From assembly GCA_003167495.1 (NCBI GenBank), contig PMSX01000245.1:368-64367 (forward strand): 64,000 nucleotides of DNA. Reading direction: 5' to 3'. Numbering within the stretch: position 1 is the stretch's first letter; every line of letters begins with the position of its first letter. This document shows positions 1 to 64,000 of the stretch, piece after piece. Source of the DNA: Bryobacterales bacterium. Lineage in GTDB: Bacteria > Acidobacteriota > Terriglobia > Bryobacterales > Bryobacteraceae. The translations under genes and the position numbers were made by a program. The notes beneath the pieces are model-generated. The model was not told where the DNA came from and ran no database searches. It saw only the letters and a list, made by a program, of their open reading frames with translations.

Positions 1-52
1 CGTTGCCGCCGTCGCCGGCTTTTGCGGTAATCAGGACCTCATCGATAAACAA
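1..52 (-). CDS. obgE: Obg-family GTPase, N-terminal fragment (runs off the window)
   Basis: The first 17 codons read on the minus strand give MFIDEVLITAKAGDGGN, which matches the start of the glycine-rich N-terminal fold of the ribosome-assembly GTPase Obg/CgtA. The rest lies outside the window. A TTG at position 52 gives the usual Met-Phe start; a GTG one codon upstream (55) is the alternative. GGAG sits 6-9 bases upstream. It lies downstream of rplU and rpmA, the usual rplU-rpmA-obg order, but a hairpin terminator separates it from rpmA. Obg acts in late 50S assembly and stress control. Identification is confident despite the short length because motif and context agree. Confidence 0.8.
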   Translation of the reverse strand, partial: MFIDEVLITAKAGDGGN

Positions 53-90
53 CACAAAGGACTCCAAACGGGCAGAGCAAGCGCCAATAG

Positions 91-114
91 AAAAAGGCGG
101 CTGCGTGAGCCGCC
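91..114 (-). terminator. Rho-independent terminator after rpmA
   Basis: On the minus strand GGCGGCT, a five-base loop and AGCCGCC form a perfect 7-bp stem followed by TTTTT. It begins about 20 bases after the rpmA stop and precedes obgE, so it should end or attenuate the rplU-rpmA transcript before obgE. Confidence 0.8.
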
Positions 115-133
115 CTTCGAAAAAGAAGAGAAA

Positions 134-394
134 CTAGTTTTGAGCGGCGATGATGTTGACGAACTTGCCCATGCGCCCGCGATCGCGGAATTCAACGGTG
201 CCGGGAACGGTGGCAAACAGCGTATCGTCTTTACCCAAACCGACGTTCTTGCCGGGCTTGTAGCGGGTGCCGCGCTGGCGCACGATGATAGACCCGCCGG
301 TGACGAACTCGCCTGAGAACACTTTGACGCCGAGCCGCTGGGAATTAGAATCGCGGCCGTTTTTCGAACTGCCTAAGCCTTTTTTATGTGCCAT
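134..394 (-). CDS. rpmA: 50S ribosomal protein L27
   Basis: This 86-residue protein begins [20 protein letters not shown], the standard L27 N-terminus that reaches toward the peptidyl-transferase centre; the body carries the conserved [11 protein letters not shown] segment. Length is normal for L27. The ATG follows the rplU stop codon directly, and GAGGAG in the end of rplU serves as ribosome-binding site, so the two are translationally coupled. The N-terminus has no cleavable extension of the Firmicutes type. It is co-transcribed with rplU and followed by a terminator. Identification is unambiguous. Confidence 0.97.
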
Positions 395-706
395 CTAAGC
401 TAAAATCTCCTCTACCGCGACGCGGGTATAATTCTGGCGGTGGCCAATTGTCTTCTTGTACTGTTTTTTGCGCTTGAACTTGAAGACGATGACCTTATCG
501 CCGCGACCATGCTCGGCGATTTTGCCGCGCACGCGCGCCGACTTTAAGGAATCGCCCAAAACCAGCTCGTTCGCCTCGTTGGAAATGGCCAAAACGCGAT
601 CAAATTCGACAGCCGCACCGATGTCGCCGGCGATAGTGTCTACTTCTATGGTTTGTCCAGGCATCACCCGATACTGCTTGCCGCCTGTTTCAATTACTGC
701 ATACAT
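395..706 (-). CDS. rplU: 50S ribosomal protein L21
   Basis: This 103-residue protein begins [18 protein letters not shown] and carries the conserved [23 protein letters not shown] stretch near the C-terminus, both diagnostic of L21, which binds 23S rRNA in the large subunit. Length is normal. It is the first gene of the rplU-rpmA unit, and a TATAAT hexamer lies about 115 bases upstream. The roughly 100-base leader between promoter and start could hold a ribosomal-protein autoregulatory element, but no specific fold was recognised. Confidence 0.97.
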
Positions 707-814
707 AACTTTGCCTAAATGCCTTTGGTTGGTTTTACTTTCCAGGGGAGGAAGGGCCTAAAGTGCTGAAACAAAGCACAAGGCACGCGAACAGCCACTA
801 GCTGGAAGACAACT

Positions 815-850
815 CTATGATTATACATGAACTGCGTTCAAAAGGGGCGG
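815..850 (-). promoter_or_regulatory. Probable promoter of rplU-rpmA
   Basis: A perfect minus-strand TATAAT lies at 820-825. No good -35 hexamer was found at 16-18 bases, so the -10 carries most of the evidence. The remaining upstream DNA to 900 shows nothing else. Confidence 0.5.
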
Positions 851-900
851 CAGAATTGGGCCAGTGTGTTCGCCGCCGAGCCTAGCCTGCGAAAGTTAGG

Positions 901-2090
901 TTAAGGCAACCTATTTGGCGCTAGCGAGAAAGCCTCCCTGCCCGCCCCGGTAAGAATCGCGTCACTCTGTGGCGTATGGATACGGCTGCATAAGACATCA
1001 CGGTAATGACGTTCCAGGGCATTTTCGCGGCTTAGACCGTGATTTCCGGTTAATTCTAACGCGCTCTCCACGGCTTTGATCGCATTGCCCGTCACTATGT
1101 ACTTCAACAAATTCGATTCCGCCGGAGGGCGGGGCGCATTCGCGTCGGCCGCCGTGTGGCGTGATCCAGAAGGACAGAGCTCTCCCAGAGAAGTGCTTCA
1201 CTGCGTCCGACCGCCTCCTGAAATCGCGGCAAGCTTGCCAGCGGTGCACCCAAATTGCTGGGGACTCGGTTTTGCAGAAACTGCAGAAGCCAAGCATGTG
1301 CGGCTCGTCCAATCGCATCGTACAGCGCGCTCAGTAGGACAGCGCTCCACGCTTGATGGAATGCGGAGACCGTAGCAGCCCATTCTTCCGGCAAACGCAG
1401 ATCGACTGCATGATCGGTTGGGATCGATACGTCTTCGAAAATAACCTCATGACTGCCACTGGCCCGCAATCCCAAGTGGTCCCACGATTCGACAATACGG
1501 ATTCCCGGCGTGTCGCGATGAATCAGGAAGAAGCCTGTTCTGGCGGGTTCTTCGTCGGACCGTCCCCACACACCCAGCCAAGTCAAAACAGGAATGCCGG
1601 TGGAATAAAGTTTGTGGCCGGAAAGAATCCAACCTTTTTCCGTGCGGCGGCCGATGGTTGCGGGCAATCCGCCGCGGGACGGCGTGCCCAATTCAGGCTC
1701 TACGCGCAGCGCGTTAGTCAGTGCGCCTCGGTGTACGGCGTCGCTCTGGACACGCTCGCGCAAGTGACACGGCCGGCGACCGCTCTCTGCAATACCCATG
1801 TGGAACAGGTATTGCAGGGTGAGCACCAAAGCAGTCGAAGGTTCCACGCCGGCAATCCCCGCAACGATGCGGCGCGCCGTTTCAAGACTCGCACCACCAC
1901 CCCCGGCTGCCTTGGGCACAATCGCCGCAAGAAGACCGGCTTCCTGTAGAGCCACAAAGTTTTCAAACGGGAATGTCCCGTCCCGGTCGTGCTCAGCGGC
2001 GCGCTCGGAGAATTTCTCAATCAGGGTCTTCAGCACCTCGTCGAGAGACTGCGCAGAGCGGAAGACCGATTGTTGGAATGTTGTTGCCAC
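901..2090 (-). pseudogene. Acyl-CoA dehydrogenase-like flavoprotein (SfnB/DszC type), frameshifted
   Basis: The main frame has an acyl-CoA-dehydrogenase N-terminal helical region, a middle beta domain (ILSGHKLYSTGIPVLTW; GLRASGSHEVIFEDVSIP) and a truncated C-terminal bundle. Near 1148-1160 the frame ends prematurely, while another frame continues with KYIVTGNAIKAVESALELTG and NHGLSRENALERHYRDVLCS, the conserved end of the family, to a stop at 901. One base has therefore been lost or gained. A GTG at 2090, two bases after the cupin stop, is the likely start; an ATG at 2135 would overlap the cupin. In sulfur-scavenging operons such proteins act as FMNH2-dependent monooxygenases. A sequencing error is an alternative to true decay. 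Confidence 0.8.
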
Positions 2091-2092
2091 GT

Positions 2093-2572
2093 CTAATCGC
2101 CAGTCTTGCCGCAATTGTGAATCGGATCTACCCAAACAACGGGACTTGGCTCTTCAACCGGGTCGATATCGAGGTTTACCACAACGGCCTCGTTATCGCT
2201 TCGGACAAGGACGCATTCCAGCGACTCGTCCGGGGAGGCATTGATTTCCTGGTGGGGCACATAAGGAGGCACAAAGATAAAATCGCCGGGCCCCGCTTCG
2301 GCAACATACTCCAACCGGTCTCCCCAACGCATGCGAGCCTTGCCACGCACCACATAAATTACGCTTTCAAGCGGTCCGTGATGGTGCCCGCCAGTCTTCG
2401 CGTTGGGATGAATGCTGACGGTTCCGGCCCAAATTTTTTGCGCACCTACGCGCGCGTGATTAATCGCCGCAGCCCGATTCATGCCCGGGGTTTGTGCGGT
2501 ATTCGGGTCGAGCGAGTTTGCCGGAATCACTTTCACTCCGTTCAGCTTCCAATCGATCTTCTCGCTGCTCAT
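2093..2572 (-). CDS. Cupin-domain protein of the sulfonate operon
   Basis: This 159-residue protein has a single conserved double-stranded beta-helix. The first metal motif is visible as GGHHHGPLESVIYVVRG, followed by the second-motif region FIFVPPYVPHQEI. Such small cupins bind a divalent metal and act as dioxygenases, isomerases or sensors, so the reaction cannot be stated. It follows ssuD by about 155 bases in the same direction and is followed immediately by the acyl-CoA-dehydrogenase-like gene, an arrangement that suggests an accessory role in sulfonate or organosulfur use. The start at 2572 has GGAG nine bases upstream. Family assignment is firm; the role is inferred from neighbours. 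Confidence 0.85.
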   Translation of the reverse strand: MSSEKIDWKLNGVKVIPANSLDPNTAQTPGMNRAAAINHARVGAQKIWAGTVSIHPNAKTGGHHHGPLESVIYVVRGKARMRWGDRLEYVAEAGPGDFIFVPPYVPHQEINASPDESLECVLVRSDNEAVVVNLDIDPVEEPSPVVWVDPIHNCGKTGD

Positions 2573-2727
2573 CGGCTTCTCCTATTTGTTGAATGAACGG
2601 TCGAACGCGTCCGCAACCTGAAACCTATGCTGGATAACCGGCGCGTGCATAAGGTCGATCACATTCCGAAGTTGGAATTCCCGTGGCCTCGACGTGCCCG
2701 TCTTGCGGGTTTTCCTTGGAATATAGA

Positions 2728-3843
2728 TCATGAGGTGGCCGCGGCAAAGTTCACGCTTTCGGCTGGCTGCCGCCGGCTTTCCTCATCGCGCACCAGAGGA
2801 ATTAATTCCGCGCCATATTCCAAGGCGTCCTCAAGAGGGTCGAATCCACGAATGAGAAAGGTCGATACACCAAGTTCGTAATATTCCCGCAGTGACTCCG
2901 CCACCTGTTCGGCCGTCCCCACTAAAGCCGTAGTGTTTCCCTTGGCTCCGGTCAACCGAGTCACTGCCGTGAATAAGCGTTTGTCGACGATATCGCCTCG
3001 CGCTGCCGCCGCTAGGAGACGCTGAGAGCCGACGTTGGTAGGAGCGATCGCATTTGTCCCGAGAGCGGCTTGTCCACCAAAGCGTTCCGTTGTTTCAGCA
3101 ATCGACCGCGCCCGGCGCCAAGCCTTGTCCTCAGTCCGCGCCAAAATAGGCCGAAACGAGAGACTGAAACGGATCGTCCCCGGGTCTCGTCCCTGGCGTT
3201 CCGCGGAGGCTTTCACTTTTGCCACCGTGTCGCGAACTTGTTCTTTGGTCTCGCCCCAAAAAGCGTAAATATCGGCGTGCCGGCCGGCCACATCAATCGC
3301 CGCGTCGGATGAGCCGCCAAAGTAGATCGGCGGATACGGCTTCTGTACCGGCTTGACCGAAGAGAAAGCCCCACGAAAGCGATAATACTTACCTTCGTGA
3401 TCAACCGGAGCAGCGCTTGTCCAAATCTGTTTCAGAATCTGAATGTATTCGTCGGTCCGGGCATAACGCCCGTCGTGGTTCAAGTAGTCGCCGTCACGCT
3501 GCTGCTCTTTGTCGTCCCCGCCAGAGATTACATGGATAGCCACTCGTCCCCCACTCAACTGATCAAGAGTGGCAAATGTTCTGGCGGCCAGCGTTGGAGC
3601 AACAAATCCGGGACGGTGCGCGAGCATCAGGCCAATTCGCTTTGTTGACGAAGCCGCGTAGGCGCCAATCAAAATGGCGTCGGCGTCTGTCGAGTAATAA
3701 GGCACCAAGATACGGTCAAACCCCGCTTCTTCGTGTGCCTGTGCAAACCGCCGGACATAGTCGCCGTCCACAGCGGGGCTTTGTGCCGGATGAATCTCCG
3801 AGACTTTTCGCGCTGAGATCATCCCAATGAACTGCACGCTCAT
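2728..3843 (-). CDS. ssuD: FMNH2-dependent alkanesulfonate monooxygenase (SsuD-like, LLM class)
   Basis: This is a luciferase-like TIM-barrel monooxygenase of about 371 residues that would cleave the C-S bond of alkanesulfonates to release sulfite and an aldehyde. Typical segments are visible: LMLAHRPGFVAPTLAARTFA, LDQLSGGRVAIHVISGG, then the RYARTDEYIQILKQIW region and YFGGSSDAA. The start at 3843 (MSVQFIGMIS) is chosen because it is the family N-terminus and lies 13 bases after the upstream ABC gene; an upstream ATG would overlap that gene. No flavin reductase (SsuE) is seen nearby. Other sulfone or methanesulfonate monooxygenases of the family remain possible substrate variants. Confidence 0.88.
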   Translation of the reverse strand: MSVQFIGMISARKVSEIHPAQSPAVDGDYVRRFAQAHEEAGFDRILVPYYSTDADAILIGAYAASSTKRIGLMLAHRPGFVAPTLAARTFATLDQLSGGRVAIHVISGGDDKEQQRDGDYLNHDGRYARTDEYIQILKQIWTSAAPVDHEGKYYRFRGAFSSVKPVQKPYPPIYFGGSSDAAIDVAGRHADIYAFWGETKEQVRDTVAKVKASAERQGRDPGTIRFSLSFRPILARTEDKAWRRARSIAETTERFGGQAALGTNAIAPTNVGSQRLLAAAARGDIVDKRLFTAVTRLTGAKGNTTALVGTAEQVAESLREYYELGVSTFLIRGFDPLEDALEYGAELIPLVRDEESRRQPAESVNFAAATS

Positions 3844-3856
3844 AACTTTCCTCCAG

Positions 3857-4627
3857 CTAACCTTTCGTTTCCAATAATCGCGACAGAATGCGCGCCTCAA
3901 TCCCACCCAGTTCCGCATCTCCCAATGGACGTGGCCGGACGTGATGGATCGGATGGATGAGCGTCACATTTCCTTCTTCGAGCAGTACAACTCGGTCCGC
4001 CAGCATAACGGCTTCTGTCACATCGTGAGTCACTAGAATGGCCGTGAAGCGTTGACGCAGCCAAACTCTTTCAAGAAGTTGCTGCATTTCCAATCTTGTC
4101 AGTGCGTCCAGCGCGCCAAGTGGTTCATCCAGCAACAGCACTTGCGGGTGTGACATGAGAGCCCTGGTGAGCGCGACCCGTTGTTTCTGACCTCCGGAAA
4201 GCACAGAAGGCCATTCTTGCGCGCGCGTAGCGAGCCCAACATCTTCCAGTGCACTGAGCGCTTTGGGTTCCCAGTTACCCCGCGCGCCGATACCGACGTT
4301 TTCTAAGACGCGTTTCCACGGGAGGAGTCGCGGGTCTTGAAACATCATCCTGACGCCTGATGATGAAAAGGGGTTCTCCAGCCGGCCTACAGCGATTGTC
4401 CCTGAGTCCTGCGAATCCAGTCCGGCAATCAGACGCAGCAGAGTGCTCTTGCCGCAGCCGCTTCTGCCAACAATTGCCAGAAATTCACCAGGCCTGACCG
4501 TGAGTGTTAACCCTTTCAAAACTTTCTGTGCGCCAAACGCTTTGGAGATGTCCGACAACCGGATCTCTGCGCCTATTGACTGGGTCAGTTCTTGAACTGT
4601 GCTTGCCGCTTCTGTTTGTGCGCTCAT
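3857..4627 (-). CDS. ssuB: Sulfonate-type ABC transporter ATP-binding protein
   Basis: The 256-residue ATPase shows Walker A (GRSGCGKST), a Q-loop (MMFQDPRLLPW), the signature LSGGQKQRVAL, Walker B (VLLLDEPLGALDA) and the H-loop (ILVTHDVTEA), so it should be catalytically competent. It belongs to the nitrate/sulfonate/taurine importer group. The start at 4627 overlaps the permease stop in an ATGA arrangement, which favours it over an ATG 12 codons upstream. It energises uptake with the adjacent permease. A periplasmic binding protein (SsuA) is not encoded next to it, which is unusual. Confidence 0.92.
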   Translation of the reverse strand: MSAQTEAASTVQELTQSIGAEIRLSDISKAFGAQKVLKGLTLTVRPGEFLAIVGRSGCGKSTLLRLIAGLDSQDSGTIAVGRLENPFSSSGVRMMFQDPRLLPWKRVLENVGIGARGNWEPKALSALEDVGLATRAQEWPSVLSGGQKQRVALTRALMSHPQVLLLDEPLGALDALTRLEMQQLLERVWLRQRFTAILVTHDVTEAVMLADRVVLLEEGNVTLIHPIHHVRPRPLGDAELGGIEARILSRLLETKG

Positions 4628-5265
4628 GCCGGTCCTTGGAAGGCCGGATGCCAGGCAAGACAACGCCGCTCAAGAACCGCCGTGGAAACATCGGCAAGCT
4701 TTCCGAGCAACGCATAGATGATGATTCCGACAACAATAATGTCGGTTTGCAGGAATTCGCGAGCTGCGCTGAGCCCGTACACGCGGCCCATTTCTATCAG
4801 TCCGGGATCCACGGTTCGAATGCCGTGATAGGTGTTCAGGTAGATAGGGAAGAAAACACCGAGTCCCACTAAGAATAACTTCGAGCCTTCGTCGATGCCG
4901 AACCACAGAATACAAAGCGGAATGAGTGCCAGTTGCGGTATGTTCCTGATCATCTGAAGAGTGCTGTTTAGCTGGCGAGCAGAAACGGAAGATAAGCCAT
5001 TCAACAGACCAAAGACGAAACCCACAGAGCCACCCGCGACAAATCCTGCAGCCGCTCGTGCGGTGCTGACGGCAATGTGCCGGAAAATCTCGCCGGACCG
5101 AATCAGCTTTACGGCGGCCTCTAAAACCTGCGTAGGAGCGGGCAGAATGCGAGTGGACATGAAGCCCAGTTGCGACAAGATTTGCCAAACGGCCAGGATC
5201 AAACCGGGGACCACCCACGGGAGCGCTTGGCGAACATAACGATTTTGACCAGTTAAGAGAGCCAC
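4624..5265 (-). CDS. ssuC: Sulfonate-type ABC permease with an internal deletion
   Basis: The 213-residue protein aligns to the SsuC family from TRILPAPTQVLEAA through LFLVGLGVFFPIYLNTYHGI to the C-terminal YALLGKLADVSTAVLERR. Family members are near 260 residues. The sequence jumps from RVYGLS directly to AREFLQTD, omitting about 50 residues that normally contain the EAA coupling loop (the LPGALPSI region) and a membrane span. The loss is in frame, so translation continues. Without the EAA loop it should not couple to the ATPase, so the transporter is probably inactive unless the gap is an assembly artefact. It is the first gene of the operon, with a strong promoter about 55 bases upstream. 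Confidence 0.85.
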   Translation of the reverse strand: MALLTGQNRYVRQALPWVVPGLILAVWQILSQLGFMSTRILPAPTQVLEAAVKLIRSGEIFRHIAVSTARAAAGFVAGGSVGFVFGLLNGLSSVSARQLNSTLQMIRNIPQLALIPLCILWFGIDEGSKLFLVGLGVFFPIYLNTYHGIRTVDPGLIEMGRVYGLSAAREFLQTDIIVVGIIIYALLGKLADVSTAVLERRCLAWHPAFQGPA

Positions 5266-5306
5266 TGTGGGACGCCGGGACGTCGTTTTTGATAGCGCTA
5301 GGATAG

Positions 5307-5351
5307 CCCTATAACTGATAGATTATAGGGTGTTTGTCGTGGAATTGTCAA
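5307..5351 (-). promoter_or_regulatory. Sigma-70 promoter with overlapping palindromic operator for the ssu operon
   Basis: On the minus strand TTGACA (5346-5351) and TATAAT (5322-5327) are separated by 18 bases, a near-consensus promoter. A perfect 8-bp inverted repeat, CCCTATAA and TTATAGGG with an 8-base spacer (5307-5330), covers the -10 box. A repressor bound there would block polymerase, as expected for sulfur-starvation control. The regulator is not encoded here. Confidence 0.75.
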
Positions 5352-5449
5352 CCTATCGAGATTTTCCACAGATTGCATGACAGTGACCACCCTTCGCGTA
5401 TGCGTAACGCGGCGATTGGATTCGTTAACGAATACCACGTATTAACTTA

Positions 5450-5755
5450 TTGAACGCAGAGGTCGATGCTGAGGCAGGGAACTTTGACATTGAGGAGCGA
5501 GCCGAAGGTTTTCAGAGCAATGCTGGAGTTCAGGAAGCAATTGAGGAATACGCTATGGACAGGGCTAGAGAAAAGCTTTGCGGCCTTGGATTCCACAACT
5601 TCAAGAACACCTCCGCTTGGGCTTGCTACGACTACAGTTGCGAATTTGAAGAGAATCTTTACTACGTGGAAGTTCAAGGTACGCAAACCTCGGGCCCGTC
5701 AATAATTCTGACGAAGAATGAAGTCAGCAATATTCAAAAACTTCGATTGTTGTAA
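5450..5755 (+). CDS. DUF3883-like short protein, possibly a remnant
   Basis: About 101 residues open from a TTG that follows an in-frame stop, with no clear Shine-Dalgarno. The C-terminal half (YDYSCEFEENLYYVEVQGTQ, then LTKNEV) resembles DUF3883, a nuclease-like fold often found at the end of much larger restriction or defence proteins. The VEVQGT segment resembles the PD-(D/E)xK-type E-x-K/Q core. Nothing upstream supplies the rest of such a protein, so this is most likely the surviving end of a degraded gene in a belt of broken genes. Function is not assignable. Confidence 0.45.
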   Translation: MNAEVDAEAGNFDIEERAEGFQSNAGVQEAIEEYAMDRAREKLCGLGFHNFKNTSAWACYDYSCEFEENLYYVEVQGTQTSGPSIILTKNEVSNIQKLRLL

Positions 5756-5870
5756 TTGTTCACGACGTGAGAATCGATGCTGAAAAACCCCCAACGGCGG
5801 GATAACGTGCGTCATCCGCCCGTGGAGTCTTGAGGCCGGAGTGTTGGAACCGATCCAATACACTTGGAGG

Positions 5871-5975
5871 CCTGATTCGCTTTTTCGAGGTTCGCTCTGG
5901 TGAGGTCCGCCCTGCAAAGAATCGGTAACCTCAGTTCGCTCCATCAAGGTTGGCACCGCTGATGTCCGCACTCAT
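5871..5975 (-). pseudogene. Pentapeptide-repeat remnant
   Basis: The minus strand reads MSADISGANLDGAN and then a stop. In another frame the same style continues as CRADLTRANLEKAN. A(D/N)LxxA repeats are diagnostic of pentapeptide-repeat beta-helices. Only a few repeats survive, in two frames, so this is a decayed fragment. It overlaps the extra C-terminal tail of the neighbouring PEP-CTERM gene. Confidence 0.55.
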
Positions 5976-6570
5976 GAGGCCGCATGCACTTTACCCTTCG
6001 ACGCCACAATCCTGCCGCGATCAGCGTCAGTCCGCAAAACGAATATGTGACAGGCTCAGGTGCGATCGCCGGAGGATTTGAGGGCACACTCGAAACGAGT
6101 TGAAGAATAGGGAAATTCGGCGTTGATGCATCCCCTACCCCGATCGTGTTTCCGATCCCGGCGAAGTTGCCGCCCGCTCCGCAGAGCCCAAAAGCCGCTG
6201 CTGCGCCGACGCAGACATTCTGAGCGAGACCGGGGGTTTGCGCGTAGAAGTCGAGCGAACTATTCGGCCCATCGGAAGCCGGTAGGACAGAAAAGAGCTG
6301 GAGGTCCGTTAGATAGAAAAGGCCAGTCGCTTCGCCTACGGAGGTGGGAACGGTGAAGGTGGCATTGAAGGCGGAAAGATCGCCCAGCTCGATGTATCCG
6401 TTAGCCTCAACTGTTCCGGTAAATGAACCGGTCAGCGTGCCGCCTCCGGTGTAACCACTTTCCGTGAACGAAAACGTATCGATCGCAGATCCCTTGGCGA
6501 TTGCCGGCCCCATCATCATTCCGATCAAGATGGCCGCGGCGCAGAGGTTGTTTGTGAAGGTGAGTTTCAT
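5944..6570 (-). CDS. PEP-CTERM sorting-domain secreted protein
   Basis: The 208-residue protein has an N-terminal signal peptide (ILIGMMMGPAIA core), a Gly/Thr/Ser-rich body without a recognised enzyme domain, and near the C-terminus the PEP-CTERM pattern: PEPVTYSFCGLTLIAAGLWR followed by an arginine cluster. Such proteins are exported and processed by an exosortase, usually in organisms that make exopolysaccharide; no exosortase is in the window. A tail of about 17 residues after the arginine cluster is atypical and overlaps a pentapeptide remnant, so the original stop may have been lost. The start at 6570 is supported by the signal peptide. Confidence 0.75.
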   Translation of the reverse strand: MKLTFTNNLCAAAILIGMMMGPAIAKGSAIDTFSFTESGYTGGGTLTGSFTGTVEANGYIELGDLSAFNATFTVPTSVGEATGLFYLTDLQLFSVLPASDGPNSSLDFYAQTPGLAQNVCVGAAAAFGLCGAGGNFAGIGNTIGVGDASTPNFPILQLVSSVPSNPPAIAPEPVTYSFCGLTLIAAGLWRRRVKCMRPHECGHQRCQP

Positions 6571-6893
6571 GTTCGTTGGTTCTCACCATGGAAGCGATGT
6601 CCGCCAGAGATTTCCTTCAGCTGCCTTCAACTTTGTGGTCACAAGTTTCTCTGTAGCAACGGTTAGAACGATTCAAGCGAAAATGCGACTAATGTCTTAA
6701 TCTTTCAATGCTGACTTCGCATTTTCAGATACTTACCAAACTGTTCCACGACGCATTCTAGAAAAGTAAGCGTATCCCTTCAACCATTTTGCTATCCAGT
6801 CGCTCCAATGTAAATCATTGATAACAAACGTAGAGTTGACAAACATTAAAATGAAGGTAGGTTCTTCGCCTTGGTTTAGCGGGCGGCAATCTC
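6571..6893 (+). other. Non-coding stretch upstream of the PEP-CTERM gene
   Basis: No credible gene, tRNA or strong terminator was seen. It is more AT-rich than its neighbours toward 6700-6850. It should contain the promoter of the minus-strand PEP-CTERM gene, but no clear -35/-10 pair was picked out. Confidence 0.4.
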
Positions 6894-7096
6894 TCAGTGA
6901 ATGTTCTTCCCGCAGTCCACGTTGCTGGTTTCTCCGGTGATGCATCCGGCGAGGCCAAAAAAAACGCGGCGCCCACAAGGTCTCCCGCCTGTTCAATCCC
7001 TCTTGAGCGCCCGCTGGTAATTTCGTCTGCATTCAGAGATCGCGTTTGCATGTCTTTTTGCGACACAGTCCGCCATTCAAGGACCATGCCGTTCAC
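6894..7096 (-). pseudogene. Short-chain dehydrogenase C-terminal remnant
   Basis: One frame reads IEQAGDLVGAAFFLASPDAS, the typical end of an SDR. The next frame continues ITGETSNVDCGKNIH to a stop, corresponding to the conserved ITGQxxNVDGG segment. The Rossmann N-terminus and catalytic YxxxK are absent, so this is a truncated and frameshifted SDR. Confidence 0.65.
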
Positions 7097-7145
7097 CGGG
7101 TTGCTAGCTTGCGTGGCGCTTTACTCAATCTCAAACGCTAAATCG

Positions 7146-7220
7146 TCACACCACCCTGCGGACGAGCCAAACAACCAGGCAAATCACAATAATGGTTCCA
7201 ACCAGTCCTAAACCGAGCAT
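7146..7220 (-). CDS. Single-pass membrane microprotein (24 aa)
   Basis: A 24-codon ORF starts MLGLGLVGTIIVICLVVWL and ends in RRVV after a few residues, so a hydrophobic helix is followed by two arginines (positive-inside topology, N-out). AAAGGAG (228-234 in the 7 kb block) lies exactly 7 bases before the ATG, one of the best ribosome-binding sites in the window. A similar architecture recurs at 45214-45270. Function unknown. Membrane toxins, regulators of larger membrane proteins and small stress proteins share this look. It stands among decayed genes, yet its reading frame and RBS are intact, which suggests selection. Confidence 0.6.
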   Translation of the reverse strand: MLGLGLVGTIIVICLVVWLVRRVV

Positions 7221-7384
7221 TTCATTTCTCCTTTGATAGCGACATTCGTCAATTTTCTTCTAAGGCATGAGAAGGGCCGAACGTTGCTGGCCGAATTATT
7301 CTAAGGCGGCTCACAGCCAAACGCCCAAAACGCGGGCACGGTGCTCAATTCAGGCCTTAGGCTCGTAACCATATATGGTCATGT

Positions 7385-7679
7385 GACCAAGTGTGGTTAC
7401 GGAAGGGAACGAATTCTGACGGGGTGGCGGGCAGACTTCCGGTAACGGCACCTTGGTCCTCTGACGAGAAAATCACCTCCGCACTCGTGAAGTTCGAGAT
7501 CGTGACCGCATTGGCCGGCGGTCCCCTCCGTTGGTTATATCGAACAGCATGTCGGCTCGTAGGCCCATGTAAGCTGACGTGTCGATCGAGATCTGGGACT
7601 CCGCGTTGAGCCAGGGAGCGGCCGAAGCGGGGATGATGACCGCGAGCGTGCCGACTATAAGCCGACTGGGAACGGGCAA
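7385..7679 (-). pseudogene. Secreted-protein remnant (PEP-CTERM-like body), frameshifted
   Basis: The frame begins with a signal-like stretch (LIVGTLAVIIPASAA), continues ADMLFDITNGG, then shifts at a GGGG tract near 7526; a neighbouring frame continues ANAVTISNFTSAEVIFSSED and GAVTGSLPATP. This composition is typical of acidobacterial PEP-CTERM proteins. No sorting signal follows, so the 3' end is missing as well. Confidence 0.45.
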
Positions 7680-7686
7680 TCGACGG

Positions 7687-8131
7687 CTAACCGCTGAGGG
7701 CGCCTAGATGGCCCAGCTGCTGAAACATCCCCAGGTCGTCCCGCACGGCAAAGGTGCTCGATGATTTTCCCCTCCTTCAGCCGAAAACGGTGAGTGTGCT
7801 TCACCTTGAATGTCTTGCCGTTGGTAACCAGAGTTAGTCCCCAAAAAGCCGGAATCAGTAGTGGAAATTCTCCCAGATGTGTTCCTTGAAATGACGCTTC
7901 GCACATCACCAGATCGCCTTCCGCTACTATGAAATCCACTGTAAAGCGCAAGTCCGGGAACGCAGTCCGCCAAACCTGAACGATGTGTTTCACGATGGGT
8001 CGAGAATCCTTATGCTGCTGGCGAAAGTTCATGAAGTCCTGAGCGAAGAAATCTTCCACCCTATCGACTTGGCCGTTGTTCCATAGCTCCTCGAAATGAC
8101 GGAGAACACAGGCCTTGTTTTCATCAACCAC
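7687..8131 (-). pseudogene. SnoaL-like polyketide-cyclase-fold protein, frameshifted near its end
   Basis: The GTG-initiated frame gives a SnoaL-like fold: HFEELWNNGQVDRVEDFFAQ, then AFPDLRFTVDFIVAEGDLV and HTHRFRLKEGKIIEHL. At the TTT tract 7750-7752 the frame departs from the family. Removing one T restores AVRDDLGMFQQLGHLGALSG and a stop at 7687-7689, the expected end. These proteins are small ester cyclases or isomerase-fold binders of unknown substrate. A one-base homopolymer error or a real recent mutation would look the same; only about 20 residues are affected, so a shifted product could still fold. Confidence 0.7.
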
Positions 8132-8391
8132 ATACGATCCCCCGGGCCATTATAGAGGAGCGGCACCTGCCCATCGAAAAGCGGCCCCTCCAATAAACCG
8201 CCTCAACCTAACCCAAATCGCGATGAACTAAACCGCTAACGCGGTACCTTCAGCAACCGGAGACTAAGAGACGTTCTGATCTGGTGCGTCCTCGGGCAGC
8301 GTAGACGGCAGAGGGGAAGCGAAGTGGCGAAGTGCGAGTTTCCTAGATTAAGAGAACGGTTATTTGGCCGTAACCGCATCCCATCTTAGGA

Positions 8392-8530
8392 ATGTCCATG
8401 ACACCGCTCAGACAACGGTTTATCGAGGATAACTACGCAACCTCGCACCCACCACACAACGAAGTTACCTCCATTACACCGTGGAGTTCGCGAAATTCTA
8501 CAACTGCAGTCCGGAGAAGCTGGATCTGGT
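8392..8530 (+). pseudogene. Tyrosine recombinase N-terminal fragment
   Basis: MSMTPLRQRFIED in one frame and LRNLAPTTQRSYLHYTVEFA followed by KFYNCSPEKLDL in the next together match the start and SAM-like core-binding domain of tyrosine recombinases/integrases. A frameshift lies near 8431. The catalytic domain is gone: around 8530 the frame runs without a stop into permease sequence. This marks an old mobile-element insertion or deletion junction. Confidence 0.65.
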
Positions 8531-9353
8531 GTGTGGCACTGGTGCTGGATATGCCAGGGCAGCGGGAATCCGTGTTGTTCGTGGACGTTTCTTTACGGAG
8601 GATGATTTCCTCCAATCGAACACCCTCGCCGTCATTAACGAGGCAGCTGCGCGGGCTTATTTGCCGGGCGAAGATCCGATTGGCAAACAGATCATCGGAG
8701 GTCCACAGCGTCAATGGAAGACAATTGTCGGTGTTGTTTCCGACACAAAGAAGAGTGGGCTTGACGCGCTGCCTGAGCCACAGGCATTCGTGAACGGCCC
8801 GGTCTGGCCTGCCGCGCCGCAGTTGCAATTGATCGTGCGGAGCGTTAGCGATCAACGCGCATTTGACTCGGCGATGGCGAAAGAAGTTCGGGCGTTCGAT
8901 CAGGGGCTAGTGGTGAATTTCGAATCTCTCGACCAAACCATCGGCGACATGGCCGCCGGACCGCGCTTCAACGGAATGCTCCTCACGAGCTTTGCCGCCA
9001 TTGCGGTTCTGATGGCCGTCATCGGCGTTTATGGCCTGCTCACGTTTACTGTGACGCAACGCACCCACGAGATTGGGATTAGAATCGCACTCGGAGCGGA
9101 ACGGGTCCGAATCCTTGGACTCGTCTTGCGAGAAGGAACGGCGCTCGTCCTGGCTGGAACTGCCGTCGGATTGACCGGAGCACTGGTCTTGACGGGCTAT
9201 TTGAAGACAATTCTTTACGGCGTGAGCGCCACTGATCCCGTTACATTCTTGGTCGTCGCTTTCGGGTTGATCGCAGCCGCATTAATCGCGATGTCCTTGC
9301 CGGCCCACAAGGCGGCTTCAGTCGATCCTTTAGTGGCGCTGCGGCATTACTGA
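8531..9353 (+). pseudogene. MacB-like/ADOP ABC permease, C-terminal remnant
   Basis: About 270 residues match the last third of acidobacterial orphan permeases (normally near 800 residues): GYARAAGIRVVRGRFFTEDD, then INEAAARAYLPGEDPIGKQI in the periplasmic domain, followed by a FtsX-type membrane domain (TVTQRTHEIGIRIALGAERV) with three hydrophobic spans and the family-typical end SVDPLVALRHY. The first FtsX module and most of the periplasmic region are missing and replaced by integrase sequence in the same open frame. It is unlikely to work as an exporter. No ATP-binding partner is adjacent. Confidence 0.75.
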
Positions 9354-9361
9354 ATCACCGC

Positions 9362-10663
9362 TCACTTCCCCGCGTCCGGCCCGATCTTGCTCAGAATCCG
9401 GTCGTGAATCCAATGCTCGTCCCACCACTCTTTGGGATCCACTTGATAACCGTCAATCAGCATGCTGAAGTGCACGTGGTCGCCAAAAGCCATGCCGGTC
9501 GCACCGCTGATGCCAATCTGTTGCTCCTTCTGAATCATGTCCCCTTCTTTGACTATCAGGCGACTCATGTGTCCATAAAGGCTTTGCAGCGAATAGCCGT
9601 GGTCGATAATCACGCAGTTGCCGTAAATGCCGAGCCGGTCGGCCCAAACGACTCTGCCTGAGTTTGCGGCTTTCACAGGCATGTTAGTTGTTTGTGCCAA
9701 ATCATAACCCAAATGCACCTGTTCATCAATTTTCTTGCCGTTGTAAATATAGCTGCGACGGTCAGCAAAGTACGATTCGCGCGCTCCCTTCACTGGAATG
9801 AATGGTCCCGACCAAAGAATTTTGTTCTCGGTCTTCTTGCGCAGTTCGTAAATCTGCTGCGTGTTGGCTTGCCGCATTTCCTTATTCAGTTTGACGAAGC
9901 GCTCAACCAAGCTGCCGGTTCCGTCGGGATCAAGCTCGCCCACCACCTTCGTCAGTTCTTTATCGGTAACATTAATGTCGCTTGAGCGAAAGCTCTTCGG
10001 GAAAACTTTGGTCCAGAAAGTAGTCGTAACCTCAGTGCCCGCGCCATTGCTGGCATACGCCAGAGGAGTCGTGTCCGCACCCACGTTCCAAGGGAACGGG
10101 AACATCGAAAAACGGTGCGCACTTTTCTCCGGTTCTCCCGGCATTGGGAAACTGCCCACCGTATAGTTGGCGATGTGCACGCCGGCGTCGGTCCAGTTAC
10201 CCCCCACATCCAGCACCACCAGCTCCATGCCGCCCTGATTGATGTAGTGCTGTTTGCTGTCGACAACGATGGTCGGCGGTCTCAGCACCACTTGGACATC
10301 TTGTGTCAACGTAGTCGTTGCGCCGCGCAAATCATTTGTCTTAGCTTTGACGGTCAGTTTAGCCGGGCCTTCTTTCAAGAAGGTGGCCTGCTTCTTGCCG
10401 GCGCTGAACGTGTAGATCATGGTTTTCTGGGCTGTGACCGTTTTGTCCTCGTAAACCGTTTGGCTCTGGCCGTTTTGTTCGACGGAAGCGGAAAATCCTT
10501 TTACGCCAACTGGATCGTCAGTCTGGACGCTAATGGTAGTGGATGTGCCGATGGCGGCCACAGGTTTGGCAAACTTGATTTCGGCTTTCTTGCCGGTAAA
10601 CCAGAAGAGAAGGAAGCCGGCTATCAGGAGCGCGGCGAGTGCTGCGAGTATTCGATTGAACAT
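9362..10663 (-). CDS. M23 family metallopeptidase (cell-wall endopeptidase)
   Basis: The 433-residue protein has an N-terminal membrane anchor (ILAALAALLIAGFLLFWF), a long beta-rich extracytoplasmic region and a C-terminal LytM/M23 domain (about residues 320-425). Zinc ligands are visible in HLGYDLA and in the HxH of GDHVHFSM. Such enzymes cut peptide cross-links in peptidoglycan and act in growth or division. It lies 22 bases downstream of purN in the same direction and so probably shares its transcript. All metal ligands are present, so it is likely active rather than an EnvC-type activator. Confidence 0.9.
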   Translation of the reverse strand: MFNRILAALAALLIAGFLLFWFTGKKAEIKFAKPVAAIGTSTTISVQTDDPVGVKGFSASVEQNGQSQTVYEDKTVTAQKTMIYTFSAGKKQATFLKEGPAKLTVKAKTNDLRGATTTLTQDVQVVLRPPTIVVDSKQHYINQGGMELVVLDVGGNWTDAGVHIANYTVGSFPMPGEPEKSAHRFSMFPFPWNVGADTTPLAYASNGAGTEVTTTFWTKVFPKSFRSSDINVTDKELTKVVGELDPDGTGSLVERFVKLNKEMRQANTQQIYELRKKTENKILWSGPFIPVKGARESYFADRRSYIYNGKKIDEQVHLGYDLAQTTNMPVKAANSGRVVWADRLGIYGNCVIIDHGYSLQSLYGHMSRLIVKEGDMIQKEQQIGISGATGMAFGDHVHFSMLIDGYQVDPKEWWDEHWIHDRILSKIGPDAGK

Positions 10664-10685
10664 TGCTTACAACTAACTAATTGTC

Positions 10686-11297
10686 TTACGTCTTCAAAAC
10701 GCGACGCCCTTCGATACGAAAGTTGCCCTTCGCCATCCAAGCTATCGCCTCGGAATAAAGATTGTGCTCCTCTTTGAGTATGCGCGAAGAGAGCGTTTCG
10801 AGCGTGTCTTGATCCAACACTGGCACGGCGGATTGGAGAAGAATCGGGCCGCTATCCAGGTTTTCATCCACCAGATGAACCGTGCAGCCGGTGACCTTTA
10901 CGCCATGCGCCAAAGCTTGATATTGCGCGTCGAGCCCGGGGAACGCGGGGAGCAGGGAAGGATGAATATTCAGGATACGCTGAGGAAATTGCGCAACGAA
11001 CCCACCGCTCAACAGCCGCATATAGCCGGCCAGACAGACCAGATCGACGCCATTTTCCCTCAATAGATGAGCCACTTGCGCGTCAAATGCCGCACGTTCT
11101 ACGCCGGCCGACGGCAGCGCTCCGCAGGGCAGGCCGAGTTCACGCGCGCGCGCCAACCCCGGAGCGTCGGGCTTATTTGAAAAAACGAACCCAATGTCGC
11201 ACGCCAGCTTGTCAGCCAAAACATTCGCCGCAATGGCTTCGAAATTCGATCCACGGCCGGATAGCAGAATCCCAAGGCGAGGCCGCCACCCTGTCAC
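10686..11297 (-). CDS. purN: Phosphoribosylglycinamide formyltransferase
   Basis: The 203-residue protein carries the PurN hallmarks LGILLSGRGSNFEAI at the N-terminus, LAGYMRLLS, and the formyl-folate site ILNIHPSLLPAFPG, with HLVDENLDSGPILLQ later. It transfers a formyl group to GAR in purine synthesis. It starts at a GTG that overlaps the purM stop as GTGA, indicating translational coupling. Length is normal. Confidence 0.96.
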   Translation of the reverse strand: MTGWRPRLGILLSGRGSNFEAIAANVLADKLACDIGFVFSNKPDAPGLARARELGLPCGALPSAGVERAAFDAQVAHLLRENGVDLVCLAGYMRLLSGGFVAQFPQRILNIHPSLLPAFPGLDAQYQALAHGVKVTGCTVHLVDENLDSGPILLQSAVPVLDQDTLETLSSRILKEEHNLYSEAIAWMAKGNFRIEGRRVLKT

Positions 11298-12331
11298 TGG
11301 TATACGACCCTCGGCTGCTTGCTCTTATGTGCAGCAATGTGGCCGATCCGGTAAAACGGCTCACGCAGCTTTTTCAGAATCTGCGAAACGAAGCCAAATT
11401 TCTTATCGGCCACCACCAGAACCATGCCCACACCCAGATTGAACGTGCGCCGGTAGTCATCTTCGGGAATATTGCCTAGCCGCCGCAGCAACTCGAAAAT
11501 TGGCTGGTTTGGCCAAGAGCCGCGCTCTATAACGGCTGTCGTGCCGCGCGGCAGAATGCGCGGAACGTTGTCGGTAATGCCGCCGCCCGTAATGTGCGCG
11601 GCACCTTTCAGCAGTTTCGCCTTGTGCAAAGCCTGCAGCGGCTTGAGATACGAACGGTGCGTCTTCAACAACTCTTCCGCCAACGTGCCCGAGAGTTCGA
11701 CCAGGCGCGCATCTGGTGCGTGGCCCGCGACGTCAAATAGCAGTTTCCTGGCGAGCGAATAGCCGTTGGTATGAAGCCCTTCCGACGGCAAGCCGATAAT
11801 GGTGTCGCCCGGTTCAATTGAGGTGCCCGTGAGCATCTGTTTACGCTCTACGGCGCCCACAATGAACCCCGCCAGATCGTATTCCCCCGGCGCGTACATG
11901 CCCGGCATCTCCGCTGTCTCCCCGCCGATCAGCGCGCATCCGTTGTGTTTGCATGCTCGCGCAATGCCACCCACCACTTTGCCGCAGATTTCGGACTCCA
12001 GTTTGCCGACCGCGAAATAGTCCAGGAAGAATAGCGGCGTCGCTCCTTGCACGGCAATATCGTTCACGCAGTGGTTCACCAAGTCTTCGCCGACGGTGTC
12101 GTGCTGGCCAGCGGCAAAAGCGACTTTAAGCTTCGTGCCAACACCGTCCGCCGAACTGACCAGCACCGGGTCGCGCCAGCCTTTCAGCGAAAAGCCTGCG
12201 CCAAAACTGCCGATGGATGTCAAAACTTGCGGGGTTAGGGTCTTAGAAGCGTGTCGCTTGATGAGCAGAACGGCGCGTTCGGCCTCATCAATGTCAACGC
12301 CTGCCTGACGGTAGGTGGTTTGAGTACTCAC
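11294..12331 (-). CDS. purM: Phosphoribosylformylglycinamidine cyclo-ligase
   Basis: The 345-residue AIR synthetase shows the family segments SSADGVGTKLKVAF, NDIAVQGATPLFFLDYFAVG, LIGGETAEMPGMY and HITGGGITDNVPRILP. It closes the imidazole ring in purine synthesis with ATP. It starts at GTG (12331) and is the promoter-proximal gene of purM-purN-M23. Length and motifs are complete. Confidence 0.97.
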   Translation of the reverse strand: MSTQTTYRQAGVDIDEAERAVLLIKRHASKTLTPQVLTSIGSFGAGFSLKGWRDPVLVSSADGVGTKLKVAFAAGQHDTVGEDLVNHCVNDIAVQGATPLFFLDYFAVGKLESEICGKVVGGIARACKHNGCALIGGETAEMPGMYAPGEYDLAGFIVGAVERKQMLTGTSIEPGDTIIGLPSEGLHTNGYSLARKLLFDVAGHAPDARLVELSGTLAEELLKTHRSYLKPLQALHKAKLLKGAAHITGGGITDNVPRILPRGTTAVIERGSWPNQPIFELLRRLGNIPEDDYRRTFNLGVGMVLVVADKKFGFVSQILKKLREPFYRIGHIAAHKSKQPRVVYQ

Positions 12332-12447
12332 TCAATGACCTAGTTTATCGAAGGCTCCTTGAGGGGATCGATTGCGCGTGCGGCAACTGTGCTCTCTTTG
12401 GCGTGACGTTACCATGATATGGCGGTCCATTAGATGAGCTAAAGACG

Positions 12448-12696
12448 ATGATCGAAATAGAACGAGTGCAGACCGGTGTTCGGATTGAAAAGCACCTATT
12501 AAAAGCGCTAAAAGGTTTGGCCGAGCTAAAAGATCTCTCTTTGGGAGATTTGCTGGAAGGTATTGTGTTGCATGCGTTCGAGGGAAAGACGCCATTCTCG
12601 AAGGAAACCCTGGCGCAGATTTCCGAACTCAAGAAGCTCTATGGTGTAACGCTGAGCGCGAGCGATAGTCACAAGCTAAGGGAAAAGCAGAAATGA
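12448..12696 (+). CDS. Small conserved protein, possible ribbon-helix-helix-like regulator
   Basis: The 82-residue protein begins MIEIERVQTGVRIEKHLLKA, a beta strand followed by an amphipathic helix, then LAELKDLSLGDLLEGIVLHA and a Lys-rich C-terminus. The strand-helix-helix order and the short length resemble RHH proteins, but no DNA-contact motif is certain. It is divergent from purM and sits 34 bases before a membrane-protein gene in the same direction. It is clearly a real gene by codon pattern. Function is not established. Confidence 0.65.
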   Translation: MIEIERVQTGVRIEKHLLKALKGLAELKDLSLGDLLEGIVLHAFEGKTPFSKETLAQISELKKLYGVTLSASDSHKLREKQK

Positions 12697-12730
12697 GACC
12701 TTCCTTGATGTTTACATTGAAGGCGCATTC

Positions 12731-13390
12731 ATGTTTCTAGGTCACTACGGCGTCGCTCTTGGGTCAAAACGACTCGCACCCGGGACTTCGCTGGGCACCC
12801 TAGTCTTAGCCGCCCAACTGGCAGACCAGGTTTGGCCGATCATGCTGCTGCTTGGCGTTGAACGAGTGGCAATCGTTCCAGATCCAAAGCCAACCTTGCG
12901 GCTTGACTTCATCAGCTACCCGATCACTCACAGCCTCGTTACGGGTCTTGTTGGCGGTCTTCTATTCGGCGCACTGTACTTCCTGTTCAGCAGAGACAAA
13001 CGGGGCGCACTGATTGCTGCTGTGCTGGTTCCCAGCCACTGGTTCCTCGATTTCTTTTTTCATATACCCGATTTGCCGCTGTGGCCCGGTGGTCCAAAGG
13101 TCGGTCTAGGTCTGTGGCGCTCAGTGCCTGTGACTTTCATGTTAGAGGCGCTCTTTCTAGCTGTGGGACTTGTGCTCTATTTGCGGACAACACGCGCAAA
13201 GGACCGGATTGGGAGCTATGCTCTCTGGAGTTTTATCGGCGTGCTGGTAGCAATATATGTTAGCTCAATGGTGGGCCCTCCGCCGACAGACAGTCGGATG
13301 CTCGCGGTCAGCGCTTTGAGCCTTTGGCTGTTGATTCCATGGGCATATTGGATTGACGCCCATCGAACGGTGGTAAGACCTCGAGACTGA
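12731..13390 (+). CDS. Integral membrane protein of unknown function
   Basis: This 219-residue protein has about six hydrophobic segments. Conserved polar residues occur in or next to membrane helices: GHYG near the start, an Asp at QLADQVW, PITHSLVTG, and PSHWFLDFFFHIPD. The spaced His/Asp pattern resembles the YdjM/DUF457-type membrane-bound putative metal-dependent hydrolases, an assignment made from pattern only. It probably forms a unit with the small gene at 12448. Substrate unknown. Confidence 0.65.
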   Translation: MFLGHYGVALGSKRLAPGTSLGTLVLAAQLADQVWPIMLLLGVERVAIVPDPKPTLRLDFISYPITHSLVTGLVGGLLFGALYFLFSRDKRGALIAAVLVPSHWFLDFFFHIPDLPLWPGGPKVGLGLWRSVPVTFMLEALFLAVGLVLYLRTTRAKDRIGSYALWSFIGVLVAIYVSSMVGPPPTDSRMLAVSALSLWLLIPWAYWIDAHRTVVRPRD

Positions 13391-13395
13391 ATCCT

Positions 13396-13426
13396 AAAAA
13401 AGGGGCAGCGCCCGCAGGCTTGCCCC
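13396..13426 (-). terminator. Rho-independent terminator, minus strand
   Basis: On the minus strand GGGGCA pairs with TGCCCC across a 13-base loop and is followed by TTTTTT (13396-13401). It lies 9 bases beyond the stop of a small minus-strand ORF, which supports that ORF. It could also limit antisense entry into the 12731 gene. Confidence 0.65.
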
Positions 13427-13434
13427 CGTCCCAG

Positions 13435-13629
13435 TTAGTCTTGCGGGAACGTGAAGTTCGCGTTATATCCGCTCCCCGGGTCCTGATAAAGAGCAGGCTG
13501 CGGAAGCGGTTTCGAACCAATCGAAGGGGCAGGGAAGTTGGCCGCAAAATTGGCTTTATCCTGCCCTATGACGCTATCCAGAAGCGGCTCCGAAGTGGAG
13601 GAGCTCTGGTTGTTAGTTCTTGTTTTCAT
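13435..13629 (-). CDS. Possible small hypothetical protein
   Basis: A 64-residue ORF, rich in Asn, Ser, Pro and Phe and without hydrophobic segments, ends just before a good terminator on the same strand. No family is recognised. The start is taken at the second ATG (13629). The terminator is the main reason to believe it; codon usage is not decisive. It may be a short secreted or regulatory peptide, or a chance ORF. Confidence 0.35.
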   Translation of the reverse strand: MKTRTNNQSSSTSEPLLDSVIGQDKANFAANFPAPSIGSKPLPQPALYQDPGSGYNANFTFPQD

Positions 13630-13787
13630 GCACAAACGCTAGCAGCCGAGCGCTCGCGGCCAACACCCATTTCGCGCCGGCAAACGCCCATTCGGTTTCA
13701 CTAAGTACCTGTAAGCCAAGCGTTTCCGGAAATCTATGCCACAATATGAAAATTCCTGCAAAGACTTGTGACTGGAGATGCAAAGGG

Positions 13788-15158
13788 ATGAAACAAGCGC
13801 GCGTGTCGTTGCTCGTGGGCCTCATTTTGAGCGGTGGTGGGGTGTTCGCCCAAACCCACGCTGCCGTCGCTATTAAAGATGCCCGCGTGATCACAGTGAG
13901 TGGCGAAGAATTACCGAAAGCCACCGTTGTTATGCGGAATGGACTCATCACCGACGTTGGCGTTGCTGCCGGTGTCCCCGCCGATGCCTGGGTCATCGAC
14001 GGCAACGGCCTGACGATCTACCCAGGTTTCATAGACGCCTTGAGCACTTGGGGCATTCCTGCACCTCCGGCTGCCCGCGGTGGCGGCGGAACAACGCAGC
14101 CGGCAGCGGCAGCGGCGACAACCACAACCGAACCCAGAGCGCGCGGCCCCGAGGATCGGCCGCAAACCTTTTCTTATGAGCGCGCGGCTGATCTAGTCAC
14201 TCCAACAGACAGCCGGCTTGAAATCGCCCGCGCCGCCGGTTTCACGACTGCGGCCACTTACCCGACCCGCGGCATTTTTCAAGGTTTGGGCGCCATGATT
14301 GATCTGGCTGGCCAACGCGGCCGGGACATGGTGATCGTTCAACCCATTGGGCAACAAATCTCGTTTAGGCAGGGAGGCTTTGGCCGCACCGGATTTCCCG
14401 GTTCGTTGATGGGCAACATTTCCTACGTTCGGCAGCTTTTTCTCGATTTGGATCAATACCAACAAGCCAAACAGATTTACGCTTCGAACCCAACGGGCAA
14501 CCGGCGGCCCGAGTACGATCATGCGTTGGAAGGGCTCGCCGAATCTCCGCGCTTGCTTCTGCCCGCTGGCGAATCGCAACAGATTGACCGGATGCTGCAC
14601 TTTGCTCCTGAGTTGAAGAAGCCGTTCCTGCTCTACGGTCTTCACGAAGCCTATGAACGAATCGACCTGTTAAAGCAGACAAACGCGCCGCTGCTGGTGA
14701 GCTTGAAATGGCCGGAGAAGCCTAAAGACGGAGATCCGAGTGAAATTCCCAGTTTTCGCGAGTTAACCATACGCGACAGAGCGCCCAGCGTGCCGGGCTT
14801 ATTGGCCAAGGCGGGCGTACGTTTTGCTTTCTACTCGGACGGCATCGAGAGTGCTGCCGAATTGAAGAAGGCTTTGAAGAAGGCACTCGACGCCGGTCTC
14901 TCCCGTGCCGATGCGATTCGCGCACTGACGTTGAACGCCGCGGAAATTTACGGTGTTGCCGATCGTCTGGGCACCATTGAGAAAGGCAAGATTGCCAATC
15001 TTGTGGTGACGAAGGGCGATGCCTTCGAAGAGAAGACGACCGTGGAATATGTCTTTGTAGACGGGCAGGAATTTCATCCATCAAAAGAACTGCAGCAGGG
15101 ACCGCCTCCCGGCGGCGGAAGAAGATCGGGGATTCCAAGTGGGGAGGTAGAGCAATGA
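13788..15158 (+). CDS. Amidohydrolase-like protein lacking the metal-binding HxH (first of three)
   Basis: About 456 residues with a signal peptide (LLVGLILSGGGVFAQ). The amidohydrolase frame is clear: the N-terminal beta-sandwich with GNGLTIYPGFID, and a C-terminal barrel end with RADAIRALTLNAAEIYGVAD then LGTIEKGKIANLVV. Where active members have HxH this one has A84-L85-S86, and the later His and Asp ligands are not evident, so it is probably a pseudoenzyme or a partner subunit. A low-complexity Gly/Ala/Thr segment follows the missing motif. The start at 13788 is chosen for the signal peptide and a GGAG upstream. It overlaps the next gene by ATGA. Confidence 0.82.
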   Translation: MKQARVSLLVGLILSGGGVFAQTHAAVAIKDARVITVSGEELPKATVVMRNGLITDVGVAAGVPADAWVIDGNGLTIYPGFIDALSTWGIPAPPAARGGGGTTQPAAAAATTTTEPRARGPEDRPQTFSYERAADLVTPTDSRLEIARAAGFTTAATYPTRGIFQGLGAMIDLAGQRGRDMVIVQPIGQQISFRQGGFGRTGFPGSLMGNISYVRQLFLDLDQYQQAKQIYASNPTGNRRPEYDHALEGLAESPRLLLPAGESQQIDRMLHFAPELKKPFLLYGLHEAYERIDLLKQTNAPLLVSLKWPEKPKDGDPSEIPSFRELTIRDRAPSVPGLLAKAGVRFAFYSDGIESAAELKKALKKALDAGLSRADAIRALTLNAAEIYGVADRLGTIEKGKIANLVVTKGDAFEEKTTVEYVFVDGQEFHPSKELQQGPPPGGGRRSGIPSGEVEQ

Positions 15159-16576
15159 AAAACCGCGGTTGGTTTTTAACTCCGATTCTGGTATTGCCGC
15201 TAACGGTGATGGCCGCGCAGCCTGAGACGATTCTCATCCGCAACGCGACTGTGATGACCGTAACGAAGGGCACCATTCAAAACGGTAGCGTCCTGGTCCA
15301 GAACGGAAAAATTGCGGCGATCGGCAAGAATGTAAGCGCGCCTGCTGACGCCACCATTGTCGATGCCACGGCTAAGTTTCTCATTCCCGGCATTATCGAT
15401 TGCCATTCACATACCGCGATAGAAGGTAGCGTGAATGAAGGCACCGTTTCCGATTCGTCCATGGTGGATATCAAAGACGTGCTGAACCCGACTGACATCA
15501 ATATTTATCGCGCCTTAGCGGGTGGACTCACGGTTTCTAATGTGCTGCACGGCAGCGCCAACGCGATTGGCGGCCAAACCGTTGTCATCAAGCTGCGTTG
15601 GGGTAAGACAGCGCAGGAAATGCTCTTCGAGGGCGCAACGCCGGGTATCAAGTTCGCGCTGGGCGAGAATCCGAAACGTCAGGGTTATCCCACACAAGGC
15701 TTCGGCTTGAATCAAGGAGCAGCGCAAGAGCGCCGTTATCCGGGTACGCGTTTGGGTGTGGAAGAAGTGATCCGCCAAAGCTTTACGGAAGCGAAGATGT
15801 ATCAGGCGGAGTGGAAAGCTTACAACGAAAAAGTGGCGCGCGGAGAGCATCCGATTCCGCCGCGCAAAGATTTACGGCTGGAGCCGTTGGTGGAAGTCTT
15901 GGAAGGAAAGCGCTACGTGCATGCGCACTGCTACCGCGCCGATGAAATTCTGATGCTGATTCGCGTGGCTGACGAAATGGGCTTCAAGATTCGCACCTTC
16001 CAACACGTGCTGGAAGGTTATAAAGTGGCCAAAGAAATCGCTGCTCACGGGGGTAGTGCATCCACTTTCAGTGACTGGTGGTCTTACAAAATAGAAGCGT
16101 ACGACGCGTCTCCTTACAACGCCGCCATCATGACGAAAAAAGGCGTGGTGGTCTCTTTGAATTCCGATTCAGACGAGTTGCAGCGCCACTTGAACCTGGA
16201 GGCGGCGAAAACAATGCGGTACGGCGGCTTAAGCGAAGACGAAGCGCTGGCGATGGTCACGATCAATCCAGCGAAGCAGTTGGGCATTGACGACAAGGTG
16301 GGTTCGATTGAAGTGGGCAAATCGGCCGATATGGTGCTATTTGACAAGCATCCCTTGTCGAATTTCTCGAAGCCGCAGAAAGTCTGGATCGACGGCCATG
16401 AGTATTTCGACCGCGAGAAGGATATCGAGACCCGGCCTGAATTTGAAAAGAAGAAGAAAGCCCTGGAGGATAAAGAAGCAGCGGCTGCGCCGCAAGGACG
16501 GCGGCGGAATGGGTCGGGCACGAGTGAGGCAAACCCAACCGTGGACCCGAAACAAAACCGGGAGGAAGGCAAATGA
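15155..16576 (+). CDS. Amidohydrolase, imidazolonepropionase-like, with complete metal site (second of three)
   Basis: The 473-residue protein has a signal peptide (ILVLPLTVMAAQ) and the active amidohydrolase pattern: IIDCHSHT with H84 and H86, a later histidine at VHAHCYRADE, another at RTFQHVLEGYK, and the barrel Asp in SLNSDSDE. It ends with the family segment IEVGKSADMVLFD. It likely hydrolyses a cyclic amide, peptide or related bond in the periplasm; substrate unknown. It overlaps both neighbours by ATGA junctions, so the three are made from one mRNA in fixed order. A Lys/Glu/Ala-rich tail of about 40 residues is extra to the family core. Confidence 0.88.
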   Translation: MKNRGWFLTPILVLPLTVMAAQPETILIRNATVMTVTKGTIQNGSVLVQNGKIAAIGKNVSAPADATIVDATAKFLIPGIIDCHSHTAIEGSVNEGTVSDSSMVDIKDVLNPTDINIYRALAGGLTVSNVLHGSANAIGGQTVVIKLRWGKTAQEMLFEGATPGIKFALGENPKRQGYPTQGFGLNQGAAQERRYPGTRLGVEEVIRQSFTEAKMYQAEWKAYNEKVARGEHPIPPRKDLRLEPLVEVLEGKRYVHAHCYRADEILMLIRVADEMGFKIRTFQHVLEGYKVAKEIAAHGGSASTFSDWWSYKIEAYDASPYNAAIMTKKGVVVSLNSDSDELQRHLNLEAAKTMRYGGLSEDEALAMVTINPAKQLGIDDKVGSIEVGKSADMVLFDKHPLSNFSKPQKVWIDGHEYFDREKDIETRPEFEKKKKALEDKEAAAAPQGRRRNGSGTSEANPTVDPKQNREEGK

Positions 16577-17874
16577 GAAGTGCCATCGTATTTCTTGTTT
16601 GTGCTCTTGGGATGAGCGCTGCCGCAGCGGATTCCGTTCTGATTCGCAATGTAACGGTGCATCCGATAACAGTGCCTGAAATTCAGAACGCCGCCGTTTT
16701 GGTGATTGACGGGAAGATTGCAGATATTGGCCCTCACCTGTCAGCCCACCAGGGAGCGCATGTCATAGATGGCCGCGGATTGCATCTCTACCCCGGCTTG
16801 ATCAACGCGGCGACCAACGTAGGGTTGGCCGAGATCGGAGCCCTACGCGACACAGTCGACCTGGATGAAATTGGCACTTTCAATCCGGAGCTGCGCGCTG
16901 AAATCGCGTTCAATCCTTCGAGTGAGCACGTGGAAGTGACCCGTGCTTCCGGCATTACCAGCGTAATTACGCTGCCCGGCAGCGGCGCTCGTGGAGAGCG
17001 TTCCGGCGGCGGATCGATTATTACCGGGCAAGGTGCTCTGATGCATCTAGACGGTTGGACTTGGGAGGAGATGGCCGTGAAACGCGGCGCGGTGTTGGAA
17101 ATGGTGTTTCCACAAGTACAATCAGGCCTGCCGCGCCAGTTGGCGGCACTCACCGACACCCCGCAAGGTTCCTTTGAGGAGCAGGAAAAGCAGTATAAAG
17201 AACGTTTGCAGCGCATCAGTGACTTTTTTGAAGAGGCGCGCAAATATCGCCAAGCCAAACAGGCGGGCGGCGCGGACTTCCGGCCCGATTTGCGTCTGGA
17301 GGCCATGCTGCCCGTTATTGACGGCAAGCAGCCAATCTTTGTTCGCGCTGAACGGGAGCGGATGATCAAAGATGCGATCGCCTTTGCCGACAAAGAGAAA
17401 GTCAAAATCATTATTGCTGATCCGCGCGAAATCGGCAGCGTGGGCCCTATGCTCAAACAGCGGCACATTCCCGTGGTATTGGGTAAGACGTTGGAGTTGC
17501 CGCTGCATGAGGACGACGCCTATGATGCTCCCTACACTTTGCCTGCCGAATTCTTTAAGGCAGGTGTGAAGATTTGCTTTGGAACGTTTGATGTGGAGTT
17601 TGCGCGGAACGTGCCTTTTGAAGCCGCCCAGGCAGTGGCGTTCGGTTTGCCGCACGACGAAGCGCTTAAGGCGCTCACTATTAACAGTGCGGAGATTATG
17701 GGAGCCGGCGAATTGCTAGGATCGATCGAAAAAGGAAAGTGGGCCGACTTGATTCTGACAGACGGCGATCCGATGGAAGCGAAGACGAATATAAAGCAGA
17801 TGTTTATCGCAGGGCGCGAGGTTTCCCTGGAATCGCGGCACACGCGGGAGTATGAGAAGTGGATGAAGCGGTAA
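16573..17874 (+). CDS. Amidohydrolase-like protein lacking the metal-binding HxH (third of three)
   Basis: The 433-residue exported paralogue has a signal peptide ending near SAAAADS, the beta-sandwich (GRGLHLYPGLINAAT) and the C-terminal signature LTINSAEIMGAGELLGSIEK followed by GKWADLILTDGDP. The HxH site is replaced by A79-A80-T81 and no other ligand set is evident, so catalytic activity is doubtful. It begins with an ATGA overlap to the middle gene. With the first paralogue it flanks the single competent enzyme, suggesting a hetero-oligomer or a carbohydrate/peptide-binding role. The alternative is a different active-site chemistry. Confidence 0.82.
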   Translation: MRSAIVFLVCALGMSAAAADSVLIRNVTVHPITVPEIQNAAVLVIDGKIADIGPHLSAHQGAHVIDGRGLHLYPGLINAATNVGLAEIGALRDTVDLDEIGTFNPELRAEIAFNPSSEHVEVTRASGITSVITLPGSGARGERSGGGSIITGQGALMHLDGWTWEEMAVKRGAVLEMVFPQVQSGLPRQLAALTDTPQGSFEEQEKQYKERLQRISDFFEEARKYRQAKQAGGADFRPDLRLEAMLPVIDGKQPIFVRAERERMIKDAIAFADKEKVKIIIADPREIGSVGPMLKQRHIPVVLGKTLELPLHEDDAYDAPYTLPAEFFKAGVKICFGTFDVEFARNVPFEAAQAVAFGLPHDEALKALTINSAEIMGAGELLGSIEKGKWADLILTDGDPMEAKTNIKQMFIAGREVSLESRHTREYEKWMKR

Positions 17875-17889
17875 AGGCTGGTTGCATCA

Positions 17890-17914
17890 CCGACCCGCTG
17901 CGCGAAGGTATAAT
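17890..17914 (+). promoter_or_regulatory. Promoter placed for a leaderless mRNA
   Basis: TATAAT (17909-17914) ends 6 bases before the ATG at 17921, so transcription would begin at or next to the start codon. No -35 at 17 bases and no Shine-Dalgarno are visible. Confidence 0.55.
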
Positions 17915-17920
17915 TCATCC

Positions 17921-18178
17921 ATGGCTACCACGAGCTATCTTGACCGCTTGCTGGAACCGCTAACCGAGGCATTCACGCCAAAGATGGCCTCAGCTCTCCT
18001 AGAACTCCGCGCCGACTCGGAACTGGAGGCCCACATCGGCGAGTTACGCCGGAAAGCGAATGACGGAACCCTCACTCCAGCGGAGGATGCGGAGTACAAG
18101 GATTTCGCGGAGGCCGTCGATCTGATCTCAATCATGCAAGCAAAGGCCCGCCGTTTCCTCGCCAAGCAATCCGCCTAG
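17921..18178 (+). CDS. Small helical protein paired with an HNH nuclease
   Basis: This 85-residue, charged, all-helical protein contains ELRRKANDGTLTPAEDAEYK and ends in an amphipathic helix with IMQAKARRFL. The same pattern recurs in the frameshifted minus-strand ORF at 18450-18726. It is followed after one base by an HNH endonuclease reading frame (now broken), a gene order suggesting an operon of partner proteins. A role as modulator or antitoxin-like partner of the nuclease is inference. ATG 17921 is chosen from the leaderless promoter and matching N-terminus; a longer ORF start has no support. Confidence 0.65.
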   Translation: MATTSYLDRLLEPLTEAFTPKMASALLELRADSELEAHIGELRRKANDGTLTPAEDAEYKDFAEAVDLISIMQAKARRFLAKQSA

Positions 18179-18179
18179 C

Positions 18180-18449
18180 ATGGACCAAAATCTCCGGGAT
18201 GCTGTTCGAAGGCGTGCCGGCAACGCATCTGAGTATTGCCGAATGCCGCAGCAGCGACGCCGCTGATTGCTTTCCATGTCGAGCATATCGTTTCGAAGCA
18301 GCACGGAGGCACCGACGATCCCGGCGGACTCGCGCTTGCGTGTGACCGCTGCAACGCGTACAAAGGACCGAATCTTACGAGCATTGATCCCGAGACACGA
18401 GAGTCGCAAAGCCCTGCTGCGTGGGGACGGACCGCGTTCGCGAGATCGT
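18180..18449 (+). pseudogene. HNH endonuclease, frameshifted
   Basis: The first frame gives MDQNLRDAVRRRAGNASEYC and soon a stop. A shifted frame continues ATPLIAFHVEHIVSKQHGG, then DDPGGLALACDRCNAYKGPN and LTSIDPETRE, which is the HNH zinc-finger nuclease core (the second CxxC and the HVEHI...N motif). One cysteine pair is reduced: EYC is followed by RMPQ rather than a second Cys, as in related family members. After about 18385 similarity fades. At least two disruptions are present, so this is a pseudogene. It would have been a DNA nuclease. Confidence 0.72.
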
Positions 18450-18726
18450 TCACCCCAGGTGCTGCAGCGCTTGTCGGGCTTTTGACTGCCACAAGGCCAG
18501 CAAATCACCGTTGATGTACGCTTCCAACTCCGCCTCTTCACCCTCGGTCAGCGCCCCCCTCATTGGCTCTGGCGCTCAACTCCGCAATACGCTCAGCATC
18601 ATGATCGGGAAAATCCAGCGCGAGAATGCCTTCCGCGAGCGGCCGAGTCAATCCGCGTCCGGCTAGGTCGAACTCTCTTCGCAATACTTCCGCATGAGCC
18701 GCGGATCGAGAATCGGTCTGAACCAT
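18450..18726 (-). pseudogene. Second small helical protein, frameshifted at a G6 tract
   Basis: The minus strand reads MVQTDSRSAAHAEVLRREFD and later AERIAELSARANEG. At a run of six G the frame breaks; the other frame continues ALTEGEEAELEAYINGDLLA then LWQSKARQALQHLG and a stop. The pattern AN(E/D)GxLTxxE...QxKAR is shared with the gene at 17921, so the two are homologous and converge on the HNH remnant. Confidence 0.65.
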
Positions 18727-18801
18727 CCTTGTTTTGGTTTACGCTGGTGCAGTTCATCAGTGGCACTTGACCTAGTTCTCTTCCTAGATCACAATGCAGT
18801 T

Positions 18802-19040
18802 GTGAAGCGAGTCAACATCCGCGACGCAAAAACCAATCTGTCTCGCTATCTAACCGAACTTATGCCAGCGATGTTTTGCTGCTTTGCAACCGCGATGAGC
18901 CGGTGGCTGAACTCCGATCGCTTCGCAAAAAGGGAGCCCATAAGCCCCGGATCGGCGCGGCGAAGGGCAAGTTCGTAATTCCCGATTCGTTTTTCGAGCG
19001 TTTGCCAGACGAGATTCTGAAAGCCTTCAGTGGCAAGTGA
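18802..19040 (+). pseudogene. Phd/YefM-type antitoxin, frameshifted
   Basis: From GTG 18802 the frame reads VKRVNIRDAKTNLSRYLTEL, the DNA-binding start of a Phd/YefM antitoxin. One missing base near 18868 shifts it; the other frame continues DVLLLCNRDEPVAELRSLRK and ends ERLPDEILKAFSGK. Restored length would be 79 residues, normal for the family. No PIN or RelE toxin follows, so the module has lost its partner. Confidence 0.75.
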
Positions 19041-19102
19041 CGGATTCCTCTCGGCCAATCTCGACGTTAGCAATTACCGCCTTCCCTTTGATCTTGATCC
19101 GC

Positions 19103-19867
19103 TCACGGCCGATTCCAAAAAAACCACCCAGTCATCACCACCCCCACCACAATCACTAACCTCCGAATCACCTCCGAACTCACTCTCCGCGCCAGGATAG
19201 GCCCCACATACCCTCCCGCAATCGAGGCTCCCATCATCACCAGGGTCGGCTTCCAGGCCACCTGCCGGTTCACAATAAAAATCAATGCAGCCAATGCGTT
19301 CAGCGTCCCTGCCAAAATCGTTTTAATGCCGTTCATCCCGTGAATATCCGTCATCCCATACAGCCGCAGCGCTGCCAAAAACATAATCCCGATGCCACCC
19401 CCGAAATACCCTCCATATACCGCAATCGGAAACATCAGAATCAACATCAGCCACCCGCCCCCTTGCAGCCGCCCGCGCATTGCTGCGCTCACTTGATTCC
19501 CAAACGCAAACAGCAGCGTGGCAAACAGCAACAGCCATGGCGCAATTTGCCGGAACGTCCTGTCCGATGTCACCAGCAGCAATCCCGCACCAATTGCGCC
19601 ACCCAGCAAACTCACCACTAGCCACAGCTTCAAATGCCTCTCGCCCAGCTTCTGCACATCGCCGCGATACACAAAGATACTGGCCATGGAGCCCGGCACC
19701 AACGCCACCGTACTCGAAGCATTCGCCATCACCGGCCCCACGCCGCTAAATACCAGCGACGGGAAAGTCAAAAAACTCCCGCCTCCCGCCACCGAATTAA
19801 TCGCGCCCGCCGCAAAAGCCGCCGCTACCAACAGCAAAAGTGTCACCATGCGTCTTTTCAGTTTCAT
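19103..19867 (-). CDS. TauE/SafE (TSUP) family membrane permease
   Basis: About 254 residues with eight predicted membrane spans. The two-fold family motifs are visible: AGAINSVAGGGSFLTFPSLV in the first half and YGGYFGGGIGIMFLA in the second. TSUP proteins export sulfite, sulfonates or other small organic anions. The start at 19867 (MKLKRR) precedes the first hydrophobic segment and avoids overlap with the divergent peptidase gene; longer upstream starts run into that gene. No sulfur gene is adjacent here, though a sulfonate operon lies 14 kb away. Substrate unknown. Confidence 0.87.
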   Translation of the reverse strand: MKLKRRMVTLLLLVAAAFAAGAINSVAGGGSFLTFPSLVFSGVGPVMANASSTVALVPGSMASIFVYRGDVQKLGERHLKLWLVVSLLGGAIGAGLLLVTSDRTFRQIAPWLLLFATLLFAFGNQVSAAMRGRLQGGGWLMLILMFPIAVYGGYFGGGIGIMFLAALRLYGMTDIHGMNGIKTILAGTLNALAALIFIVNRQVAWKPTLVMMGASIAGGYVGPILARRVSSEVIRRLVIVVGVVMTGWFFWNRP

Positions 19868-19878
19868 ACACTGGCATT

Positions 19879-22071
19879 GTGTCCACTCATTTGAGCCTAC
19901 TGCTCGTTTGCACCCTAACGCCCCTGTGCGCCCAAACAACTGTCAAGAAACCGGTCACCCTCGCCGACGTATTAAAGCAAACCTATTCGCGCGGTACCGT
20001 TACACCCGTCTGGTCGCCTGATGGCCAGCGATTCGCCTATCAAAAGCAAGGTTCCGTCTACCTATACGAAGCCGGCCACCAAACCTCCAAAGAGTGGTTC
20101 CAGCCCGCCAAGCTCGAGGCCGACGCCGTCAAGGTGGACGAATCTAAGGCCTTCGGCTGGCAAAACCGGCGCGTCTCCTCCGATTCCATACAGTGGTTTC
20201 CCGACGACCAGGACATCCTCACTGAAGCGGGAGGTGACCTCTTCCTCGTTCGCCCAAACGGCAAGCATGAGCAACTCACTAAAACCGATTTCGTCGAAGA
20301 AGACCCCAAGCTGTCTCCCAACGGCCAGCAAATCCTATTCCGCACTAAATCCAACCTCTTCCTCCTAGACATCTCCTCCCATCAGACCCGCCAACTCACC
20401 TCCGACGGCACAGCCACTCTCCTGAACGGCCAGCTCGATTGGGTCTATCCCGAAGAACTCGAAATCGGCACCGCCTCGTGGTGGTCGCCTGATTCGAAAG
20501 AGGTAGCCTTCCTCCAATTCGATGTCTCGAACGAATTCATCTACCCGCAAACCGACCTTCTGGGTGAACGCGCTCTCGCCGAACCCGAACGCTATCCGCA
20601 ATCCGGCACGCCTAATGCTCGCGTGAAGCTCGGCGTGATTACCATCGCCACCGGCCAAATTAAATGGATGGATGTAGGCGATACCGCCAATACTCTTCTA
20701 GCTCGGGTCATTTGGCTTCCCGATTCCTCACAACTCGCGGTCGAGCGCCTCAACCGCGTGCAAAGCCAGCTCGATCTCCTCTTCTTTAATCCCACTACCG
20801 GCGCCGCTCGCACCATCCTTCACGAAGAATCCAAAACCTGGATCAACTTCACTGACAATCTATTTTTTCTCAAACATCATGCCGAATTCCTCTGGACCAG
20901 CGAGCACGAAACCGGCTTCCGCCACATCTATCGGTATTCGAACAGTGGCGAGCTGCTCAACAAACTCACCAGCGGCGATTGGGAGGTTAAAAAGATCGAA
21001 GCTATCGACGAAGCGCAACAGAGAGTCTTGTACGCTTCCTCCGAGTCGAACCCCCTCGAATCTCAGTTCTACTCGGTTTCCTTCAAGGGTGGCCCGCGCA
21101 CCCGCCTCACCTCCGAAGCTGGCATGCACAATGTGGAAGCCAATGGCGATGGCAGCTATTTCCTCGATGCCTATTCCAATTCGACCACTCCCACCTCACA
21201 GTCGCTCAAAAATGCGGGCGGGGAACTACTCGCTGTCCTGCATGAGCCCGATCGCAAGATCGCGGATGAATTCGACCTTCTACCGAGCGAAATCCTCACC
21301 GTTGCCGCCGAAGACGGAACACTTCTTTACGGACGTCTCATCAAACCAGCGGGCTTCCAACCGGGCGTCAAATATCCCTTGATCGTGCAAGTTTATGGCG
21401 GCCCAGGGGTGCAAATTATTCACAACGATTGGCAAGGACTCAACACTGCGCAAGTCATGGCGCATAACGGCTATGTCGTCTGGGAGATGGATAACCGGGG
21501 CTCTTCCGGCCGCGGCCACAAATTCGAAGAACCAATTTTTCGCGAAATGGGGACCCGCGAAGTGCAAGACCAAAAACTCGGTGTCGAATATCTCATTAAG
21601 CAAGGCTTCGTCGACCCCGCCCGCGTCGGTATCACTGGCTGGAGCTATGGCGGCTACATGACCATCCACTGTCTGCTCTTCGCGCCCGACGTTTTCAAAG
21701 TCGGTGTCTCCGGCGCGCCTGTTACCGATTGGCACAACTACGACACCATCTACACCGAGCGCTACATGGATCTGCCCTCCGACAACCTCGAACGCTACAA
21801 CAGATCTTCAAACATTCACAACGCCGACAAGCTCCAGGGGCATTTACTGATCTTGCATAACTTCGAAGACGATAACGTTCTCTTCCAAAACACCATGCAA
21901 ATGGCTGCGGCCTTCGAAAAAGCCGGCAAGGTCTTCTTCATGCAAATCTACCCGCAAAAGACCCACGGCGTCTCCGGCCCCTACCGAAAGACTCTGATGG
22001 AGGCCGAACTGTCTTTCTTTAATCAATACCTGACTCCCACCGAACTGCGGACGAGGAGCGTATCTCCTTGA
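19879..22071 (+). CDS. Dipeptidyl peptidase IV-type serine peptidase (S9B)
   Basis: About 730 residues from GTG 19879: a signal peptide (LSLLLVCTLTPLCAQ), an N-terminal eight-bladed beta-propeller region with WSPDG/WSPDSK repeats and the Glu-containing WVYPEELEIGT segment typical of DPP4, and a C-terminal alpha/beta hydrolase. The nucleophile is in GWSYGGYM, the acid in HNFEDDNV and the histidine in QKTHGVSG, so the triad is complete. It should remove N-terminal dipeptides after Pro or Ala outside the cytoplasm. GTG is preferred because an upstream ATG lies inside the divergent TSUP gene and spoils the signal peptide. Confidence 0.93.
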   Translation: MSTHLSLLLVCTLTPLCAQTTVKKPVTLADVLKQTYSRGTVTPVWSPDGQRFAYQKQGSVYLYEAGHQTSKEWFQPAKLEADAVKVDESKAFGWQNRRVSSDSIQWFPDDQDILTEAGGDLFLVRPNGKHEQLTKTDFVEEDPKLSPNGQQILFRTKSNLFLLDISSHQTRQLTSDGTATLLNGQLDWVYPEELEIGTASWWSPDSKEVAFLQFDVSNEFIYPQTDLLGERALAEPERYPQSGTPNARVKLGVITIATGQIKWMDVGDTANTLLARVIWLPDSSQLAVERLNRVQSQLDLLFFNPTTGAARTILHEESKTWINFTDNLFFLKHHAEFLWTSEHETGFRHIYRYSNSGELLNKLTSGDWEVKKIEAIDEAQQRVLYASSESNPLESQFYSVSFKGGPRTRLTSEAGMHNVEANGDGSYFLDAYSNSTTPTSQSLKNAGGELLAVLHEPDRKIADEFDLLPSEILTVAAEDGTLLYGRLIKPAGFQPGVKYPLIVQVYGGPGVQIIHNDWQGLNTAQVMAHNGYVVWEMDNRGSSGRGHKFEEPIFREMGTREVQDQKLGVEYLIKQGFVDPARVGITGWSYGGYMTIHCLLFAPDVFKVGVSGAPVTDWHNYDTIYTERYMDLPSDNLERYNRSSNIHNADKLQGHLLILHNFEDDNVLFQNTMQMAAAFEKAGKVFFMQIYPQKTHGVSGPYRKTLMEAELSFFNQYLTPTELRTRSVSP

Positions 22072-22077
22072 ACGTTT

Positions 22078-23487
22078 ATGCAAGATTTCTTAACCCTTAG
22101 GTTCCTGCAAGGAAGCCGGACCACCGTTCTCTCGCGGGCGTGCATCCTAGTCGCGGTCATTGCGCTGATCGATTGGCATTTCGAAAACAATATCTCTTTC
22201 GGCTTTCTCTATCTCTTTCCAATGCTGATGGTGGGAGGTTGCCTTTCACCGCTGCAGATGGGGGCGGTGGCTGCAATCTGCACTGGATTAACCGAGGCGT
22301 TCGACCCTTTTCCCTGGTCGATGCCCGAGGGCGCATCCCGTTTGGTTCTCACCTTCGCCGCATTTTTCGGCGCGGGCTTGTTCGGCTTCGCCACCGCGCG
22401 AAATCGGCGCTCTGCCGACGCGCATTTAGAAGAGGTGGAACGCGAAGCTGAGTTGCGCCGCAAGACTGAAGAGCAATTAGACTTTCTTATCTCCAGCAGC
22501 CCAGCCGCTATTTTCACTCTTGACGCCGCCGGCAATGTGCAAATCGCCAATCAAGCCGCCCACCAGCTTCTTGGCGTCGAGAAAGGCAAGCTACAAGGCC
22601 AATCCATCCGTCGATTTTTTCCGGCGCTCGCCAATGTTCCTCCCTCACACGTGGCGCCTTTCTTTCACACGGAAATGGAGTGCCGGGCGCACCGTCAAGA
22701 CAATCAAGTCTTCTTAGCGCACATCTGGTTTTCCACCTACCATACAATGTCCGGCCCCCGCCTTGCCGCCGTCGTGTTTGACGCCTCGGAGGAACTCCGC
22801 GAACGGGCCGAATTCAATCTTCAGCAAGTCCTCACGGGCTCTAAAGTCCTGGTGGGAGCCTTGTGTCACGAGATTCGCAACATTTGCGGAGCCATTGCCG
22901 TTATACACTCCAAGCTCACTCGCGACCAACGCTTGACTGAGAATGAAGACTTTCATGCCTTGGGAAGTTTGGTGCATGGCCTGGAAAAGATGGCCGGCCT
23001 CGAGCTTCGGCAAACCACCCGGTCTCTGGCTGATAGTATCGACGTCGGCTCCGTTCTCGAGGAGTTGCGAATTGTGATCGGATCGTCTTTTGAAGAGTGC
23101 GGCATTTCGATCAGATGGGAACAGTCGCCCTCACTCCCTCGTGTCTGGGCCGACCGGCAAGCGCTGCTGCAAATATTTCTCAATATCGCCAAGAATAGCG
23201 AGCGAGCGCTCGAAGGGCAAGCGCGAAAGGAATTTTTCGTGCGAACAGAGATTCAATCGAATTCGGTGATGGTACGATTCACCGATACCGGGCCGGGCGT
23301 GAGCAATCCTGAAAGACTTTTCGCCCCATTTCAAGAAGGGGCGCAAGCTTCCGGATTGGGCTTATATCTTTCGCGCACGTTTGCTCGCGCGTTTCAGGGT
23401 GATGTCGATTATGAGCCTCAACCCGAGGGAAGTTGTTTCGTGGTAATTCTCGCGTTGGCGGGTAACTATTCGCTGACAAAAGTGTGA
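22078..23487 (+). CDS. Membrane-bound PAS sensor histidine kinase
   Basis: The 469-residue kinase begins with four or five membrane spans (about residues 15-110), then a PAS domain (FLISSSPAAIFTLDAAGNVQ), an H-box (ALCHEIRNICGAI), an N-box (QIFLNIAKNSERAL) and G-boxes (FTDTGPGV, GLGLYLSRTF). It should autophosphorylate on the H-box His. It starts 6 bases after the peptidase gene stop and is 10 bases ahead of a LuxR-type response regulator, its likely partner. The N-terminal membrane region and the PAS domain are the possible input sites; signal unknown. Confidence 0.92.
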   Translation: MQDFLTLRFLQGSRTTVLSRACILVAVIALIDWHFENNISFGFLYLFPMLMVGGCLSPLQMGAVAAICTGLTEAFDPFPWSMPEGASRLVLTFAAFFGAGLFGFATARNRRSADAHLEEVEREAELRRKTEEQLDFLISSSPAAIFTLDAAGNVQIANQAAHQLLGVEKGKLQGQSIRRFFPALANVPPSHVAPFFHTEMECRAHRQDNQVFLAHIWFSTYHTMSGPRLAAVVFDASEELRERAEFNLQQVLTGSKVLVGALCHEIRNICGAIAVIHSKLTRDQRLTENEDFHALGSLVHGLEKMAGLELRQTTRSLADSIDVGSVLEELRIVIGSSFEECGISIRWEQSPSLPRVWADRQALLQIFLNIAKNSERALEGQARKEFFVRTEIQSNSVMVRFTDTGPGVSNPERLFAPFQEGAQASGLGLYLSRTFARAFQGDVDYEPQPEGSCFVVILALAGNYSLTKV

Positions 23488-23497
23488 GGGACCTCAA

Positions 23498-24151
23498 ATG
23501 TCAAAGACTCGATTGTTATTACTCGACGACCACACGCTCTTTCGCGCCATGTTCAGCCGCTTGCTGGGAACAGATTCAGATTTTCAGGTAATAGCCGACT
23601 GTTCCTCCATCCCCGAGGCACTTGTTGTCATCTCCCAACAGCCCGTAGATCTGGTGCTTCTCGATTTTGACCTTGGCAAACGGGAGACCGGCTTTCAGTT
23701 CATTCAACAAGCTCGAGCCGCCGGTTATGACGGCCGGATTTTTATCGTAACGGCGGGAATGACGGACGCCGACTACGTCGCTGCGCTCGGGCTCGGAGTT
23801 TGTGGCCTCTTTCTAAAACACAGTTCTCCCGAACTGTTACTCGAAGCCATCCACAAGGTCATGGCCGGCCAAACCTGGATCGACCAGCGCTGCATTCAAG
23901 GTCTTGCGGACGCCATCTCCCACACCAGCGCCTCACCCAAGCAAAATGAATTGACCGAACGGGAAAAGCAAGTCCTGAAAGGTGTCTTTACTGGATTAAG
24001 CAACAAAGAGATCGGAACGCAACTCAACATCTCCGAAGCCTCCGTAAAATCGGCGCTCCAACAACTCTTCACAAAGACGGGCGTGCGTACTCGCAGTCAG
24101 TTGGTGCGGGTCGCTTTGGAAGAGTACGGAGCCGTCTGGGGCCCACTCTAA
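23498..24151 (+). CDS. NarL/FixJ-type response regulator
   Basis: The 217-residue regulator has a receiver domain with acidic pocket LLLDDH, phospho-acceptor in LVLLDFDLG and the conserved Lys in LFLKHSSPE, then a LuxR-type HTH (LTEREKQVLKGVFTGLSNKE, with LNISEASVKSALQQLF). It follows its cognate kinase by 10 bases. Phosphorylation should drive dimerisation and DNA binding; targets are unknown, possibly including the upstream peptidase. Confidence 0.93.
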   Translation: MSKTRLLLLDDHTLFRAMFSRLLGTDSDFQVIADCSSIPEALVVISQQPVDLVLLDFDLGKRETGFQFIQQARAAGYDGRIFIVTAGMTDADYVAALGLGVCGLFLKHSSPELLLEAIHKVMAGQTWIDQRCIQGLADAISHTSASPKQNELTEREKQVLKGVFTGLSNKEIGTQLNISEASVKSALQQLFTKTGVRTRSQLVRVALEEYGAVWGPL

Positions 24152-24277
24152 TCCTTATTTGCACAGCCGCGTGATTATTCTTGCCATAGATGCCCATGCA
24201 GCCACAGGAAGAGCAAGCAGGCCGAAGATGCCGCAGAGCACCGCTACGCAGCACGCGCGTCCGGCAGATGTTCGAAA

Positions 24278-27200
24278 CTAAAGACCTGGCCACATGGTGA
24301 AGTAGGCGTCTCCCTTGACAGAAATCCTCGCGTGCGACCAGTCGTGCTTGTCGTCGTTAGTTGAATCGAAAACTTTGCCGTCTTGCTCTAGCGCGTTCAC
24401 ACCGTTCCTCTCAAGGCTCATGACGACTACGTAACTGCCGGAAGCGTTGCCGATCCCGGTTAAGTCGAAGTCCTTGAGTTTTAGTGGCGGGGCCTTCTGT
24501 CCGTCAATCGTCTTCGTGACAGAAAGGTGCTTACTTTCCAAGGTGTACGTGATGTGGTTGTCGTTGTCGAGATAAACCTTCCATGACACTCTCTTCGCGT
24601 TGGCAGCCTTCGAGAAGAGGATCGTATTCTTTTTGTAAGGCGTTCTCAAAAGTATGAAGTCTTTTGCTTTACCCTCTCTCCCAGTGAACCAATTGCCGTT
24701 TTTGATAACGTCATTCGGGTCGAGAAAACTTTGATTTTCAAGCGTCCTCACGGGCTCCAGCACAAGCGAAATAGCTTTGGTAACTTTGGGCTCAATACTG
24801 ACAGGTATTCTGGATTGAAGATACTTGTCCGCATCGGCGGTGAACTCATAGGTGCCCGGCGGTAAAGAGATCGCTTTCGTCAGATCAGACACTGCGTGCT
24901 GTTCGTTGCTGCCGGATCGCACATAGTACACGCGAGCGTTGCCAGGGCTGACGGAGACTCTAGCGTATCCTGCTTCGGCGTCCAGCCTTCGTACGTCGGG
25001 CAAAGTGAGTGTTTTGCCCGCGTAGAAAGTCTGCGTGGAACTGAACGATTGATAGCCCGACTTGCTGACTTGGATCTCATGCAAACCGGGTTGGATTCCG
25101 TTATATGTCAAGCTGCCTTGATCGTTCAGTTCGCCGATAGCTGAGCCATCGGCAGACACAGCCGCATTAGGTTCGCCTCCGGAGATGACCAACGTTGCTA
25201 GAGGCGGCCCTGCCGGTACACTCGGCTTCATCTCGTAACGCCGATTGAAAGGAAAGCCTTTCTTGAGGGGAATGGAGAAATTCTCGTCGTTCATTCCGTC
25301 CGCTGTGAGCTTGCCCCGGTAGACGCCGGAAGTCGCCATCCACGTCCAAACTCCGGGCTTCCGCGGATGCGGCATCGGCTCGCCTTCGATGAACAGTCTG
25401 GCGTTGGCGGGAGTTACTGAAATGCTGATCTGTGTCAGATTCGGCGCGGCATTGAGTGAAATGCTGAGCGCGGGCGTGTGGGTCGCCCCGACGGTAAGAG
25501 GCTCTAGGCGGCTGCCATCGGCTATGTTGAAGCTGCCTGTGGCATCCTCAACATTGACCCTGAGCCCTTCTGCCGGAATGCGCTTCCGCTCTTGATCTGG
25601 TGGCGCCAATTGGCTCGAGGGATTTCCAGAATAGAGTATGGCTTCCTTGCCCAAACTGCTCGCAACCAGCAGGTCTTTGGTCCGGAGCGGGTCGACGACG
25701 GCAAGTTTGCCCGCGGCCATCGCATACCGAATCGTGAACAGCAGCTCGCCTCTTTTGTTTTTTACACTCACAACGTGTTGTTCTTCAGTTGTTGTTAAGG
25801 GAGAAACCGACGACCAGGTTCCGTCGTCCAGTTCTCCAACGCGCCGGTCGTCCAGCCAAACGCTGCCGGTAGGCTCAGACACGGAAACACTGATGTGGAG
25901 TGGTTCAGGGGCGAGTGAGAAATCCCAAGTCGGGCCGGTCACCTTCATGGCGGGATTCTCGATCGTCTGGTAGCCGAGGCGCGATACCGCGACTCGATGA
26001 GTCGAACCCTCGTCGAGAGTGAAAGTGGTGTTGTCTATCGGATTCCCATCTACCGTGATGTTCGCATCAGCTGGTGTCGTTCGAATCGTAATTTTGAGCT
26101 GCTTGGCGAACTGCTTCGCGGACGGCTTTGCAATAGGTTCTATTGGCGTCCGATTGTAGTACCAACTAGCGAGCCCAATCACGATGAGCGAAGCCAGCAA
26201 CCCTACCAGCAACCCCAATAAAACTCCGGTGAGATTGCGAGATTCGCCGCCAAAACGCGTCTTGACGTTCTGAAGCAGCAAGTTGCCGGTCTCCCGAATC
26301 TGTTTGCCGGCGGTCTGCCAGCGCGACGGTCCCATCGCTTTGGGAGGCGCAGGCTGAACAGGCGGACGCCCCACTGGTTTGATGGCAGGAGCGGGAGGCC
26401 GTGCGGCTTGATCGATCGGGTAAACAACGGTTTTGTCTTCAGGTAGCGTGCTAAACGCGTTCGCGGCAATGGTTCGCGGTTCCTCTTTCTGCAAACTGGT
26501 GAGCGTTTGCTGAAGACGGCCCTCGCCGGGATAAAGGGTAAGCCCCCGCTTGAGAACGTCGATGGCTTGGTTGCGGTCGGTGGTCTGCAACTGGCGCGCC
26601 TCGAGCACGGTCCGTTCAACGTAGTATTTCCTCTTGGCCTGAGTGATGAGTGCGATGACCTTCTTAACAGAGGGGTGTTCAGGATCGAGCCAGTCGGCTT
26701 CCGCGGCTAATGGTTCAGCCGCGGCGGGATCTATGTCGAGCAGAGCATGGGCGCGTTCAATCAGCAGATTGACGAGCGTGTTCAGAACAACAATATTCCG
26801 TTTGTCCAGATTTAGCGCCTTCCGCAGCAGGGCCACAGCCTGATCCAAATCGCCCGATGTCCGTCGCGTCTTCGCCTCTTCGAACAAACGATTGGCTTCC
26901 TGCGACTGTTCCAGCCCCTGGCGGGAAAGACGCAGCAGCGCCAATAATTCCGGATTTTGCGGAAACTCCAGCAAGCCGTCCTGGCTCAAGCGTTCGGCGT
27001 CGCCGTAGGCCGCATTGCCCAGGGCGCGATCTATTTTTTCAACCAGGCGCGACTTTTTCTCTTCTTCCCCTTGCTGCTCGCGGCGTCGTTCGAGTTGGTT
27101 GATTTCAAAATCGATGCCAGGGTATTGCGGATGAATATTCGCCAGCGTATTCCATTGCGCGATAGCCTCGGCAAACTGCCCCTGTTCCTCGTAATTGCGA

Positions 27201-29038
27201 GCCCGCGTGACGATAGAGGCGACAAGATCGCGCAGGTCGCGGGCGAGCGAGAGTTGCCGCGAAAATTGCCCTTCACTCGGATAGCGTTTGCAGGCTTCTT
27301 CTAGTAATCCAACCCGCCGGTCGAGATTCGGTTCCGTATCAACCGCGCGCCCAACCTCTGCTATATAAGCGGAGAGTTCCTGCCGCTGCGAATGCTCTAC
27401 CTTTAGCCGCAAGGCTTGAAACTGGGGATTTTGGGGATAGCGCGCCAGAATCTCGTCACACGTCTGCAACGACTTTTCGAAGTTCTTTTCGGAAAGATGG
27501 CGCTTTCCTTCTGAGTAAGCCTTATCGATCCGGTCGCGTTCGGTGCGCACATCATTGTAAAAAGCCTGGAACACTTTGTCGCGTTCGGGCACGGATGCGC
27601 CCGGCACATTGCGCGAGAGTTCCAGAAGTTTTTCGAGCTTGCTGAGTGCGGAACTGATTTCCCCATTTTGGTTGTGGCGCAGCGCATAGCTATAAAGGTG
27701 CTCTTTTTCGGCGCGTGCGGTTTCCACTTCTTTTTCGCGGGCGTCGACCTGCGCTTTTAAGCGTGCGGCTTCCGGATCGTCATACTTGAGATTGAAGACT
27801 TCCTTCAGAGCGCGGCGCGCTTCGCTAAAATCGTGCCGGTCGAGATGTTTCCGCGCCAGATCAAGCCATTCGGAAACCTGCTGCTGGCTGCGCTGCTGCT
27901 CGATCCGCTTGCGCAGCTTAATTGCATCGGAATTCTGCGGGTCGATTTTGAGGATTTCCTGAAGCTTTTCCAGCGCCAATGGTATTTCATCTTGCTCCAA
28001 GCGCGTTTGCGCAGCCTCGAACAATTGGCGTACTCTTTTTTGCTTGTTGTATTCGTCAATCTGCGAACGGAGGAGTGTGATGTCGGGATCGAGATTCCCT
28101 TCGGCCTCGAGTTCGGTCAGTATCTCTGAAGCAAAATCGGAATCGCCGCCAGTAAACGCTCTTTTTGCGCGGTCGATACGCGGGCGTATTTTGGCTGGAT
28201 CAAATCGTTCTACGTACTGGTGCTGGTGGGCCTTTTGCAGCGTCTCGGCAAACTCGCGCGCCGTGGCATAGCGGTGCATCGGTTGCTTGGCCATCGCTAC
28301 ATGCACGGACTTACCGACCAGTTGCGCGACTTTTGGATTTCGTTCCGAGATCGCCTGTGGAATAAAGTGCCGGACGGCCTCCACGGTGTCTTCAAACTTG
28401 GCGCGCTTGAAAGGCTGATGGCCTGTCAACGCTTCGTACGCTACAACACCTAATGCGAAAATATCGAAACTACGATTCGGCTGCGAAGAGCCGTCGATCT
28501 GTTCCGGCGCCATGTATTGCCAGGTGCCTTTTAATCCTGTAACCGACTTGTTCCCAATGGCGTGAACCAATCCGAAATCAATGATCTTGGCCGTATCGTC
28601 TTCCATGATGAAGATGTTGCTCGGCTTCAGATCGCGGTGAATCAGATCCTTTTCGTGCGCTGCCTGCAGTCCTTTACAAACTTGCGCCACCATGTTCACA
28701 ACAAACTCGCTGTTGAGGCGAGGGCTGGACGATTTGATGAGCGCCGCCAGCGTCGACCCCGGTAGCAACGGCATGATGAAGCACGGCTTCTTGACGCCGT
28801 TCTCTTCAATTTCATCGACATCGCGCACGTCGACTATATTGGGATGCACCAGCTTGCCCAGTTCCTCCCATTCGCGCTTGAACATATCGAGCGTGGCGGG
28901 ATCGGTGGCGTCGCGCAATGTTTTCAGGGCAACGTAACTGTTCGTGCGCGTGTCAAGCGCCCGGTAAACGATACCCATCCCGCCTTCGCCTAGAAGTTCT
29001 TTCAGCTCGTATCTGCTAGCCGCGGCATTTGCGGGCAT
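24278..29038 (-). CDS. Giant Ser/Thr protein kinase with TPR, transmembrane and PEGA domains
   Basis: About 1586 residues. The N-terminal Hanks kinase has the G-loop LGEGGMGIVYRALD, Lys in VALKTL, HRDLKPSNIF and DFG (IIDFGLVHA), so it should be active. A long TPR-like helical region follows (about residues 300-850), then a Pro-rich linker, one membrane span (LLGLLVGLLASLIVIGLASW), and an extracytoplasmic part with at least four PEGA-like beta repeats (for example ITIRTTPADANITVDGNPID and RVSVSPGNARVYY) and a final jelly-roll-like segment. The start at 29038 is the first ATG next to the kinase fold. It probably senses the envelope and signals by phosphorylation. Isolated gene, length well above common PknB types. 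Confidence 0.9.
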   Translation of the reverse strand: MPANAAASRYELKELLGEGGMGIVYRALDTRTNSYVALKTLRDATDPATLDMFKREWEELGKLVHPNIVDVRDVDEIEENGVKKPCFIMPLLPGSTLAALIKSSSPRLNSEFVVNMVAQVCKGLQAAHEKDLIHRDLKPSNIFIMEDDTAKIIDFGLVHAIGNKSVTGLKGTWQYMAPEQIDGSSQPNRSFDIFALGVVAYEALTGHQPFKRAKFEDTVEAVRHFIPQAISERNPKVAQLVGKSVHVAMAKQPMHRYATAREFAETLQKAHQHQYVERFDPAKIRPRIDRAKRAFTGGDSDFASEILTELEAEGNLDPDITLLRSQIDEYNKQKRVRQLFEAAQTRLEQDEIPLALEKLQEILKIDPQNSDAIKLRKRIEQQRSQQQVSEWLDLARKHLDRHDFSEARRALKEVFNLKYDDPEAARLKAQVDAREKEVETARAEKEHLYSYALRHNQNGEISSALSKLEKLLELSRNVPGASVPERDKVFQAFYNDVRTERDRIDKAYSEGKRHLSEKNFEKSLQTCDEILARYPQNPQFQALRLKVEHSQRQELSAYIAEVGRAVDTEPNLDRRVGLLEEACKRYPSEGQFSRQLSLARDLRDLVASIVTRARNYEEQGQFAEAIAQWNTLANIHPQYPGIDFEINQLERRREQQGEEEKKSRLVEKIDRALGNAAYGDAERLSQDGLLEFPQNPELLALLRLSRQGLEQSQEANRLFEEAKTRRTSGDLDQAVALLRKALNLDKRNIVVLNTLVNLLIERAHALLDIDPAAAEPLAAEADWLDPEHPSVKKVIALITQAKRKYYVERTVLEARQLQTTDRNQAIDVLKRGLTLYPGEGRLQQTLTSLQKEEPRTIAANAFSTLPEDKTVVYPIDQAARPPAPAIKPVGRPPVQPAPPKAMGPSRWQTAGKQIRETGNLLLQNVKTRFGGESRNLTGVLLGLLVGLLASLIVIGLASWYYNRTPIEPIAKPSAKQFAKQLKITIRTTPADANITVDGNPIDNTTFTLDEGSTHRVAVSRLGYQTIENPAMKVTGPTWDFSLAPEPLHISVSVSEPTGSVWLDDRRVGELDDGTWSSVSPLTTTEEQHVVSVKNKRGELLFTIRYAMAAGKLAVVDPLRTKDLLVASSLGKEAILYSGNPSSQLAPPDQERKRIPAEGLRVNVEDATGSFNIADGSRLEPLTVGATHTPALSISLNAAPNLTQISISVTPANARLFIEGEPMPHPRKPGVWTWMATSGVYRGKLTADGMNDENFSIPLKKGFPFNRRYEMKPSVPAGPPLATLVISGGEPNAAVSADGSAIGELNDQGSLTYNGIQPGLHEIQVSKSGYQSFSSTQTFYAGKTLTLPDVRRLDAEAGYARVSVSPGNARVYYVRSGSNEQHAVSDLTKAISLPPGTYEFTADADKYLQSRIPVSIEPKVTKAISLVLEPVRTLENQSFLDPNDVIKNGNWFTGREGKAKDFILLRTPYKKNTILFSKAANAKRVSWKVYLDNDNHITYTLESKHLSVTKTIDGQKAPPLKLKDFDLTGIGNASGSYVVVMSLERNGVNALEQDGKVFDSTNDDKHDWSHARISVKGDAYFTMWPGL

Positions 29039-29212
29039 TGGTTTGGGTCTGCCTTTAAGATTTAACAGTTTGAAAGGGCAACTTGCTGACCAAAGTAAGT
29101 TTGTGCGTTTATTGGTATTTGCGCCATTTAGTGTTATCCATTTTGGCTTAAGTACGTTAACTGAATGGATAACTTTGCGCCGTTTCTTCGCCGCTGGCCA
29201 GACCATCTGTTG

Positions 29213-29262
29213 TTGACACGGGCTCTATTACGCGGTACGTTACTACGTAAGACGTAATAAAA
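29213..29262 (+). promoter_or_regulatory. Promoter and likely operator of the PadR gene
   Basis: TTGACA (29213-29218), 17 bases, TACGTT (29236-29241). Overlapping and downstream is a set of ACGT-centred repeats, ACGTTACTACGTAAGACGT (29238-29256), including TTAC-TAC-GTAA, fitting a PadR autorepression site. The ATG at 29263 has no Shine-Dalgarno and would follow a leader of about 15 bases. Confidence 0.6.
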
Positions 29263-29550
29263 ATGTCTGACCCTACACTTCTCGTCCTCGCCAGCCTCGC
29301 CGACGGCGACAAGCACGGTTACGCCATGATGCAAGACATCGAACAGTTTGCCGGTGTCCGCCTCGGTCCCGGCACCCTCTACGGCGCCATCACACGCTTG
29401 GAACAACAAAAGTGGATCCGTCCCGTTCCCTCCGATGATCGCCGCCAGCCCTATCGAATCACCGCCGAAGGCCGTGCCCACCTCACCGATCTGTTGCAAC
29501 AACTCGATCAAGTTGTCAGAGCCGGTTTAAGGAGACTCAAACACGCATGA
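29263..29550 (+). CDS. PadR family transcriptional regulator
   Basis: The 95-residue winged-helix protein has the PadR pattern LVLASLADGDKHGYAMMQDI, then LGPGTLYGAITRLEQQKWIR and YRITAEGRAHL. In acidobacteria such regulators precede membrane or MacB-like permease genes. It overlaps the next gene by ATGA. Autoregulation is suggested by the palindromes over its promoter. The ligand is unknown. Confidence 0.93.
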   Translation: MSDPTLLVLASLADGDKHGYAMMQDIEQFAGVRLGPGTLYGAITRLEQQKWIRPVPSDDRRQPYRITAEGRAHLTDLLQQLDQVVRAGLRRLKHA

Positions 29551-30290
29551 ATCGCTCAATGAGACTCTTCGCACGGCTCTATCCCGCATCTTGGCGTAAC
29601 CGCTATGAAGCCGAGTTCAACGCGCTTCTCGAAAACGTCGACCCCAGTTGGCGGACGTCCCTCGACATTTTGAAAGGCGCGGTTGCCATGCAACTACGAA
29701 CGTTCAGCTTTCGGAAACTAATCGCCGCCGCCTGCTTGAGCGGCCTCCTGGTGGCGCTAGGCCTATGGATTGCCACGCCGAAGCGATTTTCTTCAGAAGC
29801 CATCATCGACATTTCTTCACCGTCAGCAGATGAAAAAGTTGTGTCCCAATATGTCAACCGCTTTGTCATGAACCAACTGAGTCGTTCGGTGCTCAAGGAG
29901 TTCATAGAAAAGCGTAAACTTTACCCACGAGAACGAGCAAAGCGGCCGCTTGAAGAAGTTGTTGAAGAGATGCGTCGGAACATTTTCGCGACTCACCACC
30001 GTGATTATCCGTCGAAAATCTTTATCATTTTCTCCTATGAGGATCCGATTACTGCTCAGCGTGTGACCGGGGACTTGGTGTCGAAGTTCATGGAGTATGG
30101 AATGGAAAACTACCTTAGGGCCGGACAGATCGATTATCGTTCGTTCACCCTTGAACTGTCAGACGCCCCAACCCTCCCAACTGTCCCTTCCAGCCCCAAG
30201 CCCCTTCCGATCATCGTTGCTGGACTCGCGGCGGGACTCGTGGTCGGCCTTTCGCTAGCCCTTTTCCGCCACTCTCCCAAGCCCGCTTGA
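29547..30290 (+). CDS. Membrane protein with Wzz-like topology, partner of PadR
   Basis: The 247-residue protein starts with the cytosolic motif RLYPASWRNRYEAEFNALLE, found at the start of many PadR-linked acidobacterial membrane proteins, then a membrane span (IAAACLSGLLVALGLWIA), an extracytoplasmic alpha/beta region (RFSSEAIIDI onward), a Pro-rich stretch and a second span (IIVAGLAAGLVVGLSLALF). Two terminal helices flanking a periplasmic domain resemble polysaccharide co-polymerase (Wzz) architecture, an inference from topology. It is translationally coupled to padR by ATGA. Confidence 0.75.
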   Translation: MNRSMRLFARLYPASWRNRYEAEFNALLENVDPSWRTSLDILKGAVAMQLRTFSFRKLIAAACLSGLLVALGLWIATPKRFSSEAIIDISSPSADEKVVSQYVNRFVMNQLSRSVLKEFIEKRKLYPRERAKRPLEEVVEEMRRNIFATHHRDYPSKIFIIFSYEDPITAQRVTGDLVSKFMEYGMENYLRAGQIDYRSFTLELSDAPTLPTVPSSPKPLPIIVAGLAAGLVVGLSLALFRHSPKPA

Positions 30291-30324
30291 AGCCTTCCCC
30301 CCTTCTTTCGCATCCAAACGCGAT

Positions 30325-31350
30325 ATGGACTATCGCCAACTCGGCCACTCCGGCCTCAAAGTTTCTTCACTCAGTTTCGGCGCAGGCACCTTCGGTGGCA
30401 GCGGCGACTTTTTCAAAGCCTGGGGTCAAACCGATGTTCCAGGTGCCAAACGCATTGTCGACATCTGCCTCGACGCGGGCGTCAATCTGTTCGACACAGC
30501 CGACGTTTACTCCCGCGGCCTCTCCGAAGAAATCCTTGGCGAAGCCATTCAAGGCAAGCGCGATCAACTCCTCATCTCCAGCAAAGCCACTTTCCGCATG
30601 GGTGACGGTCCTAACGACCTCGGCTCCTCCCGCTATCACCTCATCCGCTCTTGCGAACAAAGTCTCAAGCGCCTCAAAACCGACCGCATCGACATCTATC
30701 ACCTCCACGGCTTCGACGCCACCACTCCTGTCGACGAAAGCATCGAAGCCCTCGACTCACTCGTCAAAACGGGTAAGGTTCGTTACATCGCCTGCTCCAA
30801 TTTCTCCGGCTGGCACCTCATGAAGTCACTCGCCGTTTCCGCGCGCTACGGTTGGGCCCGTTACGTCGCCCATCAGGTTTACTATTCTCTGGTCGGCCGC
30901 GAATACGAGTGGGAGTTAATGCCATTAGGTCTAGACCAGAAAGTCGGCGCGCTTGTCTGGAGTCCGCTCGGTTGGGGACGCCTCACCGGCAAAATCCGCC
31001 GCGGTCAGCCATTGCCGGCGGTCAGTCGCCTGCACCAGACTGCAGAACAAGGCCCGCAAATAGAGGACGAATATTTATACAAAGTTGTCGACGCCCTGGA
31101 TGCAGTAGCACAGGAGACCGGCAAGTCGGTTTCCCAAATCGCGCTCAACTGGCTCCTCGAAAGGCCCACTGTTTCGAGCCTGGTTCTCGGCGCGCGCACG
31201 GAAGAACAACTGAAAGAGAATCTTGGCGCAGTGGGTTGGAATCTCTCGCCAGATCAAATCAAGAGGTTAGATGCAGTTAGCGAATGTCCGCGCATTTACC
31301 CCTACTGGCATCAGGCGCAATTTATAGAACGGAATCCCCTGCCGGTTTAA
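30325..31350 (+). CDS. Aldo/keto reductase
   Basis: The 341-residue (alpha/beta)8 protein has the NADPH-reductase features MDYRQLGHSGLKVSSLSFGA, FDTADVYSRG (catalytic Asp and Tyr), SSKATF (Lys), DIYHLHGFD (His) and the cofactor end SLVLGARTEEQL. It belongs to the YajO/Tas-like AKR branch. It may reduce aldehydes or ketones; natural substrate unknown. Its 3' end overlaps the convergent glycosyltransferase gene by 29 bases. Confidence 0.93.
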   Translation: MDYRQLGHSGLKVSSLSFGAGTFGGSGDFFKAWGQTDVPGAKRIVDICLDAGVNLFDTADVYSRGLSEEILGEAIQGKRDQLLISSKATFRMGDGPNDLGSSRYHLIRSCEQSLKRLKTDRIDIYHLHGFDATTPVDESIEALDSLVKTGKVRYIACSNFSGWHLMKSLAVSARYGWARYVAHQVYYSLVGREYEWELMPLGLDQKVGALVWSPLGWGRLTGKIRRGQPLPAVSRLHQTAEQGPQIEDEYLYKVVDALDAVAQETGKSVSQIALNWLLERPTVSSLVLGARTEEQLKENLGAVGWNLSPDQIKRLDAVSECPRIYPYWHQAQFIERNPLPV

Positions 31351-32485
31351 GTTTCGCAATTTTCGCCAGAATCTCCGGTATCTCAAACACCGCGCGATTT
31401 TCCAATGCCGCCGCCTTTTCCTTCATCCTGCTCAGGTCGCCATTAGTTAGGGCCGTGCGCACCGCCTCTTCGATCGATGTCAAGTTGTCGAGCACCAAGC
31501 CCACGCCTTGTTCCGTGAGCCAATCCGCGTTGTAGCGTTCTTGTGGCAGCGTCCAGGCATTCCGTTCCACAAATACAGGTAGCTTCATCTTGATTGCCTC
31601 GGTGATACTCCCCGGTCCGGGCTTGCCGATGAAAAAATCGCACAAGCTCATGAAATAGGGGATTTCCCTGCTGAAACCCTCCAAGTGGATCTTGTTCCGC
31701 GTCTTGATCTCACGAATGCGCGTAAGGATCTTCTCATTCTTGCCGCAAATCATAATAAGCTGCAGATTGATAGAACTGTTGCCAACCCGCTCGGCGATCG
31801 ACGCCATTACGCTCGATCCTTCGCTGCCGAACATCACCATGCCGGTTGGCAGTTCGGGATCTAGCCCAATCCTTCGTAATTCTTCGGCCCGGTCTATCGT
31901 CTGTGGAGCATAAAACTGTGGACGCAAAATCATCCCGCTCGTCCGAAACACACGCTCCGCCGTATAGCCCGCGCCTAACGCCTGCTGAACTGCCTTATCC
32001 GTTCCACAAATCAAATATTGCTGCTGTTTTTCAATCCAAAAATGCGGCGGGTAATCCGCCATGTCCGTCAAAATCGTCACCAGCGGCACTTCCGGCAGCG
32101 CCCGCCGCAAACTTTCGAATATGGCCCTGTTGAAATTCGGCACCACCGATACCACCATCTCCGGCTGCCGTTCGGTCCAAGTTTTCGTTAGCAGCTTAAC
32201 CTGCGCCGGGTGATACAGTCGAATCACCCAGTGCATCATTGGCAGTAAGTATTCCGAGCCTAACGTCCAGCCCTTCGCCAGAGCCAGATTGTAGATATCT
32301 TCCAGCCGGATGCCGGTAACTTTGCGAAAAACGTCCAAGCTGTCTAGGATCTCCTGCAAATTGACCAGCCGAACTTGCCAGGACGGGCGAGTGTTCCCGA
32401 TGACACTTTCAAGTGCCATGGCAGCGCTACGGTGTCCCCCACCGGCGTTGAAATAGATTAGATCGAGCTTCAGATTTTCGGGCAA
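31322..32485 (-). CDS. MGDG-synthase-like glycosyltransferase (GT28 type)
   Basis: The 387-residue protein has the monogalactosyldiacylglycerol-synthase N-terminal motif IYFNAGGGHRSAAMAL and a C-terminal GT-B donor site (FIGKPGPGSITEAIKMKLPV). These enzymes transfer a hexose from UDP-sugar to diacylglycerol or similar lipids, on the inner membrane face. The start is uncertain: the frame opens at TTG 32485, with an in-frame stop two codons upstream and GGAG only one base away. No better start is available without losing the first strand. Acceptor and sugar are unknown. Confidence 0.85.
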   Translation of the reverse strand: MPENLKLDLIYFNAGGGHRSAAMALESVIGNTRPSWQVRLVNLQEILDSLDVFRKVTGIRLEDIYNLALAKGWTLGSEYLLPMMHWVIRLYHPAQVKLLTKTWTERQPEMVVSVVPNFNRAIFESLRRALPEVPLVTILTDMADYPPHFWIEKQQQYLICGTDKAVQQALGAGYTAERVFRTSGMILRPQFYAPQTIDRAEELRRIGLDPELPTGMVMFGSEGSSVMASIAERVGNSSINLQLIMICGKNEKILTRIREIKTRNKIHLEGFSREIPYFMSLCDFFIGKPGPGSITEAIKMKLPVFVERNAWTLPQERYNADWLTEQGVGLVLDNLTSIEEAVRTALTNGDLSRMKEKAAALENRAVFEIPEILAKIAKLKPAGDSVL

Positions 32486-32641
32486 CTCCTATAGTAATTG
32501 GCACAGAGCCGCACAAAACAAGAACCTTCACCAATGTTTTGCCAAGCTGTCATAGCGCTGTAACCATTTCGGCCTTACAAATGGGGTACGAGGAAGAAAA
32601 GCTATGCTTTTTCACGTAGACTGGTGTGAGAGGCCGTTGAT

Positions 32642-33178
32642 ATGACGGCTCACCACAGCATGCTCCAATTTATTGCCACGCGCGATCACAGAATCATGCG
32701 TAAGGTCAATAAATGGCCTGCGCCTAAATGGATCCGGTTGTGGGCCATTGCCGCGACCCGGGCGGGCGACGGCTGGCTCTGGTATTTGATAGGTCTCGCC
32801 GTCCTGCTGTTTGGCGGAGAAGATCGTCTCACGGCCACTGCCTCGGCCGGTTCTGCGGCACTTGTGGGAATCGGCGTGTTTATGTCGGTAAAAAAGATTT
32901 CCGGCCGCAAGCGTCCCTGCGAAATTGAGCCCCACTGCTGGGCTACTTTACTGCCGCCCGACCAGTTTTCCTTCCCTTCAGGCCATACCATCACCGCTTT
33001 TGCCGTGGCTGTGGGAATCAGCCTCTTCTACCCGCTAATGGCACCCGCTCTGCTCTTTTGCGCCCTCAGCATTGCCGTTTCGCGCATCCTGCTGGGCATG
33101 CACTTCGTGAGCGATGTGGTGGCCGGCGCTTTCATCGGTACCGCACTGGCCTACGCCAGCTATAGCGTTTTCGCGTAG
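32642..33178 (+). CDS. PAP2 superfamily phosphatase
   Basis: The 178-residue membrane protein has the three PAP2 motifs: KKISGRKRP, the PSGH of FSFPSGHTITAF, and SRILLGMHFVSDVVAG, with four or five spans. It should dephosphorylate a lipid phosphate such as undecaprenyl pyrophosphate or phosphatidic acid. All catalytic residues are present. It lies 157 bases from the divergent lipid glycosyltransferase, suggesting envelope lipid metabolism. Confidence 0.92.
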   Translation: MTAHHSMLQFIATRDHRIMRKVNKWPAPKWIRLWAIAATRAGDGWLWYLIGLAVLLFGGEDRLTATASAGSAALVGIGVFMSVKKISGRKRPCEIEPHCWATLLPPDQFSFPSGHTITAFAVAVGISLFYPLMAPALLFCALSIAVSRILLGMHFVSDVVAGAFIGTALAYASYSVFA

Positions 33179-33221
33179 CTTCGGCAAGCTAGTATGAAGG
33201 CTAGGCGGCCCAAATCAGTTC

Positions 33222-34136
33222 ATGCTACGCAGTTCTCTCCTTTATTTGTCCGAACAATCCTGGCTTCGTAACTGGATGGAGACATCCGCCGCATCGCGCA
33301 AGCTGACTTCGCGGTTTGTTGCCGGGCAAACGCTAAGCGATGGCATAACCGTCTTGCGCAAGCTGGCGGCCGAAAAAACCCTCGGAACCCTCGATTGTTT
33401 GGGCGAAAATGTTGAATCCACGGAAGATGCGGCAGCCTCACGAGACGCATACCTAGCTGCGCTATCTGAAATTGAAGCCGCGAAATTGCCCGCCACTGTT
33501 TCCATCAAACTCACCCAATTCGGTTTAGATCTCTCGCCGGAAGTCTGTGAAACCAATGTCCTTGCCTTGGTTCAACGCGCCAAATCAATGCAAAGCCGCG
33601 TCGAAGTCGATATGGAATCGAGCGACTATACCGACCGCACTTTGGACCTGGTTAAGCGCATGCAAGAGCTTTTTTCGGGCCATGTCCGGGCCGTCATTCA
33701 GGCATATCTGTTTCGAAGTGAGGCCGATATTCGCATGCTTTCCAGCCTGAGAATCCCGGTTCGCCTGTGTAAAGGCGCGTATCGTGAGTCCGCCTCCGTC
33801 GCTTACGAGCAGAAAACCGATGTGGATGCCAATTACGTCAAGCTGATGAAACTCTTGCTGGCCGAAGGAACCGATCCGGCTACAGCAAGCCACGATGAGA
33901 GGATCATCGACGAAGCGCTACGTCATATAGGGGAACAAAAACTCGATCCCGAACGTTTTGAGTTTCAGATGCTCTATGGTATACGGCGAGACTTGCAGCG
34001 CAAATTGGTTTCGCAAGGCTTTCGCTTACGGCTCTATGTGCCGTATGGCGATGCATGGTATCCGTACTTCATGCGGCGGCTCGCCGAGCGGCCGGCAAAT
34101 CTTATCTTTCTCGCCAAGAATCTCGTCCGCAGCTAA
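33222..34136 (+). CDS. putA: Proline dehydrogenase (monofunctional)
   Basis: The 304-residue FAD enzyme has a PRODH barrel: TVSIKLTQFGLDLSPE, the RLCKGAYRES segment, and the C-terminal EFQMLYGIRRDLQRKLVSQG with RLRLYVPYGDAWYPYFMRRL that binds flavin and substrate. It oxidises proline to pyrroline-5-carboxylate. Length fits the short single-domain type; the aldehyde dehydrogenase partner is not in the window. The symbol is a family label, not a bifunctional PutA. Confidence 0.93.
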   Translation: MLRSSLLYLSEQSWLRNWMETSAASRKLTSRFVAGQTLSDGITVLRKLAAEKTLGTLDCLGENVESTEDAAASRDAYLAALSEIEAAKLPATVSIKLTQFGLDLSPEVCETNVLALVQRAKSMQSRVEVDMESSDYTDRTLDLVKRMQELFSGHVRAVIQAYLFRSEADIRMLSSLRIPVRLCKGAYRESASVAYEQKTDVDANYVKLMKLLLAEGTDPATASHDERIIDEALRHIGEQKLDPERFEFQMLYGIRRDLQRKLVSQGFRLRLYVPYGDAWYPYFMRRLAERPANLIFLAKNLVRS

Positions 34137-34192
34137 AACGAATCTGGTTTTTTGGCAACTCTGTTCCAACGAAGGGAGTCCAACAGACTGAG

Positions 34193-34633
34193 ATGAAATA
34201 CTGGCTTTACTTAATAGCCAAATTGCTGATAGGCGGAACCGTCATGTTCGCCTTGCAGTATGGCGTTCTTCATCTCTATCCTATTCCGCAGCAGGATCCT
34301 GGAATGGAAGAAGCTTTATTTCTGCACGACGCGCCTTTCACGTTTCTGGTGCTGGCTCTTTGGCACTTGGAGGCGGCGGTGCTCGTCCTAATCGTTTTGG
34401 ATCAGCGCCGGCGCTGCCGCACCTGCCTGCGTAAGTTAATCATGCCCGTGAGCACCGGTTCCTGGGGCCGGACGCTGCTGGGCCGTCCCCGCACTGAGCG
34501 TATCTGCCCCTACGGGCACGGCACTCTCACCATCGAAGATCTGCAAATCACAGGCCGCCAGCTTCCAGATTGGCATCCGCACGACGACGATATCTGGAAA
34601 GAGTTAGAATCGTATTATCAAGCTCGTAAGTAA
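34193..34633 (+). CDS. Membrane protein with a CxxC motif, unknown function
   Basis: The 146-residue protein has two hydrophobic helices (LIAKLLIGGTVMFALQYGVL and TFLVLALWHLEAAVLVLIVL) and a cytosolic C-terminus with RCRTCLRKL and ICPYGHG, so four or five Cys/His could bind a metal or form a redox site. It ends with an acidic/aromatic helix. It starts at ATG 34193, 56 bases after proline dehydrogenase. No named family is recognised. Confidence 0.65.
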   Translation: MKYWLYLIAKLLIGGTVMFALQYGVLHLYPIPQQDPGMEEALFLHDAPFTFLVLALWHLEAAVLVLIVLDQRRRCRTCLRKLIMPVSTGSWGRTLLGRPRTERICPYGHGTLTIEDLQITGRQLPDWHPHDDDIWKELESYYQARK

Positions 34634-34692
34634 CGACGTGTAGCTGCGGGCGTCTAAACAGAGAGACCGATTCTTTCCCAGGCTACCTCAAT

Positions 34693-37203
34693 TTGCCTCT
34701 ACGCATACGACTCCCGAAAAGCTCGTCCCGCGGCCGCGGTCGTGGCGTGCGCTTTGACGCCGCCCAAATCAGCCGTTTCGTTTTCTTTGGATTGCTGGGC
34801 ATTATTGCAATCGTGGTCGGCTATGTAGCCTTCAGCTACGTGAAATACTCCAACATTGCCGATGCGAAGTTGGAAAAAGGGCCGTTCCCCAACTCATCTA
34901 CTTTGTTCGCGGCGCCCCGCACGGTCGGCGTGGGCGACGATGCAACCAAAGCTGGAATAGCCGCCAAGTTGAACGAGAGTGGCTATGAAGAAGACGCCAA
35001 GACGAACTCTTACGGTTGGTATCATCTGACGCCCGACGGCATTGAAATCTTTCCGGGCAAACAATCGGAAACCGAGTCCGAGCCGGCAGTGCTCCGCATT
35101 AAGGACGGCAAAATCCTTTCGATTATCGCGCTCAGCGACAATTCGACCCGCCCCGAATATGCGCTCGAGCCCGCCGTGTTGAGCACGATGTTCGACGAAA
35201 ACCGCGCAAAGAGGCGCCTTGTCAAGTTCGAAGACATTCCACCAGTGATGGTCAATGCCGTTGTCTCGATCGAGGACAAGCGTTTCTTCCAGCACTCGGG
35301 CTTCGATCCACTGCGGATCGTAAAAGCTGTTTTCATGGACCTTCGTCAAGGGCGTAAGGCTTACGGCGCCTCGACGCTGACGCAGCAACTGGCCAAAATG
35401 ATTTGGCTTGATCCGCGCAAAACGTTCGCCCGCAAGTTCGAGGAATTGCTCATCACGGTTCACCTCGAGCGCAAGCTCACCAAACAGAAAATTTTCGAGT
35501 ACTACGCGAATCAGGTTCCCCTAGGCAGGCGGGGTTCGTTCGGTATCAGTGGCTTTGGTGAAGCGGCACAGGCATTTTTCGGCAAAGACATGAAGCAACT
35601 CAATTTGCCGGAAGCTGCCACTTTAGCCGGGCTGATTCAGCAACCCAGCGCTCTCAACCCGTTCCGCTGGCCCGATCGTGCCAAAGCCCGGCGCAACGTT
35701 GTGCTCAAACTGATGCTCGACAACGGCTACATTTCGCGGATGGAGTATACACAAGCGGCCGAGTCGCCCATGAATGTTACCAAACAGGGCATTGAGTCCA
35801 CCGATGCGCCGTATTTCGTGGATCATGTGAATGAACAGTTGGCCGATCAGTTTGGCGAACGCGATTTTCAACAATCGGGTTCGCGCATCTACACCACGCT
35901 CGATCTCGATTTGCAGCATGACGCTGCCATGGCGGTAGCGGACGGTGTCAAACACCTGGATGAGATCTTGACCAAACGCAACAAGGGCCAACCGTTTGAA
36001 GCGCCCCAAGTGGCGTTGATTTGCCTCGATCCGCACACCGGAGAAGTCAAGGCGTTGATTGGGGGACGGAATTACGGTATGAGCCAGTTGGATCACACCA
36101 ACGCAGAACGCCCCTCGGGTAGTATCTTTAAACCGTTCGTCTACGCAACTGCGCTTAACGGCGGCCTGTTGAACAGTCCCAATATGATGACGACCTCTTC
36201 GATTGTGGACGATGATCCTAAGACCTTCCTGTGGAACGGCGACGAATACAACCCTCACGATATGCACAAAAATTGGTTGGGGCCAGTCACGTTGCGCACG
36301 GCCTTCGCGCACTCCTTGAACGTCCCTGCCATCGAGGTAGCTGAGCAAGCAGGGTATCGGAACGTGGCCGATCTGGCTCACAAAGCCGGTTTGGAAAACG
36401 TGCGCGCTACCCCTTCCATGGCGCTCGGCACCTACAACGTCACGGCCATGGATATGGCAGGAGCCTACACTATCTTCGCCAACGACGGCGTGATGGTGTC
36501 GCCGCGTTTGATTTCGCACATTGTCGATAAATCCGGCAAGGATATTTGGACTTCCGAAGCGGAAACCAAGCGCGTGCTCGATCCGCGCGTCAATTTTCTG
36601 GTGGTTAGCTTAATGCAGGAAGTGCTTCGTTCGGGTACCGCCGCCGGCGCATCGCGGTACGGCTTTAATCTTCCCGCCGCGGCCAAGACGGGCACATCGC
36701 AAGATGCCTGGTTTGCCGGTTTCACCTCCAAATTGTTGTGCATTGTTTGGGTGGGGCTGGATGACTATAAAGACATCAAGATGCAAGGCGCCGACGCTGC
36801 CATGCCGATCTGGGCGGAATTCATGAAGCATGCGCACGAGCACCGCGCTTACCGCAATGTTTCGCAATTCAGCATTCCCAGCGGTATTGTGAGTGCGCAA
36901 ATCGACAACGGTTCGGGCCAACTTGCCACGGGCGGTTGCCCGCCAACCGATCTTCGCACAGAATACTATCTCGACGGCACTGCACCCACACAGTACTGCC
37001 CGCTGCATTCGGGCGGAACGGAAGTGACTGGGTGGCAAGAGCCATTGCCCAATGTACCCGCGACCGGTCTTCCCCCAACAGCGCAAGTGGTGCCCCCTAC
37101 AACCACCTTAGACCCTCCCCAAGCACCGCAGACCGATACCAATTCCCAAAAAGACAAGCCGAAGAAGGGCTTGTTTGAAAAGTTAAAAAAGCTTTTCCAT
37201 TAG
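34693..37203 (+). CDS. Class A penicillin-binding protein (PBP1-type)
   Basis: The 836-residue bifunctional enzyme has a basic cytosolic start, a signal anchor (FVFFGLLGIIAIVVGYVAF), a GT51 transglycosylase domain (IEDKRFFQHSGFDPL; YGASTLTQQLAKM) and a transpeptidase domain with SIFKPF (SxxK), SLN (SxN) and AAKTGTSQD (KTG). It polymerises and crosslinks peptidoglycan. The start is TTG 34693 with no obvious Shine-Dalgarno. The C-terminus is Pro/Thr-rich and ends in a Lys cluster. Probably essential or redundant with paralogues elsewhere. Confidence 0.95.
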   Translation: MPLRIRLPKSSSRGRGRGVRFDAAQISRFVFFGLLGIIAIVVGYVAFSYVKYSNIADAKLEKGPFPNSSTLFAAPRTVGVGDDATKAGIAAKLNESGYEEDAKTNSYGWYHLTPDGIEIFPGKQSETESEPAVLRIKDGKILSIIALSDNSTRPEYALEPAVLSTMFDENRAKRRLVKFEDIPPVMVNAVVSIEDKRFFQHSGFDPLRIVKAVFMDLRQGRKAYGASTLTQQLAKMIWLDPRKTFARKFEELLITVHLERKLTKQKIFEYYANQVPLGRRGSFGISGFGEAAQAFFGKDMKQLNLPEAATLAGLIQQPSALNPFRWPDRAKARRNVVLKLMLDNGYISRMEYTQAAESPMNVTKQGIESTDAPYFVDHVNEQLADQFGERDFQQSGSRIYTTLDLDLQHDAAMAVADGVKHLDEILTKRNKGQPFEAPQVALICLDPHTGEVKALIGGRNYGMSQLDHTNAERPSGSIFKPFVYATALNGGLLNSPNMMTTSSIVDDDPKTFLWNGDEYNPHDMHKNWLGPVTLRTAFAHSLNVPAIEVAEQAGYRNVADLAHKAGLENVRATPSMALGTYNVTAMDMAGAYTIFANDGVMVSPRLISHIVDKSGKDIWTSEAETKRVLDPRVNFLVVSLMQEVLRSGTAAGASRYGFNLPAAAKTGTSQDAWFAGFTSKLLCIVWVGLDDYKDIKMQGADAAMPIWAEFMKHAHEHRAYRNVSQFSIPSGIVSAQIDNGSGQLATGGCPPTDLRTEYYLDGTAPTQYCPLHSGGTEVTGWQEPLPNVPATGLPPTAQVVPPTTTLDPPQAPQTDTNSQKDKPKKGLFEKLKKLFH

Positions 37204-37236
37204 CCGCGTTTCGAATTCGCGAATCCAATATCGAAA

Positions 37237-37260
37237 CCGAGCCAGGGGGCGTCAGCGACC
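37237..37260 (+). repeat. Dispersed intergenic repeat, copy 1
   Basis: This shares GAGCCAGGGRGCGTCAGCGA with a copy at 61268-61291 (24 bases with one mismatch, extended on both sides). Both copies lie between a gene end and the next gene. Confidence 0.6.
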
Positions 37261-37263
37261 TAT

Positions 37264-39030
37264 TCAGGCCGGCCTTATGTCCTTTAAAGAAAGACACCAG
37301 CCGGCATAGCCGCGCTTTCGCGAAAACGGATCATCCTCAATTTGCAAAAGAACATCGAGCTTCATCCCAGGCTGGAGCAGGTCTTGCCGGGTGCCGAAAT
37401 TCCAGGCCTTGGCGAAGAGTGTTCGGCCGTCTTGTCGAAGAGCTACGCTGAAGTGTGTGCCTTCTTTTAAGACTTTCGGCGGCCCGGCGATTTCGACGCC
37501 TGCACTACAAAAGGTTGGCGTCGCGTTGCCGAAACCGAATGGCCCGAGCGAGAAGATCTGTTGGATGCACTGTTCCGACAGTTCGCGAAACGTAACGTGC
37601 GCGTCGACCGGGTAGGTTGGCCGGAGGTCGTCGGGCGTCAGTTTTGTGGCAGCGAAGGCGTGGAAGCGGCCTTGAAACTCATCTAGGTTCCTCGCGTGTA
37701 GTGTGAGTCCTGCTGCCTGGCGATGCCCGCCGAACTTCCTGAATAACTGGGGCATGCTTTCGAGCGCTTCCAGGAGGTGAAAGGCCGGAATGCTGCGGCC
37801 CGATCCTCCCAGATGTGGGCCTTCGCTTTCGTCCACATTGTGCGCATCGCTCAAAACAAAAACTGGTCGCGAGAAACGTTCGACCAGACGGCTCGCGACG
37901 ATTCCCAAAACACCGGGATGCCAATTGGGACCAGTGAACACCAAAGCGCTCTTATCGTACGCCAAAGCGCTGTTCTCCTCACACTGCTGGAGGATTGTTT
38001 CCACGATCTCCGTTTCCACTTGCTGGCGTTCGCGATTGAGCCCGTCAAGCTGCTCGGCCAAATCGCGGGCGCGCGTTTCGTCGCCGGTGAGAAAAAGTTC
38101 GATCACATCGCTCGCGCTCGCCATGCGTCCCGCCGCGTTGATGCGCGGGGCCAAGCGAAACGCCACTTGATGGGCTGAAGGTGTTTCTCCATCGTCGAAA
38201 CCGGCGACCGCAAGCAAGGCGCGCAGGCCTGGATTGCGTACCTGACGGAGGCCTGAGAGACCGCGCCGCACGATCACGCGGTTTTCGCCAATCAGCGGAA
38301 CAATGTCCGCCACAGTGGCAATGGCCACCGGCTTGAGAAAGGAATCGAGTAGCGCCGCTTGGCGCTCTGGAGCCAGCGCACTGCGCGAAAGCATTGCTTG
38401 CACAAGCTTGAACGTGACACCTGCGCCGCAAAGATTCTTGTTGGGGTAAGGGCAATCGGGCCGGTTCGGATTGAGAACTGCAACGGCGGGAGGCAACTCC
38501 GTGTCGGGCAGATGATGATCGGTAACAATGACGTCGATCCCGCGTTCCTTGGCGTGCCGGACGACATCGTTCGCGCGGATGCCTGTGTCGACGCTGACTA
38601 TCAAGCGAACACCCGACTCCGCGGCGCGTTCGATAACGTCGTTGCGCATGCCATACCCGTCTCTCAAACGGTGTGGAATAAAAAAATCGGCCGAGCCTCC
38701 CAAAATCTCAATAGCTTTTTTCAAAACCACGATCGAGGATGTGCCGTCCACGTCGTAATCGCCATAGAGAAGTATGGGCTCACGCGCGTTAATGGATTGC
38801 ATCAAGCGAGTGAGTGCTTCCTCCATGTCGCGCATCTGGAACGGATCTTCAAGCGCTGTGAGTTTGCTCGAGAGAAATTCCCGAGCGCTGACAGTATCGG
38901 CGTAGCCGCGATGGACCAAAACGGCTGCGACGACGCGATGGATGCCCAGGCTCTGGCGCAGCGTCTCAATGACTGAGTTGTCGGAATTCGGCAGGTTCCA
39001 ACGGGCGGCCGCTCGCGTTGTTGCGGCCAT
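37264..39030 (-). CDS. recJ: Single-stranded-DNA-specific exonuclease RecJ
   Basis: The 588-residue protein has the DHH phosphoesterase motifs LLYGDYDVDGTSSIVVLK, VSVDTGIRAND and DVIVTDHHLP, the DHHA1 part (APRINAAGRMASASDVIELF, later SIPAFHLLEAL and KFGGHRQAAGLTL) and an OB-fold C-terminus. It degrades ssDNA 5'->3' in recombination and mismatch repair. Its ATG shares a base with the upstream gene's stop (TAATG), so the two are co-translated. Confidence 0.95.
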   Translation of the reverse strand: MAATTRAAARWNLPNSDNSVIETLRQSLGIHRVVAAVLVHRGYADTVSAREFLSSKLTALEDPFQMRDMEEALTRLMQSINAREPILLYGDYDVDGTSSIVVLKKAIEILGGSADFFIPHRLRDGYGMRNDVIERAAESGVRLIVSVDTGIRANDVVRHAKERGIDVIVTDHHLPDTELPPAVAVLNPNRPDCPYPNKNLCGAGVTFKLVQAMLSRSALAPERQAALLDSFLKPVAIATVADIVPLIGENRVIVRRGLSGLRQVRNPGLRALLAVAGFDDGETPSAHQVAFRLAPRINAAGRMASASDVIELFLTGDETRARDLAEQLDGLNRERQQVETEIVETILQQCEENSALAYDKSALVFTGPNWHPGVLGIVASRLVERFSRPVFVLSDAHNVDESEGPHLGGSGRSIPAFHLLEALESMPQLFRKFGGHRQAAGLTLHARNLDEFQGRFHAFAATKLTPDDLRPTYPVDAHVTFRELSEQCIQQIFSLGPFGFGNATPTFCSAGVEIAGPPKVLKEGTHFSVALRQDGRTLFAKAWNFGTRQDLLQPGMKLDVLLQIEDDPFSRKRGYAGWCLSLKDIRPA

Positions 39031-39530
39031 TAGTTATTCGAGAAGTAACCGCCGCCGATGGGTCCTTCTTCTTCCTCTTCATCGGCGAAGGGTCCTGCGG
39101 CCATTTCCAATTCGTTCAGAATGTCTTGCATGGAATCGTACCAATCGGTGCGCAGCTCAAACAGGTAGAGGCGGCCTTCTAAAGCGAAGGAAAGCTGCAG
39201 TGAGCAGGTGAACCCTTCATACGCCTGCAGTTGCTTCAGGCGGGTTTCAAAATGACGTTTTTCTTCGCGCGTGAAATCGGCTGTTTCGAGTTCTTCCAGT
39301 GCTTCGTCGATTTGATCGAGTTGAAAGGCTTCCTGGTTGAAGACAACAAGCTTGGCGCCGGATTGGCGCGCGGTCTCGAGAAACTCGCGAAAATCGGGAT
39401 GGTGCTCCGTGTCCCAACTCACTTGAATCAGTGAATCGAGCATGCGATGGTAACCGTAGAAAATCGGAGTCCCCGATTTCTCCAAGTGTGCCTGCATCTC
39501 TTTGCGTAAGGTTTCTAGATCTAAAGCCAT
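39030..39530 (-). CDS. Conserved hypothetical protein upstream of recJ
   Basis: The 166-residue acidic protein has the order helix (METLRKEM-like start), beta/alpha segments (QVSWDTEHHPDFREFLETAR), a charged helical middle and a final acidic stretch EEEEEG. No signal peptide or membrane span. It is translationally coupled to recJ by TAATG, hinting at a shared repair or replication context, but nothing in the sequence names an activity. Confidence 0.75.
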   Translation of the reverse strand: MALDLETLRKEMQAHLEKSGTPIFYGYHRMLDSLIQVSWDTEHHPDFREFLETARQSGAKLVVFNQEAFQLDQIDEALEELETADFTREEKRHFETRLKQLQAYEGFTCSLQLSFALEGRLYLFELRTDWYDSMQDILNELEMAAGPFADEEEEEGPIGGGYFSNN

Positions 39531-39658
39531 CCGTTTCCAACCGTATCAAATTCGGAACGGGTACTCAGGCAGGGACAAACACCGGGCGGCTGGTAACCTC
39601 ATCAGCCTTAACAGCATCATTCCTAAGCAGATTGAATAAGTATAAGAATGTGGGGCGT

Positions 39659-42600
39659 GTGGCAAAACTAATTGCGCTCATGGCGTGTGTCGCTGGATGT
39701 CTGGCAGCGCAGAGCGGTTTTGTGAGGTCGGCGGGTCAGCCTATTCCCGGGGCTACCGTTACGCTTGTGCAAAATGGGCAAACCTTAACCACGGTGACAG
39801 ACCGCGACGGCCACTATGGCTTTTACTCAGTGGGGCCGGGAACCTGGAGCGTCACCATTGACATGTTTGGTTTCGACACGTTCAAGAAGGATGTGGATTT
39901 CGGTAAAGCTACCGGACCGGTGAATTTTGAGATTCAACTGAAGCCATCGCAGGCGCTGGAACGTATGCAGCGGTTTTCGCAAGGCGGCGGGGCCCGCGCG
40001 GGCGGCAACGGTAGCGCCGGAAATGGCGGCGGAGCATCCGGGAATGCAGGCGCGGGGCCAGGTCGTGCCGCCAATAACAGCGCGGCGCTGGACCAGGATT
40101 TCCAAAACGAGTTGAACGCGCAGTCGAGTACAGAAGCACCATTGGGCGCTCAAAGCAGCAACGACTCATTCTTGATTTCCGGCAGCTTGAGTCCTGGCAT
40201 GGCTCAAGGCGCGCAAGCAGACTCGGGTCCAACGCCTTTCGGCCCCGGTGGGCCGGGCGGTCCGGGCGGTGCTGGAGCGGCGTTCGGTGGAAACCAAGCT
40301 GCTGGCGCTCCAGGATTCGGCGTGGGCGGAGCCGCTCAAACCGGCGGCGGTGGTGGTTTCGGTGGCGGCGGAGGATTTGGCGGCGGTGGAGGTCGTGGCG
40401 GTGGCGGTGGTGGAGGCGGCTTCGGTGGCCGTGGCGGAGGTCAACAAGGACGTCGCGGCCAAGTGGCGGGAGCACAGTTTGGGAACGGCCGGCGGCGGCA
40501 ACAGGCCATTCATGGTCAGTTATCTTTCACTTTGCAGAACTCGGCGCTGAATGCCAAGCAGTTTTCCATTAATGGGCTTGATATTCCGCAAGCGGCTTAT
40601 GCGCAGAGCCGCTTTAGTCTCATTGTTGGCGGTCCGCTGGTGATCAAGAAATTGAAGGATCCCAAGACGCAGTTCTTTCTCACGTATTTCGGAACGCGCG
40701 CCAAAGATCCGCAATTGTTTGCGGAGAACGTGCCGACGGAAGCCGAGCGAAGTGGCAATTTCTCCCAGATATCGTCCGTCATCTACATACCGAACACGAA
40801 TTCGCCATTTCCAAACAATCAGATTCCGGCGAACATGCTCAATGGGATTTCTTTGGGGTTATTGAAGTATTACCCGTTACCGAACGAGCTTGGAACCGCC
40901 AACAACTATCAATATGAGACAGCGTACGCAGCGAACACCGATAATTTGGGTTTTCGCATACAGCGTAATATCACCGACAAAGACCGGCTTTCGGAGAACA
41001 TCCAGTACCAGCGGCGGCAAGGAACAACGGCGAACGCATTCGGCTGGGCCGATCCCAGCAACGGGTACGGCATTAACACAACCACAGGCTGGACACGCAA
41101 TCTTTCGACAACTTTAATCAGCAACTTTCAGATCCGCTTCAACCGGAACTACAGTCAATCGGTCCCATACTTCTCGACACTCCCGGATGTCTCGGCCGAG
41201 CTTGGAATCACGGGTACATCGACGAATCCGCTCAATTACGGCCCGCCCAGCTTGAACTTCACCAACTTCGGCGCCCTGACCGACGACGTTCCCAGCTTGA
41301 CGCGCAATCAATCGCAAGGTTTTACCGAAGGCATAAATTGGATCAAAGGGCTGCACAACTTCAGTATCGGCGCTGGTTATACGCGCGCGGACTTGAGCAC
41401 GCAGACCGATCCGAACGGCCGCGGCACCCTGAATTTTACCGGCCAAGCGACCAGCGCATTGAGCAGCAGCGGTACAGCCGTCACCGGCACCGGTTATGAC
41501 TTTGCAGATTTTCTGCTGGGCATGCCGCAATCGAGTTCCATTCAATACGGCGAACAGACCAATTACTTTCAGCAAAACCAGTCGAATGCTTACTTCCAGG
41601 ATGAGTGGAAGATCCGCTCGGAATTGACGCTGATTTTAGGCGTGCGCTACGAATATTTTGGGCCGATCGAAGAAAAGTATGGACGAATCACGAATCTGGC
41701 GATTGGGCCGGACTTCACTTCGGCAACACCGGTATATCCATCGACGCCGGGCGAGCCAGCGGCCTTGATCCACGGCGATTATGAGGACTTTTCGCCGCGG
41801 CTGGCCCTAGCCTACAAGGTGCCGGGCGCTAAGAAATCGACGATTATCCGGGCTGGCTATGGCATTTACTACAACGGACAGATTTATAACTCATTCATTC
41901 AAAATTTCGCGAAACAGCCACCGTTTGCGACTTCGATTGAATTGAACACCACTGCGGCGAATCCGCTATTCATTGCAAATCCATTCGGCTCGACGAGTAC
42001 AACCGGGTTACCGACTTATGCGGTTGATCCCAATTACCGCACGCCTTATGCCGGCACGTGGAATTTTTCGGTACAACGCGAATTGGGCCAAGGTTTCTTC
42101 GGCACCCTAACATATCTGGGAACAAAGGGAACACGTTTGGATGTCAAAATCGTTCCGAACCAGGAGCCGCCGGGGAGTCCCGAGGCATTGACCAGAACCT
42201 CTACGCTTTACACCTACGACGAGTCGAATGGCGATTCTATTTTTCACGCGCTCCAGTTGCGTCTGAACCGGCGCTTTAATCGCGGGTTGTCCTTCCAGGC
42301 TTTCTACCAATTCGCTAAATCGATCGACGATTCGTCCACTTTCGGTGGAGCAGGGAATGCCAATACGGTTGCGCAAAACTGGCAGGACATATCGGCGGAA
42401 CGGAGTTTGTCGAACTTTGACATACGGCATCAGTTCACGAACACTTTTGTGTGGACTTCTCCCATTGCCGGCCCCGGTTCGCACGTGGCGGCCGATGGTA
42501 AAGTCGGCAGGCTTTTGAAGGATTGGCAGATTAGCGGCACTATTACAGCGCAGACGGGTGTGCCGCTCACAGCACGCGAATTGGGCAACACACAGCAACT

Positions 42601-42955
42601 GGCGCAGACTAACGGCGTTGGCAGTGGCCGAGCCTCGGTTACCGGCGAGCCGATCGATGAGGGCAGCGGCTTCTTCAATTTAAATGCTTTTACCGTGTCG
42701 GCACCCGGCACTTACGGCAATGCCGGTCGCAATACTATTCCGGGGCCGGGGCTCTTTACTTTGAATGCCGCGCTGGCCAGATCGTTTACCTTTGCCGAGC
42801 AGCGGCGCATCGAGTTTCGCGTCGAGACAACGAACCTGTTCAATAATGTCAACTATACGAATCTGTATACCGTCGTGAATGCGGCGAATTACGGTTTGGC
42901 TAGTTCGGCGGCTGCCATGCGCACAATACAAGCAGTAGTGAGGTTCCGGTTTTGA
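39659..42955 (+). CDS. TonB-dependent-receptor-like outer-membrane protein with a glycine-rich linker
   Basis: About 1098 residues: a signal peptide (AKLIALMACVAGCLAAQS), an N-terminal carboxypeptidase-regulatory beta-sandwich (GQPIPGATVTLVQNGQTLTT), a very Gly-rich segment (about residues 110-280, including runs of five to eight Gly) where a plug would be expected, and a beta-barrel ending in AVVRFRF. Acidobacterial members are thought to import large nutrients. A recognisable plug and TonB box are not seen. Start choice is uncertain: GTG 39659, GTG 39650 and ATG 39680 are candidates; 39659 gives the best signal peptide. Its stop overlaps the next gene as TTGA. Confidence 0.85.
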   Translation: MAKLIALMACVAGCLAAQSGFVRSAGQPIPGATVTLVQNGQTLTTVTDRDGHYGFYSVGPGTWSVTIDMFGFDTFKKDVDFGKATGPVNFEIQLKPSQALERMQRFSQGGGARAGGNGSAGNGGGASGNAGAGPGRAANNSAALDQDFQNELNAQSSTEAPLGAQSSNDSFLISGSLSPGMAQGAQADSGPTPFGPGGPGGPGGAGAAFGGNQAAGAPGFGVGGAAQTGGGGGFGGGGGFGGGGGRGGGGGGGGFGGRGGGQQGRRGQVAGAQFGNGRRRQQAIHGQLSFTLQNSALNAKQFSINGLDIPQAAYAQSRFSLIVGGPLVIKKLKDPKTQFFLTYFGTRAKDPQLFAENVPTEAERSGNFSQISSVIYIPNTNSPFPNNQIPANMLNGISLGLLKYYPLPNELGTANNYQYETAYAANTDNLGFRIQRNITDKDRLSENIQYQRRQGTTANAFGWADPSNGYGINTTTGWTRNLSTTLISNFQIRFNRNYSQSVPYFSTLPDVSAELGITGTSTNPLNYGPPSLNFTNFGALTDDVPSLTRNQSQGFTEGINWIKGLHNFSIGAGYTRADLSTQTDPNGRGTLNFTGQATSALSSSGTAVTGTGYDFADFLLGMPQSSSIQYGEQTNYFQQNQSNAYFQDEWKIRSELTLILGVRYEYFGPIEEKYGRITNLAIGPDFTSATPVYPSTPGEPAALIHGDYEDFSPRLALAYKVPGAKKSTIIRAGYGIYYNGQIYNSFIQNFAKQPPFATSIELNTTAANPLFIANPFGSTSTTGLPTYAVDPNYRTPYAGTWNFSVQRELGQGFFGTLTYLGTKGTRLDVKIVPNQEPPGSPEALTRTSTLYTYDESNGDSIFHALQLRLNRRFNRGLSFQAFYQFAKSIDDSSTFGGAGNANTVAQNWQDISAERSLSNFDIRHQFTNTFVWTSPIAGPGSHVAADGKVGRLLKDWQISGTITAQTGVPLTARELGNTQQLAQTNGVGSGRASVTGEPIDEGSGFFNLNAFTVSAPGTYGNAGRNTIPGPGLFTLNAALARSFTFAEQRRIEFRVETTNLFNNVNYTNLYTVVNAANYGLASSAAAMRTIQAVVRFRF

Positions 42956-45060
42956 AAACAATTGCGTCCATACTTACTTTGTCGTTGGCCCTCCAGCCGA
43001 TGGTTGCCTATCAAACGCGGCCAACTTACACCATCGACACAAGCGTGGTCATTGTGAACGTCACCGTTCTCGATCGCGACGGTAAACCTGTTCCGAATTT
43101 GACCAAGTCGGATTTCGAGTTATACGAAGACGGCAAGCCGCAGAAAATACAGGCGGTGGATTATCAAAAACTCAGTAGCAATGCACTCCCGCCCGTGACG
43201 GCCACACCACCCGCACCGCCGCCTGAGCCGAAGGGTTACAATCCTGATGCCGAAAAGAACGCGGTGCAGACGTCGCTGTTAACGAAATATCAAGACCGGC
43301 GGTTGATGGTAATGTTGTTTGATTTTTCGTCGATGCAGCCGGCTGAGCAGCTCCGCGCGTGCAATGCAGCGATTAAGTTTCTCACCAGCCAGATGACGAC
43401 CAGCGATTTGGTTTCCATCATGATATTTACATCAGAGCTAAAGACGGTGCAGGATTTTACGTCCGACCGCGACTTGCTCATCGCCACCATCAATAAATTC
43501 CGTATTGGCGAATCGAGTGAGAACGCAACGGTCGCCGACGAGGGCGCCGATGCGCAAGATGCGAGCGGGCAATTTGTGGCCGATGAGACCGAGTTCAACA
43601 TCTTCAACGCTGATCTGAAATTAGCGGCGCTGGAGGATGCGGCGCGCAAGCTGGGCGAATATCCGGAAAAAAAGGCGCTGGTGTATATATCCAGCGGCAT
43701 TCAAAAGAACGGTGTGGATAATCAATCGCAATTGCGCGCCACCGTGAACACCGCAATTCGCTCGAACGTGGCTTTCTATCCGATTGATGCCCGTGGTTTG
43801 TCGGCGGCGGTGCCGGGCGGCGATGCCACCCAAACCGGCGGCTTTGGCAACGAGATCGCCAGCGGGGCAACCCACAATACGAATCTGGCAAACTTCAACA
43901 ATCAACAGGAAACTCTGGCTACGCTCGCGCTCGATACCGGCGGCAAAGCGCTGCTCGATTCAAACGATTTGACGGAAGGGATCCGCCAGGTGCAGCAGGA
44001 TTTTTCCAGCTACTATGTGCTCTCTTACGCCAGTTCGAACTCCGCCATGGATGGAAAGTATCGGCGCATTCAAGTGAAACTGGCGCCGAAGCTTGCCAGT
44101 TTGCGCGCCAAGCTTGATTATCGGCAAGGTTACTACGCATCCACGACGTTCTCGCACATGGCCGAAGGCGACAAAGAAGCCCAGCTCGAAAAGGCTTTGG
44201 TGTCGGACAATCCAGCCACCGATTTGCCAATCGCCGTGGAAGTGGATTATTTCCGTATGGAGAAGACCAAGTATTTCGTGCCTATTGCCGTGAAGATTCC
44301 GGGTTCGGCCTTGGCGTTTAAGAGTAAGGGCGCCAAACAGGCTACCGAACTCGACTTTATCGCCCAGGTGTACGATGATCGGAACCGTTCCGCAGCCACC
44401 GTGCGCGACACCATTCCGCTGAAGCTTGCCGAAGATGTGGCGGGCCAGGTGGTGCATAAGAGCATCCAATACGACACGGGCGTCACGCTGACTCCGGGAA
44501 AGTACCGGCTGCGCTTTGTGGCGCGCGAGAACGGTGAAGGCAAGGTGGGCACGTACGAAGCGAAATTCGAGATCCCCGACGTGACTAGCGAGAAAACACT
44601 AAGATTCAGCTCGGTCATCTTGAGTAATCAGCGTGATCCCGTCGCCAGTCAAGTGGCAGGCGTCAAGAACAGCAAGAAGCTGGTGGAAACCAACCCGCTG
44701 ATTGCCGACGGCAAAAAGCTTGTGCCCAACGTCACCAAGGTCTTCCGCGTGAACCAAAACATGCTGGTCTACGTGGAAGTGTACGATCCCAATATCCCCG
44801 ATTTTCTGCCAGAAAACTTCAAGCGTGCCAGTGTCTCCGCGAGTCTGGCGCTCTATAAAGACGACAAGAAAGTGTTTGAATCGCCGTCCGTCCGGGCCAA
44901 CCGGCTTTCCGAAACGCGCACCGGGACCCTGCCGGTGTGGCTGCAAATGTCGATGGCAAAAATCCCGCCGGGGACTTACGATGCGCAGGTGAACCTGATT
45001 GATGAGTTTGGAAAGAAGTTTGCCTTTCCGCGTGCAAGTCTAGCCGTCTTGAATCAGTAG
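42952..45060 (+). CDS. VWFA-related acidobacterial domain protein
   Basis: The 702-residue exported protein starts at a TTG overlapping the receptor gene stop. It has a signal peptide (ASILTLSLALQPMVAY), the SVVIVNVTVLDRDGKPVPNL start typical of this group, a VWA-like domain with a degenerate MIDAS (LMVMLFDFSSMQP for DxSxS), a middle helix-rich part, and beta-sandwich C-terminal domains. The first MIDAS Asp/Ser positions are partly kept. It probably binds a partner at the cell surface, here perhaps the receptor made from the same mRNA. Confidence 0.87.
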   Translation: MKTIASILTLSLALQPMVAYQTRPTYTIDTSVVIVNVTVLDRDGKPVPNLTKSDFELYEDGKPQKIQAVDYQKLSSNALPPVTATPPAPPPEPKGYNPDAEKNAVQTSLLTKYQDRRLMVMLFDFSSMQPAEQLRACNAAIKFLTSQMTTSDLVSIMIFTSELKTVQDFTSDRDLLIATINKFRIGESSENATVADEGADAQDASGQFVADETEFNIFNADLKLAALEDAARKLGEYPEKKALVYISSGIQKNGVDNQSQLRATVNTAIRSNVAFYPIDARGLSAAVPGGDATQTGGFGNEIASGATHNTNLANFNNQQETLATLALDTGGKALLDSNDLTEGIRQVQQDFSSYYVLSYASSNSAMDGKYRRIQVKLAPKLASLRAKLDYRQGYYASTTFSHMAEGDKEAQLEKALVSDNPATDLPIAVEVDYFRMEKTKYFVPIAVKIPGSALAFKSKGAKQATELDFIAQVYDDRNRSAATVRDTIPLKLAEDVAGQVVHKSIQYDTGVTLTPGKYRLRFVARENGEGKVGTYEAKFEIPDVTSEKTLRFSSVILSNQRDPVASQVAGVKNSKKLVETNPLIADGKKLVPNVTKVFRVNQNMLVYVEVYDPNIPDFLPENFKRASVSASLALYKDDKKVFESPSVRANRLSETRTGTLPVWLQMSMAKIPPGTYDAQVNLIDEFGKKFAFPRASLAVLNQ

Positions 45061-45213
45061 CGCCTAGCGTATCTGCGAAATTGGGCGCACGCCCACTCAT
45101 CTTAAAGACGTTTCGACCTGGTGGATGCTCGAAGCGTCAGGGCTTCATTAAAACAGCAAACCCCGCTGTATCAAAGCGGGGTCGGCAATCGAAGCGGAAA
45201 GGAGGTACAGCCT
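45061..45213 (+). other. Non-coding stretch before the microprotein
   Basis: It contains the hairpin at 45160 and no other credible gene. Together with the DNA to 45547 it forms a 490-base intergenic region. Confidence 0.5.
45160..45182 (+). terminator. GC-rich hairpin, possible terminator of the receptor/VWFA mRNA or leader element
   Basis: ACCCCGCT and AGCGGGGT form an 8-bp stem with a 7-base loop. The plus strand has no T-run after it; the minus strand has a weak one (TTTGCTGTTTT). It lies 32 bases before the ribosome-binding site of the microprotein, so it might also act as a leader structure. Confidence 0.4.
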
Positions 45214-45270
45214 ATGTATCTTCTCGCGTTGGTCGCTGTTCTGATCTTAGTCAGACGGCGGCCGACCTGA
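45214..45270 (+). CDS. Single-pass membrane microprotein (18 aa)
   Basis: An 18-codon ORF, MYLLALVAVLILVRRRPT, is preceded by the perfect Shine-Dalgarno AAAGGAGGT (45198-45206) exactly 7 bases before ATG. The hydrophobic run followed by RRR predicts a short N-out membrane helix, the same plan as the 24-residue ORF at 7146-7220 (both end LVRR plus a few residues). A chance ORF with this RBS and composition is unlikely, but coding potential cannot be judged from 18 codons alone. Function unknown. Confidence 0.5.
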   Translation: MYLLALVAVLILVRRRPT

Positions 45271-45345
45271 TGCGATTATATCTTGTTCTCCCAAACAAAT
45301 CCAGCCCCTGATCTCCCATTTTTCGATCCTCGACGAAGCAAAGGT

Positions 45346-45422
45346 GGGGACCGCCACAGCGCCCGAAATTAGCCCCGATGCGAAGCCGCCTGCCCCAACC
45401 ATCGCGTGCTGGCGGTCCCCAT
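45346..45422 (+). repeat. Inverted repeat, possible MITE-like or REP-like element
   Basis: TGGGGACCGCCA (45346-45357) and its perfect inverse complement (45411-45422) enclose 53 bases. The long stem could form in RNA or single-stranded DNA. No transposase and no target duplication were identified. Confidence 0.55.
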
Positions 45423-45516
45423 TTTGGGTTGCTCACCGCCTGATCGCCGAAAGTCACAGCCTGTTCAGTCCGGCACCGCCGGAGGCTGGGCCAGCCCCTG
45501 TTCATCCATGTGATCG

Positions 45517-45541
45517 TTCGCCAGCCATAGTCTGCTATAAT
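45517..45541 (+). promoter_or_regulatory. Extended -10 promoter placed for a leaderless mRNA
   Basis: TGCTATAAT (TATAAT at 45536-45541) lies 6 bases before the ATG at 45548, so the transcript would begin at the start codon. No Shine-Dalgarno is present. Confidence 0.6.
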
Positions 45542-45547
45542 ACACCT

Positions 45548-46168
45548 ATGCGAATTGGTTATAGTCGCAGGCCGGAAAGTCGTTTTCCCGGTCGGCAACT
45601 TCTAATCGCGGCAAGCGGTATTTCGGCAGTTTTGCTCGGCACTTGGGGCTTGGAGAGGACCATCTCTAAACCCAAGGTTGATGTGGCTGGGGTCTTTAAC
45701 TCCCATCCCAAAACTGACCCTCGGACCATACGTCTGAAGAAATTCCTCGGTAAGCTCCATTGTCCGGTAGCTTACTTATCCGAGGATTTCGTACGCGCGG
45801 CCGACGACAATCACCTGGATTGGCGGCTTCTTCCCAGCATCGCGATTATTGAATCGGGTGGCGGGAAAGCCTACATTCGGGAAAAGAACAACATCTTCGG
45901 TTGGGGAGGCGGCGAGATTTACTTTAATAGTGTTCAAGCCGGACTTCAGACCGTAGCTTACGAATTAGGTCGTGGACCGCTATATCGGCGTCACAACTCG
46001 CTCGGCAAACTTCATCTGTACAATCCTGATGAAAACTATGCCCAGCAAGTGATGGCCGTGATGCGGAGAATCAGCCCTGTGGTGAAGCTCGGTTCCGAAG
46101 AAGAAATTGTCAAGATAGACGGCGAGTACGTTTATATGGACAAAGCAGCAGACATCGCCAGACGTTAA
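45548..46168 (+). CDS. Exported lysozyme/glucosaminidase-like protein
   Basis: The 206-residue protein has a short basic start and one membrane segment (LLIAASGISAVLLGTWGL), then LLPSIAIIESGGG with a candidate catalytic Glu, KNNIFGWGGGEIYFNSVQAG and LQTVAYELGRGPLY, the pattern of the GH73/flagellar-type glucosaminidase fold. It should act on peptidoglycan in the periplasm. Start at ATG 45548 fits the leaderless promoter. A terminator follows. Confidence 0.72.
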   Translation: MRIGYSRRPESRFPGRQLLIAASGISAVLLGTWGLERTISKPKVDVAGVFNSHPKTDPRTIRLKKFLGKLHCPVAYLSEDFVRAADDNHLDWRLLPSIAIIESGGGKAYIREKNNIFGWGGGEIYFNSVQAGLQTVAYELGRGPLYRRHNSLGKLHLYNPDENYAQQVMAVMRRISPVVKLGSEEEIVKIDGEYVYMDKAADIARR

Positions 46169-46188
46169 AACGGCTGGAGAAACGAAAG

Positions 46189-46227
46189 GCGGCTCGCGTT
46201 TGCAAAGCGCGAGCCGCTTTTTGTTTT
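46189..46227 (+). terminator. Rho-independent terminator
   Basis: GCGGCTCGCG and CGCGAGCCGC make a perfect 10-bp stem (46189-46217) with a 9-base loop, followed by TTTTTGTTTT. It ends the lysozyme-like gene. Confidence 0.85.
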
Positions 46228-46243
46228 ATAGGAGAATAGATGC

Positions 46244-46753
46244 ATGGTCGCGGTCGCCGAAAACCTCACTCTCGCTGAGTTCCAATCCAAGTACGAAAAG
46301 GGTGATTCTTTGTACGAGTATTGGCGCGGCCGGGCCATGCGCAAAGGTATGCCAACATGGCTCCACGGTTTATTGCAGGGCATCGTCATCACATTGCTCA
46401 ATGAAGCTGGCTACGTAGCCGGTTCGGAAGTGGAACTGAGAATTGTTGCGGATGCCCGCCCGAAGCCGGACGTTATTGCGACAAAGGGAGACGTTGAGGA
46501 TCCCTATCCGACCAAGGCGGTCGATGCCGTCGTTGAAATTCTGTCGCCGGATGATTCCATGACATTCGTCATTGAAAAATGCCGCGCTTATCATGAATGG
46601 GGCTTTTCGAATATTTACGTAGTCGACCCCGCCAGTCGCTTGGTTTTTTGTTGGACCGGAAACGCGCTTGAAATCTCAGATTCTCTGACTACGGTGCCTT
46701 CCGCGAAAATCTGGGAGCGGCTCGATCTGCTGCTGAAGCGGCCGCGAACGTAG
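46244..46753 (+). CDS. Uma2 family putative endonuclease
   Basis: The 169-residue protein starts MVAVAENLTLAEFQSKYEKG and has the Uma2 core: YEYWRGRAMRKGMPTWLHG, then KPDVIAT and AVVEILSPDD, a PD-(D/E)xK-like acidic pair (PDV and VEI). These proteins are common in cyanobacteria and acidobacteria and related to restriction nucleases; natural function is unclear. AGGAG lies 9 bases upstream. It is convergent with the TPR gene at 46783. Confidence 0.88.
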   Translation: MVAVAENLTLAEFQSKYEKGDSLYEYWRGRAMRKGMPTWLHGLLQGIVITLLNEAGYVAGSEVELRIVADARPKPDVIATKGDVEDPYPTKAVDAVVEILSPDDSMTFVIEKCRAYHEWGFSNIYVVDPASRLVFCWTGNALEISDSLTTVPSAKIWERLDLLLKRPRT

Positions 46754-46782
46754 CAGCCTGCCTGCCCAAGCTGGCAGGGCGA

Positions 46783-48411
46783 TTACTTAGCCGCAACTTG
46801 AGTGGAAGAAACAAACTCCTTCACATGCGCAAACTCGCTGCGCGCGGATTGAGATCCGTTGTCTGTGACCTTCATCAGAGTGGCGTAATATTCCGCAGCT
46901 TTTGTCCTGTCGCCTGCCGCCTCGGCGGCCAGCCCTGCATGGAACAGGCCATTGAAACGGTTCGGACTCATCTTGAGCGCCAATTCATATTCCACCAGCG
47001 CCTGCTGCGGCTGGTGAAGTTCCAGCAGCATGTCAGCCAGCATCTCACGGGCTGGAATGTCGACCTCTCCTTGGCCAACCTTGTCTTGCAAGTCCGCACT
47101 CGCTCTCATTTCTTGCAATGCCTCTTGCTGTTTACCGTCCGCCAAGTCAGTCCACGCCGCCATTTCACCGCGTTCGATTTTTGTGAAAGTCGAATCCGCC
47201 ATGTAAGCGTACTTGCCCTTCTTGATTTCCTCCATCAAAGCTTCGTACCGAGCGAGGCTAGCTCGCGCTCTTTGCGGATCATGCAAGTGTCCGGCCGCCA
47301 GCGTGCGCGCCCAATAAGTTACGAGCTGCGCGTGGGGAAGCGCGCCAGCGGCTGGCTCAAGCGCGGCTGCGGATTTCCAGTCCCTCATCTCCAAATAGTA
47401 AATGGCTGGGAATTCGTCGCGATAGGCAGCGAACATACCGTCCATTCCGTGAGTCGCCATGTGCGGCATAGACTCAAAACGGGTCAGCAATGCCGCCGTC
47501 TTATCTAAAATGCCCTTGGCGTTGACATCCTGGCCGCTTTGCAGATAGGCGTAAAGCAGAAAGTCGTCGGCATGAAGCTGGTTGAAAGCGCCACTCCGAT
47601 GCCGGGCCTCCGCAGCCTCCGACGCAGCGACAGAACCAAGATTGGAATCGATATCTTGCTTCCACATGCCGAGCCGCGCAAAGATGTGTCCTGGCATATG
47701 AACGGCGTGCGACGCTGCGGGCGCGATGTCGCCGTAGCGCTCAGCGGCCGTCAGTCCTTGCGAAGCCAGCGATGGCGTATCGCACGCATGAATGATGTAA
47801 TGCACCAATCCCGGATGATCGGGATTTTGCGCAAACAACGGAGTGAGCACGGCAAGCGCTTTGTGTGCATTCGTTAAGCTCGTGTCATTGGGAGCCGCCG
47901 CAGCCAGCAGCGAGAGCGCATAGAACGCCCCTGCATCAACGTCGTTCGGATAATGGTGATAGAGCTTCTCCATCGCCGCTGAATAAGCCTCGATGCGCGC
48001 CTGATAGCCTTGCTGGCCCGGCCGGAAAAAATCGCTCAGCGCTGCAATGTATTCGCGTTCGCGCGCGGTCTTCGCGGCGGGCGACGGAGCTTTCTGCATC
48101 TCAGCCCAGGCGCGCGCCATAGTGCCTTCGTCCGGCCGATCCCAAATCTGATGGAACGTGCTGATCGCGCTGCCCCAATGCGACATCGCGCACGCCGGGT
48201 CGGCCTTTGCGATTTCCTCAAACTGCTTTTGCGCCTCTTCGTACCAGAAGTCGTGCAGTAGGGCAATCCCGCGATTGAAGGACACTTGCACGGACGGCGA
48301 ACAGGAGGTCGAGAAGGTGACAGTGCCCAAACGCTCGGACTTGTCGTTTTGCGCGAGAGCTACCGCGGGCAACGCCATTAGTACCAGCAGGAAAACCGAA
48401 ATGGATTTCAT
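46783..48411 (-). CDS. Exported TPR-like protein
   Basis: The 542-residue protein has a signal peptide (VFLLVLMALPAVALAQ) and a mostly helical repeat body: FNRGIALLHDFWYEEAQKQF near the start, PGLVHYIIHACDTP in the middle and paired TPR-like helices to the end (ALVEYELALKMSPNRFNGLF). It has no catalytic motif. Such proteins are common in acidobacterial secretomes and probably scaffold protein contacts. The promoter TATAAT ends 8 bases before its ATG (leaderless-type). Confidence 0.82.
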   Translation of the reverse strand: MKSISVFLLVLMALPAVALAQNDKSERLGTVTFSTSCSPSVQVSFNRGIALLHDFWYEEAQKQFEEIAKADPACAMSHWGSAISTFHQIWDRPDEGTMARAWAEMQKAPSPAAKTAREREYIAALSDFFRPGQQGYQARIEAYSAAMEKLYHHYPNDVDAGAFYALSLLAAAAPNDTSLTNAHKALAVLTPLFAQNPDHPGLVHYIIHACDTPSLASQGLTAAERYGDIAPAASHAVHMPGHIFARLGMWKQDIDSNLGSVAASEAAEARHRSGAFNQLHADDFLLYAYLQSGQDVNAKGILDKTAALLTRFESMPHMATHGMDGMFAAYRDEFPAIYYLEMRDWKSAAALEPAAGALPHAQLVTYWARTLAAGHLHDPQRARASLARYEALMEEIKKGKYAYMADSTFTKIERGEMAAWTDLADGKQQEALQEMRASADLQDKVGQGEVDIPAREMLADMLLELHQPQQALVEYELALKMSPNRFNGLFHAGLAAEAAGDRTKAAEYYATLMKVTDNGSQSARSEFAHVKEFVSSTQVAAK

Positions 48412-48445
48412 ACCGCTCGATTATAGAACGAAGTGGCCTTCGCAG
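48412..48445 (-). promoter_or_regulatory. Promoter placed close to the start codon of the TPR gene
   Basis: A minus-strand TATAAT lies at 48420-48425, with 8 bases to the ATG at 48411; no Shine-Dalgarno intervenes. Confidence 0.5.
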
Positions 48446-48493
48446 CCCCGCTGCTTGCAAATTGGCCGTGGACCATTTTCGGTGTCATGCAGA

Positions 48494-51301
48494 TTATTTT
48501 CCGTAGGTCGCCGCCACCAAGCGGGTCACCACATCACTGCGAAAGGGCAACCGCGGGTCGCTCGCCAGCGCAGTGCGGCTCTCCCCAAGCCAACGCTCGG
48601 CCTCAGTCGCTCGGCCCAAACTCCTGAGACACGCACCATAGGCACTCTTTGCTTCCGCGATCTGCCAGGTAGGAAGCGGAAATGGCATCTGTTGCGCCGC
48701 TGTTATGGCAGTTTTGAGAAGTGGCTCCGCCTCCGCCGCTTTCTTCAGTGCCACGAGCACTTCCCCCAGCCTAACTTCCGCCGTCAGAACCGCTGGGTGT
48801 CCGCTCGGTAATCGTTTCCGTCGAATCGCCAGTGCCTGCCGCAGCATTGATTCAGCATCCGCCAAATCGCCTTGAAACGCCCGATCTTCGGCCAGTTCAA
48901 TCAGCGAATTTGCGAACGCTGGTGTCTCGTCGCCGCCCAGTTTGCGCCGCATTTCAAGCGCCCGCCGCGCTTCGCCCTCGGCCGTGGCATATCCCCCTCG
49001 GTCAAAATCCAGCAACCCCAGGTTCGCCGTAATTTGCGCGGCCGGCCAGGTATTCATAGCGCTCGCCTTCTCTAAAATGTCAAGCATATGCCGGTAAGTC
49101 GAAGCCGCTTCGGCATAATCTCTCTTTGCTTCGAGCAGTCTCCCCCAGTTGTTCATAGGTCCGGCCAGCCTTGGATGTTCGGGCCCCAGCCGTTTCACAC
49201 CATTTTCCAACGCTTCTTTTACAAATGGTTCGGCTGCACGCCAGTCGCCTTCTTCCAGCAGCACATACCCTAAATTGTTCAGCGTGTACAACAAATCCGG
49301 ATGCTCCGGACCCATGATTTTCCGGCGCACTGCCAGCGTTTCGCGAAGTTTCTGTTCGGCGCCAAACAAGTCTCCTCGATCAATCAAGCTGCTGCCCAAA
49401 TTGTGCAGGGAAAGAGCGTAGTCGGGACTATTCGCGCCGTACTTGCGTCGCGCAATTTGTACCGCCTCTTCCAAAAGATGCCGTGCCTCTTCGAATTGGC
49501 CTTTTCTCTCCAGGGTGAGAGCCAGGTAATTTCGCGTGCCAACCCCAAAGTCCGGACCGTTCTGCCGGTCAATGGCAAGAGTCTGCCGCAAAATGCCAAT
49601 CGCTTGATCGTCCTTCGCCTCCCAATAGAAGCACTCACCTAACTCACCCATCAGCCGTGCAACTTCCGGACTCGTCTCGCCCAGAGATTTGCGCTTCCCG
49701 GCAATCAGGCTCGCGAGTAATGGCTCGGCTTTTCCATACTGCCCCTTATCGCGCGCCAGTTCCGCTAACAGTTCCTGCGCCTTGGCCCCTTCCTCACTCC
49801 CCGCCCCGAATGTCTTGCGATCTAAGTCAAAAGAGCGCTGCCCCAAAGCTTGTGCTTGATCGAAGAATCCAAGGCTGCGGTACGCTTCTGCAATGGTTTC
49901 AAGCAACGAGGCGCGCACTCCCGGCTGCGAAGCCAGTTCACTGTCGATCCTCTGCGCGCCCCGGTCGAGCAATGTCCGCGCCGTAATCGTTTCGCCGCGC
50001 GCCTCGTCCGGCGTAGCCGCTCGAAACATGTCAGCCATGAATTGTTTTTCTTGATCGGCCGTTTCTCGCTCCCGCTGTGCCCGTTTGGCGAGGATGCCCA
50101 TGCCGATACCGAAACCCGCCAACGAGAGAACGAACAGTGCCGCAGCAGCCACACTCACCTTATGACGGCGCACAAACGTGCTGGCGCGGTACCCCCACGT
50201 ATCAGTGCGCGCCTGCAGCGGATAGCCGCCCAAGTAAGCCGCAACGTCGGACGAAAAGTAGGCAATCGAAGAATACCGGCGTTCCGGTTCCTTCCGGATC
50301 GCCATCATCGCAATGCGGTCCAGATCTCCCTTCAAGCGGCGTGCGCGTACAGAATCTTTGCAGACCGCGCTCGGCGTGGGAGGCGTTTGTTCGCAGATAG
50401 CCCGGGCGATTTCCAACGGGTTATCCGTCTTCGCACGAAACGGTCGCACCGCTGCCAACAACTCATACAGCAAAACTCCCATTGAATAAACGTCGCTCGA
50501 CGTCGTCACGGGTTCGCCGCGTATCTGTTCAGGACTGGCATATTCCGGCGTCATCAGCCTTTCGCTCGCTCGCGTTTGCGTGCTGCCGTCCAGTTCCGGA
50601 TCGAGCAGCCGCGCGATCCCGAAATCCAACAGTTTCGGAACGCCGCTGGAAGTGACAAGAATATTCGCGGGCTTCAGATCACGATGAATGACAAAGCGGT
50701 GGTGCGCGTAATCCACCGCCGCGCAAACCGTACGGAACAATTCGAGGATCGCCGTCAGCGGCAGTTTGTTGCGCACGCAGTACTCGTTGATCGGCAGCCC
50801 CTCAACGTACTCCATGACCAGATAGGGCAACCCCTCGGCGCTGACTCCGCCATCCAGCAAACGCGCGATGTTCGGGTGATTGAGATGCGCCAGAATCTGC
50901 CGCTCCCGCCGGAACCGGAAAAGCATTTCGCGACTGCGCACCAGATCGGCGCGCATCAGCTTCATTGCCACTTTCTGCTCATACACTTCGTCGGCCCGGC
51001 ACGCTAGATAAACGCTTCCCATGCCGCCGTCACCCAGCGGTTCCAGAATTTTCCAAGGACCGATGAGCGAAGATTGCCCCGACCATTCCCGCGCCGCTCG
51101 TTTAAGCGGCTGCTCGATGAACCCGGCCGTGTTGCTCGAAAACGCAAGCAGCGATTCCACTTCGCGCCGCAACGCGGCATCGCCGGCGCAAGCATGATCC
51201 AGAAAAACCGCGCGGTCTCGCTCGTCCATATCGGAGGCTTGATAGAAGAGACTTTCAAGAAGCCGCCAGCGTCCTGGATCGGGGGCAAGGGCCGTAGTCA
51301 T
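48494..51301 (-). CDS. Ser/Thr protein kinase with C-terminal TPR repeats
   Basis: The 935-residue protein has a Hanks kinase (LGDGGMGSVYLA, Lys in VAMKLM, VIHRDLKPANIL, LLDFGIARLL; APE-type PEYASPEQIRG), one membrane span (VAAAALFVLSLAGFGIGMGI, about residue 400), and at least ten TPR-like units (ALSLHNLGSSLIDRGDLFGA and similar) to the end. This PknB-TPR type is expanded in acidobacteria and normally lies beside an ECF sigma gene, as here (11 bases downstream of it). It probably phosphorylates partners or controls the sigma factor. The TPR region has the order seen in kinesin-light-chain-like repeats. Confidence 0.93.
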   Translation of the reverse strand: MTTALAPDPGRWRLLESLFYQASDMDERDRAVFLDHACAGDAALRREVESLLAFSSNTAGFIEQPLKRAAREWSGQSSLIGPWKILEPLGDGGMGSVYLACRADEVYEQKVAMKLMRADLVRSREMLFRFRRERQILAHLNHPNIARLLDGGVSAEGLPYLVMEYVEGLPINEYCVRNKLPLTAILELFRTVCAAVDYAHHRFVIHRDLKPANILVTSSGVPKLLDFGIARLLDPELDGSTQTRASERLMTPEYASPEQIRGEPVTTSSDVYSMGVLLYELLAAVRPFRAKTDNPLEIARAICEQTPPTPSAVCKDSVRARRLKGDLDRIAMMAIRKEPERRYSSIAYFSSDVAAYLGGYPLQARTDTWGYRASTFVRRHKVSVAAAALFVLSLAGFGIGMGILAKRAQRERETADQEKQFMADMFRAATPDEARGETITARTLLDRGAQRIDSELASQPGVRASLLETIAEAYRSLGFFDQAQALGQRSFDLDRKTFGAGSEEGAKAQELLAELARDKGQYGKAEPLLASLIAGKRKSLGETSPEVARLMGELGECFYWEAKDDQAIGILRQTLAIDRQNGPDFGVGTRNYLALTLERKGQFEEARHLLEEAVQIARRKYGANSPDYALSLHNLGSSLIDRGDLFGAEQKLRETLAVRRKIMGPEHPDLLYTLNNLGYVLLEEGDWRAAEPFVKEALENGVKRLGPEHPRLAGPMNNWGRLLEAKRDYAEAASTYRHMLDILEKASAMNTWPAAQITANLGLLDFDRGGYATAEGEARRALEMRRKLGGDETPAFANSLIELAEDRAFQGDLADAESMLRQALAIRRKRLPSGHPAVLTAEVRLGEVLVALKKAAEAEPLLKTAITAAQQMPFPLPTWQIAEAKSAYGACLRSLGRATEAERWLGESRTALASDPRLPFRSDVVTRLVAATYGK

Positions 51302-51312
51302 AATGAAAACTG

Positions 51313-51909
51313 CTACGCTGGCGCGCCGCTGAGATCCCGCTGCAGCCAGGCTTTCGCCATCCTCAATTCACGATGCACCGTGGCCGCCGAAATGCCCAGC
51401 ACTGCCGCGGTCTCGTCATAGGTAAGGCCGCCGAAAAACAACAGCTCCACCACTTGGCTCTTGCGGGCATCGTGCACCGCCAGCCGCTTCATCGCATCGT
51501 CCAATTCGGAAATCCCCGGACCAGAAGCGGGTCCCACCACCACCGCGTCGTCGAGCGAAACATGGCTCGCGCCCGAGCCCCGCTTTTTGCGGTTTCCTGT
51601 CCTGGCGTGATCCACCAAAATGTGGCGCATCACCCGCGCCGCAACTGCATAGAAGTGCAGCCTGTCTTGCCACGTCCCACCCGCATCCACCATTCGCAGA
51701 TACGCTTCATGAACAAGCGCTGTCGCACGTAATGTGTGATCCGGCCGCTCCGCCCGCAAACACCCCATAGCCAGCTTGCGCAGGTGCTCATAAACAAGCG
51801 GGATGAGTTGATCGAACGCAGCGCGATCCCCGCCGCTCAGCTTGTTCAACAGACGTGTCACAGCCTGCCGTTCGGCTGGCTCCGCGCGAGGTTCCAGATT
51901 CGAGTGCAT
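51313..51909 (-). CDS. ECF sigma factor (acidobacterial ECF subfamily)
   Basis: About 198 residues: sigma region 2 (GDRAAFDQLIPLVYEHLRKL and HFYAVAARVMRHILVDHART) and region 4 with a HTH (LLFFGGLTYDETAAVLGISA, then TVHRELRMAKAWLQRDL). Such factors are usually paired with a kinase-TPR gene and no anti-sigma, which matches the following gene. ATG 51909 is used because the region-2 fold begins soon after; ATG 51954 is possible. Targets unknown. Confidence 0.88.
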   Translation of the reverse strand: MHSNLEPRAEPAERQAVTRLLNKLSGGDRAAFDQLIPLVYEHLRKLAMGCLRAERPDHTLRATALVHEAYLRMVDAGGTWQDRLHFYAVAARVMRHILVDHARTGNRKKRGSGASHVSLDDAVVVGPASGPGISELDDAMKRLAVHDARKSQVVELLFFGGLTYDETAAVLGISAATVHRELRMAKAWLQRDLSGAPA

Positions 51910-52132
51910 GCTCACCAGCTTTCCTATCAGTCTAATACTGAACGGAGTGCTCATGGGACTGCCGCCCACCGATATGCCGAAGCCGAGCCGCGAGTTTGTG
52001 AACGAGCGGTACACGATCCCGACTTGCAGCGTTCTTCTTCACCGGAGCGGCAGGTGTAAAAGAGAAAGGACCGGAACCGCTTCCAATCCGTGCGGCCCAG
52101 TCCCTTATTTTCGACTCGATCTAAATTCGCTC

Positions 52133-52399
52133 TTACTGCAATACCTTGCGAGCCGCTTTGGCGTCGGTAGCGGCCTTCTTTTGTGCCTGCATTTCCTTTG
52201 CCTTTGCGAATTTTTTCTGGAAACGGTCTACGCGGCCTTCTGTGTCGACCAGCTTCTGCCGGCCCGTAAAGAACGGGTGGCAGCTTGAGCAGATTTCGAC
52301 GCGCAGATCGCCTTTATGTGTGGAACGAGTGGCGAAGGATGATCCGCAGGCGCAGATTACCTTCACATTGTCATAGGCGGGGTGAATCCCGGCTTTCAT
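52133..52399 (-). CDS. rpmE: 50S ribosomal protein L31
   Basis: The 88-residue protein has [20 protein letters not shown], a Zn-binding C-x-C and CSSC, and [20 protein letters not shown], the L31 hallmark. It carries an unusually long Lys/Ala-rich tail (about 20 residues beyond the core). The ATG at 52399 is chosen for the family start. Its two zinc cysteine pairs are kept, so it is the C+ form rather than the zinc-independent paralogue. Confidence 0.96.
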
Positions 52400-52457
52400 T
52401 ACTTTGGATTCCTTTCGGTTAGCTAAATACCAGCTTATCATGCCTGTATGATGCAAG

Positions 52458-52500
52458 AACCCCGGCGGTCAGGCCACGCGGGCTCTGTACCACCGGGGTT
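52458..52500 (+). terminator. GC-rich hairpin between the micro-locus and rpmE
   Basis: AACCCCGG-C-GGT pairs with ACC-A-CCGGGGTT around a 19-base loop. On the plus strand it is followed by TTGATTT, so the tract read through the stem end is TTTTGATTT; the minus strand has no T-run. It could end a plus-strand RNA or protect the 3' end of the minus-strand micro-RNA. Confidence 0.5.
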
Positions 52501-52526
52501 TTGATTTAAACACTACTCTAGATACG

Positions 52527-52649
52527 TTACGCGCGACGGGGCGGCCGGTCCACGGGAACCTCGGCCTCGTCACTGAAACGAAACCTGAACGTACGAACGG
52601 CGACTTTAAGAGTCGGCCACCTCGCGCGTGGAATGTATGCTACAGTCAC
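52527..52649 (-). CDS. Possible second small ORF of the micro-locus (40 aa)
   Basis: A GTG at 52649 overlaps the 18-codon ORF in another frame and runs 40 codons, ending FRFRFSDEAEVPVDRPPRRA. It has no Shine-Dalgarno of its own; translation might follow reinitiation or frameshifting from the first ORF. The basic-aromatic then acidic-Pro end is not low-complexity noise, but without homologues it remains a weak candidate. Confidence 0.3.
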   Translation of the reverse strand: MTVAYIPRARWPTLKVAVRTFRFRFSDEAEVPVDRPPRRA

Positions 52650-52662
52650 TACCAGAATTCAT
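52606..52662 (-). CDS. Candidate micro-ORF (18 aa) behind an extreme Shine-Dalgarno
   Basis: MNSGSDCSIHSTREVADS is encoded after an ATG at 52662 and ends with TAA (52606). It is hydrophilic with one Cys. A 21-base stretch upstream is complementary to the 16S rRNA 3' end, counting G-U pairs. A stem-loop (CGACT/AGTCG) overlaps the stop. It may be a real peptide, a leader controlling something downstream, or a by-product of an RNA whose job is to bind ribosomes. Confidence 0.4.
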   Translation of the reverse strand: MNSGSDCSIHSTREVADS

Positions 52663-52664
52663 TT

Positions 52665-52685
52665 CGACTGGACCACCTCCTTCCT
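52665..52685 (-). promoter_or_regulatory. Extended Shine-Dalgarno, complementary to the 16S rRNA 3' end
   Basis: The minus strand contains AAGGAGGTGGTCCAGTCG; with three flanking bases on its 5' side the 21-base block pairs, allowing three G-U wobbles, with the usual 16S tail (CTGGATCACCTCCTT region). On the plus strand it looks like a copy of the 16S tail. Ordinary ribosome-binding sites pair over 4-8 bases. Confidence 0.7.
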
Positions 52686-52698
52686 CAGTGATGCCTTG

Positions 52699-52727
52699 AT
52701 TGTATAAATTGTCTGCAACCCTGTCAA
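52699..52727 (-). promoter_or_regulatory. Near-consensus sigma-70 promoter for the micro-locus
   Basis: TTGACA (52722-52727), exactly 17 bases, and TACAAT (52699-52704) on the minus strand. The -35 abuts the start codon of the divergent MFS gene at 52728, so both genes share regulatory DNA. Predicted transcription begins 5-15 bases before the extended Shine-Dalgarno. Confidence 0.7.
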
Positions 52728-54011
52728 ATGAATCTTGAAGAAGAAATCGAACAAAGTTTCGAATATGCTGACCGCTCCCCACTTTGGTTGAGCGGATTCC
52801 TGGTTCTCGGAGTGCTCATTGGACTCCTTGGGTCACTGGTAGTGGCTTGGCACTACCACATCGACGTCGAACCCCAAATCATCGGCCTGCATTTTCTGGC
52901 TCTGAGCGTGGGCTACGTGCTCGCCGCCACCATAGGCAAAATTTGGGTCCGCTGGATGCCCCTGCGTACCCTCGCCCTGCTTTCCTGCGGGCTGGCCACC
53001 CTCAGTCTAAGCGCGCTCGGCATGCTGGGCCCTCCGGTTTTGCCCATCTATCGCATCATCGGTTGCGGCCTCATCGGCATAGCCGCCGGCGGGCTGTCCA
53101 CCGCGTTGCTCTATGCCTCCGAGCCCTATTTTGCCGATGCCCCCGCAGCTGCGGCCAACGTGGCGGGCTCTCTTCTCGGCTGCGGTTGTCTGCTTTCTAC
53201 CATCGTTACCGGCGCCACTTACTCACTCGGTTCTATTGACGTCTTTGGCTTCCTCATCGGCCCTCTGCAATTGGAAATGGCCGCGCTTGCCGTCATTCCC
53301 GGTCTCTTTTTCCTACTCTTTCTTGTGAATCGCTTCTCGCTTGCACGCCAGCCTGTGCGCGAACGCGAAGAAGACTTGCATCGCGAAATGCTAGCCGATT
53401 TGCGCAGCATCGCCACCGTTCTATTCAGCCTCCTGCTCTTTTTCCAGTTCGGCAATGAGTGGGCCATCGCCGGTTGGCTGCCGCTATTCCTTATTCACCG
53501 CTTCGGTCTCAACCCGGCATACGCCATTGGCATTCTCGGTTTCTATTTCTTCGCCCTCATTTTCGGCCGCCTCGTTGCCCAAGCTCTGCTCGAATGGTTC
53601 AACCATCGCAAGCTCTTGCTCGGCAGCATCGTCCTTGCCATGATCGGCTATATCGTTTTGAGCTTCGCTCAAACAGCCTTGGGCGCGCTGGTCGCGGTGG
53701 CCTTCATCGGCGCTGGCTACGCTCCTATTTATCCGCTGGTTGCCGAACGCCTTGACGACCGCTTCTCTTACCACCCCGGCTTTTGGAACGGCACCGTCTC
53801 CATCGCCATCACCGGCGCTATGTGCGCGCCCTGGGTTCTGGGCTACGTCGATCAATTCCTCGGCGTCGAGTATGTCATGGTTGTCCCCGCCCTCGGCTCC
53901 GTCGCCGTTTGCATTCTCGCCATCCTGCTCATGTACGAAGCCCATCTCATGGGCGAAAAGAAACGCGTTGGCGACGATAGCGACCCGCTTATCTCCGCCG
54001 ACGACGTATAG
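52728..54011 (+). CDS. Major facilitator superfamily transporter
   Basis: The 427-residue protein has 12 predicted spans in two halves separated by a charged cytosolic loop (ARQPVREREEDLHREMLADL). Polar/aromatic residues in the first spans and the GxLGxxxxG-like pattern (GLLGSLVVAWHY) fit sugar or metabolite porters; it precedes a rhamnulokinase gene, so a sugar such as rhamnose or fucose is a possible substrate, by context only. The ATG has no Shine-Dalgarno and lies next to the promoter of the divergent micro-locus. It may begin transcription close to the start codon. Confidence 0.85.
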   Translation: MNLEEEIEQSFEYADRSPLWLSGFLVLGVLIGLLGSLVVAWHYHIDVEPQIIGLHFLALSVGYVLAATIGKIWVRWMPLRTLALLSCGLATLSLSALGMLGPPVLPIYRIIGCGLIGIAAGGLSTALLYASEPYFADAPAAAANVAGSLLGCGCLLSTIVTGATYSLGSIDVFGFLIGPLQLEMAALAVIPGLFFLLFLVNRFSLARQPVREREEDLHREMLADLRSIATVLFSLLLFFQFGNEWAIAGWLPLFLIHRFGLNPAYAIGILGFYFFALIFGRLVAQALLEWFNHRKLLLGSIVLAMIGYIVLSFAQTALGALVAVAFIGAGYAPIYPLVAERLDDRFSYHPGFWNGTVSIAITGAMCAPWVLGYVDQFLGVEYVMVVPALGSVAVCILAILLMYEAHLMGEKKRVGDDSDPLISADDV

Positions 54012-54079
54012 CCGAAGCCAGTAGCACGCGTCGTCTCCAAACCGGCCTTCGCTCAGGGTGAAGATATACTCAACTTTCA

Positions 54080-55525
54080 ATGACCGCGAAGCGAAGTTAT
54101 CTAGCCTTGGATCTTGGAGCAGAAAGTGGACGCGCCATGTTGGCGCATTTAGCGGATCACCGCCTCGAACTTGCTGAGTTGCACCGTTTTCCCAACATTC
54201 CAGTCCGTCTCACCACCGGCCTTTATTGGGACACGCTCCGCCTCTTCCACGAAATGTGTGAAGGCATCCGTGTCGCCGCCAAGACGGTCGATCAGCTCGA
54301 TGGCATCGCGGTCGATACCTGGGGCGTCGATTTCGGCCTTCTCAGCGCGGAAGGCGTGCTACTCGATAATCCTCGACACTACCGCGACTCCCGAACTCAC
54401 GGCGCAATCAAACAAGTCTTCGAACGAGTTCCACGCGCGGAAATATTCCAGAACACCGGCGTCCAGTTTATGGAGATTAATTCGCTCTATCAACTCTTCG
54501 CCGCCCAGCGCGACATGCCCAAGACGCTGGCGCAGGCGTCGCACCTGCTTTTCATGCCCGACCTGTTCAATTACTTTTTGACCGGTGCTGTTCGCGCCGA
54601 GAGAACCATTGCCAGCACCTCGCAGTTCTATGATCCCGTAAAGAAGCAGTTCGCCACCGACATGTTGCGCAAGCTCGGCCTGCATGCAGGCTATCTCGCG
54701 CCTCTGGTCGACCCCGGCGCGGATCTTGGTCCTGTGCTGCCATATGTAGCCGAGTACTGCGATCTCAAACAGGAGACCAGCGTGTTCGCCACCGGCTCGC
54801 ATGATACCGCCTCCGCCGTGGCAGCCGTCCCCGCTCGCGCCGGCGAGAACTGGTGTTACATCAGTTCCGGCACCTGGTCACTCATGGGAGTGGAACTAAA
54901 TGAGCCAGTCATTAATGATGCTTCGCTCCAGGCTAACTTCACCAATGAAGCGGGCGTGCAAAATCGCATTCGCTTTCTGAAAAATATTCCGGGCCTCTGG
55001 GTGCTTCAGGAGTGCCGGCGAGTTTGGGAGCGCGAAGGCCAGGAATTCTCATACGCCCAACTCACCGCCGCCGCCGCCGAAGCCAAGCCTATCCCCACCG
55101 TGCTGGATCTCGATGAATTCGTTTCTCCCGGCAACCACCCGCAGAGGATCAAAGAGTATTGTCAAAAGACCGGACAGCAAACGCCCGCCGACATCCCCTC
55201 CACCACGCGTGTCATTTTGCACAGTTTGGCGGCGCGCTACAAGCAGGTTCTCGAATCGCTCGAGGCGTTGACCGGCCGCAAACTCGAAGTCATTCATATT
55301 ATCGGCGGCGGCTCGCGTAATACGCTGCTCAACCAGCTCACTGCCGACGTCACGGGCCGAATTGTCATAGCTGGTCCCGCCGAAGCCACAGCTGCCGGCA
55401 ACGCACTCACCCAAGCAATGGGCACCGGCCACATTGGATCGCTCGAGGAACTCCGCGCCGTGATCAGAAATTCGTTCGAGGTCGAAGAGTTTCGACCTGC
55501 AACCAGCAGTGGCGCCGCCAGTTGA
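54080..55525 (+). CDS. rhaB: Rhamnulokinase (FGGY family)
   Basis: The 481-residue carbohydrate kinase has YLALDLGAESGRAML (phosphate 1), VDTWGVDFGLL, VFATGSHDTASAV and the adenosine segment VIHIIGGGSRNTLLNQLTA with AGPAEATAAGNALTQAMGTG. It phosphorylates L-rhamnulose in rhamnose breakdown; the RhaB pattern of GSHDT and IGGGSRN is distinctive. Other rhamnose genes are not in the window. TATACT ends 9 bases before the ATG, so the mRNA is nearly leaderless. Confidence 0.9.
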   Translation: MTAKRSYLALDLGAESGRAMLAHLADHRLELAELHRFPNIPVRLTTGLYWDTLRLFHEMCEGIRVAAKTVDQLDGIAVDTWGVDFGLLSAEGVLLDNPRHYRDSRTHGAIKQVFERVPRAEIFQNTGVQFMEINSLYQLFAAQRDMPKTLAQASHLLFMPDLFNYFLTGAVRAERTIASTSQFYDPVKKQFATDMLRKLGLHAGYLAPLVDPGADLGPVLPYVAEYCDLKQETSVFATGSHDTASAVAAVPARAGENWCYISSGTWSLMGVELNEPVINDASLQANFTNEAGVQNRIRFLKNIPGLWVLQECRRVWEREGQEFSYAQLTAAAAEAKPIPTVLDLDEFVSPGNHPQRIKEYCQKTGQQTPADIPSTTRVILHSLAARYKQVLESLEALTGRKLEVIHIIGGGSRNTLLNQLTADVTGRIVIAGPAEATAAGNALTQAMGTGHIGSLEELRAVIRNSFEVEEFRPATSSGAAS

Positions 55526-55669
55526 TCGGATCTTTCGGAGGCCGAAAAAGCGGCGACCCATAAGGGCTAAACTTAGGCACCGCCAGCCGGGAGCGTTTAG
55601 CAATAAGGGCGGATAAGGACCGGATTCCTCAGCCGAAGGGGTTCGTCAACAGATGGCACTAGACTAAAT

Positions 55670-56056
55670 TCAAAGCGGATCGAATTGTGGCCGATATCCA
55701 TCGCTTGCACGAAATGACTTGTAATACCACTTCAGTTCCTTAGCTTCCTTCTCGTGCCCTATCAGAAACAGATACTCGGTATCCTTGTGCTCCTCACCTA
55801 GGCTCATGAGTACGCGGTCCCAAGTGGGCCTGATTGTTTCCTCGCATATCAACCTTAAAGCTTCGTCACAGTTTTCATAATTTCTGTATCGAGTGTACGT
55901 AATGCCCACCTTTAGGCGACTACGCACTGAGATCAGTTTCTGCACTTCTTGCTCAAATCCCCTTGAGTCGTTCTCGTGCTCAACCGCCACCAACATTGGA
56001 GCCCAGTGCGGTTGCCGCGACAAGACTGCATCAAGGTGTAATGGCTCGCCATCCAT
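55670..56056 (-). CDS. Hypothetical protein, possibly N-terminally truncated nuclease-like
   Basis: The 128-residue frame has a PMLVAVEHENDSRGFEQEVQ stretch with E-x-E (VAVEHEN), a pattern seen in PD-(D/E)xK-like proteins, and a C-terminal region RVLMSLGEEHKDTEYLFLIG. It starts at an ATG (MDGEPLHLDAV) without a clear Shine-Dalgarno; the frame continues open for some codons upstream before a stop. Upstream DNA in another frame is also open, consistent with decay of a longer gene. Function unknown. Confidence 0.5.
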   Translation of the reverse strand: MDGEPLHLDAVLSRQPHWAPMLVAVEHENDSRGFEQEVQKLISVRSRLKVGITYTRYRNYENCDEALRLICEETIRPTWDRVLMSLGEEHKDTEYLFLIGHEKEAKELKWYYKSFRASDGYRPQFDPL

Positions 56057-56418
56057 GTAATCAAGCGAAGCTGCCTTGCGACCTGAACAAGAACGGGTTC
56101 ACAATCCCGGATCTGTTCTGGACAAGCCGTTATTTTGCGGAGGATCAGACGGGTGAAGAGAGCCGGCTTTGAGAAGTGCTCCTTCTTATCGGCAGTTGGA
56201 TCGTACCTTTACAGCGGAAAAGTGATAGGCTGCAAAATCGCCAAGTCGCGCAGCTGTGCCTGTGCCCTTCAAGATGCGACCACCCCTGTCTAAACTGGCC
56301 TCGAAAAAATCGATTCGGATCGCTAACTTAACGCTTACCGGGGTGGCGTCCCTTTCTCAAAGGGCGCAGGAAAAGCGTCTTATGCGGAACGAACGCAATT
56401 CTGCGCCACGCACCCAAA
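56057..56418 (+). other. Non-coding stretch between two minus-strand genes
   Basis: No credible gene, tRNA or strong hairpin was seen. Open frames exist on both strands but show no recognisable protein pattern. Confidence 0.4.
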
Positions 56419-57375
56419 CTAAGTCGACTTCACAAACCCATCCAGCTGCGCCATCTCATTCACACTCAGCCGGAAATTCATCGCACCCGACGTCCCATGC
56501 ACCTGATCCGCCTTCCGCAACCCCACAATCGCCGCTGTCACTGCCGGATTGTTTAGCACCCAAGCCAGCGCCACTTCCCCTGGCTCTTTCCCATGCGCCA
56601 CACCAATCCTGCGCAACAAATCCACCAACTGCAGATTCCGGCTAAGCTTCGGCTCCTGAAAATCGGCGTCCCTGCTCCGCCAGTCATTCTCCGGCAAACG
56701 CAGCGCCCGCTCGCGCGTCATTTTTCCAGTCAACAAACCCGCCCGCATGGGTGAATAGCAAATCACCCCAATCCCATTCGCCTTCACAAACGGCAAAATC
56801 TCCGGCTCAATCTTGCGGACTAGGAGCGAATAGGGCGGCTGTAGTGACGTAATCGGCGCAATCTTCATCGCCCGCTTCATCTGTTCTACGTTGAAGTTCG
56901 AAACGCCAATCCAGCGCACCTTACCCTCCTCTTTGAGTCGCGCCATCTCCGTCCAACCCTCTTCAATGTCTGCATCAGGCTCCGGCCAGTGGAGCTGATA
57001 TAGGTCAATCACATCCACGCCCAGCCGCTGCAAACTGTTCTCACACTCTTTGCGAATCGACTCAGCCTTCAGACTCGGGTAGATCTGCCCGTTCTCGTCC
57101 CATCTGCGTTCACACTTCGTAAAAATCAGCGGCTTCTTGCTAACGCCCCGCACGGCTTCGCCGACAACTTCCTCCGAATGGCCCAGACCATAGACGGCGG
57201 CAGTGTCAATCCAATTAAATCCGGAATCAATCGCCGCGCGAATCGCACCTACCGAATCGGCATCGTCCTGGTCTCCCCACGAAAACTTCCATCCTGCGCC
57301 GCCAATCGCCCACGCGCCAACGCCTAATGGCGTAATATGCAAATCACTGTTTCCGAGTTTCCTCAAGTCTGTCAT
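56419..57375 (-). CDS. Aldo/keto reductase
   Basis: The 318-residue barrel protein has the AKR catalytic tetrad context FNWIDTAAVYGLGHSEEVVG (Asp, Tyr), FTKCERRW (Lys) and LYQLHWPEPD (His), and the C-terminal NADP site AAIVGLRKADQVHG. It differs from the AKR at 30325 (other AKR branch). Substrate unknown. Start MTDLRKLGNSDL fits the family. Confidence 0.93.
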   Translation of the reverse strand: MTDLRKLGNSDLHITPLGVGAWAIGGAGWKFSWGDQDDADSVGAIRAAIDSGFNWIDTAAVYGLGHSEEVVGEAVRGVSKKPLIFTKCERRWDENGQIYPSLKAESIRKECENSLQRLGVDVIDLYQLHWPEPDADIEEGWTEMARLKEEGKVRWIGVSNFNVEQMKRAMKIAPITSLQPPYSLLVRKIEPEILPFVKANGIGVICYSPMRAGLLTGKMTRERALRLPENDWRSRDADFQEPKLSRNLQLVDLLRRIGVAHGKEPGEVALAWVLNNPAVTAAIVGLRKADQVHGTSGAMNFRLSVNEMAQLDGFVKST

Positions 57376-57659
57376 TGGATCGAGTAAGTTCCTCTCATCG
57401 TTGATTTTCTCGCACGTGTCGACGCCAAAACCTTGCCGCCTTAAACACAGTCTCTTCGCAAGCGCTACGTGCTGTATTCCGTGCCAGAGGTTTCGGCACT
57501 AAGTTACCAAATCGCCCTCAAATCAGCGCAAAACGGCAAACACACTAAGCCGCAAAGAGCAATGTTCGCAACACATTTTTCCGGGTAATCTCGAATCATG
57601 CAAGACGGAGCGCAAACAAAAAAGCGCCCGCAACAAAAACTACCACGGAGACCGAACTC

Positions 57660-57992
57660 ATGAAATTCATTCTTTCTTTTCTCACTGCCACGACGCTTCT
57701 TTCCGCAGGCTCCTCTTCTAACTTGAACCTGGGCAACGCCGCACTCACGCCAACTGTACTTTGTACGCCATCAAACAACTTGACCCCGCCCGCGCCGGTT
57801 GTCTTTCAATGCGCACCACTCCCTGTCACTCCTCCAAAATCCCCCGTGCCTGTCATCCCAGTTCCCAATACTCCCGGAAGCAAGTGCCCGGACCCGACTC
57901 CCACGTCGGCCACGCCAGAGCCCTCTTCGTATGCCTTGCTCGGCGCCGGTCTGATGACCGCGGGCCTTGCTCGCAAATTCCGCAAAAAGTAA
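57660..57992 (+). CDS. PEP-CTERM sorting-domain protein, Pro-rich
   Basis: The 110-residue exported protein has a signal peptide (FILSFLTATTLLSAG), a Pro/Thr-rich middle with three Cys (LCTPS, FQCAP, SKCPD) and the terminal signal PEPSSYALLGAGLMTAGLAR followed by KFRKK. GGAG lies 9 bases before the ATG. It should be retained at the surface by an exosortase. It is a second PEP-CTERM gene in this window. Confidence 0.85.
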   Translation: MKFILSFLTATTLLSAGSSSNLNLGNAALTPTVLCTPSNNLTPPAPVVFQCAPLPVTPPKSPVPVIPVPNTPGSKCPDPTPTSATPEPSSYALLGAGLMTAGLARKFRKK

Positions 57993-58069
57993 CTCGGCAC
58001 TTCGCTCACCAACAAGTTTTCCCTGGAGCCGGAACGGTCCAAACGAACCGTCGCGCGGCTCCTTTCCTT

Positions 58070-59527
58070 TTACTCATCGAACCTTGGCCGCTCCCGTCCT
58101 TTCGCACGCAACTCCCAGTCATAACCTCCTCCTGTGCCACAGACCGGTAACTCACTCCCGCGATAGAAACTCAGCCCATACGCCCATTCCCGATTGATCC
58201 CGCCATCGCAAATCGTCACATTCCTTCGCTGCACCTCCCGCCACAGCCCGCGCGCCGAAACTCTTTCGTCCAACACACGATACGCCGTCACCTTCAGCAG
58301 AATTCCTCCCGCTACTACACACAGCACGAGCAACACGCTCAGCCATGACCTCCGCCCCAGCAAAAGTGCGGCCAGCGGCGCCGCTACATAAAACAGCTCT
58401 GTCGGACCAAGGTGCCCCAACTGAAATGCGCTAACTTTACCCGCCGCCAGTGCATTCGGCAATCCCTTCGCTATAAGTGGAATCAAGGCAATTAGGACCG
58501 CCGGCCCCACCAGCCACTTCTTGCCCAATTCAGCAAATGTCCGCCCCTCAAACTCCGCGCCCAGCAGCACAAAGAGCGCCGGCAGCAACGGAAGCAAATA
58601 TCCAGGGAGCTTGTTCATCGAGACACTGAAAAAAACAAATCCAAACAAAGCTGTCGCCAGTAATAGACCTCGTCGTTCGTCCCATCGCGCGCGCCAGCTT
58701 AGAAAAATCGCGAACATGGGCGTCCACGGAAATAACGCTGCTAGCAGAACGGGCGCATAGTAATACCAAGGCTGCACGTGCTGTAAGGAGTTCGAATACA
58801 CCCTTGAAAATTGTTGATTTATGAAAAGTACATTCACAAACGCCATGCCGTGCCGAAGATACATAGCGCAGTACCAAGGCCCAGCCACCGCCAAGAACGC
58901 GCCCGCCGCCCACCACCACGCTCGCCACCAGCGCCGCAGAAACCAAGCCATTGGCAAGGCAAGCGCCAACGGCACCAAAGCTTTCGCCAGCACCGCCATT
59001 CCCAGACACACGCCCACACCTACAAACCGCAACGTTACACCCTGCGTTTCCGGCTCTTCACGCAGCAGCGGCAGCGCCAACAGCAAGGCCAGCGAGAAAA
59101 AAACTGCCATCGGCAAATCCGTCAAACAGAAATTGCTGTAAGCCACCCAGCCCGCGCTCGTCCCTAGCAAACTAATCGAAACCGCCGACGCTTCCCCTCC
59201 AAACTCCCGCGCCACTAACCACGCCGCCACCGCCAAAAACGCCAGACTCAATAGCGCCACCGGCAACCGCGCCGCCACCTCCGGCTTCTGCCCCGTCGCA
59301 AAGAAAGCAGCACTCATCCAATACAACAGCGGCGGTTTCTCAAACCACGGCGATCCCCACAAATACGGCGTCACCAGATTGCCGCTGCGCGCCATCGCCT
59401 GCCCAATCGCGGCATACCGCGGCTCATCCGTACTCATCATGCCAACTCCATTCAGGTTGTACAGATAAAAGCAGCCGATCGCGAGCGCGCACGTAGCCAA
59501 CGGCAAATAACGGCGGGAAGAAGACAA
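58070..59527 (-). CDS. GT39/ArnT-like membrane glycosyltransferase
   Basis: At least 485 residues with about 11 membrane spans and the first-loop acidic motif (MMSTDEPRYAAIGQAMA) that binds the donor in PMT/ArnT enzymes, followed by GSPWFEKPPLLYWMSAAFFA. They use polyprenyl-phosphate sugars to modify lipid A, proteins or cell-wall polymers on the periplasmic side. The start is uncertain: the frame is open to 59644 but that would overlap the divergent DsbA-like gene; TTG 59527 is preferred. The C-terminal soluble part is short. Confidence 0.85.
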   Translation of the reverse strand: MSSSRRYLPLATCALAIGCFYLYNLNGVGMMSTDEPRYAAIGQAMARSGNLVTPYLWGSPWFEKPPLLYWMSAAFFATGQKPEVAARLPVALLSLAFLAVAAWLVAREFGGEASAVSISLLGTSAGWVAYSNFCLTDLPMAVFFSLALLLALPLLREEPETQGVTLRFVGVGVCLGMAVLAKALVPLALALPMAWFLRRWWRAWWWAAGAFLAVAGPWYCAMYLRHGMAFVNVLFINQQFSRVYSNSLQHVQPWYYYAPVLLAALFPWTPMFAIFLSWRARWDERRGLLLATALFGFVFFSVSMNKLPGYLLPLLPALFVLLGAEFEGRTFAELGKKWLVGPAVLIALIPLIAKGLPNALAAGKVSAFQLGHLGPTELFYVAAPLAALLLGRRSWLSVLLVLCVVAGGILLKVTAYRVLDERVSARGLWREVQRRNVTICDGGINREWAYGLSFYRGSELPVCGTGGGYDWELRAKGRERPRFDE

Positions 59528-59586
59528 AAACCAGTATAAGAGCAGCCCTCTTTCGTACCGCGGAACGTGTAAACTGAAACGGGAAC

Positions 59587-60513
59587 ATGCTGAAAACCAG
59601 TCTCGCCGGCTTCGCTCTGCTTTTTTTCCTGGCTTACGCCTCACCCGCCGCCGAACCCACGCCCCCGAAAATCGATCGCGCCCAATGGGAAACCTTCATC
59701 CGTTACGCCGAAGGCTTCCTGCCCGCCGTCAAGTTCGAAGTAGACGACCCCCAACCCACCTCCTTCCCCGGCTTCTTTGAGGTGGTCGTCCACTTATCGA
59801 GCGGTGAAAACAAACTCGACCGCCATTACTTCCTCAGCGCCGATGGCCACAGCATCGTCAACGGCACCCTTTGGAATCTCAACGAAAGCCCCTTTGCCGA
59901 AAGTTTGAAGCTCCTCCCCAAAGATGGCTATTCCTTCGGTCCGCCTGACGCGCCCGTCACCATCGTTTTGTTCAGCGATTTTGAGTGCCCCTACTGCAGC
60001 CAGTTGGCCAAAACCATCCGCACTGAACTGCCCAAGAAAGATGCCGACAAAGTCCGCGTCATCTTCACAGACTTCCCCCTGAGCTCAATCCACCCCTGGG
60101 CCCGCGCGGCCGCCGAAAGCGCCCATTGCCTCGCCGACCAAAAACTCGCCGCCTTCTGGGCCTTTCATGATTGGATCTTCGAACACCAAAAAGAAGTCAA
60201 CCCCGGCAACCTGCGCGAGAAAACCATCGACATCGCCAAACAGCAATCTCTCGATGAAGCCAAAGTCGCTACGTGCCTCGATACCCACGCCCCCGCCGCG
60301 CAAATAGAAAAAAGCATTCAACTCGGCCACCTCCTCCAGGTTCAGCAAACGCCCACCTTCTTCGTCAACGGTCGCATCGAAACAGGCGCACTCCCCCCGG
60401 ATCGCCTCTCCGCTCTGATCGATTTTGAATTGAACCGGCCGAAGGAATTTTCGACAACCACTGCGACCGAAAGATGCTGCGAGGTCACTATCCCGAAAGT
60501 TGGAGGAAAGTAA
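59587..60513 (+). CDS. DsbA-like thioredoxin-fold protein
   Basis: The 308-residue exported protein has a signal peptide (LAGFALLFFLAYASPAA), an N-terminal domain and a DsbA-type domain with FSDFECPYCSQLAK (CPYC redox site) and the cis-Pro loop QQTPTFFVNGR. It probably forms or isomerises disulfides in the periplasm. A second Cys pair may be structural (HCLAD, TCLD). Substrate unknown. Confidence 0.9.
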   Translation: MLKTSLAGFALLFFLAYASPAAEPTPPKIDRAQWETFIRYAEGFLPAVKFEVDDPQPTSFPGFFEVVVHLSSGENKLDRHYFLSADGHSIVNGTLWNLNESPFAESLKLLPKDGYSFGPPDAPVTIVLFSDFECPYCSQLAKTIRTELPKKDADKVRVIFTDFPLSSIHPWARAAAESAHCLADQKLAAFWAFHDWIFEHQKEVNPGNLREKTIDIAKQQSLDEAKVATCLDTHAPAAQIEKSIQLGHLLQVQQTPTFFVNGRIETGALPPDRLSALIDFELNRPKEFSTTTATERCCEVTIPKVGGK

Positions 60514-60611
60514 GGTGCAGGACTTTTCTTATAGATCCAGATGACGGCGTAAACACTAGCATTCGGGCGATACTTGCCGATAGAGAATTTGTAGCCACAG
60601 CGAGCAAACTC

Positions 60612-61232
60612 ATGACCAATTCCGCCAAAACCTTCCGTCTTCCACCGCTCATCCTCCACCCGTTTTCCAGCCCGGAAGACACCTCCGTTTTGATGGAAAG
60701 TTCCCGCGCCAGCCTCGCCTTGCAGGGCTTTCTACCGCGCGACGAAACGCCCGCGCAAGACCTGGATAAGCAACTGCTTCGTGGCCGCTATGCGGAACTG
60801 CGCATGCTCTATTACATTGGCAAAGACGTTTCCCGTTGGACAGAGCAATGCTCTGAAACCGTCCTTGCTTCGGCAGACTTTGAAGGCCGCAATATCAGGC
60901 CTGAAACTTTCGCCGTTTTGCTGGTCCAGCATATTCCCGCTCACGTTCGGCTAAAGCTCGAAGGCTGGGGTGTATTGGATTTTTGCGCTCTTTTCCGCCG
61001 CTCCATAGGCCTGCACGCCATCTTTCAGGGAATTCCCAAAGCCGAAGACTTTTCCCCCGAATTCCTGCGCCGCTACCACCGCTACCTCGATCAATGGTAC
61101 GAGCAACGCCTCCGCGACTGGGTCTTCGAACGCCCCAAGCCCGAAGACTACATGTTCGATCTCTACGCATCCGGCGAGTACGCCATGATGCTCGAACAAA
61201 GCTGGAACAACGGCGAATCCAAAAGCACTTAA
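60612..61232 (+). CDS. Hypothetical protein
   Basis: The 206-residue soluble protein is rich in charged and aromatic residues. The central segment RYAELRMLYYIGKDVSRWTE and the C-terminal PEFLRRYHRYLDQWYEQRLR are helical. No family is recognised. ATG 60612 is preferred over an earlier ATG at 60474, which overlaps the DsbA-like gene. It precedes the LarA-like gene by 87 bases, with a dispersed repeat between. Confidence 0.65.
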   Translation: MTNSAKTFRLPPLILHPFSSPEDTSVLMESSRASLALQGFLPRDETPAQDLDKQLLRGRYAELRMLYYIGKDVSRWTEQCSETVLASADFEGRNIRPETFAVLLVQHIPAHVRLKLEGWGVLDFCALFRRSIGLHAIFQGIPKAEDFSPEFLRRYHRYLDQWYEQRLRDWVFERPKPEDYMFDLYASGEYAMMLEQSWNNGESKST

Positions 61233-61267
61233 ACCCCTCGATATGCCGCCAAGAACGGCTAGCGAAT

Positions 61268-61291
61268 CCGAGCCAGGGAGCGTCAGCGACC
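61268..61291 (+). repeat. Dispersed intergenic repeat, copy 2
   Basis: This is the partner of 37237-37260 (GAGCCAGGGRGCGTCAGCGA core; one mismatch in 24). It also lies just after a stop codon and before the next gene. Confidence 0.6.
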
Positions 61292-61319
61292 CAATTCGCC
61301 TCCGCAGTATGCTAAATAC

Positions 61320-62624
61320 ATGAACTTTCCCCGGTTCGTCCACGCCGAACAATCGTTCCCCAACCGCGCCATTACCAACATCGAAGATCACATCCGCCAG
61401 GAACTGACGTCGTCCGACATCACCATGCACGTCCCCAAAGGCGCACGCATCGCCATCGGTGTCGGCAGCCGCGGCATTGCCAACATTGCCCGCATCACCA
61501 AAGCCACCGTCAACTTCTGGAAAGAGCAAGGCGCGCAGCCCTTCATTATTCCCGCGATGGGCAGCCACGGCGCAGCCACTGCCGAAGGCCAATCGGACGT
61601 GCTCGCCCACTACGGCATCCACGAAGCCACCATGGGCGTCCCGGTCATCAGTTCCCTCGAAGTCGTCCCCATCGGCAAAACGCCCGAAGGCATCGAAACC
61701 TTCATGGACAAAGCCGCCTTCGATTCCGATGGCATTTTCCTCCTCGCCCGCGTCAAATGGCATACCGATTTCATGGGCACGCTCGAAAGCGGCCTCTTCA
61801 AGATGATGGCCATCGGCCTCGGCAAATTTGCCGGAGCCCAGAGATACCACACATACGCGTACCGCATTGGCCTCGAACAAATGATCCGCAGCGTCGGCGC
61901 TAGCATCTTCTCCAGCGGTAAAATCCTCGGCGGCCTCGCCATTCAGGAAGGTGCTTTTCACGAAACCGCCGGCCTTACCGCTGTCAGCACCGCCCAAGGC
62001 CTCGCATCCATGGTTGCCCAGGAGGAAGAAATTCTCCGTAAAGTCAAATCCTGGATGGCCAAACTCCCCGCCCCGGAAATCGACATCCTCATCGTTGACG
62101 AAATCGGCAAAAACATCTCCGGCGCCGGCATGGACACCAAAGTCATCAACCGCGGCGTCCAAGGCCAATACAACCTCTGGCCCGACACTCCCTTTGTCCA
62201 CCGCATTTACGCCCGCGGCCTCAGCGCCCTCACCTACCACAGCGCCGTTGGCCTCGGCCTCGCCGACGTCGTCCACGACCGCCTTGTCAACAACGTCGAT
62301 TGGAAACCCACCTACATCAATTCCCTTACGGCCTCCACCCCCGCCGCTATCCGCATTCCTATCCACTACCCGACCGACCTCCAAGCTCTCGAAGCCATCG
62401 CGCCAACTGTTGGCAAACACGACCTCTCGGAGGTCACCTACTGCCGCATCGTAAACACGATGGAACTCGTTAACCTCCAAGTCAGCGAAAATCTCCTCCC
62501 CTCGGTTTACGGCAACGTCAAACCCACCTCCGCCCCCTTCGAACTGGAATTCGACGACTCTGGCAACCTCCCTGAGTCCGCAGCCGCTCACGCCAGCCAT
62601 CAACTCCAAGAATCGAACGCTTAG
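61320..62624 (+). CDS. LarA-like (DUF2088) protein
   Basis: The 434-residue protein has an N-terminal domain (GARIAIGVGSRGIANIARIT) and the second fold (FMGTLESGLFKMMAIGLGKF; VKWHTDF) of the nickel-pincer lactate-racemase superfamily. Segments with conserved His/Lys, such as AMGSHGAAT and RVKWHTDFMG, fit active-site positions, but the exact nickel-binding set was not checked. Reaction unknown. TATGCT ends 6 bases before the ATG and there is no Shine-Dalgarno, so it may be leaderless. Antisense frames are open over most of it because of codon bias. Confidence 0.82.
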   Translation: MNFPRFVHAEQSFPNRAITNIEDHIRQELTSSDITMHVPKGARIAIGVGSRGIANIARITKATVNFWKEQGAQPFIIPAMGSHGAATAEGQSDVLAHYGIHEATMGVPVISSLEVVPIGKTPEGIETFMDKAAFDSDGIFLLARVKWHTDFMGTLESGLFKMMAIGLGKFAGAQRYHTYAYRIGLEQMIRSVGASIFSSGKILGGLAIQEGAFHETAGLTAVSTAQGLASMVAQEEEILRKVKSWMAKLPAPEIDILIVDEIGKNISGAGMDTKVINRGVQGQYNLWPDTPFVHRIYARGLSALTYHSAVGLGLADVVHDRLVNNVDWKPTYINSLTASTPAAIRIPIHYPTDLQALEAIAPTVGKHDLSEVTYCRIVNTMELVNLQVSENLLPSVYGNVKPTSAPFELEFDDSGNLPESAAAHASHQLQESNA

Positions 62625-62770
62625 CGCCACCCGGAACTCCAGCATTTCCGATCCGGTCGCGTTGTCGGCGTCTTTCGTTTAACACGGATCGCGCCCCTTC
62701 CGCCCAACCGGGGCAACCCGGCTCAGATCTTTTCAGTCGAATATCGCGCGTTTACTTCCCAAGCGAGCCA

Positions 62771-62797
62771 TTGGGTTCCTTTTTTCAAATGACCCAA
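62771..62797 (+). repeat. Hairpin-forming inverted repeat
   Basis: TTGGGT and ACCCAA pair around a 15-base loop, flanked by a weaker outer GAGCC/GGCTC pairing (62765 and 62809). Possibly related to the TTGGGTTCG repeats downstream. Confidence 0.45.
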
Positions 62798-62982
62798 CGG
62801 TCTCGCGCTGGGCTCATTTCTTAAAGGGGTCAGACACCATTAAGCCCACGACCGCGCCGAATCAACGATTTGCGAAGTTAGCTACGCCCTTCGGGGCGAG
62901 GGGTCAGCGGCGGAATTCTCATTCCTGGAGTGTCCGGGCCCGGTCATAGATGATTCGTTTTTTCAAAACCGGCCCCAGCCAA

Positions 62983-63088
62983 TTGGGTTCGTAGCGCAAA
63001 ATCCGCACAACGAGCGAAAAACCCGAACATCGTGGGTTCGTTCTTACAAGTCCTTCGGCATCCATCAACTTGGGTTCGTTGCGCAAAA
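62983..63088 (-). repeat. TTGGGTTCG-type repeat units (encode a NEP/NPT-like peptide on the minus strand)
   Basis: TTGGGTTCGTWGCGCAAAA occurs at 62983-63001 and 63070-63088 with one mismatch, and a partial copy TGGGTTCGTTC at 63033. On the minus strand each reads (V/I)LR(N/Y)EP(K/N). This coding-like intergenic repeat style is inferred to be a mobile or decayed element, with no nearby transposase. Confidence 0.5.
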
Positions 63089-63696
63089 CGCGCCCGTCCA
63101 AAATCTGTTCCGTAAAAAACGCCTTTTCTTCGCCTCCGAGCCGCCCTGCCCTGCCAGTTTCACCGAATCCTCGCCTCAAAAACCGTCAATCCGCCCCCGG
63201 CGATCCCACTGCCACCCGTAGAAAATCACAGACGCGCACCACGCCAATAGACAGACACCAGTAGGAGTCCCTCCGTTCTGACGACGGTTCCCATCGAGAA
63301 AAGCGCCACCGTTTGCGCCACTCCGTGTGGAACTCACACGACCGACGTAAACCACTCCCAGACGAACTAGTTTGCCCACGCAACAGGCAAGCCCCGTTAC
63401 GAATTTCGCGCAAGCGAGTCGGCGTGCGCCAGTTGGCAGAACAGCATCGGCACCGGCTGCGTTCTGCAACCGAACCCCTTCGCCGCCCGTTGCGCATTGT
63501 GCTTCTTCACCTGCGCCGCGAATGCAAGGCTCGGAAATTGCTGAAGCAATTGATTGAACAGGCGCATTGCCTGTATCATTGTTCTTGCCCTCCTGTTGGT
63601 GATTCAGCGACCGAACGCCTCCGCGAAAAGACAGTTCGCCGCGGGAGCATTTATAGGAGGGCTTGTTTCTTGCCTTAGTTCGCTTCAAACTTGTTT

Positions 63697-64000
63697 AGGA
63701 CAAGAGTGCTGGAATCTATAATCCCAAGCAATAATCGACATCTGGACCGAGCCATGCGCGTGCTCTTGGAGCTTCAATCCAAACGGCTCGGCTTTATCGG
63801 CCTAGCGTTCAACGAAAACACGGACGACTTGCGCGAAAGCGGTCTGGTCAGCTTGCTTGAAAGCTTAATTGGCAGGGCAGAAGCGTTCGAATCTTCGACC
63901 CGCATTGCGGGAAATTCCCCATATCGAACGAATGATGGACAACAAAATCGCGGGTACGCTTCGATGGGCAGACCACTTGGTTCTAACTCAGAACCTAAAG
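63697..64000 (+). pseudogene. GDP-mannose/UDP-glucose dehydrogenase-like C-terminal fragment, frameshifted
   Basis: The plus strand reads VLESIIPSNNRHLDRAMRVL, then KRLGFIGLAFNENTDDLRES, the C-terminal NAD-sugar dehydrogenase domain. Near 63885 the frame shifts: RIFDPHCGKF appears in a second frame and EIPHIERMMDNKIAGTLRWA with DHLVLTQNLK in a third, continuing off the window. The N-terminal Rossmann domain is absent. It was probably a GDP-mannose 6-dehydrogenase, now decayed. Confidence 0.65.

What the first reader, a model, noticed from the sequence alone, without database searches (positions are those of the whole stretch)
17921..18726. Small helical protein plus HNH nuclease module, with a second copy converging on it
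A small protein (17921) is followed after one base by an HNH nuclease frame; a homologous small protein lies convergent at 18450-18726. Shared pattern: AN(E/D)GxLTxxE...QxKAR. The gene pairing suggests a nuclease/partner system. Both nuclease and second copy are frameshifted here while the first small gene is intact with its own promoter.
Basis: partly seen in the sequence, partly recalled or inferred. Interest (0 to 1): 0.6.

Follow-up and report, generated by a model that had tools for sequence, protein, structure and literature searches.

The report
Mobile HNH nuclease with antitoxin-like partner
Soil bacteria and cyanobacterial plasmids carry a tiny two-gene unit, a small helical protein followed by a probable DNA-cutting HNH enzyme, that turns up at unrelated genome sites and decays almost only through loss of the enzyme, as expected if the small protein is the antidote to a toxic nuclease.

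Summary
Window 17921-18178 is an intact 85-aa gene; the HNH gene one base later is frameshifted and cut off near 18403. A second, convergent module (small gene 18726-18450, frameshifted) keeps only about 16 codons of its HNH gene: two tail-to-tail modules fused by a deletion through both nucleases. The pairing is real: among 237 genomes of the window's family, 88 of 89 assessable intact HNH genes have a full-length small ORF directly upstream, and the two proteins co-diverge (Mantel r 0.80, permutation maximum 0.09). Decay is lopsided: 37 modules with broken HNH and intact small gene, 1 the reverse. Closely similar modules sit at different sites (48 of 53 pairs without shared flanks). Cyanobacterial plasmids carry the same pair (17 of 18 records). 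Elsewhere in the phylum it is looser (10 of 19 HNH places). Best explanation: a toxin-antitoxin-like module, HNH DNase toxin and small helical antitoxin. Toxicity and neutralisation are untested. The small protein matches no family above cut-off, and six searches of the held papers listed no description of the pair. New variant of a known kind; the window copy is a relic.

The parts
17909..17914 (+). TATAAT -10-like box 6 nt before the start codon; suggests a leaderless transcript (inference)
   Evidence: sequence; present in 7 of 7 modules of this cluster; not listed by the generic scan
17921..18178 (+). small gene 1, 85 aa, intact; predicted helical; antitoxin-like partner
   Evidence: no family above cut-off
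18180..18266 (+). HNH gene 1, N-terminal part up to the frame-breaking stop; SEYC in place of CEYC
18254..18403 (+). HNH gene 1, core (HVEH...CDRCN) in another frame; 3' third missing
   Evidence: Pfam HNH E 3.2e-07; profile positions 23-74 of 120
18404..18405 (.). approximate junction where the remnants of HNH genes 1 and 2 meet tail to tail (inferred deletion)
   Evidence: inferred from where the two reading frames stop resembling HNH proteins
18406..18453 (-). HNH gene 2 stub, 16 codons, GTG start overlapping the stop of small gene 2
   Evidence: frame (ORF 18175-18492 minus); by eye like HNH N-termini of that subfamily; too short for a profile match
18450..18726 (-). small gene 2, second subfamily, frameshifted at about 18553-18560
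18804..19037 (+). possible relic of a type II antitoxin gene (Phd/VapB-like by recall)
   Evidence: two open pieces; with XXX between them NCBIfam VapB E 0.04, 14.5 bits against cut-off 60; weak

Best explanation
The unit is a toxin-antitoxin-like module. The first gene makes a short helical protein that binds and silences the HNH DNase made by the second gene. If the small protein is lost or diluted, the free nuclease damages the cell's DNA, so the small gene cannot be lost first. The module spreads as a bare unit of about 640-850 bp between unrelated sites and onto plasmids, and ends its life by loss of the nuclease, leaving a solitary small gene, as in this window. Shown: pairing and gene order, co-divergence, lopsided decay, presence of similar bare units at different sites. 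Inferred: joint translation, toxicity, direct neutralisation, DNA as target, retention because of protection.
For: 149 HNH modules of the family were classified from fetched DNA. Pairing: of 91 with an intact HNH frame, 86 have an intact small gene by profile, L211 and L077 a full-length divergent ORF, L134 and L140 are cut by a contig start, L060 is broken: 88 of 89 assessable. Decay: of 54 with a broken HNH, 37 have an intact small gene with a start codon (35 near the expected place), against 1 intact HNH with a broken small gene; if hits fell by gene length, P is 1e-07 for at most 1 of 38 and 1e-05 for 1 of 28, used as a proxy after thinning to one per 80%-identity cluster. Co-divergence: Mantel r 0.80, n 87, maximum of 2000 permutations 0.09. 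Solitary small genes: 37 of 150 listed small rows without a listed HNH row within 700 bp; some are at contig ends and the lists were cut. HNH metal and active-site residues are invariant or nearly so in 20 members. Some relatives have an N-terminal extension that reads like ribbon-helix-helix antitoxins (RHH_5 E 0.01, below cut-off). Different sites. Plasmids.
Against: No toxicity or binding assay. L060 has an intact HNH frame and a broken small gene. In L070, L224 and L079 the small frame is open but has no start codon in place. Outside the family only 10 of 19 HNH places have a small match below E 0.001; 4 have none. The fused AlphaFold model did not place the two proteins confidently (pTM 0.48). 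The 85-aa form has no DNA-binding domain that I could find, so autoregulation is not evident. 20 of 91 HNH genes called intact miss a strict metal-site pattern, some by loss of a cysteine. An independent use of the small protein could also preserve it.
Confidence: 0.72

Rival explanations
1. A two-subunit defence or restriction nuclease: the small protein is a specificity or activating subunit that directs the HNH enzyme to invading DNA.
For: The HNH domain weakly resembles PtuB of Septu, McrA and CBASS Cap5; two of the eight plasmid copies read lie beside cas1/cas2.
Against: If the small protein only activated or aimed the enzyme, its loss would be harmless, so small-first and HNH-first decay should be about as frequent as gene lengths say; observed 1 against 37. 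In the 13 pairs inspected the shared unit holds only the two genes.
Confidence: 0.13
2. A free-standing homing-type selfish nuclease whose small partner restrains or times it; spread is by cutting and copying.
For: Bare unit of about 650 bp at different sites, frequent decay of the nuclease gene, no recombinase inside the shared unit.
Against: Classical homing needs shared flanks at the target (recalled), but 48 of 53 pairs with at least 80% identity share none in the stretches tested. Viral contigs gave 1 HNH locus and none by the small protein, by pattern-limited scans. Homing alone does not predict that the small gene outlives the nuclease.
Confidence: 0.09
3. The small gene is kept for an unrelated benefit and the HNH gene is dispensable baggage.
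For: 37 of 150 listed small rows have no listed HNH within 700 bp; a 28-residue stretch of the small profile matches YnzC/UPF0291 (E 1.6e-04).
Against: Patchy presence (89 of 237 family genomes at E 1e-05) and co-divergence with HNH.
Confidence: 0.06

Closest known systems
Type II toxin-antitoxin systems (VapBC, ParDE, MazEF, CcdAB; general features recalled)
   Same: Small two-gene unit, partner gene first, genes touching or overlapping, plasmid-borne, many copies per genome, solitary partner genes.
   Different: The nuclease is of the HNH type; 'HNH' does not occur in the held main text of the 2009 type II survey (PMC2701414, find passages only). The partner family is unnamed; the 85-aa forms lack a recognised DNA-binding domain.
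Colicin/pyocin HNH DNases with immunity proteins (ColE7/Im7, ColE9/Im9; recalled)
   Same: HNH nuclease silenced by a helical protein of about 85-90 residues.
   Different: No secretion or receptor domains; partner gene comes first; no sequence relation was seen, and none was specifically tested.
PtuB of Septu / retron-Ec78 effector
   Same: HNH core of the same layout; among the best, but weak, PADLOC, NCBIfam and Foldseek matches.
   Different: 16.4 bits against a cut-off of 150; no ATPase gene in the shared unit.
IscB / compact Cas9 HNH domain
   Same: Best-scoring curated profile for the HNH protein (NCBIfam IscB, 41.9 bits).
   Different: Cut-off is 175 bits and only the HNH part matches; the protein is about 130 residues.

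Membership tests
Type II toxin-antitoxin system | Compact two-gene unit with conserved pairing | tested here: met
   88 of 89 assessable intact HNH genes in the family paired; nearest possible HNH start lies between -14 and +5 nt of the small gene's stop (5th-95th percentile of 86 pairs; picking the nearest start favours small gaps). Looser outside the family: 10 of 19
Type II toxin-antitoxin system | Antitoxin gene not lost before the toxin gene | tested here: met
   37 HNH-broken/small-intact against 1 reverse
Type II toxin-antitoxin system | Antitoxin carries a DNA-binding domain (common, not universal; recalled) | tested here: inconclusive
   none found in the 85-aa form; RHH_5 in L077 at E 0.01, 16 bits against cut-off 26
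Type II toxin-antitoxin system | Toxin inhibits growth when expressed alone | not testable with these tools
   needs an expression assay
Type II toxin-antitoxin system | Antitoxin protein binds and neutralises the toxin | tested here: inconclusive
   fused AlphaFold model pLDDT 84, pTM 0.48; arrangement of the two domains not confident
HNH endonuclease superfamily | Pfam HNH above gathering score, metal and active-site residues | tested here: met
   window core 30.8 bits, cut-off 21.4; in 20 relatives C17, H36, C55, C58, N59 and K62 invariant and C20 at 90% or more. The window copy itself is broken
Septu (PtuAB) | PtuB profile above cut-off and adjacent PtuA | tested here: not met
   PtuB 16.4 bits against 150; shared unit holds two genes
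IscB | IscB profile above cut-off | tested here: not met
   41.9 bits against 175, positions 182-237 of 314 only
UPF0291/YnzC (DUF896) | Pfam DUF896 above gathering score | tested here: not met
   5 of 29 members at E up to 0.5, best 0.0052, scores not printed; the one printed score is 14.6 bits against 24.2

The most novel reading that the evidence does not exclude
A sub-kilobase, recombinase-free selfish element: the HNH nuclease makes the breaks into which the module is captured, while the small protein keeps the host alive, so toxin-antitoxin addiction and self-propagation are one mechanism.
Probability: 0.13. Interest if true: 0.82.

Novelty: new variant of a known kind. Interest (0 to 1): 0.56.

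Why it matters
If right, HNH DNases join the intracellular toxin-antitoxin repertoire together with an unnamed antitoxin family seen in Acidobacteriota, Planctomycetota and Cyanobacteria. Counting which gene of a pair breaks first is a simple, assay-free test of toxin-antitoxin logic that could be used on other gene pairs. The bare-unit spread raises a testable question: how such small modules move without a recombinase of their own.

Tried and rejected
Phage origin: not supported. One HNH locus in the viral collection, none by the small protein (both scans work from short patterns), 7 weak HNH matches in phage records. Plasmid search with the window's small protein: no match; the HNH query and a cyanobacterial small protein gave matches. 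A search with the 41-residue N-terminal segment of one plasmid small protein, meant to find it on other antitoxins, gave 6 records only; all 6 accessions and coordinates lie within small genes already found. Empty site at this locus: not definable. Of 40 relatives, 19 (own genome included) have DNA matches, and in none but the own do both flanking genes lie on one contig; in the 10 relatives whose locus holds the upstream gene, the matches stop at its end. Terminal repeats or a common target at module ends: none recognised by eye in 10 clusters. A -10 box at fixed spacing in general: only the window's cluster shows it consistently. Structure matches for the small protein: only common helical arrangements, Z under 7. 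RNA-guided reading: no RuvC part, IscB far below cut-off.

Papers: searches, of which I saw listings and starts of abstracts. Passages by 'find' only: PMC2701414, PMC3482391, PMC13092281, PMC10440598, PMC9416677. None of what I saw describes this pair; most subscription journals and all preprints are outside the library.

Counts: one second fragment of a counted module (L072) was dropped. Three small genes open by profile but without a start codon in place (L070, L224, L079) were taken out of the 'intact' count, and two cut by contig starts (L134, L140) out of the assessable ones. The row lists were cut by the tool at about 150 rows. One HNH row in the list (G058:C424) came.

Full report
What is there. 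The window lies in an acidobacterial genome of 9.4 Mb in 396 contigs. Small gene 1 (17921-18178) is intact. One base later begins an HNH gene that is broken in three ways: an early stop with continuation in another frame, SEYC in place of CEYC, and loss of its last third. The core still scores as Pfam HNH (E 3.2e-07). On the other strand small gene 2 (18726-18450) carries a frameshift. A GTG overlapping its stop opens about 16 codons that, by eye, resemble the start of HNH proteins of that subfamily (frame, relatives). The two HNH remnants meet near 18404. I infer that two complete modules once faced each other and that a deletion removed the working parts of both nucleases and spared both small genes; small gene 2 then decayed further.

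Pairing. The 14 loci found with the small protein all have an HNH gene or remains of one directly downstream. In the own genome six modules lie on C102 (window), C194, C230, C243, C241 and C131; only C194 has an intact HNH frame. In the 237 held genomes of the family, 80 have the HNH family at E 1e-11 and 89 the small protein at E 1e-05. I classified 37 loci from the first 61 genomes and the own genome (31 fetched plus 6 of the own genome) and 110 further places taken from the HNH rows. 149 modules in 79 genomes remained after one double count was dropped.

Outside the family it is looser. Of 247 genomes of the phylum, 8 (own included) have the small protein at E 0.001 and ten (own included) have near-full-length HNH members. 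Of 19 HNH places fetched there, 10 have a small-protein match at E below 0.001, 5 a weak one (0.0016-0.22) and 4 none; some of these HNH proteins are clearly of other subgroups.

Lopsided decay. This set was found by the HNH gene, so the small gene did not decide what entered it. Of 91 modules with one open HNH frame over profile positions 10-108 of 120, 87 have an intact small gene by profile (one of them, L134, cut at a contig start), L211 and L077 have a full-length divergent ORF, L140 is cut by a contig start, and L060 keeps only the last third of a small gene in frame. Assessable: 89; paired: 88. Of 54 modules with a broken HNH, 40 have a small gene that is intact by profile, of which 37 have a start codon (35 near the expected place); 5 are partial, 7 have none and 2 are cut. 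Four more modules are cut at the HNH gene. The discordant counts are 37 against 1. If first hits fell in proportion to gene length, at most 1 of 38 in the small gene has P 1e-07. Modules are not all independent: thinned to one per 80%-identity cluster (114 clusters of the 150 before the double count was dropped) the counts are about 27-29 against 1, and P for 1 of 28 is 1e-05. Sequencing or assembly errors should hit both genes by length. So small-first loss seems to be purged, as a toxin-antitoxin pair predicts. Against: L060 (its genome G014 has two other small-gene copies, both incomplete by profile), and 20 of the 91 'intact' HNH proteins miss a strict metal-site pattern, several by loss of a cysteine.

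Co-divergence and different sites. Over 87 intact pairs the distance matrices of the two proteins correlate at r 0.80; the maximum of 2000 permutations is 0.09. Modules of one genome are as divergent as any (median HNH distance 0.57 in 45 pairs, 0.53 overall), so this is not just the species tree. Of 53 module pairs with at least 80% DNA identity, 48 show no homology between their upstream flanks (150-700 bp) or their downstream flanks (120-700 bp); some flanks are cut by contig ends, and opposite flanks were not compared. One such pair lies in the own genome (C194 and C230, 90%). I inspected 14 pairs: in 13 the homology starts 0-76 bp before the small gene (or at a contig start, twice) and ends at most 55 bp after the HNH stop; the other, L195/L197, is an orthologous pair homologous throughout. 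In one of the 13 (L139/L152) a 578-bp stretch downstream of one module matches (72%) a stretch upstream of the other, so those two sites are not wholly unrelated. The unit therefore seems to move bare, without a recombinase inside it; how is unknown.

Plasmids and other phyla. The HNH protein is found in 34 plasmid records, all cyanobacterial by name; a cyanobacterial HNH query adds two weak matches in Pantoea and Vibrio. A cyanobacterial small protein hits 18 plasmid records; in 17 it lies directly upstream of an HNH hit, the exception being NZ_CP040273.1. In 8 regions that I chose, the small ORF is upstream in 8 of 8 (profile E 3e-06 or better), and 7 have partition, toxin-antitoxin or cas genes within 5 kb (no control, and two plasmids are from one strain). 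Cyanobacterial small proteins, and a few acidobacterial ones, have an extra N-terminal segment that reads by eye like a ribbon-helix-helix antitoxin; the only family support is RHH_5 at E 0.01 for L077, below cut-off, and six cyanobacterial ones scanned had none. Planctomycetota members by record title are L009 and L014.

Structure. AlphaFold of the naturally in-frame pair in L008, read through its TAA, gave a helical small protein (pLDDT 87-97 in residues 11-80) and an HNH domain, but pTM 0.48, so no interface can be claimed. Weak matches of the HNH part are McrA, Cap5, PtuB, IscB and compact Cas9 HNH domains. The small-protein profile shares a 28-residue stretch with YnzC (E 1.6e-04).

Verdict. 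A toxin-antitoxin-like HNH module, new as a variant; the window copy is a relic. Toxicity, target and direct neutralisation are inferences. No description of it was seen in six searches of the held library.

Noticed in passing
window 18804-19037 (+): Possible relic of a type II antitoxin gene in two frames; with the two small genes it would make three leftover partner genes side by side. Family support is weak.
   Followed up: partly
L208, oriented positions about 1168-1801: HNH gene of G400 is interrupted by an insert of about 630 bp in which I saw no recognisable protein by eye.
   Followed up: partly
L152, oriented positions 1692-1835: About 20 bp after one module lies a copy of the first 145 bp of a similar module, a partial tandem copy.
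   Followed up: no
L098 (Synechocystis sp. PCC 6714 plasmid pSYLB), about 4992-5366: The HNH gene carries no annotation in the gene table while the small gene does; cas1 and cas2 lie just upstream.
   Followed up: no
window 17874-19103: In relatives with matches, the amidohydrolase gene and the TauE gene that flank this region never lie on one contig, so the junction was seen only in this genome.
   Followed up: partly
window 17909-17921: -10-like box only 6 nt before the start codon, present throughout the cluster: the message may be leaderless.
   Followed up: partly
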